Assembly (NCBI GenBank): GCA_003169655.1 | Contig: PNAZ01000126.1 | Location: 1-39,641, forward strand | Source: Chloroflexota bacterium | Lineage (GTDB): Bacteria > Chloroflexota > Limnocylindria > Limnocylindrales > CSP1-4 | Reading direction: 5' to 3' | DNA length: 39,641 bases | Shown: in pieces, positions 1-39,641 of the stretch | Layout: each line of letters starts with the position of its first letter | Numbering within the stretch: the first letter of the stretch is position 1 | Notes under the pieces: generated by a model | The model's input: the letters and a program-made list of their open reading frames with translations, nothing else | Told to the model about the DNA's origin: nothing | Database searches by the model: none | Made by a program: the position numbers and the translations under genes

Positions 1-1
1 G

Positions 2-1468
2 GCGGATGCCGACGGCGACGAGCGCCCCCAGCTCCGGCCGACACTGGGGCTGGCCGGCGCCGCCCGGCTGTCGCCGTTGGCCGGACCGGCGTCAACCCTG
101 CCCGCCGGGACCGGCCTGATCCCCGGCCTGAGCGAGGCGTCGCGGCTGGACCGCCCCCTGATCCTGGGCAGCGCCGGGATCTCGATGAGCTCGCCGGCCA
201 TTGCCACGTTCCCGCTCTCCCGCCCGGCCACTCTGGGCGATCGTGCCCGCCTGAACCCGTACGGCCGGCTGGCCCTCAACGGCCCGTTCGCCACGCTGTG
301 GACCGGCGGCCTGTTGAGCCTCTTCGGCGACCGCGTGAATCAAGCGGTCCTGGCGATCTTCATCTTCCAGCAATCGCACTCGTTCATCACGACGTCCCTC
401 GTCTTCTTCGCCGCGACCGTCCCCAACCTCGTTTTCGGCTCGCTGGCCGGAACGTTGGTCGATCGGGTCAACCAGAAGCGCGTCCTGATCCTCAGCGACC
501 TGCTCCGGGCGGGGATCGTCTTCGTCCTGCCGCTGGCCGCCGTCACCAACATCCTGCTCGTGTTCCCGGTCGTCTTCCTGGTCACGACCGTGTCGATCTT
601 CTTCCGGCCAGCCCGAGAGTCGGTCATCCCGCGGATCGTGCCGACCGACGACCTGATGGCGGCCAACTCGGCGACATGGCTGGCGGAGACCCTGGCCGAT
701 ATCGTCGGCTACGGCCTGGCGGGCCTCCTGGTCATCGTCCTGGGCGCGAATTTCGAGCTGGCGTTCTGGTTCGATTCGGCGACCTACGTCGCGTCGGCGG
801 CGCTGATCGCCTCCGTCGCCATTCCCCTGGTCGTCCACCGAACCGATCCGGCCCTGCGCACCTTCCGGGGCGACTTCCTGGAGGGCTGGCGGTTCCTGCG
901 CAACGACACGGTCCTGTTCGCCAACACATTGCAGGGGATCGCCGGCCAGATGGCAATCGGCGTGCTGCTGCCGCTGTCCGCGATCTATGCCTTCACCGTG
1001 ATCAAGGGCGGCACATTCCCGGGTGCCACGATCTATGCCTTCCTCGAGGGTGCGATCGGGGTCGGCAACCTCATCGGCGGGATCGCGATCGGCTTGATCA
1101 GGCTGAAGGTGGGCAAAGGCCGCCTGGTCATCGCGGGCTATGCCGTCACCGGGGCCTGCATCGCCCTCTACAGCCGGACCGATTTCTTGCCGGCGGCGAT
1201 CGCGTTCATGGTCGGGATCGGGATCGCCAACCTGATCTTCGTGATCCCCAGCCAGACGCTCTTCCAGCAGCGGGTGCCGCGGGACATGATGGCCCGGGTC
1301 GTCTCGATCCGGTTCTCGCTGGTGCTCGGCTGCATGACCCTGGCAACCGGGGCGAGCGGGGTCCTGGCGTCCATCTTCGGGGTGGCCAACGTGATCGGCG
1401 GCTTCGGCGTCCTGGCCTGTGTCGCCGGCCTGGCCGGCCTGTTCTACCCGGCCGTCCGCGACGCCTGA
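2..1468 (+). CDS. MFS family exporter, 5' end unresolved or partial
   Basis: A major facilitator superfamily permease, probably a drug or small-molecule exporter in the cytoplasmic membrane. The first membrane segment is followed by a GDRVNQ-like loop, and the motif LVDRVNQKR sits between segments 2 and 3, as in EntS/MFS_3-type exporters. About ten to twelve hydrophobic segments follow and the protein ends cleanly with TGA. The reading frame is open to the window edge. Possible internal starts are TTG at 77 and ATG at 185, the latter leaving about 30 residues before the first membrane segment. The N-terminal stretch before 185 is Pro/Ala/Leu-rich and unrecognised, so it could be untranslated, a linker, or part of a longer protein. 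The substrate cannot be read from the sequence. Confidence 0.8.
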   Translation, partial: ADADGDERPQLRPTLGLAGAARLSPLAGPASTLPAGTGLIPGLSEASRLDRPLILGSAGISMSSPAIATFPLSRPATLGDRARLNPYGRLALNGPFATLWTGGLLSLFGDRVNQAVLAIFIFQQSHSFITTSLVFFAATVPNLVFGSLAGTLVDRVNQKRVLILSDLLRAGIVFVLPLAAVTNILLVFPVVFLVTTVSIFFRPARESVIPRIVPTDDLMAANSATWLAETLADIVGYGLAGLLVIVLGANFELAFWFDSATYVASAALIASVAIPLVVHRTDPALRTFRGDFLEGWRFLRNDTVLFANTLQGIAGQMAIGVLLPLSAIYAFTVIKGGTFPGATIYAFLEGAIGVGNLIGGIAIGLIRLKVGKGRLVIAGYAVTGACIALYSRTDFLPAAIAFMVGIGIANLIFVIPSQTLFQQRVPRDMMARVVSIRFSLVLGCMTLATGASGVLASIFGVANVIGGFGVLACVAGLAGLFYPAVRDA

Positions 1469-1480
1469 TCCCCACTTCGG

Positions 1481-1517
1481 TACACTGGCGCCCGCGCCGA
1501 GCCCGCGCGCAGAGGAG
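1481..1517 (+). promoter_or_regulatory. Candidate -10 (TACACT) and Shine-Dalgarno for the acidic membrane protein
   Basis: TACACT lies at 1481-1486, just after the MFS stop codon. AGAGGAG at 1511-1517 sits 12 nt before the ATG at 1530 and supports that start over an upstream in-frame one at 1419. No convincing -35 was seen. Confidence 0.35.
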
Positions 1518-1529
1518 TACGAGCCCCGA

Positions 1530-2285
1530 ATGACGGACCCGACCGAGCGCGACCCGACGCTGCCGTCGTCGTATCCCGAACCGTCCCTCGGCGGCGGCGT
1601 CGAACCCGCCGGCCAGCTGCGAGCGGAGGAATCGGCATCGGTCGAGACCGAGGACGACAACCCCGAAGCCCAAGGTCTCGCGACGGCCGACGAGCCGACC
1701 GAAACTGACGTTCCCCAGGTCGACGCCGCGGTGGCCGAAGGCGAGCTCAAGGCGTCCGAAGAAGGCGACGAGGACGAGGGCGACGAGGACGACGAGGACG
1801 ACGAGGAAACGGACTACGAGGCTCCGATCGCGGCCGGGGCCGCAGGTGCCGCCGGCGCCGCGACCCAGGCGGCCGGCGCTCGACCGGACGCTCGCCGTCC
1901 CGACGGTCGGAAGCCTGCCGCGCCCGCCGGTCCGACGCCATCGGAGACCGCGGTCCACGTCAGCGACCGGGCCTCGGCCGCCTTCGTCATCGTGGTGGTG
2001 CTCGCATTCGTGGCCATCCTGGGCTATGGCCTGCTCGGCGGGGTGGGCGGCTTCCTGACCCCGATCCCGACTCCGGCGCCACTGCCGAGCGAGGCCCCCT
2101 CGACCGGCCCCAGCGTCGCGCCGTCGGCTGCGCCCAGCGGGTCGGTGGCTCCGAGTGGTTCCGCCGCTCCCAGCGCGGTGCCGAGTGCATCGGGGGGAGC
2201 CTCGAGCGCGGCCCCCAGCCCGAGCCCGGCGCCAAGCGCCGCGCCAACGCCCAGCCCGGCGCCCAGCCCCAGCCCGTCGAGCTAG
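1530..2285 (+). CDS. Acidic single-pass membrane protein with Pro/Ser/Ala-rich tail
   Basis: A 251-residue protein of no recognised family. It has four parts: a polar N-terminus; an Asp/Glu run at about residues 77-96; an Ala/Gly then Arg/Pro-rich linker; one hydrophobic segment at about 149-171; and a C-terminal tail (about 177-251) built almost only of Pro, Ser and Ala in APSAAPSGS-like units. With no signal peptide and one membrane span, the acidic part is probably cytoplasmic and the tail outside. Such tails commonly act as wall-spanning spacers or glycosylation sites, which is an inference here. The start at 1530 is chosen for the AGAGGAG 12 nt upstream; the frame is open further back to 1419, but that part overlaps the MFS gene. 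Confidence 0.75.
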   Translation: MTDPTERDPTLPSSYPEPSLGGGVEPAGQLRAEESASVETEDDNPEAQGLATADEPTETDVPQVDAAVAEGELKASEEGDEDEGDEDDEDDEETDYEAPIAAGAAGAAGAATQAAGARPDARRPDGRKPAAPAGPTPSETAVHVSDRASAAFVIVVVLAFVAILGYGLLGGVGGFLTPIPTPAPLPSEAPSTGPSVAPSAAPSGSVAPSGSAAPSAVPSASGGASSAAPSPSPAPSAAPTPSPAPSPSPSS

Positions 2286-2309
2286 CCGGCCCAGCGGATC
2301 CCCAGGGTC

Positions 2310-2987
2310 GTGCGCTGGTTTCCACGTCGCCAACCACCGGTAGCGGACTCGTTCGCCGGTGCCCGGGCGGCGATGGTCGAACGCCAGCTGCGCGGCCGAG
2401 GGATCACCGACGAGCGTGTCCTGGCGGCGATGGGCAGCGTGCCCCGCGAGCGGTTCGTGCCGCCGGACCTGGTTGCCCGGGCCTATGACGATGACGCGTT
2501 GCCGATCGAGGACGGCCAGTCGATCAGCCAGCCGTACATCGTGGCCTGGATGACAGAGCTCCTCGACGTCCGGCCCGGCGGCCGGGTGCTCGAGATCGGG
2601 ACCGGCACCGGCTACCAAGCCGCGGTCCTCGCCGCGATGGGCGCCAGCGTCCGGAGCATCGAGCGCCTGCCGGCGCTGGCGGCCACAGCGCGCGAGCGGC
2701 TGGCCGCCCTCGGCGTCGACCAGGCGGTCGAGGTCGTGGTCGCCGACGGCAGCCTCGGCGATCCGGCGACGGCGCCCCACGCCCGGGTGATCGTCACGGC
2801 CGGCGCGCCGTCCCTGCCCGGCCCGTTGCTCGACCAGCTCGATGAGGGCGGCCGGCTCGTGATCCCGATCGGGACCGTCGGCCAGCAGCAGCTCGTGCTG
2901 GTCACCAGGGGGGGCGGTCGCCTCACTGAGCGGCCGGTCGGCGGCTGTTCGTTCGTGCCCCTGATCGGCGCCGCGGGCTTCCGGTGA
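2310..2987 (+). CDS. pcm: Protein-L-isoaspartate O-methyltransferase
   Basis: A cytoplasmic SAM-dependent methyltransferase of the PCMT family. The family repairs aged proteins by methylating L-isoaspartyl residues. At 225 residues it has the usual length. The family signature GQSISQPYIVAWM is at about residues 69-81, and the SAM-binding glycine motif VLEIGTGTGYQ at about 93-103. A helical N-terminus contains the typical MVERQLRGRGI and VPRERFVP segments. The start is GTG, 24 nt after the previous stop, so it may be co-transcribed with the acidic membrane protein. The next gene has its own -10-like element. Confidence 0.93.
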   Translation: MRWFPRRQPPVADSFAGARAAMVERQLRGRGITDERVLAAMGSVPRERFVPPDLVARAYDDDALPIEDGQSISQPYIVAWMTELLDVRPGGRVLEIGTGTGYQAAVLAAMGASVRSIERLPALAATARERLAALGVDQAVEVVVADGSLGDPATAPHARVIVTAGAPSLPGPLLDQLDEGGRLVIPIGTVGQQQLVLVTRGGGRLTERPVGGCSFVPLIGAAGFR

Positions 2988-3003
2988 GGGCCGAACGGGC
3001 CGG

Positions 3004-3009
3004 TATAAT
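3004..3009 (+). promoter_or_regulatory. -10 element TATAAT, predicted leaderless promoter
   Basis: A perfect TATAAT lies 9 nt before the ATG at 3019, so transcription should begin at or within a few bases of the start codon. No strong -35 was seen at 16-18 nt upstream. No Shine-Dalgarno sequence is present. Confidence 0.6.
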
Positions 3010-3018
3010 CCGGGCGCC

Positions 3019-4104
3019 ATGACCCACGTCTTCGTCAGCCCGCACCCGGACGACGCGGCCCTGTCCTGCGGCGGCCTGATCGCCTCGCTGCGCGAGCTGG
3101 GCCAGAACGTGGCCATCGTGACCGTCTTCTCGGGCAGCGGCTCGACTGAGCACCTGACCCCCTACCAGCGCGAAGCGCTCGGCTTCGGGTCCAAGGCCCT
3201 CTGGCCGGTCACCGAGGCATTCAACCGGGCGAACATCCCGAACGATGTCGGCCTCGGTGACGAGCCCCTGCCGCCGTGGGCGGCCACCGCCGACCGGCTT
3301 GACGCGACCCAGGCCGACGCGGATGCCGCGGCCAAGCGCTTCTGGCAGCGCTCGTCGTGGTACCGCCGGGCTTCGATCCACAACGAGTCGCTGGCCGGCC
3401 AGCCGGTCATCGACCAGATGTCCACCCAGGGCGCGGTCCTGACGGTCGAGCTGACCGAGGCCGAGGCGGCCGCCGACGCGACGGCCACCCGCCGGCTCGA
3501 GGACGAGCGCTATGCCTACTTCGCGGAGGCCTCGCTGATCGTCCTCGACCTGCCTGACGCGGTCTTCCGCGGCTACGAAGGCGACGCCGAGCTGCTCGGC
3601 ACGCCACGCGACGATGATCCAGCGCCGGTCGCCCTGCTCCGCTCCGAGATCGCCCGGCTGGAACCCCAGAAGGTCTACTTCCCGCTCGGCGTCGGCGGCC
3701 ACGTCGACCACCAGCTCGTCCGCAACGTGGGCCTGGCAATGATCGGCGACGCCCGGCGCTGGGTCATGCCCGGACCGGAGTGGGCCGGGATCGTCTCGTT
3801 CTACGAGGACTTCCCGTACGCCTGGTGGAACGACTTCCGCTCGATCGACGAGCTCCGTGAGGGTCAGGCCAACGGGTTTGGCGAGCTGCCCTACGACGTG
3901 ACGATCGTGCCCGAGTACGCCAACATCAGTGACCAGCTCGAGCGCAAGATCAACGGCCTGACGATCTACGAGAGCCAGCTGCCGCGGCTGTTCGGCGGCT
4001 CCCGCCAGATGGCCGACGCCGTCCGCGGCTACGGCCGGAAGATCGGCGCGCTGGGCGGGCTCAATGGCCACGCCGAGCGCTACTGGTCCTCGCTCAGCCT
4101 GTAG
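3019..4104 (+). CDS. PIG-L/LmbE family deacetylase
   Basis: A zinc-dependent N-acyl deacetylase of the PIG-L family, which removes acetyl groups from GlcNAc-type sugars such as GlcNAc-PI, mycothiol or bacillithiol precursors, or glycan residues. The metal-binding motif PHPDD is at residues 8-12 and the second motif, GGHVDH, at 226-231, followed by the family segment FYEDFPYA at about 261-268. At 361 residues it is longer than the 220-300 typical of the family, because of an Ala/Asp-rich insertion at about 85-165. It overlaps the next gene by one base, so the two are probably translated together. A role in glycan or lipid-linked sugar processing fits the neighbours; the exact substrate is unknown. 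Confidence 0.85.
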   Translation: MTHVFVSPHPDDAALSCGGLIASLRELGQNVAIVTVFSGSGSTEHLTPYQREALGFGSKALWPVTEAFNRANIPNDVGLGDEPLPPWAATADRLDATQADADAAAKRFWQRSSWYRRASIHNESLAGQPVIDQMSTQGAVLTVELTEAEAAADATATRRLEDERYAYFAEASLIVLDLPDAVFRGYEGDAELLGTPRDDDPAPVALLRSEIARLEPQKVYFPLGVGGHVDHQLVRNVGLAMIGDARRWVMPGPEWAGIVSFYEDFPYAWWNDFRSIDELREGQANGFGELPYDVTIVPEYANISDQLERKINGLTIYESQLPRLFGGSRQMADAVRGYGRKIGALGGLNGHAERYWSSLSL

Positions 4105-5075
4105 TGACGGCCCGGGCGCTGGCCGCCTGGAAGCTGTTCAGCGCCCCGGTCTCGATCGGCGGCCGGCGCTATCCGCCGATCGCCCTGGTCGTCCTGGCGA
4201 TGATCGGCCTGACCTTCGTCTTCGTCGTGGCCCAGCGCAGCTGGGCCGGCAGCCAGGACGAGCACGCCTACTGGCTCGGCGCCCAGCGCCTCCTGAACGG
4301 CCAGCCGCTGTATGACCCGACCGCCACGTCGGTCACGCCGTACGCCTACTGGTATCCACCGCCGCTGGCCCAGGTCCTGATCCCGGTGGCCGCCCTCCTG
4401 CCCTCGCGGGCATTCGACATCGGCTGGATCGGCCTGCAGCTGATCTGCCTGCTGTGGATGGCCCGCTGGCGGCCGCTCGTGGCGCTGGCCCTGGTCGTGT
4501 ACCTGCCGATCGCGGTCGAGCTCTCGTACAGCAACGTCCACCTGGTCCTGGCCGCCCTGATCGTCCTCGGCCTGCGTCGCTGGCCGTGGGCCTTCGCGAT
4601 CGGCGCCGCGATCAAGCTGGCGCCCGGCCTGGGGATCCTCTATCTCCTCCTCCGCCGGCGTTGGCGGGACGCCGGGATCGCGATCGCGGTCGGCCTGGTG
4701 ATCCTGGTGATCAGCGTGGCCATTGGCCCGAGCGCCTGGTCGGGCTTCATCGCCACGGTCCAGGCCCGCGGCCCCGGTGACATCTCGGGCCTCCTGCCGA
4801 TCCCCTATTTCGTGCGCGTGATCGCCGCCGTCGTCGTGACCGTCATGGCCGGCTTGGTCCGGCCGCGCCTCGGGGAGCCGCTCCTCGTCGTCGCGATCAC
4901 GATCGCTCTGCCGACCCTCTGGCTGGACGCCTTCGCCACGCTGGTGGCGATCCTGCCCCTCCTCGCGGCGGGCTCACGGGCTAGCGCCGGAGAAACGCCG
5001 GGCGACGGCGCAGCCGATGGACAAAGGCGTAGCGATACCAGCGCAGGTATTCCGGTAGCCACGCCCGGAGCCTGA
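4104..5075 (+). CDS. GT87 (DUF2029) family membrane glycosyltransferase
   Basis: A 323-residue multi-spanning membrane protein of the GT-C fold. GT87 enzymes transfer mannose or related sugars from polyprenyl-phosphate donors on the outer face of the membrane. The first external loop carries the acidic DEHAYWLGAQRLLNGQPLYD segment, then the YWYPPPLAQ motif typical of DUF2029. About nine hydrophobic segments follow. The GTG start shares a base with the stop of the deacetylase gene. The C-terminal 30 or so residues are Gly/Ala-rich and lie antisense to the 3' end of the converging GT2 gene, an overlap of 95 nt. The original stop may have been lost by a rearrangement at this junction. Confidence 0.8.
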   Translation: MTARALAAWKLFSAPVSIGGRRYPPIALVVLAMIGLTFVFVVAQRSWAGSQDEHAYWLGAQRLLNGQPLYDPTATSVTPYAYWYPPPLAQVLIPVAALLPSRAFDIGWIGLQLICLLWMARWRPLVALALVVYLPIAVELSYSNVHLVLAALIVLGLRRWPWAFAIGAAIKLAPGLGILYLLLRRRWRDAGIAIAVGLVILVISVAIGPSAWSGFIATVQARGPGDISGLLPIPYFVRVIAAVVVTVMAGLVRPRLGEPLLVVAITIALPTLWLDAFATLVAILPLLAAGSRASAGETPGDGAADGQRRSDTSAGIPVATPGA

Positions 5076-5709
5076 AGTTGCTTTGGCCCGCGGTTCGATC
5101 GCGCCAGGTGGTCGGTACCTCGGCCATCCGGTATCCACCGGCGTAGGCCTTGACCGTCAGCTCGAGGGCGACCTCGAAGCCGGCCCGGCTCTCGATCGGC
5201 GTGCTGGTCAAGAACGCCCGCCGATAGAGCTTGTAGTTGCTCGTCGGATCGTGGATGGGGAGTGCGGCGAACACGTGAAGGGTCAACCCGGCACCTCGGC
5301 TGAGTAGGCCTTTCAAGCGCGGGCCGCCGACCTGCCGGCCGCCCTCCACATACCGACTAGCTGCAACCAGGTCTGCACCGGCCCGGGCCAGCTCGAGCAT
5401 CGGCGCCACTGACTCGGCCTCATCAGAACCATCTGCCATGGTAACGAGAACGTAGGTCCCGGTACTCGCCGCCAGTCCCGCTTTGAGCGCATTCAGCACT
5501 CCGCGCCCCAGGTCATTCCGCAGTGGCCGAACAGTCGGAATCTCGGCGGCAAGAGCGCGCAGCGGGGCAACGGTCGTGTCCTCGTCGAAGTCGTAAACCA
5601 CGAGGATTTCACTCGAAACAGGGACGGCGGCCGCGAGGCGACGCAAGATTGGGACGACGGCCTCGCCCTCGTTGAAGACGGGCATGACGATGGACAGTTC
5701 CACGCTCAT
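4981..5709 (-). CDS. GT2 family glycosyltransferase, dolichyl-phosphate-mannose-synthase-like
   Basis: A 242-residue soluble GT-A fold transferase that probably charges polyprenyl phosphate or extends a lipid-linked glycan from a nucleotide sugar. The N-terminal IVMPVFNEGE motif is at residues 7-16, the acidic metal-binding MADGSDE at 91-97, and a YKLYRRAF segment lies near 160-167, as in DPM1-type enzymes. No membrane anchor is present. It is the last gene of the five-gene minus-strand operon and overlaps the methyltransferase gene by 4 nt (ATGA). Its 3' end overlaps the converging GT87 gene by 95 nt. Family confidence is high; donor and acceptor are unknown. Confidence 0.88.
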   Translation of the reverse strand: MSVELSIVMPVFNEGEAVVPILRRLAAAVPVSSEILVVYDFDEDTTVAPLRALAAEIPTVRPLRNDLGRGVLNALKAGLAASTGTYVLVTMADGSDEAESVAPMLELARAGADLVAASRYVEGGRQVGGPRLKGLLSRGAGLTLHVFAALPIHDPTSNYKLYRRAFLTSTPIESRAGFEVALELTVKAYAGGYRMAEVPTTWRDRTAGQSNFRLRAWLPEYLRWYRYAFVHRLRRRPAFLRR

Positions 5710-6359
5710 CGAGGTGCAGCCACGAGGAGTGTCTGGCGCCCGAACAGCCTCCAGAGGATGGGCAAACGCAAATAGAGGCTAACGAGCCTGGGATCGGCCG
5801 GCAGCCGACCGGCAGTCGAATACGGCAGGAACCTCGTGATGAGTGCGACGACCTTGAGATCTGCGAGGTGAGCCGCCTCAACGAGGCTCTTTTCCGTGAG
5901 GGCCACGCGATGGTCAATGAAGTCCCAGTAGGCGCCGCCAACCAGCCGAATATTCGGCTGCAAGATCAGCACGCGACCGTCCGGCTGGAGCAGGCGCCGA
6001 ACAACTCGGAATTGCTCGATGACGGCATCGGCATCGGGCAGGTGCTCGAGGTAATTGCTCATGAATATGGTGCCAAACGATGCTGACGGAAGGACCGTGG
6101 CAAGGTCCAGACCGTTGGCCTGAACGAATCTGATGTCTGGCGGGAATGTCGAGCCAAAGTCACGCAGATCGGTTGCCCAGCGCTCCTTTGCCCGAACGTT
6201 GCGGATGAAGTAGCCCCGGTCACAGGCGATGTCAAGGACTGGCTGACGAAGATCAATCCAGCGCTCCAGATAGGCGACGATCTCAGGCCATATCCGGTCC
6301 TTGTTGGCCTCGGCGGCCTCTGGGAAGCGCGTCCGATAGACCTTGTCGAGATCGGCCAT
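5706..6359 (-). CDS. Class I SAM-dependent methyltransferase
   Basis: A 217-residue Rossmann-fold methyltransferase. The SAM site is read from VLDIACDRGYFIRNV at about 41-55, where the usual glycine-rich motif is partly replaced (ACDRG instead of GCGxG). The post-motif segments NYLEHLPDADAVI and LLQPDGRVLILQPN follow. In this setting it probably methylates a sugar or lipid-linked sugar, though a small-molecule substrate cannot be excluded. It overlaps both neighbours, by 4 nt with the GT2 gene and by one base with the epimerase gene, so translation is coupled. It is similar in layout to methyltransferases in O-antigen and capsule clusters. Confidence 0.82.
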   Translation of the reverse strand: MADLDKVYRTRFPEAAEANKDRIWPEIVAYLERWIDLRQPVLDIACDRGYFIRNVRAKERWATDLRDFGSTFPPDIRFVQANGLDLATVLPSASFGTIFMSNYLEHLPDADAVIEQFRVVRRLLQPDGRVLILQPNIRLVGGAYWDFIDHRVALTEKSLVEAAHLADLKVVALITRFLPYSTAGRLPADPRLVSLYLRLPILWRLFGRQTLLVAAPR

Positions 6360-7378
6360 CAGATCCGGCCGGCGACGACTTCGGCCTGGATCCAGGGGAT
6401 CACTTCGGCGAGCATCGCCTCGAGCGAAGTCGTGGCCTCGAACCCCAGCACGCCACGAGCCTTGCTGGTGTCTGGAACGCGCATCTGGACGTCGTGCTCG
6501 AACGGGGGGTCGGACACGGTTCGCAGCGGTCGATCGGCGTTGACCACGTGCCAGATCGCCTCAGCGAGCTCAAGCACGGTCGTGCTTCGGGCCGTTGAGA
6601 GGTTGAAGTCGTTGTTGATTGCGGCCCGTGACTCCATCGCAAGCCGAATGCCATGAGCCAGATCCCCACCGTACGTGTAGTGCCGGACCTGATGACCGTC
6701 GCCCAGGATGTGGAGGGGATCCTGGCCCTTGATCGTCTTCAAAGCGAGGTCCGGAACAACATGGCTCAGCGCCAGCTTGATGTTGCCGCTCATCGTGTCG
6801 GAGTCGCGGGCGGCGCGCCGTTCGCCGATCCCGACACAGTTGAATGGCCGAACAATCGTGTATGGCATCCCGAATTGCTCGAATGCTCCCCTGGCGAAGA
6901 ACTCGCTGGCGAGCTTCTGAAAGCCATAGGTCGATCGAGGCGGTGGGCTGGTCAGCTGGGCTCCTTCGGGTGTCGGGAAGACGGTCGTTGACTCGTAGAC
7001 CATCGAGCTGCTGACAACCACGATCCGTTCGAGCGTGCCCGCTCGAAACGCGGAGAGCGCTGCATCGAAGGTTGAAGCCAGGATCCGCTCGTTTTCCGCG
7101 AGCAAGTCATAGGCAAACTCGTGGAAGTAGCTGATCCCACCGATCATGGCCGCCGCGGCCACGACCTGGTCGCAATCGCCGGCAAGCTTACTTAGGAGCG
7201 CTGTGTCCTTCGCGTCGCCCTCGACGAAGCGATAGCGCGGATGGCTGTCATAGCTCTTCTGTAGAGGGCCGTACTTGCTGTAGTTGTCGACGCCCACAAC
7301 GTCGTGGCCGGCCTCCAGCAGCTCGGGAACCAGGTAGCCGCAGATGAAGCCTGCCGCGCCGGTCACAAGAACCCTCAC
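6359..7378 (-). CDS. NAD-dependent epimerase/dehydratase (SDR extended family)
   Basis: A 339-residue nucleotide-sugar-modifying enzyme of the extended short-chain dehydrogenase family. The NAD site TGAAGFICGYL spans residues 6-16. The third glycine of the usual GxxGxxG is Cys13 here, with a glycine following. The acidic D31 after the second strand fits NAD rather than NADP. The catalytic Ser cluster at 123-125 and the Tyr151-x3-Lys155 pair (YGFQK) are intact. UDP-glucose 4-epimerase and dTDP-glucose dehydratase relatives share this architecture; which reaction it does is open. The start is GTG and overlaps the dehydrogenase stop by 4 nt. The neighbouring UDP-sugar dehydrogenase suggests they act in one nucleotide-sugar pathway. 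Confidence 0.85.
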   Translation of the reverse strand: MRVLVTGAAGFICGYLVPELLEAGHDVVGVDNYSKYGPLQKSYDSHPRYRFVEGDAKDTALLSKLAGDCDQVVAAAAMIGGISYFHEFAYDLLAENERILASTFDAALSAFRAGTLERIVVVSSSMVYESTTVFPTPEGAQLTSPPPRSTYGFQKLASEFFARGAFEQFGMPYTIVRPFNCVGIGERRAARDSDTMSGNIKLALSHVVPDLALKTIKGQDPLHILGDGHQVRHYTYGGDLAHGIRLAMESRAAINNDFNLSTARSTTVLELAEAIWHVVNADRPLRTVSDPPFEHDVQMRVPDTSKARGVLGFEATTSLEAMLAEVIPWIQAEVVAGRI

Positions 7379-8568
7379 AGACGAATGCCCTCGCCCAGGA
7401 GGCCCCAGATATCCACCACGTCGCGGCCGCCGAGCTCGAGGCCCGAATACTCACGATGGGGTGCGGCGAGGATGACCACCTCGCTCTGCGCGAGCACCGA
7501 TTTAATCGACACGAGCCGGGCATCGCGAACGTACGGATCCGTGCAGGTCACTCGGGCACCCGCCCAGATCAGGAGCTTTCGCAGCTTGTAGCTGAGGGAG
7601 GCGCGCGAATCGTCGGACTCCGCCTTGAATGCCATCCCTAGGATGCCGACGCCACGGTCATGCAACGAGCCGAGCCGACGCTCGAGGGCGGACACGACGT
7701 AGGCCGGCAGGCCCTCGTTCACCTGCATGGCAGCCTGGCCCATCGGAAAGTGGTCACTCGTGAATGCCGCCAGCTGCATCGTGTCCTTGAACAGGCAGGG
7801 TCCCGCTGCGAAGCCCGGACCCGGTAGATCGGCCGCCCTCGGGTAGTTCTCGCGGATTGCTCGAAGGACGTTCGTATAATTCACGCCGGCCTGATCGGCA
7901 ATCATGAAGAACTGATTCGCCACGGCGAACTTCATGTACCGCCAGGTATTCGTCAGAAGCTTGGCGAGCTCGGCCTCCCGCGTCGTCGTCCGCACGACGC
8001 CGACCCCGAGGCGGACGAAAAGGTCGGTGGCCCGATCTGCGGCAGCGTCGGAATCAGCTCCGACGATCTGCGGAAGGCTCCGCAACTCCTCTAGAGCATG
8101 GCCTTCAGCGATCCGCTCTGGACAGAAGGCAACGTCGACGTGGCAGCCGTGCTCGGACAAGGTCTTCGCGACGTACTCGGTCGTGCCCGGATAGACGGTG
8201 CTCCGCAGGATGACCAGCGTTCCGTCCTGGAGGTGAGGTCGGATCTGCTCGACGGCACGCTCAAAGACGGTCATCGATGGGCCAAGGAACTCGTCGACTG
8301 GCGTGCCGATGACGACGACCAGGACCCGCGTCCGGCTGATCATCGCCACGTCGTCCGACAGTTCGAGGCGCCCTGTGGCCAGGACCTTGGCAAGGAGCGG
8401 TTGGGCCCCGTGCTCGAGGAATGGCATCTCGCCCGATGCAATCGTGGCCAGGGTTGTTGAGTTCGTGTCGAAGATCCCAAGGCGCAGACCGGACTCTGCC
8501 GCTACGAGGCTGAATGGCAGGCCCACGTGGCCGGCTCCGCCGAGCACCACAAGATCGAGGTCGCTCAT
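7375..8568 (-). CDS. UDP-sugar dehydrogenase, UDP-ManNAc dehydrogenase (WecC)-like
   Basis: A 397-residue UDP-glucose/GDP-mannose dehydrogenase family protein, which oxidises a nucleotide sugar at C6 to a uronic acid with two NAD. The N-terminal Rossmann site is VVLGGAGHVGLPFS at 7-20. The middle domain has Lys203 and Asn207 in a LAKLLTNTWRY helix, and the catalytic Cys258 in GPCLFKD. The segment FCPERIAEGHALEELRSLPQIVG, from about residue 148, is characteristic of UDP-N-acetylmannosamine dehydrogenases such as WecC rather than UDP-glucose dehydrogenase. The frame is open upstream to 8628, but the ATG at 8568 overlaps the preceding stop by 4 nt like its neighbours and starts just before the Rossmann strand, so it is preferred. 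Confidence 0.88.
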   Translation of the reverse strand: MSDLDLVVLGGAGHVGLPFSLVAAESGLRLGIFDTNSTTLATIASGEMPFLEHGAQPLLAKVLATGRLELSDDVAMISRTRVLVVVIGTPVDEFLGPSMTVFERAVEQIRPHLQDGTLVILRSTVYPGTTEYVAKTLSEHGCHVDVAFCPERIAEGHALEELRSLPQIVGADSDAAADRATDLFVRLGVGVVRTTTREAELAKLLTNTWRYMKFAVANQFFMIADQAGVNYTNVLRAIRENYPRAADLPGPGFAAGPCLFKDTMQLAAFTSDHFPMGQAAMQVNEGLPAYVVSALERRLGSLHDRGVGILGMAFKAESDDSRASLSYKLRKLLIWAGARVTCTDPYVRDARLVSIKSVLAQSEVVILAAPHREYSGLELGGRDVVDIWGLLGEGIRL

Positions 8569-10157
8569 GGCGTCGAGGGAGCGCTGCACGTCATGCCTCC
8601 GCCTATCGGCGGGTCGGGATCGACCCACAGTTGCGGCACCGACCTGGTGCCGACCGTGCCGTTGAGACTCATGATCTCGACCGCGCCGAAGTTCGCCACG
8701 ACCGAATAGTCCCGGCGGATGGCGTCGTCGAGGATCGTCGGGCCCGGAATCCGGCTCTCGTTGGCAGGCTCGAAGCAGTCTGCAAAGCGCACGTCGAGGA
8801 TCAGGTACCGGACGTGGTTCGCCGCGAGATCCGCGACCATTCTGGCCTGCGTTGCGGCCGTGTTGGTGATCCCGGGGTTATACATCGTGTCGCGAACGCC
8901 GGGTGGCCGATCGGCCAGGTAGTAGGCGATCAACGGGTTGAAGAGTGCAAATCGGTTCTCGGCCTCGCCCACGAAAATCGGCTCATTCGCGCCGGTCTCG
9001 CTGCGCACCAGGCTCACCGCTGCATCGAGAGCCGTGTCGTACGGTTCGGGCGCATGCCCAAGGGTTGTGATCGGCAAGGCCGAGATGGCAATCATCAAGG
9101 CAACGCCGGTCGAAAGCGCCATACGTGCAGGGAAGCTCCGGGGCCGGTCGACGACGACGGCCAGCAAGAGGATGACCGGCACGATTGCTTCCGCCGTGTG
9201 CTCGCCGTCGGCGCGCCCAAGCGTCTGGAGGCGACACAACAGACCCAGGATGAGTAGTGCAAGGTACGTCGGCGGCATGCTCCGGCGCTGCCACAGTCGC
9301 GCGATCGCCAGGGCAAGAATCGCAAGCGGTGGCCAATACAGGATCCAGTCGAGCGTGGCTCCCGGATCCAGAACGGTGGTCAGCCCCGGCCCGGGCAATC
9401 CTCGAAATTCACGAGGACCGACCAGCGGATACCAGACGAGCTGCTCGACTAGTGCCTGGATCGGTACCGCGACGATCAGAAGGACGCCGGCTGGGATGAG
9501 GACGATCGCCGCACCGACGACCGGCCTGAGACTTCTCGTCGACACGCACACGGCGATCACGGCGTAGGCACCCAGGTCCTGCCTGGTGAGCACGCTGAGT
9601 CCGAGGAGGAGCCCAGCGGCCACGAGTTGGCGGTTCGACCCGCCTCGGGCAACGAGGAGGGCGCCGAACACGAGGATCATTGCCACTGCCCATGGCCAGA
9701 GGTCGACCCCGGTCCACCTGACACCGATGCCGGCCGCGACCGCGGCCAGAACGACACCCGGCAGACCTGGCGCTCGATCGCGCACCAGCCAGTAGCCGAG
9801 CAGGGCCGTGAGGCCAACCATCACCAGTCCGGCTGTACGCAGCACGATGAGGTCGGTTCCAAATATGGCGGTCAGGGCAGCCGCAAGATATGCCGTCAAC
9901 GGTCCGTAGAGCAGCCAGAAGTCGCGATAGGGAATACGACCGTGCAAGATGAACGTCCCCGCGGACGCTGCGATCCCTCCGTCGAAGATCGAGAGCGGAG
10001 CCCGGAGCATCGGAGCGGCAAGCGCGACCGCGATGAGCCCCGCGAGGACAGACCACCCGATCGGACCACGCGATCCCGCAAGGCCGGTTTCGTGGGGCTC
10101 GCTGGCGTCGTCCAGTGGCTTGCTGGCGCCGGTCGCGGCGTCGGTCGCGTTAGTCAC
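8565..10157 (-). CDS. GT-C fold membrane glycosyltransferase, ArnT/GT39-like
   Basis: A 530-residue polytopic membrane protein, first gene of the five-gene operon. After a polar N-terminus of about 30 residues and the first membrane segment comes an acidic external loop, FDGG at 58-61 and HGRIPYRDFWLLYGP at 72-86. This matches the conserved first loop of lipid-linked-sugar-dependent transferases, where Asp59 would be the catalytic base. About ten further hydrophobic segments follow, then a C-terminal external domain of about 120 residues. The start is GTG at 10157, 6 nt after a good -10 element. The gene is probably involved in adding a sugar on the outer face of the membrane; donor and acceptor are unknown. 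Confidence 0.8.
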   Translation of the reverse strand: MTNATDAATGASKPLDDASEPHETGLAGSRGPIGWSVLAGLIAVALAAPMLRAPLSIFDGGIAASAGTFILHGRIPYRDFWLLYGPLTAYLAAALTAIFGTDLIVLRTAGLVMVGLTALLGYWLVRDRAPGLPGVVLAAVAAGIGVRWTGVDLWPWAVAMILVFGALLVARGGSNRQLVAAGLLLGLSVLTRQDLGAYAVIAVCVSTRSLRPVVGAAIVLIPAGVLLIVAVPIQALVEQLVWYPLVGPREFRGLPGPGLTTVLDPGATLDWILYWPPLAILALAIARLWQRRSMPPTYLALLILGLLCRLQTLGRADGEHTAEAIVPVILLLAVVVDRPRSFPARMALSTGVALMIAISALPITTLGHAPEPYDTALDAAVSLVRSETGANEPIFVGEAENRFALFNPLIAYYLADRPPGVRDTMYNPGITNTAATQARMVADLAANHVRYLILDVRFADCFEPANESRIPGPTILDDAIRRDYSVVANFGAVEIMSLNGTVGTRSVPQLWVDPDPPIGGGMTCSAPSTP

Positions 10158-10163
10158 CGCCGG

Positions 10164-10192
10164 ATGCTAGTCAGCGTGGTGCGTAATGTCAC
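10164..10192 (-). promoter_or_regulatory. Promoter of the five-gene glycan operon, predicted leaderless
   Basis: Read on the minus strand, GTGACA (10192-10187) is followed by a 17-nt spacer, TAGCAT (10169-10164), then only 6 nt before the GTG start at 10157. The -35 matches TTGACA at five of six bases and the spacer is optimal. It is the best promoter in the glycan region and would give a leaderless mRNA. Confidence 0.65.
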
Positions 10193-10251
10193 CAGCCGGT
10201 TAGTCAATCGCGACCCGTACTTCGGGTTCGACTCAGTGGTCGCGGCCCGAG

Positions 10252-11820
10252 TCACCTGGCGCGAATGAAGACGAGGCCGTCGGCGTCCTGGTAGACCTGG
10301 GTCCAGGCCGATGATGCCTGGATCAGCGGGATCAGCGCCGCCTGCTCCTCGCGGCTGGCGACGACGACCGTCACCTGCCAGCGATCGAGGATCGCCTGCC
10401 AGTCGGCTGCCCCGTCGGACAGCGCGATGTGGTCGTCCCAGGCGGCTGTCGGGATCACTTCGATCCGCGAGTCCACGGCGATCGGCACGCCGGGCAGGGC
10501 CAGTTCCAGCCACGAGCCCCAGCGCTGTGCGTTCCAGACCCGGTCCGCCGGTCCGGCCCGGGCGAGGAGCGCCGTGGTAATTCCGGCCGGCGCGTCGGTC
10601 AACAGGCCGGGCGGGCCTTCGAGCGCGGTTCCGCCGCGCCAGACCGGCAGCAGGACGACGCCGACCAGGGCCAGCACGACCACGATTGCGCCGTTCAGTC
10701 CCGAGGCCCGTTCGACCCGCTCGACAGGCGCTGGCGCCCTGCCTGCGGCCCCCTCTCCGGGCGGCTCCATGGCCCTGGGCGCCTCCGCGGCGCCTGACGC
10801 CTCCACCGCCCGAGGCCGTCCGAGCAGCCCGGCGACGGCGACCGGCGCAGCCAGGGCCCACCAGGCGATCCCCCGCTCGGCCGAGGCGGCCACGATCCCC
10901 AGGAAGGCGAGCCACAGGATCGCCGGCCCAACCTGCCGCCAGAGGCCCCGGCGCGACCCCGCCGCAGCGTCGGCCCGCAGCCGACGGAGGATCAATAGGC
11001 CAAAGATGATCATCGAGCCGTAGAGGAGGAGGCCGCTCGCCGAGAGCGGGGCCGTCGGCTGCCACTCACTGATCAGGCGCCGGATCGTGGGATTCGTGGT
11101 CAACCCGATCGCGTATGACCAGACCCCGATCCCGAACGGGTTGACCAACGAGGCCAGCGCCGTGGTGATCGCCACCGCCAGCATGGTCCGGGCCGCCGGC
11201 CGGCCGGCCAGGAGGTCCTCCAGCCAGGCCACCCCCACGGCGACCGGGGCAAAGATGAAGCTGCCGTGGATGCTCGCCCAGGGGATCACCAGGAGCGGGA
11301 TCAGCCAGACCGCCCAGCGCACCCGGCCGGTCCGTCCCGAGCGGCCCGCAAGGATCGCCAGGGTGGCCGCGAAGAGGACCATCCCGAGGAGCTGCGGACG
11401 CATGCCCATCGCGGCCGCGGCGAGGACGAAGGCCGCCAGGGCCAGCCAGGCGCCGACCCGTTGCCCGACGCCCGATCGACGGCAGGCGACGTAGACCAGG
11501 CCGATCACCAGGCCGACGAGGAGTGCCCGGAGGATCGCCAGTCCGGCCCAGCCGCCAGCCCGATCGGCCAGGGCCAGGAGCACCTGGGCGCCCCACTGCT
11601 GGTCAAGCCACGGCCCGCCAGCGGTCGTGAACGCGAACGGGTCGGTCCGCAGGACGGCGCCCTGGTCGAGGATCAGGTCGCCGGCCCGAATGTTGTAGGC
11701 CAGGTCAACGGTCGACAGGGTCGCCAGGAGCGCGGCCAGGATCGGGAGCAGGATCGCCAGAGCGACCCACAATTGCGGAAACGTCAGGCGCGGGAGCCCC
11801 GGCCGACGGGCAGCAGTCAT
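10252..11820 (-). CDS. Multi-spanning membrane protein, GT-C-like
   Basis: A 522-residue membrane protein with about twelve hydrophobic segments. The first external loop contains VDLAYNIRAGDLILDQG followed by RTDPFAFTTAGGPWLDQQWG, a signature I associate with a widespread family of uncharacterised membrane proteins thought to be GT-C glycosyltransferases. The region at residues 300-370 is an Ala/Pro/Glu-rich linker between membrane blocks, and the C-terminus (about 430-522) is an external domain. The ATG at 11820 is chosen over GTG at 11841 because TAGGAT lies 7 nt before it, readable as a -10 or as an AGGA ribosome site. It is separated from both neighbours by 48-94 nt, so it may be transcribed alone. 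Confidence 0.72.
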   Translation of the reverse strand: MTAARRPGLPRLTFPQLWVALAILLPILAALLATLSTVDLAYNIRAGDLILDQGAVLRTDPFAFTTAGGPWLDQQWGAQVLLALADRAGGWAGLAILRALLVGLVIGLVYVACRRSGVGQRVGAWLALAAFVLAAAAMGMRPQLLGMVLFAATLAILAGRSGRTGRVRWAVWLIPLLVIPWASIHGSFIFAPVAVGVAWLEDLLAGRPAARTMLAVAITTALASLVNPFGIGVWSYAIGLTTNPTIRRLISEWQPTAPLSASGLLLYGSMIIFGLLILRRLRADAAAGSRRGLWRQVGPAILWLAFLGIVAASAERGIAWWALAAPVAVAGLLGRPRAVEASGAAEAPRAMEPPGEGAAGRAPAPVERVERASGLNGAIVVVLALVGVVLLPVWRGGTALEGPPGLLTDAPAGITTALLARAGPADRVWNAQRWGSWLELALPGVPIAVDSRIEVIPTAAWDDHIALSDGAADWQAILDRWQVTVVVASREEQAALIPLIQASSAWTQVYQDADGLVFIRAR

Positions 11821-11827
11821 CCCGGCG

Positions 11828-11833
11828 ATCCTA
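11828..11833 (-). promoter_or_regulatory. Candidate -10 TAGGAT before the 11820 start
   Basis: TAGGAT on the minus strand lies 7 nt before the ATG at 11820. No -35 was seen. The same bases contain AGGA, so it could act as a ribosome-binding site instead. Confidence 0.4.
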
Positions 11834-11868
11834 CCCGGCACCAGCGGGCGGCCGATCCCCCGATCGTC

Positions 11869-13068
11869 CTACGAGGCAACCTCTCGGCTGATCCGCACAG
11901 CCCGGGCGCCGTCGTCGTAGATCGACTCCACGGCGCGGACCATCAGCCCGATGCAGAACCGAGCGTGGACCACGTCGTGACCGGCCCGGCCGACCATGTC
12001 GGCCAGGGGATGGTCCTTGAGCAGCCGGATGATCGCCCCGGCCAGGGCCTCGGGATCATGGGGCGGTACGAGCAGGCCCGAGACGCCGTCCTCGATCACC
12101 TCGGGGATCCCGCCGACCCGGCTGGCCACGACCGGCCGGCTGAGGGCCATCGCTTCGAGGATCGAGAGGCCCTGCGCCTCGCGGTAGGAAGGCAGGACGG
12201 CCACATCGAGGGCCGCGGTCACCGACGGCACGTCGTCCCGCCGCCCGGTGAACACGACCCGGTGGGCAATCCGGAGCGACGCCGCCTGCTGCTCGAGCTC
12301 GGCGTGGCGGCTGCCCTCGCCGACCACCAGCAGGGTCGCGTTGGGAACCGCCCGCAGGACCGCCGGCCAGGCCTCGAGCAGGGTGGGGTGGCCCTTCTCG
12401 GGCTCGAGCCGGGCGACGACCCCGACCACGACCGAATCAGGCTCGATCCCGTACTGCTCGCGGAACGTGCAGCACGGCTCGGTCTCGTCGTAGCGGGCCA
12501 GGTCCACCCCGTTGTAGATCAGGCGGACCGGCGCCCCGACCCGTCCCTCGTCGTGGATCTTGGCCTCGATCGCCCGCGAGACCGCGATCAGCTGGTCGAT
12601 CTGGGGGGTCAGGATCTGGAGCACCCGGCGATCCTCGTCGGACCGGATCCGACTGGAGTGGACCGTCGACACGATGTACGGCCGGCGGTGGCCGGCCTCG
12701 CCCAGGGCGATCGCCGCCCGGGTCCCGACCAGCTCGGCCCGGTACATGTGATCGTGGATCACGTCCGGATTGATGTCCGCCAACAGGGTGGCCACGACCC
12801 CGGTCGCGATCGCGTCGTCGGGCTCCTCGACCAGGGTCACCGGGAAGCCCGCCCGCTGCATCTTGCGGACCGCGCTGCCGCCCGACAGGGAGATCACGCT
12901 GGCGTCGTAGCGCGTCCGGTCGAGCCGGCTGAGGAGCGAGAAGAGATGCTCCTGGGCGCCGCCACTGGTGCCCGTCGCCAGGATCTCCACCACGCGCACC
13001 TTGCCGCCCGCGACGGCCGGTGAGTCGAGCGGCTCGAGGCACGGATCGCCGGCGATCGGCGGGGTCAT
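11869..13068 (-). CDS. GT4 family glycosyltransferase
   Basis: A 399-residue soluble retaining GT-B transferase that transfers sugar from a nucleotide donor to a lipid-linked or glycan acceptor on the cytoplasmic side. The N-terminal donor-facing part has a glycine-rich loop (TGTSGGAQEH, about 32-41). The C-terminal GT4 domain has Arg220 and Lys225 in VARLEPEKGHPTLL, then the E-x7-E pair at Glu297 and Glu305 (REAQGLSILE). All catalytic positions expected of GT4 are present. The frame extends upstream to 13125 but the ATG at 13068 shares a base with the preceding stop, so it is preferred. It probably forms one unit with the acyltransferase-like gene before it. Confidence 0.92.
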   Translation of the reverse strand: MTPPIAGDPCLEPLDSPAVAGGKVRVVEILATGTSGGAQEHLFSLLSRLDRTRYDASVISLSGGSAVRKMQRAGFPVTLVEEPDDAIATGVVATLLADINPDVIHDHMYRAELVGTRAAIALGEAGHRRPYIVSTVHSSRIRSDEDRRVLQILTPQIDQLIAVSRAIEAKIHDEGRVGAPVRLIYNGVDLARYDETEPCCTFREQYGIEPDSVVVGVVARLEPEKGHPTLLEAWPAVLRAVPNATLLVVGEGSRHAELEQQAASLRIAHRVVFTGRRDDVPSVTAALDVAVLPSYREAQGLSILEAMALSRPVVASRVGGIPEVIEDGVSGLLVPPHDPEALAGAIIRLLKDHPLADMVGRAGHDVVHARFCIGLMVRAVESIYDDGARAVRISREVAS

Positions 13069-14288
13069 CAGCCGACGCTCCGGCGCACGAGCAGGCGCTG
13101 GATCGGCTCGTCGCGCGCGCCCCACTCGTACTTGTAGGCCTCGTCGCCGCGCAGGAAGTCCATCCGCCGGAAGCCACCGGCGAGGGCCGCCTGAACGTAG
13201 CTCGCGACCATCACCACGCCGGGGCTGAGATCGCGCGCGTCGGGATCCATGCCCGCGTTGTAGAAGAGCAGCGATGCGCCGTCGACCAGGTGGATCCCCG
13301 CTCCGATCGTCCGCCCCCCGACGGCCAGGAACGAGAGCACGAGCGGGCCATCGGGGCCGAGCAGCTCGAACAGCCGCCCGAAGAAACGCCGGCTCATCGC
13401 CCCGCCGGCGGTCTCGGGGAAGAGGCCCTCGGCACCCCAGCGCTTCTGGTGGAGGGCGGCGAAGGCCGGCAAGTCGGCCAGCGGATCGGCCGAGCGGGTC
13501 AGGCTGATCGGGCCGGCGGACTCGGCCCGGCGCAGTTTCCGGCGGATCTCGTGGCGTTCCTTCTTGCCCAGGCTGGCCAGGAAGTCCTCGAAGTCGGCCC
13601 CCACGGGCAGGGTCACGACCGGGCAGACATCCTCGCGCTCGAGGTTGAGCGTCCAGCCGGCACCAGCCTCGCGCCGCCCGAACGCGGCGGCCAGCGCCTC
13701 GGCGGCCGGGTCGCCGCAGCGCAGCCGGCGCAGGTCGACCACGTCCCAGGCCGGCGCCTCGGAGCCCGCCAGGTAGCCGACCGCGGCGTCCGCCACCGCG
13801 TCCAGGTCGCCCGGGGCCGTCAGCAGGGTGGCGTAGTCGGCGTGGTACGAGGCACCGAAGAAGATCGCTGTCGCACTGCCCGGCACGGGGGTCAGCTCGA
13901 TGTCGGCCGACAGCCGCATCCGGGTGTGGCCGGCTTCGTCGGAGGTCTCAACTTCGTGGCGATGCATGAGCGGCACGATCCCGATCGGGTCGGCGCCGGG
14001 CAGTGGGTCACCGGCAGCGTCGACCGGCACGACGACCAGCGTCTCGTCATGGGCGTTGGCGCCGTAGGCGTCCCACCAGGCGCGCTGGAAGGCCCACGAC
14101 GAGAACGGGGTGGCCAGCGGATTGCGCGCGACGAGCGCATCCCAGGTGGCGGCAGGGATCGAATCGAAGGACTGCTGGACGGCGACGAAGGGCCGTTCGG
14201 GGCTCTGGGTGCGCGCCGTGGGGATTCGCAGCGAACCGCTCACGGCGCCCGGACAGACAGGCTCCGCGCTGAGCGTGGGGGTGGTCAC
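13068..14288 (-). CDS. GNAT-fold acyltransferase, FemAB/CelD(BcsL)-like
   Basis: A 406-residue protein with the double GNAT layout of the CelD/BcsL and FemAB families, which transfer acyl or aminoacyl groups to polysaccharide or peptidoglycan precursors. The N-terminal half ends near residue 210. The basic helix SLGKKERHEIRRKLRRAE, at about residues 225-242, is typical of these proteins, and the late segment with GAGIHLVDGASLLFYNAGMDP and YEWGARD matches the second GNAT domain. No membrane segment is present. The GTG start is placed 7 nt after TATTCT. It heads a two-gene unit with the GT4 gene. The acyl group and target are unknown. Confidence 0.8.
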   Translation of the reverse strand: MTTPTLSAEPVCPGAVSGSLRIPTARTQSPERPFVAVQQSFDSIPAATWDALVARNPLATPFSSWAFQRAWWDAYGANAHDETLVVVPVDAAGDPLPGADPIGIVPLMHRHEVETSDEAGHTRMRLSADIELTPVPGSATAIFFGASYHADYATLLTAPGDLDAVADAAVGYLAGSEAPAWDVVDLRRLRCGDPAAEALAAAFGRREAGAGWTLNLEREDVCPVVTLPVGADFEDFLASLGKKERHEIRRKLRRAESAGPISLTRSADPLADLPAFAALHQKRWGAEGLFPETAGGAMSRRFFGRLFELLGPDGPLVLSFLAVGGRTIGAGIHLVDGASLLFYNAGMDPDARDLSPGVVMVASYVQAALAGGFRRMDFLRGDEAYKYEWGARDEPIQRLLVRRSVG

Positions 14289-14295
14289 GCCGGCG

Positions 14296-14323
14296 AGAAT
14301 AGCACTACATCGGGCTGGGTCAT
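14296..14323 (-). promoter_or_regulatory. Promoter before the acyltransferase gene, predicted leaderless
   Basis: On the minus strand, ATGACC (14323-14318), a 16-nt spacer and TATTCT (14301-14296) precede the GTG at 14288 by 7 nt. The 51-nt gap to the upstream gene contains it entirely. Confidence 0.55.
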
Positions 14324-14339
14324 TGCGGCAGCAACGGCC

Positions 14340-15602
14340 CTACAGGTGATAGGCCCAATAGACCCCGCCGGCGCCGACCACGACCCCGAAGACGATCGCG
14401 ATTCGCCAGATCCAGCCGACCCCGTGGCGGGCCGCGGCGATGCAGCACAGGGCCATCGCGAAGGGGATCGCGTCGAGGGCGTAGCGGTAGCCGTACTGCA
14501 GCCAGCCGCCGCCGTAGTAGAGCAGGTTGGGAACCAGGGTCAGGACCAGCGCGCCGAGCAGGAGCCAGCTCCGGCGGTTGAGCCAGTTCGCCCGGATCGC
14601 CCAGAAGAGGCCCGGGCTGGTGATGAAGATCGACATCCCCAGGCCGTCCGGCTTGAAGAACGGGAACGTCGGGATCTGGGTCGGCGTGTGCAGGAACAGG
14701 TAGTCGATGTTCATGCCCAGGTGGCTGAGCGAGAACAGGCCCTGGTCGCGCAGGGCGACCAGCCAGTCGGGCAGGCTGGCCAAGCCGTAGCCCGATTCGA
14801 ACGGCGAGCCGAAGCGGACGGCGTTGTACCACAGGGCGAAGATGCCCAGCGGCAGGAAGCCCACGCTGAGCAGCAGCCAGTCGAGGATCACCGGACGCCA
14901 GCGGTTGATGGCCGACCGCCCGGCCGCGATCGCCTTGTCAACCGGGGCCAGCATCAGGGCGTAGATCGGCAGCGCCAGGATCAGCGGCGCCCGGGTCAGG
15001 AAGGCGGCCCCGCCCAGCACGCCCACGATCAACGGCCGGCGCCGGCCGAAGAGCTCGATCAGGGCCATCAGGGTCAGGCCCGTGGCGACCAGGTGGCCGG
15101 TGTGCCAGACGCCGCCCCGGGTGGTGACCCACCAGATCTGGGTGCTGAAGCCGAACAGGACCACCAGCCAGACCCGGTCGATCAGCGATCGGACGCCGAG
15201 CCGGGCGGCCAGCCACCAGCACAGCCCGAGGTCGAGCGCCGCCAGGGCGGCATTGATGACTGGCTGCCAATGGTCGGCCTGACCGGGCCCGAAGAGGGCC
15301 ACGATCGGCACAAGGACGAACGCCGGGAACGGGCCGAACGGGACGTAGACCCGGTCGCCGATCACCACGTTGTCGTACGGCCCGAGGGCCGAGGTCAGCC
15401 AGGTCCGGCCGTGCAGGAACGCGTCGGCGAGGTAGAAGAAGTCGCCCCGCCCGGCGTCGAACGCGTGATTCGAGGCCCAGAAGATGAGGAAGCCGATGAT
15501 CATCAGCCCGCTGACCACGATCGGTCCGCGGTACGAGACGCGATCGAACTCGCTCGACCGGGCGCCGAAGAAGTTCGGTGCGGCCGCCGGTCCGTTGCTC
15601 AT
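14340..15602 (-). CDS. Multi-spanning membrane protein, GT-C-like
   Basis: A 420-residue membrane protein with about eleven hydrophobic segments. Its first external loop has FDAGRGDFFYLADAFLHGRTWL, the acidic pattern shared by GT-C sugar transferases, and GPYDNVVIGDRVYVPFGP shortly after. A positively charged loop (RRRPL) and a late YYGGGWLQYGYRYALD loop follow. The ATG at 15602 overlaps the stop of the preceding GT87 gene by 4 nt, so it is preferred over a start at 15734. It is the last gene of the overlapping run that begins at 21953. I read it as a transferase of a polyprenyl-linked sugar; the exact reaction is unknown. Confidence 0.75.
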   Translation of the reverse strand: MSNGPAAAPNFFGARSSEFDRVSYRGPIVVSGLMIIGFLIFWASNHAFDAGRGDFFYLADAFLHGRTWLTSALGPYDNVVIGDRVYVPFGPFPAFVLVPIVALFGPGQADHWQPVINAALAALDLGLCWWLAARLGVRSLIDRVWLVVLFGFSTQIWWVTTRGGVWHTGHLVATGLTLMALIELFGRRRPLIVGVLGGAAFLTRAPLILALPIYALMLAPVDKAIAAGRSAINRWRPVILDWLLLSVGFLPLGIFALWYNAVRFGSPFESGYGLASLPDWLVALRDQGLFSLSHLGMNIDYLFLHTPTQIPTFPFFKPDGLGMSIFITSPGLFWAIRANWLNRRSWLLLGALVLTLVPNLLYYGGGWLQYGYRYALDAIPFAMALCCIAAARHGVGWIWRIAIVFGVVVGAGGVYWAYHL

Positions 15603-16663
15603 TCCGGGTTCCGCCGGGCAACCAGCGGCGGCGCGATCAGGCCGACGCCGAACAGGACCGGATAGATCGCCGCCGGCACGATCCCCAGCAGGACGACCGG
15701 CGTCGCCGTCGCCAGGGGAATCAGGACGGCCCACCAGCGGCGGCGTTCGAGCAGCCAGGCGACCGGCAGGAGGAGAAGCACGGCGTAATGGTCCCAGAGC
15801 ACGGGCGATAGCAGTTGGCTCGCGGTGGCCGCGGTCAGGAAGCCGATCTCGGCGGGCGAGCGGAGCGCCGTCCAGACGACGATCACGATCACGGCGATCG
15901 TGACGACCAGCTGGAGCGCCGACGCGAGGACCTCGGGCGCGCCGAGCTGGAAGGCGATCGCCCCGGGCGTGAAGTTGTGGGGCGTGGTCACCGGCGCGCT
16001 CACCTGGCGGAGGACGGCGACATAGTCCGACCAGGTGCCGAGCCCGGCCAGCAGGGTCGCCGCGATGGCCGCCACGGCGAGGCCGCCGACCGCCACGCCA
16101 ATTGCCCGCCAGCGGCGGACCAGGGCCGCCCAGACCAGGACCAGCCCGGGCTGGATCTTGACGATCGTGCCCAGGGCGATCGCCGCCCCCAGCCGTCCCG
16201 GTCGGTCGAGCCAGCGCCAGCCGGCGGCGAAGACGAGAAACAGGAGCGGGCCAACCTGGCCGAGCTTGAGCGAGTAGGCGAGCGGCCAGGACAGGCCGCC
16301 GAGGAGGACCACCGCCCAGCGGACCTCGCGCCGAACCGGCAGGAGGGCGGCGCCGGCCAGGAACGCGGCGGCCATCGCCGCGATCCAGACGCCCGGCTCA
16401 AGGACGGCCGGCAGCAGGGCGAAGGGCAGGGCGAGGATCGCGAACGGGGGCGGGTAGTAGAAGAAGAGGAAGCCGCCCGAGACGTTGACCGAGGTGTCGT
16501 ACAGCGGCTGGCCGTGGACGAGGCGGAGGGCTGCCGCGGCATACGCCCCGTAGTCGAAGCCGAGGGTCGAGCCGGCGCTCAGGAGGACCGGGCCGACGAC
16601 GAAGATCAGGCTGGCCAGCGCGGCGACTGGCAGCCAGGCGGCTCGGTTCTGCCAGTCAGCCAC
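15599..16663 (-). CDS. GT87 (DUF2029) family membrane glycosyltransferase
   Basis: A 354-residue membrane protein with the GT87 pattern. The first external loop has FDYGAYAAAALRLVHGQPLYD, and the second conserved motif YYPPPFAILALPF follows at about 68-80. About nine membrane segments follow with the typical lysine-containing loop near the middle (VKIQPGLVLVW). The start is GTG and overlaps the GT2 gene by 8 nt; the 3' end overlaps the next gene by 4 nt. It is one of several GT87 paralogues in the window, which probably act in sequence on the same lipid-linked glycan. Confidence 0.82.
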   Translation of the reverse strand: MADWQNRAAWLPVAALASLIFVVGPVLLSAGSTLGFDYGAYAAAALRLVHGQPLYDTSVNVSGGFLFFYYPPPFAILALPFALLPAVLEPGVWIAAMAAAFLAGAALLPVRREVRWAVVLLGGLSWPLAYSLKLGQVGPLLFLVFAAGWRWLDRPGRLGAAIALGTIVKIQPGLVLVWAALVRRWRAIGVAVGGLAVAAIAATLLAGLGTWSDYVAVLRQVSAPVTTPHNFTPGAIAFQLGAPEVLASALQLVVTIAVIVIVVWTALRSPAEIGFLTAATASQLLSPVLWDHYAVLLLLPVAWLLERRRWWAVLIPLATATPVVLLGIVPAAIYPVLFGVGLIAPPLVARRNPE

Positions 16664-17441
16664 GCCGATGCAGGAGCGGGATCCGGAACAGGTCCCAGGC
16701 CACCCGCAGGGCCAGGGCCGGCCGGGCGCTCATGCGCGAACCGCGCTTGTCGGACCACTGAATCGGCACGATCGCGATCCGGTAGCCACGCCGCCGGGCC
16801 AGGTGGATCAGCTCGACGTCGAAGACGATGCTGGTCACCTTCTGGTGCTTGAACAGGTCCTGGGTGGCGGCCAGGGTGAAGCCCTTGAAGCCACATTGGG
16901 TGTCCTTGACCGGGCCGACGACCCAGATCGACGCACCCGCATGGAAGACCCGGCCGAGCAGGCGCCGGTAGCCGGGCTGCGTCCGGCGCATGTCCCGGCC
17001 ATCGGGCTGGATCCGGCTGCCCAGAGCCACGTCGTGATCGGCCAGCGCAGCCACCAGCTTGGGCAGCTGGTCGGGCGGCGTGGCCATGTCGGCGTCGGCG
17101 AAGACGACCACGTCAGAATCGGCGGCCAGCATCCCCGACCGGACCGCCGCGCCCTTGCCGCCGTGGGACACCTCCAGGAGGTCGAGTCGGACGCCCGCCG
17201 GAGGCGAGCTGAACTCCGGCCTGGCCCGGACCAGGGCAACGGTCCCGTCCGTGCTGCCGTCGTCCACGACGAGCACGCGAACGGTGGGGGGCAGCGCGTC
17301 GGCGCCGACCGAGCCTTCGCGGGCCGGGCCGCCCCGCCGGCGCAGGTAGCCGAACAGCTCATCGAGAGCAGATCCCAGCCGATCCTCCTCGTTGAAGGCG
17401 GGCAGGACGACGGTCAGGCTGGCCGGCGGCGTGGTCGTCAC
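16656..17441 (-). CDS. GT2 family glycosyltransferase, dolichyl-phosphate-glucosyltransferase-like
   Basis: A 261-residue GT-A transferase. The motifs are VVLPAFNEED (11-20), VVDDGSTDGT (58-67), the metal-binding FADADMA (114-120) and KDTQCGFKGF near 175. The last is characteristic of the ALG5/DPG-synthase branch, which makes polyprenyl-phosphate-linked glucose. Such a product is the donor that GT87 and other GT-C enzymes use, so this gene probably supplies the neighbouring membrane transferases. An inserted Gly/Arg/Ala-rich loop at about 35-50 is unusual. The start is GTG with a 4-nt overlap with the MFS-spermidine-synthase-like gene. Confidence 0.9.
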   Translation of the reverse strand: MTTTPPASLTVVLPAFNEEDRLGSALDELFGYLRRRGGPAREGSVGADALPPTVRVLVVDDGSTDGTVALVRARPEFSSPPAGVRLDLLEVSHGGKGAAVRSGMLAADSDVVVFADADMATPPDQLPKLVAALADHDVALGSRIQPDGRDMRRTQPGYRRLLGRVFHAGASIWVVGPVKDTQCGFKGFTLAATQDLFKHQKVTSIVFDVELIHLARRRGYRIAIVPIQWSDKRGSRMSARPALALRVAWDLFRIPLLHRRG

Positions 17442-19771
17442 GGCGCTGGAGTAAGGGATCGCAGCAACGGCTCGGTCACCCAGGGTGACGGCGGGCCGAA
17501 CAGGTGGCGAAGCAGGAAGTATTCGGGCAGCGGATGGTCGTCGGTGACCATCGGGCCGTCCCCAGCGAACTTCTTCACCTGGTCACCCTGGAGCCAGATG
17601 AGCTGCGGGATCTCGGCCGCCCAGCCGGGCGCGTCGTGGGTTGGCGAGTCCAGTGCCGACGACAGGTCGGCGACGATCCCGGGCCGGGCCAGGACGGTCT
17701 GGATCGCCGCCGGGTCGAAGCTGATCGGATCGTTCGAGCCGAGCATGTACAGCCCGTTGCCACCGGGGCCGAAGGCAATGATCACGTGGGCGAAGACCGA
17801 GGCGTACGTCCGGACGTGATCCTTGAACTCGTCGAGGGTCTGGCCGTAGGGGATCCACTGCATCATCACCCCGCCCGGATTGAGCCGGGCCCGCGCGGCC
17901 TGGTAGAACTCGAGCGAGGAGATGACCGACACGCCGGCCGTCTCGATCGGCGGCGGCGGGTCGACCACGATGATGTCGTAGTGGTCGGTCGTCAGCTCGA
18001 CGTGGTTGCGGCCGTCGGCGATCACGATGTTGCCCTTCGGGTTGGCCAGCACCTCGGGCGCATCGGGATAGAAGACGCCGAACATCCCAGGCACCGACGG
18101 CACGAGCTCGACGGCCGTCGCGGTCAGCCCGGCATTGAGTGCCGCCCGCCAGGCCGAGCCCATCCCGAAGGCGACGGTCAGGTCGACCGTTGAGTTCGGG
18201 CGCAGGATCAGGGGCAGGATCGGCATCAGCTTCACGTCCACGGTCAGGACGGTCATTGAGGTCCCGGTCACCCACAGCTGCTGGTAGCCTTGGAGCGACC
18301 CGGCCTGGACCGAGGCGATGTCGTCCTCAGCCGACTTCACGACCGTCCCGTGGGCGCCCAGGATTCGAGCCACGCTCGGGTCGACGAAGACACCCCCGGC
18401 TGCGAGCGAGATCACGATCGCCAGGGCGACAGCCGCACTGGCGCCGCCGGTCACCGCCCGCGGCAGGCGATCCTCGATCCGCGCTCCGAAGGCCAGCGCG
18501 ATGCCCATCCCGGCATTGATCAGGGCGATCAGGCCCAGCGCGGCCGGCGAGCCGACCAGCGGGATGACCACGAACGGGATCAGGAACGTGCCGCTGATCG
18601 CGCCGAGCGTGTTGGCCGACAGGAGGAGGCCTGCATTGCTCCCGACGTGTCCGTCGGGGTCGGCGATCAGGGCTGATGCGGCGGGAAAGGTCAGGCCCAT
18701 CACGAAGGTTGCCGGCAGGACGACGAGGACCACCGGCAGCGCGAAGTCGGTGAACAGGCTGCTGAAGTTGGTCGTCAGGTTCAGGACGCCCGTCACCCCG
18801 CGGCCAATGGCGGCGGCCATTCCGAGCAGGACCAGGAGCGCGATCACGACCTGTCCGAGAGCCAGCAGGTTGATTGTCTTGATCCGGGTCCGGAAGACGT
18901 TGAAGACGACGGCTCCAAGGGCCAGGCCGATCAGGAAGATGGTCAGGATCGTGGTGAAGACGTACGTCGAATCGCCGGTCCCCGAGGCCAGCAGGCGGGT
19001 CCACAGGACCTGGTAGCCGAGCGAGGTCAGCCCGGAGACGTAGGCGACGATCAGGGCCAGCCGGACCCGCGGCCGCGGGCCAGCCGAAATCGCCCCGGCG
19101 CCTGCTGCAATCCGCACGTCGGCCGGGTCGAGCGTGGCGGCGGATTCGTTTGGCCCGCGGCGAAAATCGAGGAGGAGGGCCGACAACCCGGCGATCGCCG
19201 AGCACGTCGCGCCGACGAGCAGCGTCCCCGTCAGGCCGAGGAGCTCGATCAGGACGAAACCGGCGGCAATCGTCCCCAGGATGGCACCGATCGTGTTTGC
19301 TGCGTAGAGCCGCCCGAACGACGTGCTGAGGCTGGCCGGGTCGCGAGACAGATGACGGGTGAGGGTTGGCAGCGTCGCGCCCATCAGGATCGTGGCCGGA
19401 CCCAGCGCGATCAGCGACAGCCCGAAGCGAATCAGGGCGAGCACCGTTGGACTGCCCTCAAGGCTGTCGAAGGCACCCCGATAGACGTCGTGCAGCAGCC
19501 GGAAGGTGATTGGGGTGAGCAGCACGACAACGACCAGGATCAGCTCGAGCAGGCCGTACATCCGCAGGGCGCGCCGTGCCCGGTCGGCGATCCGGCCGCC
19601 GATCACGCTGCCAATCGCGATCCCCCCGAAGAAGCCGGTCAGGATGGCCGAGACCGCTTGGGTCGTGTTGCCGAAGACCAGCACCAGCTGGCGCGCCCAG
19701 ACGACTTCGTAGATGAGCCCGGCAGCGCCCGACAGGATGAAGATCGCGAGGACAGACCAACGTTGATTCAC
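17438..19771 (-). CDS. Fused MFS-like membrane domain and spermidine-synthase-like domain
   Basis: A 777-residue protein. The first about 500 residues form two blocks of hydrophobic segments, starting with SGAAGLIYEVVWARQL and repeated as SGLTSLGYQVLWTRLL near residue 240. This pair marks the known family of membrane-anchored spermidine-synthase-like proteins. The C-terminal about 280 residues are a Rossmann-fold, SpeE-like domain containing VIADGRNHVELT and VVDPPPP. True polyamine synthesis by these fusions is not established, and I cannot confirm the catalytic aspartate by eye, so the activity is open. It overlaps both neighbours by 4 nt, placing it inside the glycan operon. Confidence 0.85.
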   Translation of the reverse strand: MNQRWSVLAIFILSGAAGLIYEVVWARQLVLVFGNTTQAVSAILTGFFGGIAIGSVIGGRIADRARRALRMYGLLELILVVVVLLTPITFRLLHDVYRGAFDSLEGSPTVLALIRFGLSLIALGPATILMGATLPTLTRHLSRDPASLSTSFGRLYAANTIGAILGTIAAGFVLIELLGLTGTLLVGATCSAIAGLSALLLDFRRGPNESAATLDPADVRIAAGAGAISAGPRPRVRLALIVAYVSGLTSLGYQVLWTRLLASGTGDSTYVFTTILTIFLIGLALGAVVFNVFRTRIKTINLLALGQVVIALLVLLGMAAAIGRGVTGVLNLTTNFSSLFTDFALPVVLVVLPATFVMGLTFPAASALIADPDGHVGSNAGLLLSANTLGAISGTFLIPFVVIPLVGSPAALGLIALINAGMGIALAFGARIEDRLPRAVTGGASAAVALAIVISLAAGGVFVDPSVARILGAHGTVVKSAEDDIASVQAGSLQGYQQLWVTGTSMTVLTVDVKLMPILPLILRPNSTVDLTVAFGMGSAWRAALNAGLTATAVELVPSVPGMFGVFYPDAPEVLANPKGNIVIADGRNHVELTTDHYDIIVVDPPPPIETAGVSVISSLEFYQAARARLNPGGVMMQWIPYGQTLDEFKDHVRTYASVFAHVIIAFGPGGNGLYMLGSNDPISFDPAAIQTVLARPGIVADLSSALDSPTHDAPGWAAEIPQLIWLQGDQVKKFAGDGPMVTDDHPLPEYFLLRHLFGPPSPWVTEPLLRSLTPAP

Positions 19772-20823
19772 GTGGCGGCTCCATGGTGCAGCTCAGGCCA
19801 TGAGGTACGCGGGATGGACAGGGTCGTGGCGAGAATCGCGCCCACCCACAGGGGCAGGAAGACAATGACGCTCAAGGAGCCGGTTGCCGCCAGTACGAAG
19901 GTCCGCACAGGAGCGACGCTCGCCAGCGGTCGCAGCGCGAGGAGCAGGAGCACGGCCCCGTAGGCCATTGTGTACGGCGCGACGAGCAGGCCGGCACACA
20001 GGCAGGCGATGAATCCGGGCGTCTCGCCGCGACGCAAGGCGACGAGCGTCGCCACCACGGTCAGGCCCATCAGCGGCCAGGCGAGGACCGCCGGGAGCAT
20101 GGCCCCGAGGGCCAGGTTACCGGTCTGGTTGGTGCCCAGGTAATACGGATGAAGGAGGACCTGGATCCAGGCCCCGTAGGCCGGCGCCCCGAGCACGAGC
20201 AACCCAAGCAGCGTAAAGACCCCGGCCGAGCCGATCGTCGCCAACAGCGATCGACGCCGGTAGATGAGCATCCAGATCAGGATCGGGATCAGGGCCGGCT
20301 TGGGGACGGTCGCCAGGACCAGGCCAAGCGGCAGGCCTGATCGGTAGCCGTCGGGCAACCAGGCTACGGCCGCGACCGAGGCCGCGATCAGGATCGAGAC
20401 GTTGCCCAGCAGCAGGTCGTGGAGCGTGGGGACGAAGCCAACCACCGCGATCGCCACCAGGATTCGGTCGGGTTTCGACAGGCCGCTGACCTCTCGGACC
20501 AGCCCGGCGAGCAGGAGGGCCAACCGACCGACGAGCCAGCCGATCACGGCCAGCGTGTACGGCACGGTTACTGCGATCGGCAGGGTAAGCGCGGCCGCGA
20601 GCGGCGAGTAGAGGTAGCCGTGATCCTGGCCAAACGCGCCCGCCGCCAGGGCATGCGCGGCAGCCAGGTTCCGATCACCGTCGACCGACCAGACGATCGG
20701 TGCAATCAGGACTCCAACCCCTAGCCCGATTGCGGCATTCAGGGCGGCTAGAGCAAGGATCCAGGGGTTGATCAGAACAGCCGGCTTGGCTCCGCGGGCC
20801 GCGAGGTCGAGCTTGGCCGTCAC
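19768..20823 (-). CDS. GT87 (DUF2029) family membrane glycosyltransferase
   Basis: A 351-residue membrane protein with about nine hydrophobic segments and the GT87 pattern, including an acidic first loop (SVDGDRNLAAAHALAAGAFG) followed by GYLYSPLAAAL. A frame open further upstream, to 21273, is Arg/Ala/Gly-rich and lies antisense to nothing but within the neighbouring gene, so it is not coding. The GTG at 20823 overlaps the preceding stop by 4 nt and begins a normal N-terminus. It is translationally coupled on both sides. The substrate is unknown. Confidence 0.78.
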   Translation of the reverse strand: MTAKLDLAARGAKPAVLINPWILALAALNAAIGLGVGVLIAPIVWSVDGDRNLAAAHALAAGAFGQDHGYLYSPLAAALTLPIAVTVPYTLAVIGWLVGRLALLLAGLVREVSGLSKPDRILVAIAVVGFVPTLHDLLLGNVSILIAASVAAVAWLPDGYRSGLPLGLVLATVPKPALIPILIWMLIYRRRSLLATIGSAGVFTLLGLLVLGAPAYGAWIQVLLHPYYLGTNQTGNLALGAMLPAVLAWPLMGLTVVATLVALRRGETPGFIACLCAGLLVAPYTMAYGAVLLLLALRPLASVAPVRTFVLAATGSLSVIVFLPLWVGAILATTLSIPRTSWPELHHGAAT

Positions 20824-21953
20824 GGCACCCACCGGCCGGCGAACGCGGCGACACTGAAGCAGAACAGCAGGATCGCCGAAAGGGCCAGCCAGACCGGCCG
20901 AACGCGGGCGCCTCGCCGGCCGGCAATCAGCCAGGCATTGGGAAAGGCCAGCATCACGTAGCGCCCGATCGACTCGAGCGATCCGCTGGCGAAGGCCAGC
21001 CCAAGGTAGAGCACGGGCAGAATCGCATACGGCAGGCGCAGCCGATCGGCGCGCAGGTAGACGAGCAGGAACACCGCCGCCAGCAGGATGACCAGCTCGA
21101 TCGCGGTCACGGGCGAGAGCATCGCTCCCAATGTTTGGCCGGCGGCTGCCACGCCGGCTCCGGCCCGACCCCATGCCGCCTGGGCTGCCCCGTACGCGCC
21201 GGCCCCTCCGGCGAAGATCGAGATCCCGACGATGAACGCCCCTGCGGACGCCGGTCCAAGGAGCACCGGCCATTGACTGCTCCGGAGGCGGCGGCCGTCG
21301 CGCAGGAAGAGGACCAGCCAGACCGGCAGCGCCAGGATGGCGCCTTGCAGCCGGGTCAATGCGGCCAGGCCAACCAGGACGCCGGCCAGCAACCGTCGCT
21401 CTCGCTCAGCCGCTAGCAGGGCGCCGACCGACAGCACGAGGAAGAGACTCTCTGCGTAGGCCATCGAGAACACGAAGCTGAACGGGAAGAGGGCCATCAG
21501 GACGACGGCCCAGCGGGCACGGTCATCGCCGAGGACGATCGTGCCGAGCTGGAGCATCAGGACCAGCCCGACGACGAACAAGGCATTCGAGACCAGCACG
21601 GAGACCAGGGAATCGGCGCCCGGCCAGGGCAGTGCGAGGGCCTTGATGATGGCCGGAAAGAGGGGCAGGAACGCGTAGTCGTGATAGCCGCCCGTCAGCG
21701 CAGCAGTGTGGTAGCCATTGCGGGCAATCCCCAGGTACCACCAGCCGTCCCACGCCGTGAGGCTGCGCAGGATGGGCAGGTCCGAGCCGCTCGTGAGAGC
21801 CGGGTTTCGCAAGGCCGGTTGCTCGCCGACCCACGCCGCGAGCAGGACGATCAGGCGCGATCCGACAATTGCGGCGAGCAGCGGCCGATCCACGGCCAGG
21901 GCTCGGAATCGGGTGAGGCTTCCGGTGCGTGCAGTCACCATCTGGCGCAGCAT
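20820..21953 (-). CDS. PIG-V-like membrane mannosyltransferase
   Basis: A 377-residue polytopic membrane protein. The loop TAWDGWWYLGIARNGYH (about 67-82) and the later AFLPLFPAI (about 94-102) match the PIG-V/GT76 family, whose eukaryotic members add the second mannose to GPI anchors. Bacterial members are less studied and probably add a hexose from a polyprenyl-phosphate donor. Asp69 is the likely key acidic residue. The start could be ATG at 21953 or 21941; AGGGG lies about 6 nt before the former. This gene heads the overlapping run that reads down to 14340. A gap of 50 nt separates it from the next gene upstream. Confidence 0.8.
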   Translation of the reverse strand: MLRQMVTARTGSLTRFRALAVDRPLLAAIVGSRLIVLLAAWVGEQPALRNPALTSGSDLPILRSLTAWDGWWYLGIARNGYHTAALTGGYHDYAFLPLFPAIIKALALPWPGADSLVSVLVSNALFVVGLVLMLQLGTIVLGDDRARWAVVLMALFPFSFVFSMAYAESLFLVLSVGALLAAERERRLLAGVLVGLAALTRLQGAILALPVWLVLFLRDGRRLRSSQWPVLLGPASAGAFIVGISIFAGGAGAYGAAQAAWGRAGAGVAAAGQTLGAMLSPVTAIELVILLAAVFLLVYLRADRLRLPYAILPVLYLGLAFASGSLESIGRYVMLAFPNAWLIAGRRGARVRPVWLALSAILLFCFSVAAFAGRWVP

Positions 21954-22003
21954 CGCATGCCCCTAGTCCCGGACGCCACCACCCATGGGTACGCCCTGGC
22001 CCG

Positions 22004-22930
22004 TCAGCTCTCGGACCTGCCCACCTGCGCGCCGGTCAGGCCCAGCGCTCCAACCCAGACTGTGAGGAAGCTCCAGCCGTAGTCGGCGGGGATGCACAAT
22101 CCCGCACCGATCGGAACGAGCCAGGCTCGACCCGTGCGTCCGGCGATCAGGACGACCGCGATTCCAAGCGGCACCCGGGCGACGAACGGGATGGGCAGCT
22201 CCGCGATTGGCGACGAACCATAGTTGCGGGCGATCCAGCCAACCCAGTCAAACCAGGCGCCCGGACTGAGTGCAAATGACACTCCGAAGGCCAATGCCGT
22301 CGCCGCGACACCAACCAGCAACGCACGTCGGTTGCCGCGAGCGGCATGCCACAGGAGGGCGACTGCCGGTCCAACCTTGGACAGCGCCGCAATTGCGACT
22401 GCGCCCGGCTGACGGACGGTGGCTACCACGCCCGCCGTCATGAGCATCCCCACGTTGCCCAGCAGAATGATGCCCAACGGCGCGCTGATCGCGGGGATCC
22501 CGGTCGCGATCCCGACAAGCCCGATGACGATGATCGGGAGGGCCCAGGCGCGTGCTGCGTACCACAGGCAGCCGAAGAGGAAGGTGATCCAGGCGACGAG
22601 CACCAGCTCCAGCGGCAGGACGTGGAAGATCGCCCAGACCTGGGCGACCGGAGGCGGCCCCGCGTAGTTGTAGGCACCCGTCCAGCCGACGGCGTACAGG
22701 TTGTCCAGGCGTGCGGATGCCTGCCAGTAGAGCAGGGCGTCGAGCGGGACCCACGCCCGGCCGGTGGCTTCCGCGACGGCAATGATCGCGCCGACGACCA
22801 GCACCGGCAGCGGGCCCACCACGACTCGCGACCGTGGTGAGTCAGCTACTCGACTCAGAAAGCTCCCGAGCCGCGCGCCCAGCAGGTTCTGGAGCGAGGC
22901 ACGGGCGGGCGCAATTCCGGGCGAGGTCAT
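22004..22930 (-). CDS. GT87-like membrane glycosyltransferase
   Basis: A 308-residue membrane protein with about eight hydrophobic segments. The first external loop, VPLDALLYWQASARLDNLYAV at about 61-81, and the following YAGPPPVAQVW resemble the GT87 first-loop and PPP motifs. The ATG at 22930 is preferred over 22972 because it has TACCAT 6 nt upstream and begins just before the first basic segment. It is divergent from the gene starting near 22937. It may be the first gene of the long minus-strand run, but the 50-nt gap to the next gene leaves that open. Confidence 0.72.
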   Translation of the reverse strand: MTSPGIAPARASLQNLLGARLGSFLSRVADSPRSRVVVGPLPVLVVGAIIAVAEATGRAWVPLDALLYWQASARLDNLYAVGWTGAYNYAGPPPVAQVWAIFHVLPLELVLVAWITFLFGCLWYAARAWALPIIVIGLVGIATGIPAISAPLGIILLGNVGMLMTAGVVATVRQPGAVAIAALSKVGPAVALLWHAARGNRRALLVGVAATALAFGVSFALSPGAWFDWVGWIARNYGSSPIAELPIPFVARVPLGIAVVLIAGRTGRAWLVPIGAGLCIPADYGWSFLTVWVGALGLTGAQVGRSES

Positions 22931-22936
22931 CAAGCC

Positions 22937-22942
22937 ATGGTA
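22937..22942 (-). promoter_or_regulatory. Candidate -10 TACCAT before the 22930 start
   Basis: TACCAT on the minus strand lies 6 nt before the ATG at 22930. It also covers the ATG of the diverging gene at 22937, so the two starts would compete if both are used. Confidence 0.45.
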
Positions 22943-23773
22943 CGAGCCGATCCTTCGCCGTCCATGGACCAATCGGCGGGCGCTACCGGCTTGACGGCAG
23001 GACCACCGCGGCCAGATGGTGGACCGGTTGTGACCCGCTCAGCCGTGCTTGCCTGGAGCGCCATTGCCGCCGCGATCGTGCTGGTCCTGATTGACCTGTT
23101 TGATCTGGTCATGAATGCGACCACCCTGCAGGGCCAGCTGGGCGTCGACTATCGCCTGTACATCGACAGCGCCACGCGCTGGTTGAGCGGTGGTCCGTAC
23201 TTCGAGCCGTATCAGCTGGCGGGTCCGTACCAGATCAGCGCCGGCGACATCCTCTATCCACCGGTCAGCCTGCTCCTGTTCGTGCCGTTCACCTTCCTGC
23301 CCGCGGTCCTGTGGTGGCTGCTCCCGGCGGCGGCGGTCGGCTGGAGCATCGCCCGTTTGCGTCCGAAGCCGCTGGTCTGGCCCCTGCTGGCCCTGTGCGC
23401 GGCGTGGCCACCAACCCTGGTCAAGATCGTGACCGGCAATCCCGTCATCTGGGCGGTGGCAGCGATGGCCCTCGGCGTCGTGTACGCCTGGCCCAGCGTC
23501 CTGGTCCTGATCAAGCCGAGCCTCTTCCCGTTCGCACTGTTCGGGATCCGCCGGAAGGCATGGTGGCTGGCCCTGGGTGTCTTCGTCCTGGTCAGCCTGC
23601 CGTTTGGCTCGCTGTGGATCGATTGGATCCACTCAGTCCTCAACTCGCAGGGTGGCGGGCTGGCCTATTCGAGTCTCGAGATCCCGATGCTTGCCTTTCC
23701 GATCATCGCCTGGCTGGGACGAACGAGGTCGGTACCATCGTCGGATCGTCGCCCCGACCGTGGTGGGGGATGA
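22937..23773 (+). CDS. GT87 (DUF2029) family membrane glycosyltransferase
   Basis: A membrane protein of 278 residues from the longest start. The first external loop has GVDYRLYIDSATRWLSGGPYF, followed by ILYPPVSLLLFVPF, the GT87 pattern. About seven hydrophobic segments follow, so it is shorter than the usual 350-450 residues. ATG at 22937, ATG at 22964 and GTG at 23030 are all in frame. The first two would leave only 6-33 nt between divergent genes, and the membrane domain begins right after 23030, so 23030 is a real alternative. The next gene begins 10 nt after its stop, suggesting one transcript. Confidence 0.75.
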   Translation: MVRADPSPSMDQSAGATGLTAGPPRPDGGPVVTRSAVLAWSAIAAAIVLVLIDLFDLVMNATTLQGQLGVDYRLYIDSATRWLSGGPYFEPYQLAGPYQISAGDILYPPVSLLLFVPFTFLPAVLWWLLPAAAVGWSIARLRPKPLVWPLLALCAAWPPTLVKIVTGNPVIWAVAAMALGVVYAWPSVLVLIKPSLFPFALFGIRRKAWWLALGVFVLVSLPFGSLWIDWIHSVLNSQGGGLAYSSLEIPMLAFPIIAWLGRTRSVPSSDRRPDRGGG

Positions 23774-23783
23774 TCCAGGCCGA

Positions 23784-24947
23784 ATGTTGAACGTGAAGAC
23801 CTTTGCGGTCGGCAGCGGGCCGAACCGCCTGCTCCGCTTCGGGCTGGGCGTCCTGGTCCTGGTCATGTGCCTGATCGCCCTGCGCAACCTGCTCCTCCAC
23901 TACCCGTGGGGCGTGGACGTGGTCATCCCGCTCAAGGCCGCCACGCGCTGGCTGGCCGGTGGCCAGCCCTACCTCGCCTCGAGCTTCCTGAACGGCCCGG
24001 GCTACGACCTGCCGTACCTCTATCCGCCGTTCGTGCTGCCGTTCGTCGCCCTGTTCACCAGCTTGCCCCAGACGCCGGTGATCGTCGGCTGGTTCGCGCT
24101 GAGCGTGGCCGCCACGCTCTTCGCCTGTCGCCGGCTGGCGATCCCCTGGCCGGTCATCCCCTTCCTGTTCGTCTGGCCGCCGTTCACCGAGGGCCTCCTG
24201 GGCGGCAATGTCCAGGTCGTCGTATTCGCCGCCTTCGTCGCCTTCCTGTGGCGGTCGCCGAGAGGCGGCGAGGCCCGGCCGAGCTTCCAGCCGCTCGAGC
24301 ACGACCCGGCCGGCGAGGACCGTCCCGGCCGGCGGGGTATGCTCCAGGACGGCGTCCTGGCGACCGCGGTCGGCGCGCTCAAGGCGTCGCAGGTCCAGCC
24401 CTGGCTGTACCTCCTGCGCCGGAACTGGCGGGCCGCGCTGGTCGGTGGCCTGGCCGTCGTCGCGCTCGCCGCCATTACCCTGCCGATCCTCGGTACGCAA
24501 GTCTGGCTCGACTGGCTGGCCCAGCTGGGCCGGGCCAATGACCCGAGCTGGATCCTGGCCGGCGCCGGGATTGCCCGGTCGATGCCCTGGTGGGTCGGCG
24601 ACCTCGTGGTCCTCGCCTCGATGGCCCTCGTCGCGATCGTGCCCAACCGCCATGCCGGGGCCTGGATCGGCCTGTTGGCGGTGATCGGCTCGCCCAGCCT
24701 GCGCGTCTTCGGCCTGCTCTTCGCCCTGCCGGCGATGCTCCTGATCCGGCGCGAGCTCGCCCTGATCGCCGCCCTCCTGATCGCGACCTATACGTTCGAG
24801 GGCTGGTGGCTGGCGATCGGCCTGATCACCGGGACGCTCCTCCTCGGCGGCCGCCTGCCCTGGCTCCTGGAGCCGCGCGTCGAGCCCGACGGGCTGCCGA
24901 CCGAGGCAGCCGGCACGCCGGCCGGGGGCCAGGTCGCGACCGCCTGA
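23784..24947 (+). CDS. GT87 (DUF2029) family membrane glycosyltransferase
   Basis: A 387-residue membrane protein. It has the acidic first loop WGVDVVIPLKAATRWLAGGQPYL, then LPYLYPPFVLPFVALF, both as in GT87 enzymes. A charged Arg/Pro/Gly-rich cytoplasmic loop at about residues 168-190 separates two membrane blocks, and the C-terminal 40 residues are polar. The ATG at 23784 is chosen over 23577 because the longer frame overlaps the preceding gene and reads as Arg/Ser-rich. Its stop is only 3 nt from the stop of the converging gene at 24951. Confidence 0.8.
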   Translation: MLNVKTFAVGSGPNRLLRFGLGVLVLVMCLIALRNLLLHYPWGVDVVIPLKAATRWLAGGQPYLASSFLNGPGYDLPYLYPPFVLPFVALFTSLPQTPVIVGWFALSVAATLFACRRLAIPWPVIPFLFVWPPFTEGLLGGNVQVVVFAAFVAFLWRSPRGGEARPSFQPLEHDPAGEDRPGRRGMLQDGVLATAVGALKASQVQPWLYLLRRNWRAALVGGLAVVALAAITLPILGTQVWLDWLAQLGRANDPSWILAGAGIARSMPWWVGDLVVLASMALVAIVPNRHAGAWIGLLAVIGSPSLRVFGLLFALPAMLLIRRELALIAALLIATYTFEGWWLAIGLITGTLLLGGRLPWLLEPRVEPDGLPTEAAGTPAGGQVATA

Positions 24948-24950
24948 GGG

Positions 24951-25817
24951 CTACGCCGCGATCCTGCCCAGGACCACGTCGGGCGAGGTCACGCCCGGCC
25001 GCCGCGCTGCGATCGGCCACAGGGCAGCCAGGATCGCGAACCCGGTCGGCCACAGGATCGGCAGGCCCAGGGTGGCCGCCACCGGGACCGTCCAGGCTCG
25101 ATCCGTCCGGCCACCCCAGGCGACGAGCAGGGCTGCCGCCGGCAGCCGCAGCCAGAGCGGGATCCCCAGCGAGAACTGGTCGAGCGGGGCGCCCGTCGCT
25201 GTCTTGAGGATGTCGTCGGTCAGCCAGGCCCGCCACAGGGACGAGTCGAAGACGAGCGAGATGGCGACCAGGGCAGCGGTCACGCCGAGGGCGATCGCCA
25301 GCTTGCCCCACTCGCGCCGGACGGCGAACCAGATCAGGCCAACGCCCGGCGTCACCTTGGTCAGGATCACGAACGCCCACGTCGCCGGCCAGCGGAAGCC
25401 GAGGACGATCGCCGCGGCGATCAGCAGGTGGACGTTGCCGTGGTACAGCTCGAGGGCCACCGGCGGGAAGGCGAGGACGACCAGGCTCGAGCGCCAGCCG
25501 AGCCAGATCAGGGTGGCAACCAGGACGTCCGACCACAGCCACAGGAAGCTGTACCAGGACAGGCTGGCGAACGGGGCGAAGAGGCGGACGATCACCGGCG
25601 TGTAGGTGAACGCGCCGAGCCCGCCGGCCGACTGGGTGTATGGTGCGGCCGGATTCAGGTGCCAGTAGGCGTAGGCGTCGAACCCGAACGTGCGGGTGAC
25701 GGGCGCGACGACCACGAACAGGTAGGCGGCGAACAACAGGCCGGCAATCACCAGCCCGTCGCGCACGGCTCGGCGCATGGCCGGCGAGCGCGAGATCGTC
25801 GGCACGGTGGCGTCCAC
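24951..25817 (-). CDS. GT87-like membrane glycosyltransferase
   Basis: A 288-residue membrane protein, among the shorter members of the group. The first external loop FGFDAYAYWHLNPAAPY and the later FTYTPVIVRLFAPF correspond to the GT87 D-x-Y and YPP regions, here with TP instead of PP. The ELYHGNVHLLIAAAIVLGFR segment is shared with the GT87 gene at 4104 (ELSYSNVHLVLAALIVLGLR), so the two are probably related. GTG at 25817 follows TACGAT by 6 nt; an in-frame ATG at 25778 is the alternative. It converges with the gene ending at 24947, with a 3-nt gap. Confidence 0.72.
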   Translation of the reverse strand: MDATVPTISRSPAMRRAVRDGLVIAGLLFAAYLFVVVAPVTRTFGFDAYAYWHLNPAAPYTQSAGGLGAFTYTPVIVRLFAPFASLSWYSFLWLWSDVLVATLIWLGWRSSLVVLAFPPVALELYHGNVHLLIAAAIVLGFRWPATWAFVILTKVTPGVGLIWFAVRREWGKLAIALGVTAALVAISLVFDSSLWRAWLTDDILKTATGAPLDQFSLGIPLWLRLPAAALLVAWGGRTDRAWTVPVAATLGLPILWPTGFAILAALWPIAARRPGVTSPDVVLGRIAA

Positions 25818-25823
25818 CCACCG

Positions 25824-25829
25824 ATCGTA
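25824..25829 (-). promoter_or_regulatory. Candidate -10 TACGAT before the 25817 start
   Basis: TACGAT on the minus strand lies 6 nt before the GTG at 25817. No strong -35 was seen. The 25818-25938 gap holds this element and a second one facing the other way. Confidence 0.45.
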
Positions 25830-25925
25830 GTCCCTTCTTCGCCCCCACCAGACCGTACCGGAGTGCCGGGGCAGGACCTCCTGCGTAGGTCATTCGTACC
25901 GGTCGAAAGAGCCATGACCCGGTGC

Positions 25926-25931
25926 TACGGT
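25926..25931 (+). promoter_or_regulatory. Candidate -10 TACGGT before the 25939 start
   Basis: TACGGT lies 7 nt before the ATG at 25939. The intergenic space 25818-25938 contains no other gene. The match to TATAAT is three of six bases, weaker than the others. Confidence 0.35.
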
Positions 25932-25938
25932 GCACCGG

Positions 25939-27609
25939 ATGCGCTCCACCCTCATCCGGGCCATTGGCCTGTTCGCCCTGGCGCTCGCGGTGCGGGTCCT
26001 GCTCCTGGTCCTCTATCCGGACCCGGCGTACGTCGATTCGTACTACTACGTCAACGTCGCCCGGGCACTCAGCGCGGGCCACGGCTTCTCGATCGACTTC
26101 ATCTGGACGTTCGTCGACGTCGGCGGCCACCTGCCCGCCAATCCGGTCCTGCCGATCCCGAGCAATGCCCACTGGATGCCGCTGGCCAGCCTGGTCCAGG
26201 TGCCGTTCATCCTGACCCTCGGGGCCACGGCCTTCGCGTCCGGCCTGCCCTTCGCCCTGATCGGCGCGCTGGCCGCGCCGATGACCTGGGCCTTCGCCCG
26301 GGAGGCCGGCTGCCGCCCGTCGGTTGCCGTCGGCGGTGCGATCCTGGCCGCGGTGCCGGCCGCGGTCACCCCGTTCATGGCCCAGCCCGACAACTTCGCC
26401 CTCTTCCAGGTCCTCGTCCTGGCGGCCCTGTGGCTCGGCGCCCGGGCGCTGCGGGGCGACGCCAGGGCCTTTGCGGCAACCGGGATCCTGGTCGGCCTGG
26501 CGACCCTCGCCCGGAACGACGGCGTCCTGGTGGGGGCCGCGCTGGCCCTGGTCTGGGCCTGGTCGCGGGTCCGCTTCCGGCGGGCCAGGCTCGGCGGCCA
26601 CTATGCGCCGCAGCCCCTGCCGATCTGGTCGGCCGTGGTCGGCGCGGTCCTGTTCCTGCTCGTGATGGCCCCCTGGGAGATGCGTCAGCTGGCCGTCTTC
26701 GGCAGCCTGTCACCTTCCTCGTCGACCGGCCGGATCCTGTTCATCCGCTCAATCGACGAGCTGAACAGCATCACCGGCACGCCCACCTTGAGCACCTTCC
26801 TGGCCCAGGGCATCGGGCCCCTGATCGCCAGCCGGCTGACCGGCTTCTTCGAGGCGATCGTGATCTTCAGCGTCCTGGTCGGCGGGGTCATCCTGACCCC
26901 GTTCATGGTGGCCGGGGCCTGGCTGCGACGCCATTCGGCCGACTTCCTGCCGTTCTTCCTGTACACCGTGCTGCTGTTCGCGTTCTCCGGGCTCGTCTCG
27001 GCGGTCCACGTGCCCAACGGCACGTTCATCCACTCGGGCGCCGCCCTTGCTCCGCAGGCGTACCTGCTGGCCCTCGAGGCGGTCGTCGCCCTCGTCGCCT
27101 GGGTCGCTCGCCACCGGCCAAGCTGGAACGCCGAATCAGCCGGCCGGGTCTTTGTCGGCGGGCTCGTCGGGATCAGCCTGGTCGGCGCGCTCTACTTCAC
27201 GGCCAACGTCCACGACACGTGGGGCCATGAGCGCGACCTCGACCAGGCCGTCGGCGCGGCTCTGGGCGCCCACGGCGCGGCGCCCGACGACGTGGTGATG
27301 AGCCTCGACACGGGCGCGATCAAGTACTGGACCGGCCACCCGGGGGTGGTCGCCCCGAATGACCCGATCACGACCATCGAATCCGTGGCTCGGGCGTATG
27401 ACGTCCGCTGGCTGTACGTGGAGCGCGCGGACGCCGTCCCCGCGCTCGGCCCGATCCTCGACGGCAGCGGCCGGCCGGGCTGGGTCGGCGCGCCGGTCTG
27501 GAGCGTCACCGGGACCGCGGCCACGATCGATGCCGGCCTGTATCCGGTCTGCTTCACGACGAGCGACCCGCGCTGCGTGGTCGTGGCCGGCGTGGGTGGT
27601 GGCTCGTGA
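25939..27609 (+). CDS. Multi-spanning membrane glycosyltransferase, GT39/ArnT-like
   Basis: A 556-residue polytopic membrane protein. After the first membrane segment comes an acidic external loop (YVDSYYYVNVARALSAGHGF, about 34-53) typical of PMT/ArnT-type GT-C enzymes. Then come about ten hydrophobic segments, a TLARNDGVLVG motif near residue 195, and a C-terminal external domain of about 150 residues. The ATG at 25939 is preferred over GTG at 25930 because of the -10-like TACGGT. It is 4 nt overlapped by a related gene (GTGA), and the two share the same layout. They are probably tandem paralogues that act on the same lipid-linked sugar acceptor. Confidence 0.78.
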   Translation: MRSTLIRAIGLFALALAVRVLLLVLYPDPAYVDSYYYVNVARALSAGHGFSIDFIWTFVDVGGHLPANPVLPIPSNAHWMPLASLVQVPFILTLGATAFASGLPFALIGALAAPMTWAFAREAGCRPSVAVGGAILAAVPAAVTPFMAQPDNFALFQVLVLAALWLGARALRGDARAFAATGILVGLATLARNDGVLVGAALALVWAWSRVRFRRARLGGHYAPQPLPIWSAVVGAVLFLLVMAPWEMRQLAVFGSLSPSSSTGRILFIRSIDELNSITGTPTLSTFLAQGIGPLIASRLTGFFEAIVIFSVLVGGVILTPFMVAGAWLRRHSADFLPFFLYTVLLFAFSGLVSAVHVPNGTFIHSGAALAPQAYLLALEAVVALVAWVARHRPSWNAESAGRVFVGGLVGISLVGALYFTANVHDTWGHERDLDQAVGAALGAHGAAPDDVVMSLDTGAIKYWTGHPGVVAPNDPITTIESVARAYDVRWLYVERADAVPALGPILDGSGRPGWVGAPVWSVTGTAATIDAGLYPVCFTTSDPRCVVVAGVGGGS

Positions 27610-29276
27610 GCGGCTCGTTCCGCTGGGCGCCCAGCCGGCGTGAGGCCTGGGGCACGGTGGCGGCGCTGTTTGCCTTCGCCCTGCTGGTCCGCCTCGCGTT
27701 CGCCCGGACGGTGCCTTTCCCGACCCCCGAGGACACGGCCTATTACGTGATGGTCGCCCGCAACCTGGTCGACGGCCACGGCCTGACCAGTGACGCCCTG
27801 TGGAGCTTCCAGACGCCGCCGTTGTCGTTCCCGCGACCGGCCTTCGAGGTATGGCTACCGCTGCCCACCCTGTTGATTGCCCTGCCGATGCTCGTCTTCG
27901 GGACGTCGTTCGCCGTGGCCCAGCTGCCGGCCCTGCTCGTCGGCGCCCTCCTGCCGGCGCTGGCCTGGCGGCTGGGAGCCGACGTGGCGGCCGAGCTTGG
28001 CCTGCCCACCGGCCGGGCCCGAACGCTGGCCCTCGGGGTCGGCCTGACGGCGGCCGTCGAGCTGCCCCTCGTCCTGTTCAGCGCCCTGCCCGATTCGACC
28101 AGCGTCTTCGCCGCCCTGGTGCTCGGCGCCTGCCTCCTGATCCCGCGCCTCCTGCGCGACCCGCGCGGCGCCCGGATCGCCGATCCGCGGCTCCTCGGGC
28201 TGGGCGTCCTGATCGGGCTGGCCGCCCTCGCCCGCAACGAGGCGCTGTGGCTGGCCATGGCCTGGGCGAGTCTGGCCTGGTTCACCGCCCGCGATCCGGC
28301 CGGCGTCCGCCTGGCCCGGGCCGAGCGGCTCCGACTGATCGTCATTCCGGCCGTCGCCGCCCTGGTCGTGTTCGGACCCTGGATGGTCCGCGACTGGCTG
28401 GTCTTCGGCAATCCGCTGCCCGGCCAGGCGGCCGCCAACGCCCTGTCGGTGTCCGGCTTCGACATCTTCGCCTGGAGCGATCCACCCACCCTGGCGCGCT
28501 ACCTGGCGGTGGGCATCGGGACCCTGGTCCAGATGCGGATCGACGGCTTCAGCCACAACCTGCTCAGCGTCCTGCTCGTGCCGAGCTTCCCGATCGGCTT
28601 GATCGGCCTGCTCCGCCTGCCCTGGACGGCGGGCATCCGGGCACTTCGGCCCCTGCTCCTCGTGTCGCTGCTGACCTTCTGGGTCACCACCCTGCTCTTC
28701 CCGGTGGCGACCACCTGGGGCACCTTTCTGCACGCGGCCGGCCCGGTCCATATCCTGCTGATCGTGGCCTGCCTGCTCGGTCTGGACGCCCTGTTTGCCC
28801 GGGTCAGCACCTGGCGGGGCTGGACCAACCAGGTGGCCTGGCTGGGGGCGACCCTGACGATCGCCAGCGCGATCCTGTTCAGCCTGAGCCTTGCCGGCTA
28901 CGGCGGGCAGAGCACCGACGTCGCCAACCGCTACCAGGCGCTCGAGGCCCAGATGGCCGCGATCGGGCGACCGCTGGACCAGGCCGCCGGCCCGGTGATC
29001 AGCGACTTCCCGATCTGGCTCGCCTACCAAACCGGGATCCACACCCTGGCCCTGCCCGATGAGCCACCGAGTTCGGTCGTCGACCTGGCCGCCCACTTTC
29101 CGGGCACCCACTACCTCGTGATCAGCGACGTCCACGGCAGCTGGCCGGCCGTCCTGTCGAGCGCCGACGCCGACGTGAGCTGTTTTCACGAGGTCGCCCT
29201 CGGCGTGCCACCTGACCCCAGCGCAGCGGCGGCCCTGAACGGCACCCGGGTCTTCGAGATCGGATGTGGGCCATGA
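27606..29276 (+). CDS. Multi-spanning membrane glycosyltransferase, GT39/ArnT-like, tandem paralogue
   Basis: A 556-residue membrane protein of the same length and layout as the gene before it. Its first loop is EDTAYYVMVARNLVDGHGL, with the same D-x-x-YY-V-x-VAR-L pattern, and the later motif ALARNEALWLA corresponds to TLARNDGVLVG in the partner. About ten membrane segments are followed by an external C-terminal domain that ends with paired cysteines. The GTG start overlaps the preceding stop by 4 nt. The downstream histidine-kinase gene begins 23 nt after its stop with its own -10-like element. Confidence 0.78.
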   Translation: MSGSFRWAPSRREAWGTVAALFAFALLVRLAFARTVPFPTPEDTAYYVMVARNLVDGHGLTSDALWSFQTPPLSFPRPAFEVWLPLPTLLIALPMLVFGTSFAVAQLPALLVGALLPALAWRLGADVAAELGLPTGRARTLALGVGLTAAVELPLVLFSALPDSTSVFAALVLGACLLIPRLLRDPRGARIADPRLLGLGVLIGLAALARNEALWLAMAWASLAWFTARDPAGVRLARAERLRLIVIPAVAALVVFGPWMVRDWLVFGNPLPGQAAANALSVSGFDIFAWSDPPTLARYLAVGIGTLVQMRIDGFSHNLLSVLLVPSFPIGLIGLLRLPWTAGIRALRPLLLVSLLTFWVTTLLFPVATTWGTFLHAAGPVHILLIVACLLGLDALFARVSTWRGWTNQVAWLGATLTIASAILFSLSLAGYGGQSTDVANRYQALEAQMAAIGRPLDQAAGPVISDFPIWLAYQTGIHTLALPDEPPSSVVDLAAHFPGTHYLVISDVHGSWPAVLSSADADVSCFHEVALGVPPDPSAAAALNGTRVFEIGCGP

Positions 29277-29285
29277 GCGGCCCTC

Positions 29286-29291
29286 TATACT
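29286..29291 (+). promoter_or_regulatory. -10 element TATACT, predicted leaderless promoter of the kinase operon
   Basis: TATACT lies 8 nt before the ATG at 29300, in the 23-nt gap after the membrane protein gene. No convincing -35. It also supports the 29300 start over 29264. Confidence 0.5.
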
Positions 29292-29299
29292 CGCCGGAC

Positions 29300-30391
29300 A
29301 TGGACGGCACGCGCGCCGAGGCACGGGACGGGCGAATCGACGAGCTGCATGCCGAGGCCAAGGCGGCGGTTGGCTACGCTGCGGACACGGTCCGCCAGAT
29401 CGCCGACCGCTATCGGCTGGTCCAGCACGAAGAGCTCGGCCGGCTGCAGGCCGTGAACGATGACCTGCGCTCCGGCAAGCGCCGCAAGCCGGGCGCCGCC
29501 GACAAAGGCGCCTCATCCAATGCGGCCGCCGCGGTGGCGGCCGAGGCCGGCGCGGAAGATCGCCGGCGGCGGGCCCTGCAGGTCGATGCCGAGAACCTGA
29601 CCACGGCCGCCGGCCAGCACCAGTCGGAGCTGAACCGGCTCGATGTGGCCCTGCGCAGCCTGGAGCGGATCTGGCTGTTCCTGGGGCGCGACGACGCGAC
29701 CCTGATCAGCGACACCGCGGCGGTGGCCAGCTCAACCGAGCTCAACATGCGGATTGTCGAGGCCCAGGAAGCCGAGCGACTGCGGCTCGTCCGCGAAGTC
29801 CATGACGGCCCCGCCCAGGCCCTCTCCAACGCGATCTTCCAGCTCGACTACGTCGAGCGGGTCATCATCGACGATCCCAACGTGGCGGCCCACGAGCTCG
29901 AGCTGCTCGGCGCCCGGCTGCGCCGCGAGCTGGGTGACGTGCGCGGCTTCATCAGCCAGCTCCGGCCGCCGCTGCTGGCCGAGCTCGGCCTGGCGGGCTC
30001 GATCGGCGATGCCGTCGAGACCTTCACGGCCCTGTCCGGCATCCCTGTCGTGACCGACATCGGGGGCGGCGGCGAGGGGCTCAACGAGGCCGCCCAGACG
30101 GTCGCCCTGCGGATCGTCCAGGAGGCGCTCCAGAACATCCGCAAGCACGCCGCCTCCGAGAGCGTCTCGGTCGCCACCCGGATCGAGGGATCCGACTGGG
30201 TCCTCGAGGTCCGCGATGACGGGCGGGGCTTCGACATCGGCTCGATGGCCGCCCGCGGGCGGCGCAATTTCGGGCTGCAATTCATGCGCGAGCGAGCCGA
30301 GCTGATCGGTGCTCGTTTTGACGTTGGTTCCAGGCCCAATGGGGGCACCATCGTGACGTTGGCAATCCCGCTCCAGAAGGAGAACGAATGA
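29300..30391 (+). CDS. Cytoplasmic histidine kinase, DegS/NarL-type (HisKA_3)
   Basis: A 363-residue soluble sensor kinase without a membrane segment or PAS domain. Residues 1-60 and 85-165 look helical and coiled-coil, with an Ala-rich linker between. The phosphoacceptor is His168 in REVHDGPAQAL, as in the HisKA_3 family. The HATPase_c domain is intact: the N box QEALQNIRKHA with Asn279, DDGRGF at 306-311 and the following RRNFGLQFMRERA. The input is likely a cytoplasmic or protein-partner signal. The ATG of the response regulator overlaps its stop by 4 nt (ATGA), so the two are a pair. Confidence 0.92.
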   Translation: MDGTRAEARDGRIDELHAEAKAAVGYAADTVRQIADRYRLVQHEELGRLQAVNDDLRSGKRRKPGAADKGASSNAAAAVAAEAGAEDRRRRALQVDAENLTTAAGQHQSELNRLDVALRSLERIWLFLGRDDATLISDTAAVASSTELNMRIVEAQEAERLRLVREVHDGPAQALSNAIFQLDYVERVIIDDPNVAAHELELLGARLRRELGDVRGFISQLRPPLLAELGLAGSIGDAVETFTALSGIPVVTDIGGGGEGLNEAAQTVALRIVQEALQNIRKHAASESVSVATRIEGSDWVLEVRDDGRGFDIGSMAARGRRNFGLQFMRERAELIGARFDVGSRPNGGTIVTLAIPLQKENE

Positions 30392-31134
30392 CCGCAATGG
30401 ACTACCTCGGCCCGGATCGGCGACGGGGCGGACCCGATCGCCGAACCGTGGGCGAGATCACCAAGATCCTCCTTGTCGACGACCATGCCCTGTTCCGAAT
30501 GGGGATGCGCGGCCTGCTCGAGCGCGAGCCGGACTTCGAGATCGTGGGCGAGGCCCAGGACAGCCGCGGCGCGGTTGACCTGGCCATGGAAATGTCACCC
30601 GACATCGTCCTGATGGACCTCTCGCTGCCGCCTCCCGGCGGGATCGAGACCACCCAGCGGATCAAGCGCGAGCTGCCCTCGGTGGGGATCATCGTGCTGG
30701 CCGTCAGCGAGGACGAGGACGCCCTGTTCGACGCGATCAAGGCCGGTGCGGCCGCCTTCATCCTCAAGGATGTCGGCCCGGACGACCTGGTCACGATCAT
30801 CCGCCGGGTCACCGCCGGCGAGTACCTGATCAACGACAAGGTCTTCGCCAAGCCGGCCGTCGCCAGCCGCGTCCTGAAGGAGTTCCGCGAGCTGGCCGTC
30901 TATGGCCAGGAAGCGGCCCCGATCTTCGCCCCGCTGTCACCGCGCGAGGTCGAGATCCTCGACAACATCGCCCAGGGGATGACCAACAAGCAGGTCGCCT
31001 ACGCGCTGTCGATCAGCGAGCAGACGGTCAAGAACCACATGTCGAGCATCCTCCGGAAGCTCAGCGTGAACGATCGAACCCAGGCCGTCGTCTACGCGAT
31101 GCGCCAGGGCTGGATCAGGATGCCCGAGGATTGA
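30388..31134 (+). CDS. NarL/FixJ-family response regulator
   Basis: A 248-residue transcription regulator, partner of the preceding kinase. The receiver domain (about residues 26-145) has the acidic pair Asp31-Asp32, the phosphoacceptor Asp77 in VLMDLSLP and Lys127 in ILKDVGP. The C-terminal LuxR-type helix-turn-helix begins at LSPREVEILDNIAQGMTNKQVA, about 183-204, and continues into SEQTVKNHMSSILRKL. An extra basic N-terminus of about 20 residues (RRRGGPDRR) is unusual and may aid DNA binding. AAGGAG lies before the ATG. Its position suggests the pilus genes downstream as targets; that is inference. Confidence 0.93.
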   Translation: MTAMDYLGPDRRRGGPDRRTVGEITKILLVDDHALFRMGMRGLLEREPDFEIVGEAQDSRGAVDLAMEMSPDIVLMDLSLPPPGGIETTQRIKRELPSVGIIVLAVSEDEDALFDAIKAGAAAFILKDVGPDDLVTIIRRVTAGEYLINDKVFAKPAVASRVLKEFRELAVYGQEAAPIFAPLSPREVEILDNIAQGMTNKQVAYALSISEQTVKNHMSSILRKLSVNDRTQAVVYAMRQGWIRMPED

Positions 31135-32339
31135 CCGAGCCCCAGCCGGTGGCAGCCAGTGATCCCGGCGCCTTCGCCGACCGGATCGCAGCGGAGCTCG
31201 CCACCCTCGACTCCGAGCTGGTCGAGATCGACCTGCTGATCCAGCAGGCCCGCACAGAGGCCGACCGCCACGAGATGAAGCGGAGCCAGACGGCCGACCG
31301 GGTCGCGACGCTCCGGGGCGCCGCCACGCCCAATCCGACCGACCTCGCCGAGGCCGCCAGCCAGCTCGTCCAGCTGACCCGCCGGGCGGTCATGATGGAG
31401 TCCCAGGTCGACGTCCTGCAGGGCAAGCAGAAGGCCCTCGGCCGCTACCGCGAAGCCCTCGAGCGCTATGGCGGCCAGATGCGCGAGCTCGCCACGAGCG
31501 GCGGCTGGGTCGCGCCGAGCGGTCAGTCGAACTCGACCGGCGGGCCAGGATCGAGCGGCGGGGCGGATGACGGCGACATCCCGGCGGCCGTCTCGCGGAT
31601 CGTGCTGACCGCCCAGGAAGACCTGCGCCGGGACATCGCCCGGGCCATGCACGATGGGCCGGCCCAGAGCCTGACCAACATCGTCCTCCAGGCCCAGATC
31701 GTCGATCGCCTCGTCGATCGCGACCCGGCCCTTGCCCGGACCGAGGTCAAGGCCCTGATCGCGATGGTCCAGACCACCCTCGAGGCGACGAAGTCGTTCA
31801 TCTTCGACGTCCGGCCGATGGTCCTCGACGACCTCGGCCTGGTGCCCACCCTCCGGCGGACCGCGCGTGAGCGCGGCCGGCGGGCACAGATCGCAGTCGA
31901 CTTCGACTCGATGGGCACCGATCGCCGGCTGGCGATGGAGCTCGAGAGCGGCCTCTTCCGGATGATCGATCAGGCCCTCGCGGGATTCCTGTCGACGGCC
32001 CCCCGGCGGGTGCTGATCCGCCTCGACTGGGGCGACCAGATCGAGGCCCGGATCGCCGCCCACGGCGAGGCGCCGGCCGCTCCACCCGAGGTGGCCGCGC
32101 CGGCGGCCGATGGCTCGGCGCCCAGCGTCGAGGCCGTCGACGCGCTGGAGGCCCAGCCCAGCCACGTCCTGCCGGCCAAGGCCTGGCGCGAGATCCAGCA
32201 GCGGGCCTCGACCCTGGGCATCGTGGCCGAGCTCCTGGCCGGAGGCACCGAGGTCCGCCTGGTTGCCAACCCGACGTTCGAAGACGGACCGATCGCCGGC
32301 ACCGGCAGCCCGGCCGGCTTGACCGCCGACGCGAGCTGA
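31131..32339 (+). CDS. Histidine-kinase-like protein with degenerate ATP-binding domain
   Basis: A 402-residue soluble protein in the same family as the kinase at 29300. Residues 15-120 form a long helical region, followed by a Gly/Ser-rich linker. The phosphoacceptor motif is kept: His174 in RRDIARAMHDGPAQSLTNI. The ATP-binding part is not: the N box position reads RMIDQALAGFL, with Gly where Asn is expected. The expected DDGRGF site is replaced by an Ala/Pro-rich stretch (about 311-330). So it may not bind ATP and could act as a phosphate acceptor, scaffold or inhibitor. The start is TTG, overlapping the regulator's stop by 4 nt; GTG at 31149 is the alternative. Confidence 0.82.
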   Translation: MTEPQPVAASDPGAFADRIAAELATLDSELVEIDLLIQQARTEADRHEMKRSQTADRVATLRGAATPNPTDLAEAASQLVQLTRRAVMMESQVDVLQGKQKALGRYREALERYGGQMRELATSGGWVAPSGQSNSTGGPGSSGGADDGDIPAAVSRIVLTAQEDLRRDIARAMHDGPAQSLTNIVLQAQIVDRLVDRDPALARTEVKALIAMVQTTLEATKSFIFDVRPMVLDDLGLVPTLRRTARERGRRAQIAVDFDSMGTDRRLAMELESGLFRMIDQALAGFLSTAPRRVLIRLDWGDQIEARIAAHGEAPAAPPEVAAPAADGSAPSVEAVDALEAQPSHVLPAKAWREIQQRASTLGIVAELLAGGTEVRLVANPTFEDGPIAGTGSPAGLTADAS

Positions 32340-32357
32340 TCGGCCCGGATCTCGCCA

Positions 32358-32513
32358 ATGGTCGAGCCAGGCGCCTCGCGCCGCAAGCCTGCCGCGATCG
32401 TCGACTACGCGATCATCGGGCTGCTGACCCTGGCCCTGATCGGGATCCTGCTCGTCTTCCTGCGCGACCAGGTGGCGACGATCCTGGCCTGGATCACCGG
32501 CCTGATCGGCTGA
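32358..32513 (+). CDS. 51-residue Flp-like microprotein
   Basis: A short ORF between the kinase-like gene and the pilin genes. It encodes a basic N-terminus (GASRRKPAA) followed by DYAIIGLLTLALIGILLVFL and a short tail ending in TGLIG. The core aligns with the Flp pilins: DYAII for EYALI, then a hydrophobic helix, then DQVATIL for GQVSKIL. The Gly and Glu of the prepilin cleavage site are Pro and Asp here, so processing by prepilin peptidase is doubtful. It begins 18 nt after the previous stop, with no clear ribosome site. It is either a pilin-like membrane peptide or an old pilin copy. Confidence 0.6.
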   Translation: MVEPGASRRKPAAIVDYAIIGLLTLALIGILLVFLRDQVATILAWITGLIG

Positions 32514-32624
32514 ACGGGTCATCGATTCTGGTACCAATGTCCTAATCGACGGCGGCTCGGTGCCGGACGTATGGTTCCCCTGCCCTCAATCGGGGGTATG
32601 GACTTATCCAGGAGGCATCATCAG

Positions 32625-32795
32625 ATGCAGCTCTTCAACTCGTTCCTCGCGCGGTTCAGCCGCGACGAGGAAGGTCAGGGACTCGCCGAGTACGCCCTGA
32701 TCCTCGCCCTCATCGCGATCGTCGCGATCATCGCCCTCATCTTCCTGGGCGGACAGGTCTCGAAGATCCTCAGCAACGTTGGTAACTCGGTCTAG
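32625..32795 (+). CDS. Flp/Fap-type pilin, copy 1
   Basis: A 56-residue type IVb pilin. The prepilin motif is EEGQGLAEYALI: cleavage would follow Gly17, placing Glu22 at position 5 of the mature protein, as in all Flp pilins. One hydrophobic helix runs to about residue 41, then GGQVSKILSNVGNSV. The first 14 residues differ from copies 2 and 3, while everything from the cleavage site on is identical in protein to copy 3. The ATG at 32625 follows AGGAGG at 32610-32615; a longer frame from 32571 has no such site. A strong terminator follows the gene, so it can be expressed separately. Confidence 0.9.
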   Translation: MQLFNSFLARFSRDEEGQGLAEYALILALIAIVAIIALIFLGGQVSKILSNVGNSV

Positions 32796-32828
32796 GACCG
32801 CAGCTCGCTCGAGCTGACCATGATCAAG

Positions 32829-32866
32829 CGCCGGACCGAGCTTTCTCGGTCCGGCGTTTGCCTTTG
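32829..32866 (+). terminator. Rho-independent terminator after flp copy 1
   Basis: A perfect 12-bp stem, CGCCGGACCGAG (32829-32840) and CTCGGTCCGGCG (32845-32856), with a 4-nt CTTT loop, is followed by TTTGCCTTT. A second small palindrome, CAGCTCG-CT-CGAGCTG, sits at 32801-32816 just after the stop. Confidence 0.85.
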
Positions 32867-32872
32867 GCAGGC

Positions 32873-32900
32873 TTGACAGGCCCGCCAACCCGTCTCTACC
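32873..32900 (+). promoter_or_regulatory. Candidate promoter of flp copy 2
   Basis: A perfect TTGACA at 32873-32878 is followed, 16 nt on, by TCTACC at 32895-32900. It lies directly after the terminator of copy 1. Copy 3 has a similar pair, which supports a real element. Confidence 0.5.
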
Positions 32901-32941
32901 GTAACCCGGCCCTCGCCCCAACGGCGACGGGACCCCGAAGG

Positions 32942-32950
32942 AAAGGAGGT
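32942..32950 (+). promoter_or_regulatory. Ribosome-binding site of flp copy 2 (AAAGGAGGT)
   Basis: AAAGGAGGT is complementary to the 3' end of 16S rRNA along its whole length and lies 11 nt before the ATG at 32962. It decides this start against an out-of-frame ATG at 32952. Confidence 0.85.
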
Positions 32951-32961
32951 AATGGACCACC

Positions 32962-33135
32962 ATGACGAGCTACATCTCTGCACTGATCGCATCGTTCCGA
33001 TCCGACGACGAAGGCCAGGGTCTGGCCGAGTACGCCTTGATCCTCGCCCTGATCGCGATCGTCGCGATCATCGCCCTGATCTTCCTGGGCGGACAGGTTT
33101 CGAAGATCCTGAGCCAGGTCGGCAACTCGGTCTAG
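32962..33135 (+). CDS. Flp/Fap-type pilin, copy 2
   Basis: A 57-residue pilin: MTSYISALIASF leader, prepilin motif DEGQGLAEYALI with cleavage after Gly18 and Glu23 at mature position 5, one hydrophobic helix, then the tail GGQVSKILSQVGNSV. It differs from copy 3 at one residue only (Gln for Asn in the tail), though by my count the two genes differ at 13 of 174 bases, nearly all silent. It has its own promoter candidate and a near-perfect ribosome site. Flp pilins assemble into the thin Tad pilus used for surface attachment. A processing peptidase is not in the window. Confidence 0.92.
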   Translation: MTSYISALIASFRSDDEGQGLAEYALILALIAIVAIIALIFLGGQVSKILSQVGNSV

Positions 33136-33205
33136 GACACCCTGCTCCGGTCGGTCGAGTGCCGCCCGGAGCGGCCTGGACGCACCGCTTTTCCAATAGA
33201 CCTTA

Positions 33206-33232
33206 TTGACAGCGCACGGGGCTTTTTCTAGC
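33206..33232 (+). promoter_or_regulatory. Candidate promoter of flp copy 3
   Basis: TTGACA at 33206-33211 with TCTAGC at 33227-33232, a 15-nt spacer. It resembles the copy 2 promoter (TTGACA then TCTACC). The spacing is short, so the exact -10 is uncertain. Confidence 0.45.
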
Positions 33233-33246
33233 CTGACGCGCGGCCC

Positions 33247-33277
33247 GGCTCCTGGACCCAGCTTGAGTCCAGGAGCC
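33247..33277 (+). promoter_or_regulatory. Leader hairpin upstream of flp copy 3
   Basis: A perfect 11-bp inverted repeat, GGCTCCTGGAC (33247-33257) and GTCCAGGAGCC (33267-33277), with a 9-nt loop. It sits between the promoter candidate and the ribosome site. It is followed by AAACATTG rather than a run of T, so it is not a classical terminator. It could stabilise the mRNA or bind a regulator. Confidence 0.6.
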
Positions 33278-33341
33278 AAACATTGCGACCAGCTCTCGTC
33301 GGATGGCGAGGGACTTTGACGGAAAGGAGGTAATCCATCAC

Positions 33342-33515
33342 ATGACGAGCTACATCTCTGCACTCATTGCTTCGTTCCGCTCCGACGACGAAGGCCAGGG
33401 TCTGGCTGAATACGCCCTGATCCTCGCCCTCATCGCGATCGTCGCGATCATCGCCCTGATCTTCCTGGGCGGACAGGTTTCGAAGATCCTTAGCAACGTC
33501 GGTAATTCGGTCTAG
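33342..33515 (+). CDS. Flp/Fap-type pilin, copy 3
   Basis: A 57-residue pilin with the same leader as copy 2, prepilin motif DEGQGLAEYALI and tail GGQVSKILSNVGNSV. From the cleavage site on, its protein is identical to copy 1. GGAAAGGAGGT at 33321-33331 lies 10 nt before the ATG at 33342; the frame is open to 33303 but lacks a site there. It is the last pilin before cpaB. A 10-bp inverted repeat at 33525-33548 follows, with only a weak T tract. Confidence 0.92.
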   Translation: MTSYISALIASFRSDDEGQGLAEYALILALIAIVAIIALIFLGGQVSKILSNVGNSV

Positions 33516-33802
33516 GACCGCAGGTCGGCCGGCCACTGGGCCGGTCGATTGTTGGGTCGAAACTGACGGGCGGCGTCGTCCCTCTGGGGGACGGCCCGCT
33601 CGTTCTGTTTCGGTCCGGTCCGGGGTGGCGACGCACCAGCCGCGGGCGTCGTGGAGATCGATGCGGATCACCTTGCAACAAGTTTGCGGTCCGCTTGATT
33701 TCCGGCCATTTCTTCCTAATGGTCCTAGCCCTTTGGTATAGTCGCGCGGCCTTTGGGCGGTGCTACAGTGGTGCCACTTGTCACACGGCTGGGGAGAGTA
33801 GT
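33516..33802 (+). other. Intergenic region between flp copy 3 and cpaB
   Basis: A 287-nt gap with no gene. It holds two inverted repeats: TCGGCCGGCC with GGCCGGTCGA at 33525-33548 (one wobble pair), and CGTCCC with GGGACG at 33577-33593, followed by CGTTCTGTTT. Either may end pilin transcription, but neither has a good T run. TATAGT at 33737-33742 is the best -10 for cpaB, with TTCCTA 18 nt upstream as a weak -35. GGGGAGAG at 33791-33798 is the ribosome site of cpaB. Confidence 0.5.
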
Positions 33803-34723
33803 TTGAAGCGAACAAGTCGGGTGTTCCTGCTGGGCGGGATCATCCTTGCCATCATCGTTTTCGTTCTGATCATCCTGTTGTTCTCGAATGGGACCGGCGG
33901 GACAGGGTCGACCAGTAACCCGCCTCCGGTAACGCAGCTGCAGACGGTCTACGCGACCGTTGACATCCCGCTGGGGACGCAGGTCACCTCGGATATGGTC
34001 GCGACCCATCAGGTCGACGTCACCACCCGTTCGGCCACGGCCTTCAGCAACATCACTGATGTTGTTGGCCAGATCATCCGGACCCAGGTGACCGCCAACA
34101 CAGACCTCAACGCAGGGATGTTCGCGTCGAGTGGCATCGTGGCCTCGGTCACGCCCAACCTCGATAAGGGCATGCGCGCAATGTCGGTCCAGGTCGACCA
34201 GGTGACCGGTGTCGGTACCCTGATCCAGACCGGCGACCACGTCGACGTGATCATCGGCTTCGGTGGCTCGACCGCGGGCAGCTCCTGCGGAACCGGCTTC
34301 CAGCTCGACAACGTCGACCCGAAGACTGGCGTCATCACCCCGGTCTCGGCCCTCGGCGGCTCGAGCATCAAGATGATCGTCCAGAGCAGCAAGGTCGTCG
34401 GGACGCTCCTGCCGCCGCCGACCGCTGCCGCCCAGGGTGCTGCCGCCAGCGGCGCTCCGTCGGGCACCAGCCTGAACGGGCAGCAGGAGATCGTTCTCCT
34501 GCAGGTGACGGCTCAGCAGGCCGAAGTCATTCGATACGGTCAGGTGGACGGCTGCCTGAGCCTCGTCCTCCGCTCGCCCAAGGACTACGTCGACGCATCG
34601 ACGCCTCCGAACCCGGTGGTGCCGCCGCTCGACCCGACCACGGGCGTGATCCTCAAGACCCTGGTCGATCAGTACGGCGTCCTGCCGCCACAGATCATCC
34701 AGGTGGTCCTGCCCAAGAAGTAG
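33803..34723 (+). CDS. cpaB: Flp pilus assembly protein CpaB
   Basis: A 306-residue membrane-anchored protein. An N-terminal hydrophobic segment (about 7-26) is followed by an SAF-like domain (VYATVDIPLGTQVTSDMV, from about residue 52), then the RcpC/CpaB domain with VTPNLDKGMRAMSVQVDQVTGVGTLIQTGDHVDVI and KVVGTLLPPP. In other bacteria CpaB sits in the envelope and helps pilus assembly, often with the secretin; here no secretin is seen. The start is TTG at 33803, since GGGGAGAG is close upstream and the longer frame from 33695 would include no signal. A terminator-like hairpin separates it from cpaE. Confidence 0.88.
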   Translation: MKRTSRVFLLGGIILAIIVFVLIILLFSNGTGGTGSTSNPPPVTQLQTVYATVDIPLGTQVTSDMVATHQVDVTTRSATAFSNITDVVGQIIRTQVTANTDLNAGMFASSGIVASVTPNLDKGMRAMSVQVDQVTGVGTLIQTGDHVDVIIGFGGSTAGSSCGTGFQLDNVDPKTGVITPVSALGGSSIKMIVQSSKVVGTLLPPPTAAAQGAAASGAPSGTSLNGQQEIVLLQVTAQQAEVIRYGQVDGCLSLVLRSPKDYVDASTPPNPVVPPLDPTTGVILKTLVDQYGVLPPQIIQVVLPKK

Positions 34724-34735
34724 ACCTCCAACGGG

Positions 34736-34768
34736 CCTGAGGGTCGACCCGACCCTCAGGTTCTACCC
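34736..34768 (+). terminator. Terminator-like hairpin after cpaB
   Basis: A perfect 11-bp stem, CCTGAGGGTCG (34736-34746) and CGACCCTCAGG (34750-34760), with a 3-nt loop, followed by TTCTACCC. The T tract is weak, so it may only partly stop transcription and set cpaB apart from cpaE. Confidence 0.6.
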
Positions 34769-34781
34769 AGCCCCGCGGCCG

Positions 34782-34819
34782 GACGGGCGCGACAGATCCT
34801 CACGGATCCCGCGCCCGTC
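34782..34819 (+). promoter_or_regulatory. Nested stem-loop in the cpaE leader
   Basis: GACGGGCGCG (34782-34791) pairs with CGCGCCCGTC (34810-34819), 10 bp perfect. Inside it, GATCC (34795-34799) pairs with GGATC (34804-34808) around TCAC. It ends 50 nt before the cpaE ATG and has no T tract after it. It fits an RNA control element or a protein-binding site. Confidence 0.5.
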
Positions 34820-34869
34820 GATCGCTCCGGGACGTAACGATCCGCAGTAAGGCCGATGAAGCGACCCTA

Positions 34870-36111
34870 ATGGCAGACAAGATCCGCGTCCTCATCGTCG
34901 ACGACATCAGCGAGACCCGCGATCACCTGGCGAGGCTACTTGGCTTCGAGACTGACATGGAGATCGTGGGCCTGGCCGAGTCGGGACGGCGCGCCATCGA
35001 GCTCGCCATCGAGCTCAAGCCTGACATTGTCCTGATGGACATCAACATGCCGGACATGGACGGGATCGAAGCAACCGAGCAGCTCTCGGCCCAGGTGCCG
35101 GGCGCGTCGGTCGTCATGATGTCGGTCCAGGGCGAAGCCGACTACCTCCGCCGGTCGATGCTGGCCGGGGCGCGGGAGTTCCTGGTCAAGCCCTTCAGCT
35201 CCGACGAGCTGACCTCCTCAATTCGACAGATCTACGCGCGGGAGCGAGAGAAGCTCGAGCGCTTCCCGGTCGCCGTGGCAGCTCCGGCCATCATCCCGGA
35301 CGTCGATCCGGGCCAGGTCATCGCGGTCTTCGGACCAAAGGGCGGCATCGGCCGAACCACGATCGCGGTCAACCTCGCGGTTGCCGCGGCCTCCGAGCTC
35401 GGTCAGCGGACCGCCCTGGTTGACGGCTCGTTCCAGTTCGGGGACGTTGGCGTCCTGCTCAACCTCAATCCCAAGAACAAGTCGATCGCCGATCTCGCGC
35501 CCGACCTCGAGGCCGGCCTCGAGCTCGAGTCGATCGACCCATTCCTGACGGTCCATTCCTCGGGGGTCAAGGTCCTCCTCGCACCGCCCACGCCGGAGAT
35601 GGCCGAGCTGGTCACCCCGGTCGGCGTGCGCAAGGTCCTCGAGCTCCTCCGCCGGACCAACGACCTGATCGTCGTTGACTGCTCATCGTCGATGGCCGAC
35701 ACGACCCTGGCCATCCTCGACCAGGCCGATGTGATCCTGACGATGCTCACCCTCGAAATCACGAGCATCAAGAACATGCGCCTGTTCCTGGAAGTGACCG
35801 ATCAGCTGGGCTACGACTCCAGCTCGATCAGGCTCGTTCTCAACCGGGCCGACTCGACCCTCGGGATCCGCGTGGCGGACGTCGAGCAGTCGATCGGGCG
35901 CAAAGTCGACCATACAATTGTGAGTGACGGTCGCAGCGTGGTTTACGCTCTCAACCGTGGGATCCCATTCTTCATGAGCAACCGGGAGGCCCAGGTGTCG
36001 CAGGATATCCTCCGGCTCGCAACTTCATTGACCAGCGACGAGCGCAAACCAGCTACCGAGGGCGCCCGCAAGGCCACGCCCGCCAAGAAGAGCCTGTTCG
36101 CATGGCGCTAG
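34870..36111 (+). CDS. cpaE: CpaE/TadZ-like protein: receiver domain plus ParA-type ATPase
   Basis: A 413-residue cytoplasmic protein that in other species places the Tad pilus at its site on the membrane. The N-terminal receiver domain is complete: Asp11-Asp12, phosphoacceptor Asp57 in VLMDINMP and Lys107 in LVKPFS. The C-terminal part is a MinD/ParA-like ATPase. Its deviant Walker A site reads GPKGGIGRTT (156-164): the signature Lys157 is kept but the second lysine is Arg162. The A' segment LVDGSFQFGDVG and LIVVDCSSS follow. Loss of the P-loop lysine is known in some TadZ proteins. An intact receiver suggests that phosphorylation, perhaps by the kinase upstream, controls it. Confidence 0.88.
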   Translation: MADKIRVLIVDDISETRDHLARLLGFETDMEIVGLAESGRRAIELAIELKPDIVLMDINMPDMDGIEATEQLSAQVPGASVVMMSVQGEADYLRRSMLAGAREFLVKPFSSDELTSSIRQIYAREREKLERFPVAVAAPAIIPDVDPGQVIAVFGPKGGIGRTTIAVNLAVAAASELGQRTALVDGSFQFGDVGVLLNLNPKNKSIADLAPDLEAGLELESIDPFLTVHSSGVKVLLAPPTPEMAELVTPVGVRKVLELLRRTNDLIVVDCSSSMADTTLAILDQADVILTMLTLEITSIKNMRLFLEVTDQLGYDSSSIRLVLNRADSTLGIRVADVEQSIGRKVDHTIVSDGRSVVYALNRGIPFFMSNREAQVSQDILRLATSLTSDERKPATEGARKATPAKKSLFAWR

Positions 36112-36112
36112 G

Positions 36113-36159
36113 AATCATCAGCCCGGTTGGGCAAACAGCAATCATCGGCCCGATTGGGC
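36113..36159 (+). repeat. Two-copy direct repeat with hairpin cores between cpaE and cpaF
   Basis: Two 20-nt copies, AATCATCAGCCCGGTTGGGC (36113-36132) and AATCATCGGCCCGATTGGGC (36140-36159), differ at two bases and are spaced at 27 nt. Each contains GCCC-GRTT-GGGC, a 4-bp stem with a 4-nt loop. The second ends 17 nt before the cpaF start. Confidence 0.75.
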
Positions 36160-36176
36160 GGGAAGGGGTATAGGGG

Positions 36177-37595
36177 ATGTCCCTGCTGAAGCGGATTGAG
36201 AGTGCTCGACCCGGGACGAGTGGTCCCGGTGTGGCACCGGGCAATGCCCCGGCGCCGACTGGAGGCGCGCCCGGGGCTCCCGGGCAGCCACCGGCAACGC
36301 CGGCCCAGCGACTCATGTCGTCCACGGGTCCAGTTCGGGAATCCTTCCGGGACGTCAAGTTCCGGATCCAGAGCCGGGTGATCCAGGACCTGGACCCCAA
36401 GCTCGACCTGTCCAACCAGGTCGAGGTCCGGCGTCAGATCGAGGAGATCTTCGGCAAGGTCATCGACGAGGAAGGCCTCGCCCTGACCCGGGCCGAGCGC
36501 GTCCGGATGCTGGAGCAGATCACCGACGAGATCATCGGCCTCGGTCCGCTCGAGCCGCTCCTGCGCGACGAGAGCATCACCGAGATCATGGTCAACGGAC
36601 CGCGCCAGGTCTACATCGAGCGGTCGGGCAAGCTGGAGCTGACCAACGTGGTCTTCCAGAACGACGATCACGTGATGCGGATCATCGACCGGATCATTGC
36701 CCCGATCGGCCGCCGCGTCGACGAGTCGTCGCCGATGGTCGACGCTCGACTGACCGACGGCTCCCGGGTGAACGCGATCATCCCGCCGCTGTCGCTGGTC
36801 GGCCCGGTCATCACGATCCGGAAGTTCTCGGCGTCGCCGTTCACGGTCGACGATCTGGTCCGTTTCGGAACGGCCACCCCCGAGATGTTCGACTTCCTCA
36901 AGGCGTGCGTCGAAGCCCGCCTCAACATCTTCGTGTCGGGCGGCACCGGCTCGGGCAAGACCACCACCCTCAACGTGCTGTCGTCGTTCATCCCCAACGA
37001 TGAGCGGATCGTGACGATCGAGGACGCGGCCGAGCTGCAGCTCCGCCAGGAGCACGTCGTGACTCTCGAGTCGCGGCCTCCGAACATCGAGGGCAAGGGC
37101 GCCGTCCCGATCCGGGAGCTCGTCCGCAACGCCCTCCGGATGCGGCCCGACCGGATCATCGTCGGGGAGTGCCGTTCGGGCGAAGCGCTCGATATGCTCC
37201 AGGCCATGAACACCGGCCATGACGGTTCGATGTCGACGGGCCACGCCAACTCGCCCCGGGACATGCTGTCCCGACTCGAGACGATGGTCCTGATGGCCGG
37301 CGTGGACCTGCCCCTGCGGGCCATCCGCGAGCAGGTCGCCTCGGCCGTTGACCTGATTGTTCAGCAGAGCCGGCTCAAGGACGGCACCCGCAAGATCGTG
37401 AACATCACCGAGATCCAGGGGATGGAAGGTGACGTGATCGTGATGCAGGATGTCTTCGTGTTCGAGCAGACCGGTATCGTCGAAGGCAAGATCATTGGCC
37501 GGCTCAAGCCGACCGGGATCCGGCCGAAGTTCGTCGAGAAGTTCGAAGTGATGGGGATCGCCCTGCCTCCGGGCCTGTTCGGCTTCGCGTACTAA
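36177..37595 (+). CDS. cpaF: Tad pilus assembly ATPase CpaF (TadA)
   Basis: A 472-residue secretion ATPase that powers Flp pilus assembly at the inner face of the membrane. The N-terminus (about 1-50) is a Pro/Gly/Ala-rich linker. The family segment with LLRDESITEIMVNG is at about 127-140. The catalytic domain has the Walker A SGGTGSGKTTTLN at about 258-270, the Asp box with EDAAELQL at about 282-289, and the Walker B region with RPDRIIVGECRSGEAL. A GHDGSMSTGHANS segment follows, as in all CpaF proteins. GGAAGGGG at 36161-36168 is the probable ribosome site. It is followed by tadB after 22 nt. Confidence 0.95.
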   Translation: MSLLKRIESARPGTSGPGVAPGNAPAPTGGAPGAPGQPPATPAQRLMSSTGPVRESFRDVKFRIQSRVIQDLDPKLDLSNQVEVRRQIEEIFGKVIDEEGLALTRAERVRMLEQITDEIIGLGPLEPLLRDESITEIMVNGPRQVYIERSGKLELTNVVFQNDDHVMRIIDRIIAPIGRRVDESSPMVDARLTDGSRVNAIIPPLSLVGPVITIRKFSASPFTVDDLVRFGTATPEMFDFLKACVEARLNIFVSGGTGSGKTTTLNVLSSFIPNDERIVTIEDAAELQLRQEHVVTLESRPPNIEGKGAVPIRELVRNALRMRPDRIIVGECRSGEALDMLQAMNTGHDGSMSTGHANSPRDMLSRLETMVLMAGVDLPLRAIREQVASAVDLIVQQSRLKDGTRKIVNITEIQGMEGDVIVMQDVFVFEQTGIVEGKIIGRLKPTGIRPKFVEKFEVMGIALPPGLFGFAY

Positions 37596-37617
37596 CTGGC
37601 GGGACAGGAGAGATTCG

Positions 37618-38622
37618 ATGCAGACCAGCTTGATCGTCGCGATCGTTGCCGCGGGAGCAGTCATCCTGATTGCCCTCGGACTGGCGATGTCCGGCGGTGG
37701 CTCAGGCGTCAGCGCCCGGCTGGAACGCTATGCGTCCGGCAAGCCTGACGCCAAGTCCGGCGGCTCCGGCGGAATCGGGGAGATGCTCAACCAGAGCGTG
37801 GCCCTGGCCAACCTCAACCGGGTGGTCGAGCAGCGCGACTTCGGGGCCAACCTGGCCCGGGACATCGCCCGGGCGGACCTCCACCTCAAGATCAGCGAGT
37901 ACTTCATGATCTGGATCGGCACCACCCTCGGGGTGCCGGCCGTCATGTTCGCCGCCTCGATCGTCTTCCCGGCCCTGGCCAACCCGTTCCTGCTCCTGAT
38001 CGGGGGCCTGATCGGGTTCGCCATCCCCCGCTTCTGGCTCGGCCGGCGGCGGAGCGGCCGCCTGAACCAGTTCAACAAGCAGCTGCCCGACACGATCACC
38101 CTGATCGCCAACGGCCTGCGCGCCGGTTCGTCGTTCCTGCAGGCGATCGAGCTGGTCGTCCGCGAAGCGCAGCCGCCGATCTCGACCGAGTTCGCCCGGG
38201 TGATCCGGGAAGTGAACCTCGGACTCGCCTTCGACGAAGCCCTCGAGAACATGGTCCGGCGCGTCCGGTCCGATGACCTCGAGCTGATGGCCACGGCCAT
38301 CTCGATCCAGCACAACGTGGGCGGCAACCTGGCCGAGATCCTCGACTCGATTGCCTACACCATCCGTGAGCGGGTCAGGATCAAGGGCGAGATCCGCACC
38401 CTGACCGCCCAGCAGCGCCTGTCGGGCTACGTCGTCGGCTTCCTGCCGATCGGGCTGGCCGGCTTCCTGTTCATCGCCGCGCCCGGCTTCATGGCCCCGA
38501 TGTTCGACGACTCGGTCAACATCGCCGGCCTGCCGGCTGGTGTCATCATCCTGATCTTCGGGGGTTTCATGATGTTCATGGGCTTCATGTTCATCCGCAA
38601 AATCGTCGACATCGAAGTCTGA
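37618..38622 (+). CDS. tadB: Tad pilus inner-membrane platform protein TadB
   Basis: A 334-residue type II secretion F-domain protein. One membrane segment at the N-terminus, a polar stretch (about 27-95), then two further segments before the T2SSF domain, which starts near RLNQFNKQLPDTITLIANGLRAG. The ISIQHNVGGNLAEILD segment is typical of TadB, and two C-terminal membrane segments follow. With TadC it forms the platform on which CpaF acts. ACAGGAGAG precedes the ATG. It runs into tadC with a 2-nt gap. Confidence 0.93.
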   Translation: MQTSLIVAIVAAGAVILIALGLAMSGGGSGVSARLERYASGKPDAKSGGSGGIGEMLNQSVALANLNRVVEQRDFGANLARDIARADLHLKISEYFMIWIGTTLGVPAVMFAASIVFPALANPFLLLIGGLIGFAIPRFWLGRRRSGRLNQFNKQLPDTITLIANGLRAGSSFLQAIELVVREAQPPISTEFARVIREVNLGLAFDEALENMVRRVRSDDLELMATAISIQHNVGGNLAEILDSIAYTIRERVRIKGEIRTLTAQQRLSGYVVGFLPIGLAGFLFIAAPGFMAPMFDDSVNIAGLPAGVIILIFGGFMMFMGFMFIRKIVDIEV

Positions 38623-38624
38623 CC

Positions 38625-39554
38625 ATGTTGCCTGTCATCCTGGTCGCCGCGGCAGCCGCGGGGGCCATCCTGCTCATCGTCACCGGACTGACGAGTGGTC
38701 GCACCGTCGACCCCGTCCAGGCCCGGCTCACCCAGCTTGGCACCATGCAGGCCAAGAACCTGGAGGAGCTCGAGCTCCAGGCGCCGTTCCTCGAGCGGAC
38801 GTTGCGGCCGCTGGCCGCCCGTCTGTCCGGCTCGGTCGCCCGGATCACCAGCACGTCGTTCGCCGATCGGACCGAGAAAAGCCTGGCCCTGGCCGGCAAT
38901 CCGGGCGACCTGCGAGTGGCCGACTGGCTGGGCATCAAGGCGGTCGTGGCGATCATCTTCGGGATCGTCTTCTTCCTGCTCTTTGCCGTCGTCAACATCC
39001 TCGGGATGCAGTTCCTGCTGGGCGTGGGGATGTCCCTGCTCGGCGTCGTGATCGGCTACATCGCGCCGGAGTTCTGGCTCGGTCGGCGGATCAAGGCCCG
39101 CCAGAAGGCCATCCTGCTGATGATCCCGGACACCCTCGACCTGCTGACCATCTCCGTGCGGGCCGGCCTCGGCTTCGACGCGGCGCTGGCCAAGGTGGTC
39201 GAGAAGCTCAAGGGCCCACTTTCCGACGAGTTCCGTCGGGCGCTGGCCGAGGTTCGCGTCGGCAAGAGCCGCCGGGAGGCGCTGCGCGACATCATCCCCC
39301 GCACGGAAGTCCCGCCGCTGACCAACTTCATCGGCGCGATCATCCAGGCCGAAACGCTCGGCGTGTCGATCTCCAAGGTGCTCCAGGTTCAGTCCGAGCA
39401 GCTCCGGATCGAGCGTCGCCAGCGGGCCGAGGAACAGGCGGCCAAGGCGCCGATCAAGATGCTCTTCCCGCTCGTCGGGTGCATCTTCCCGTCGCTGTTC
39501 ATCGTCATCCTCGGACCGGCCATCATCCTGATCGTCAAGAACCTGAAGGCCTGA
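38625..39554 (+). CDS. tadC: Tad pilus inner-membrane platform protein TadC
   Basis: A 309-residue T2SSF-domain protein, partner of TadB. It has an N-terminal membrane segment, a central pair, and the F domain with LMIPDTLDLLTISVRAGLGFDAAL and the later LTNFIGAIIQAETLGVSISKVL, a pattern typical of TadC. One or two C-terminal membrane segments close the protein. The ATG at 38625 is 2 nt after the tadB stop, so the pair is co-translated. About 87 nt follow before the window ends. Confidence 0.93.
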   Translation: MLPVILVAAAAAGAILLIVTGLTSGRTVDPVQARLTQLGTMQAKNLEELELQAPFLERTLRPLAARLSGSVARITSTSFADRTEKSLALAGNPGDLRVADWLGIKAVVAIIFGIVFFLLFAVVNILGMQFLLGVGMSLLGVVIGYIAPEFWLGRRIKARQKAILLMIPDTLDLLTISVRAGLGFDAALAKVVEKLKGPLSDEFRRALAEVRVGKSRREALRDIIPRTEVPPLTNFIGAIIQAETLGVSISKVLQVQSEQLRIERRQRAEEQAAKAPIKMLFPLVGCIFPSLFIVILGPAIILIVKNLKA

Positions 39555-39641
39555 CCGGCGCGACGGCGCGGTTCCCGGGTCGGCTCAGCCGGCCGGGGCC
39601 GCACCTGCGCTTCGATCTACGATGAAACGCGTCCGCAACGT
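39555..39641 (+). other. Downstream edge with possible start of the next gene
   Basis: An 87-nt stretch. ATG at 39622 begins a frame reading MKRVRN before the window ends. No ribosome site is clear. In many Tad loci the next genes encode TadE/F pseudopilins, but nothing here identifies this one. Confidence 0.25.

Follow-up and report, generated by a model that had tools for sequence, protein, structure and literature searches.

A HisKA_3 pseudokinase with an invariant phospho-histidine and phosphatase motif in a Tad-linked kinase-regulator trio of Chloroflexota

What does a histidine kinase do when it has lost the motifs that bind ATP, keeps its phospho-accepting histidine, and lies between a regulator that it shares with an intact paralogue and the genes of an adhesive pilus? 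The question is raised by a 39,641-nucleotide stretch of DNA from a Chloroflexota bacterium (contig PNAZ01000126.1, analysed at its full length and here called the window), where the gene order is HK1 - RR - HK2 - three Flp pilin genes - CpaB - CpaE - CpaF - two T2SSF proteins. Known degenerate histidine kinases are mostly single cases (ChpT, Spo0B, PhyT, DivL), and an HK1-RR-HK2 trio was not described in any paper that our search on Tad and two-component systems in Chloroflexota brought up. The new element here is a HisKA_3 pseudokinase that occurs naturally and is conserved, within a proposed split module, together with recurrent breakage and a parallel drift of the regulator: at one operon position, in one phylum and beside one machine, a natural series runs from two intact kinases to loss of the ATP boxes, of the His, of both, or of the phosphatase motif. 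Whether kinase and phosphatase are split between paralogues is therefore directly testable, as is the question of why a pseudokinase is kept once the receiver of its regulator degenerates.

A conserved trio beside Tad genes

All genes of the window described below lie on the + strand. HK1 (29264..30391) is a HisKA_3 histidine kinase with intact N, G1 and G2 boxes, identified by Pfam (HisKA_3 and HATPase_c, the latter at 8.1e-13) and by alignment, which shows QEALQN, DDGRGF and GLQFMRERAE; an earlier note on this DNA had rightly credited this neighbour with the N-box Asn and DDGRGF. RR (30388..31134) is a NarL-type response regulator with a receiver and a GerE/LuxR HTH (Pfam), which in the alignment keeps the phospho-acceptor Asp77 (30616..30618) and has Ala105 (30700..30702) in place of the conserved receiver Thr/Ser. 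The start of HK2 (31131..32339, 402 aa, predicted TTG start; Pfam, ORF and alignment) overlaps the RR stop by 4 bases. Further downstream, CpaE (34870..36111) joins a ParA/MinD-type ATPase to a receiver that is canonical (D,D,D,S,K) by Pfam and residue alignment, as had been claimed for it, and is a candidate second receiver partner. The Tad core (36177..39554; Pfam) comprises the CpaF ATPase (36177-37595) and T2SSF platform proteins (37618-38622 and 38625-39554). This gene order suggests that RR may control the pilus genes.

Several smaller features surround the trio. Directly 3' of HK2, at 32358-32513 (+), a 51-aa one-helix protein resembles a divergent Flp pilin without GQGLxEY, and short Flp-like ORFs occur 3' of HK2 in several relatives too. 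Between HK2 and CpaB, three near-identical Flp pilin genes stand in tandem (32625-33520, +). Upstream of HK1 the window encodes a large, hydrophobic protein that matches nothing in Pfam (27606-29276, +), and in the sister lineage the trio is preceded by glycosyltransferase-like membrane proteins (L102:287-1798; L100:10938-12344; L numbers are labels of loci), so that a membrane or hydrophobic protein upstream of the trio may be a conserved linkage.

All sequences compared come from MAGs or draft genomes. A class-wide search (E up to 1e-12), in which some matches are HK1 genes and class-level counts rest on a sample, found an HK2 relative in 130 of 177 genomes, and a second collection gave 66 loci with HK2 relatives, nearly all labelled Chloroflexi/Chloroflexota, although some loci of the two collections may be one genome under two labels. 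In the window's family, f1, the order HK1-RR-HK2 was read in 50/57 loci, the remainder being cut or incomplete, and a Tad gene lies downstream in 43, among them every locus with over 4.5 kb of readable sequence. Conservation of the trio next to Tad loci in related genomes, which the earlier note had named as a check, is borne out by these counts. In the sister lineage, f3/f4, the trio lies away from Tad genes, which occur elsewhere in the same genomes, and no two-component genes of the trio type were found beside those f3/f4 Tad genes. Family f5 has HK1-RR-Tad, and HK2 was not found there. Genomes of order f2 (about 1.1 Mb) have neither the trio nor CpaF and, because CpaF is absent there as well, are uninformative on whether the trio exists without Tad.

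Lost ATP-binding motifs on a fold retained in the model

The N-terminal part of HK2 (31164..31496) consists of two long helices (residues 12-63 and 69-122), a coiled-coil-like input region by sequence and by an AlphaFold2 model (pLDDT about 90-98), and no transmembrane segment was seen there in either. It precedes the DHp domain (residues 152-235; 31584..31835), the most conserved part of the protein as judged by Pfam, model, alignment and dN/dS, in which H174-D175-G-P-A-Q179 (31650..31667; H/D/Q tally) unites the phospho-accepting His with the HisKA_3 phosphatase motif DxxxQ. The His174 codon (31650-31652) falls within MHDGPAQSL, and the 402-residue frame carrying both is present as first described. 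Pfam assigns HisKA_3 (PF07730) at E 2e-12, with 47.9 bits against a curated cut-off of 24, and the H-[DE]-x-x-x-Q motif reads HDGPAQ in all readable HK2 homologues of the class.

Degeneration is seen in the CA (HATPase) domain (residues 250-380; 31878..32270; alignment, model and Foldseek), whose core is kept and whose ATP-contacting boxes are lost. Its N-box reads FRMIDQALAGF against QELLNN/QEALQN in intact relatives, and alignment with these places Gly285 (31983..31985; aligned residue tally of 55 homologues) at the N-box Asn and Gln281 at the preceding Glu. An Ala/Pro-rich disordered insert (residues 309-348; 32055..32174), with pLDDT about 50-60 and relaxed selection (lid/tail w up to 0.79), replaces the G1 box and the ATP lid, and the protein reads AAHGEAPAAPPEVAAPAADGSAPS at the DDGRGF position. 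The Gly and the Ala/Pro-rich stretch had both been noticed earlier, and both are seen in the alignment. No Pfam match to HATPase_c was returned for the window protein at E up to 1. Membership of other families was considered as well: no ChpT family is among its Pfam matches at E up to 1, Spo0B is likewise absent from them, and a place in the PhyT/PhyP (HRxxN) family does not agree with a DHp motif that reads HDGPAQ, not HRxxN.

The same state extends across the homologues. All of the aligned HK2 proteins (59/59) match HisKA_3 and none (0/59) matches HATPase_c among the matches listed, whereas HK1 homologues match both in 36/36, and chance is excluded as the cause of the absence because of this difference. 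In the residue tallies, which count related sequences as rows and not as independent events, f1 HK2 proteins have H, D+1 and Q+5 in 53/53 readable rows; the N-box Asn position holds Gly in 35, Ala in 19 and Ser in 1 (n=55), the G1 Asp is kept in 1/55, and the G2 box is gapped in 52/55. The f3/f4 proteins likewise keep H/D/Q in 10/10 and have Glu for the N-box Asn in 10/10, with a remnant of G1 in L102 (TDGKDL) and L107 (SDGKDL). By comparison, all nine tallied positions are kept in 66/66 HK1 proteins of the class, and the N-box Asn is present in 56/58 HK2-type kinases outside it. By its motifs, HK2 is a degenerate HisKA_3 kinase without the means to bind ATP in the usual way.

The fold was nonetheless retained in the predictions. 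The AlphaFold2 model of HK2, built on 59 sequences (mean pLDDT 81, pTM 0.50), shows the two long helices at the N-terminus followed by a DHp hairpin; its CA-like domain, with core pLDDT above 90 and a lid at about 50-60, follows the Bergerat (GHKL) order: E255-261, H269-287, E293-300, E304-311, H349-362, E365-369, E374-379. DesK structures were the best Foldseek matches (E 5.0e-8), DesK is also the nearest solved structure by profile (6.3e-7), and CA-only structures matched as well (DesK 3ehg, TMt 0.74; VraS 4gt8, TMt 0.69). Lower matches included Brucella-type ChpT (4qpj, 4qpk) and the RetS-GacS complex 7n0e; the entry title of 4qpj reads only 'phosphotransferase', and the protein is ChpT according to PMC5231405. 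Whole-chain TM-scores were modest, as would be expected of a model with several domains of uncertain placement. The fold is likewise present in a model of HK2 from f3/f4 (3ehg, TMt 0.79), and profile-profile comparison of the HK2 CA region with intact CA domains gave a weak match for f1 (82%) and a firm one for f3/f4 (97.5%). As modelled, the CA fold persists though the ATP motifs are gone; the earlier note was right about the motifs, and the persistence of the fold is a correction to it.

Might HK2 be an unusual active kinase, with an altered pocket that still binds ATP or another nucleotide? The Bergerat-like core of the model would allow it, as would the N-box Glu, retained in 46/55 f1 homologues (Gln in the window). 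We consider this very improbable, since the N, G1 and G2 boxes and the lid are all absent in f1 and HATPase_c was matched neither by the window protein nor, among the matches listed, by its 59 homologues; use of ATP by HK2 appears very unlikely from its sequence. A decaying pseudogene, or an artefact of sequencing or binning, was also considered, as the contigs are from MAGs and several HK2 homologues have an in-frame TGA inside the matched stretch. Full-length frames are open in dozens of independent assemblies, and close HK2 pairs gave dN/dS of 0.01-0.13 for DHp, 0.04-0.28 for the CA core (one pair without an estimate) and 0.13-0.79 for lid/tail, with 22/84 invariant columns in DHp and 5/62 in the CA core. 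These estimates indicate that the part of HK2 touching the regulator is kept under strong purifying selection; because of this, and of the frames open across assemblies, we reject decay or artefact as so improbable that it can be set aside.

Origin, recurrent breakage and drift of the regulator

In a tree of the DHp region, HK2 proteins of f1 and f3/f4 group (99/95) with the intact Tad-linked kinases that occur singly in Anaerolineae-type genomes, and HK1 proteins form a separate clade (97/96). HK2 as a copy of HK1 was rejected on this grouping with kinases of other Chloroflexota. A wider tree places several families on the HK1 side, which has moderate support (87/82), and several on the HK2 side, and family f23 has trios of two intact kinases beside Tad genes (L191, L193); for these reasons the trio is probably older than the class, with the kinase function of HK2 probably lost in the lineage leading to f1 and f3/f4. 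A recent, lineage-specific loss of the ATP motifs was rejected, the loss being common to f1 and f3/f4, where it represents one or two events, the tree being compatible with either.

Breakage recurs beyond these lineages. At least 6 changes to a degenerate CA are required by the tree, 5 if a single one is common to f1 and f3/f4, in a topology where L211 and L248 have long branches and insecure placement. In L197, the HK2 His is changed to Gln, with CA and DxxxQ kept; in L248 (9315-9995, +), a 226-aa HK2 next to an intact HK1 and Tad genes has Arg for His, has lost the CA boxes and keeps DxxxQ. L211 (8686-9426, -) is the mirror case: there the pseudokinase is HK1, with Ser for His, the CA lost and DxxxQ retained, and it stands with an intact HK2. 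The HK2 proteins of L192 and L203 have a broken DxxxQ, with His and CA kept. Single Tad-linked kinases in L210 (7492-8550) and L099/L215 have lost the N-box Asn and keep H and DxxxQ, and no second kinase was seen in their operons. Among all these broken kinases, DxxxQ is the feature most often retained.

The regulator has changed in parallel. Outside the class, RR receivers have D,D,D,T,K in 47/50. Most f1 regulators have Ala for the Thr, and 5 have Ser. All those of f5 have Ala there and carry Gly or Glu at the second acidic position, which in f3/f4 is occupied by Ala, Pro or Ser; in f3/f4, moreover, Glu replaces the phospho-Asp in 8/9. Between f1 and f3/f4, RR identity is 0.40 in the receiver and 0.76 in linker plus HTH. 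The f3/f4 regulators (L100-L110, e.g. L102:5629-6333) are pseudo-receivers with linker and HTH nearly unchanged, and Ala stands for the receiver Thr/Ser in f1 and f5, as in the window RR and in L111-L116. The CpaE receiver reads D,D,D,S,K in 41/41 readable f1 loci, in 4/4 of f5 and in 18/19 elsewhere (the last one incomplete), and in 22/28 CpaE-like matches of f3/f4, the other six of which may be different CpaE-like copies. Judged by these residues, the CpaE receiver stays canonical where the RR receiver has degenerated.

Because RR drifts from a canonical receiver in this way (Ala for Thr in f1 and f5, Glu for Asp in most f3/f4 regulators), regulation by binding becomes plausible: HK2 could be a non-catalytic partner whose DHp holds RR, or whose CA-like domain reads the state of RR, acting by sequestration or allostery as DivL does in reading DivK in Caulobacter (PMC4211667). 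The far better conservation of linker plus HTH than of the receiver would agree with this. As an account of HK2 it is decidedly unlikely, given that the catalytic His, Asp and Gln are invariant and mere binding needs none of them. DivL is alike in being a former kinase that steers a pathway without kinase activity (PMC4211667, PMC9491836), and differs in that HK2 keeps His and DxxxQ and has lost the CA motifs instead.

The role of HK2

Judging by the residues retained, HK2 most likely either turns off the regulator or acts together with the neighbouring working kinase. More specifically, we tentatively favour HK1 as the kinase of the module and HK2 as a DHp phosphatase with a possible phospho-acceptor role, a reading to which we give somewhat less than an even chance. 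The ancestor of HK2 was an intact kinase in the Tad-linked trio, and the present protein has a DHp in front of an ATP-dead Bergerat-fold domain; unable to autophosphorylate, it would leave kinase activity to HK1, and its DHp would use Asp175 and Gln179 to strip phosphate from the shared RR, the kinase and phosphatase being divided between the two paralogues. It may act as a homodimer or by pairing with HK1, and in such a heterodimer His174 could also take phosphate from HK1.

Two points speak for a phosphatase. In each of three other lineages one paralogue has lost His and kept DxxxQ (HK2 of L197, HK2 of L248, HK1 of L211), and in HisKA_3 proteins, NarX among them, it is this motif that drives phosphatase activity, the matching Gln of DesK positioning the attacking water (PMC3510030, PMC5231405). 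Phosphatase activity alone fails to explain the invariant His174, since the His is dispensable for it in HisKA_3 proteins (PMC12632262). Also counting against it, the DxxxQ of f3/f4 HK2 would lack a substrate in RR because the phospho-Asp is lost there; L192 and L203 lost DxxxQ itself with His and CA retained; and a laboratory ChrS pseudokinase with a truncated CA behaved as phosphatase-deficient (PMC9491836).

These residues also bear on the earlier suggestion of a phosphorelay or a decoy that tunes the regulator. Tuning fits the invariant H/D/Q. A classical relay through RR is disfavoured because f3/f4 keeps the HK2 HDGPAQ though its RR lost the phospho-Asp, and for this reason back-transfer from RR to HK2 was put aside as a general function; a pure binding decoy is disfavoured because HK2 retains the catalytic DxxxQ.

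Alternatively, HK2 may be primarily a phospho-acceptor, either as the subunit of an HK1/HK2 heterodimer or as a dimeric histidine phosphotransferase: His174 would be trans-phosphorylated by the HK1 CA, and the phosphate would then go on to RR or to a different receiver, for example that of CpaE. This is favoured by a His174 that is invariant in 63/63 readable HK2 proteins of the class, is unneeded by HisKA_3 phosphatases, and persists in f3/f4, where RR can neither accept nor donate phosphate. HK1 is intact in every class member examined (66/66), the CpaE receivers of linked loci keep D,D,D,S,K, ChpT has the same architecture and takes and passes phosphate without using ATP (PMC3433190), and heterodimers of paralogous kinases are reported for ChrS/HrrS (PMC9491836). 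Set against these points, a degenerate paralogue lost its His and kept DxxxQ in three other lineages, and the DHp domains of HK1 and HK2 have diverged into separate clades; as the primary function, phospho-acceptance seems possible but rather unlikely. It is unlikely, too, that the Tad-linked system as a whole is turning into a module in which phosphate bypasses the usual RR route, with RR losing receiver residues, HK2 losing ATP and keeping His/Asp/Gln, and HK1, still a full kinase, sending phosphate, possibly via His174 of HK2, to a different receiver, for instance the canonical one of CpaE in the pilus machine.

ChpT, Spo0B and PhyT are precedents for kinases whose ATPase domain degenerated and which became phosphotransferases or negative regulators (PMC3433190, PMC5898713), and by analogy HK2 might work like these or like the ChrS variant. 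With ChpT (Caulobacter/Brucella) it shares a DHp and an ATP-dead CA-like domain with a replaced lid, a likeness of architecture only and not of membership, and it differs in its HisKA_3 DHp, in having no ChpT Pfam match and in an operon with a NarL-type RR and a kinase. PhyT/PhyP of the alphaproteobacterial general stress response also have a degenerate ATPase domain with the phospho-His kept and act as phosphotransferase or negative regulator (PMC5898713), but PhyP has an HRxxN motif, a predicted membrane anchor and a periplasmic sensor, whereas HK2 has HDGPAQ and no evident membrane segment. The ChrS pseudokinase of C. glutamicum is alike in its broken CA, its intact paralogous kinase and the single regulator (PMC9491836); it evolved in the laboratory by a frameshift, whereas HK2 is natural, old and family-wide and keeps a whole CA fold. 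The likeness to DesK/NarX lies in a HisKA_3 DHp carrying H-D-x-x-x-Q, a NarL-type regulator as partner and DesK as the nearest structure. HK2 shares their phosphatase residues, the acidic residue and the Gln of DxxxQ (Asp175 and Gln179, both invariant), and differs from them in having no ATP-binding boxes or lid, a soluble N-terminal helical pair and an intact paralogue in its operon.
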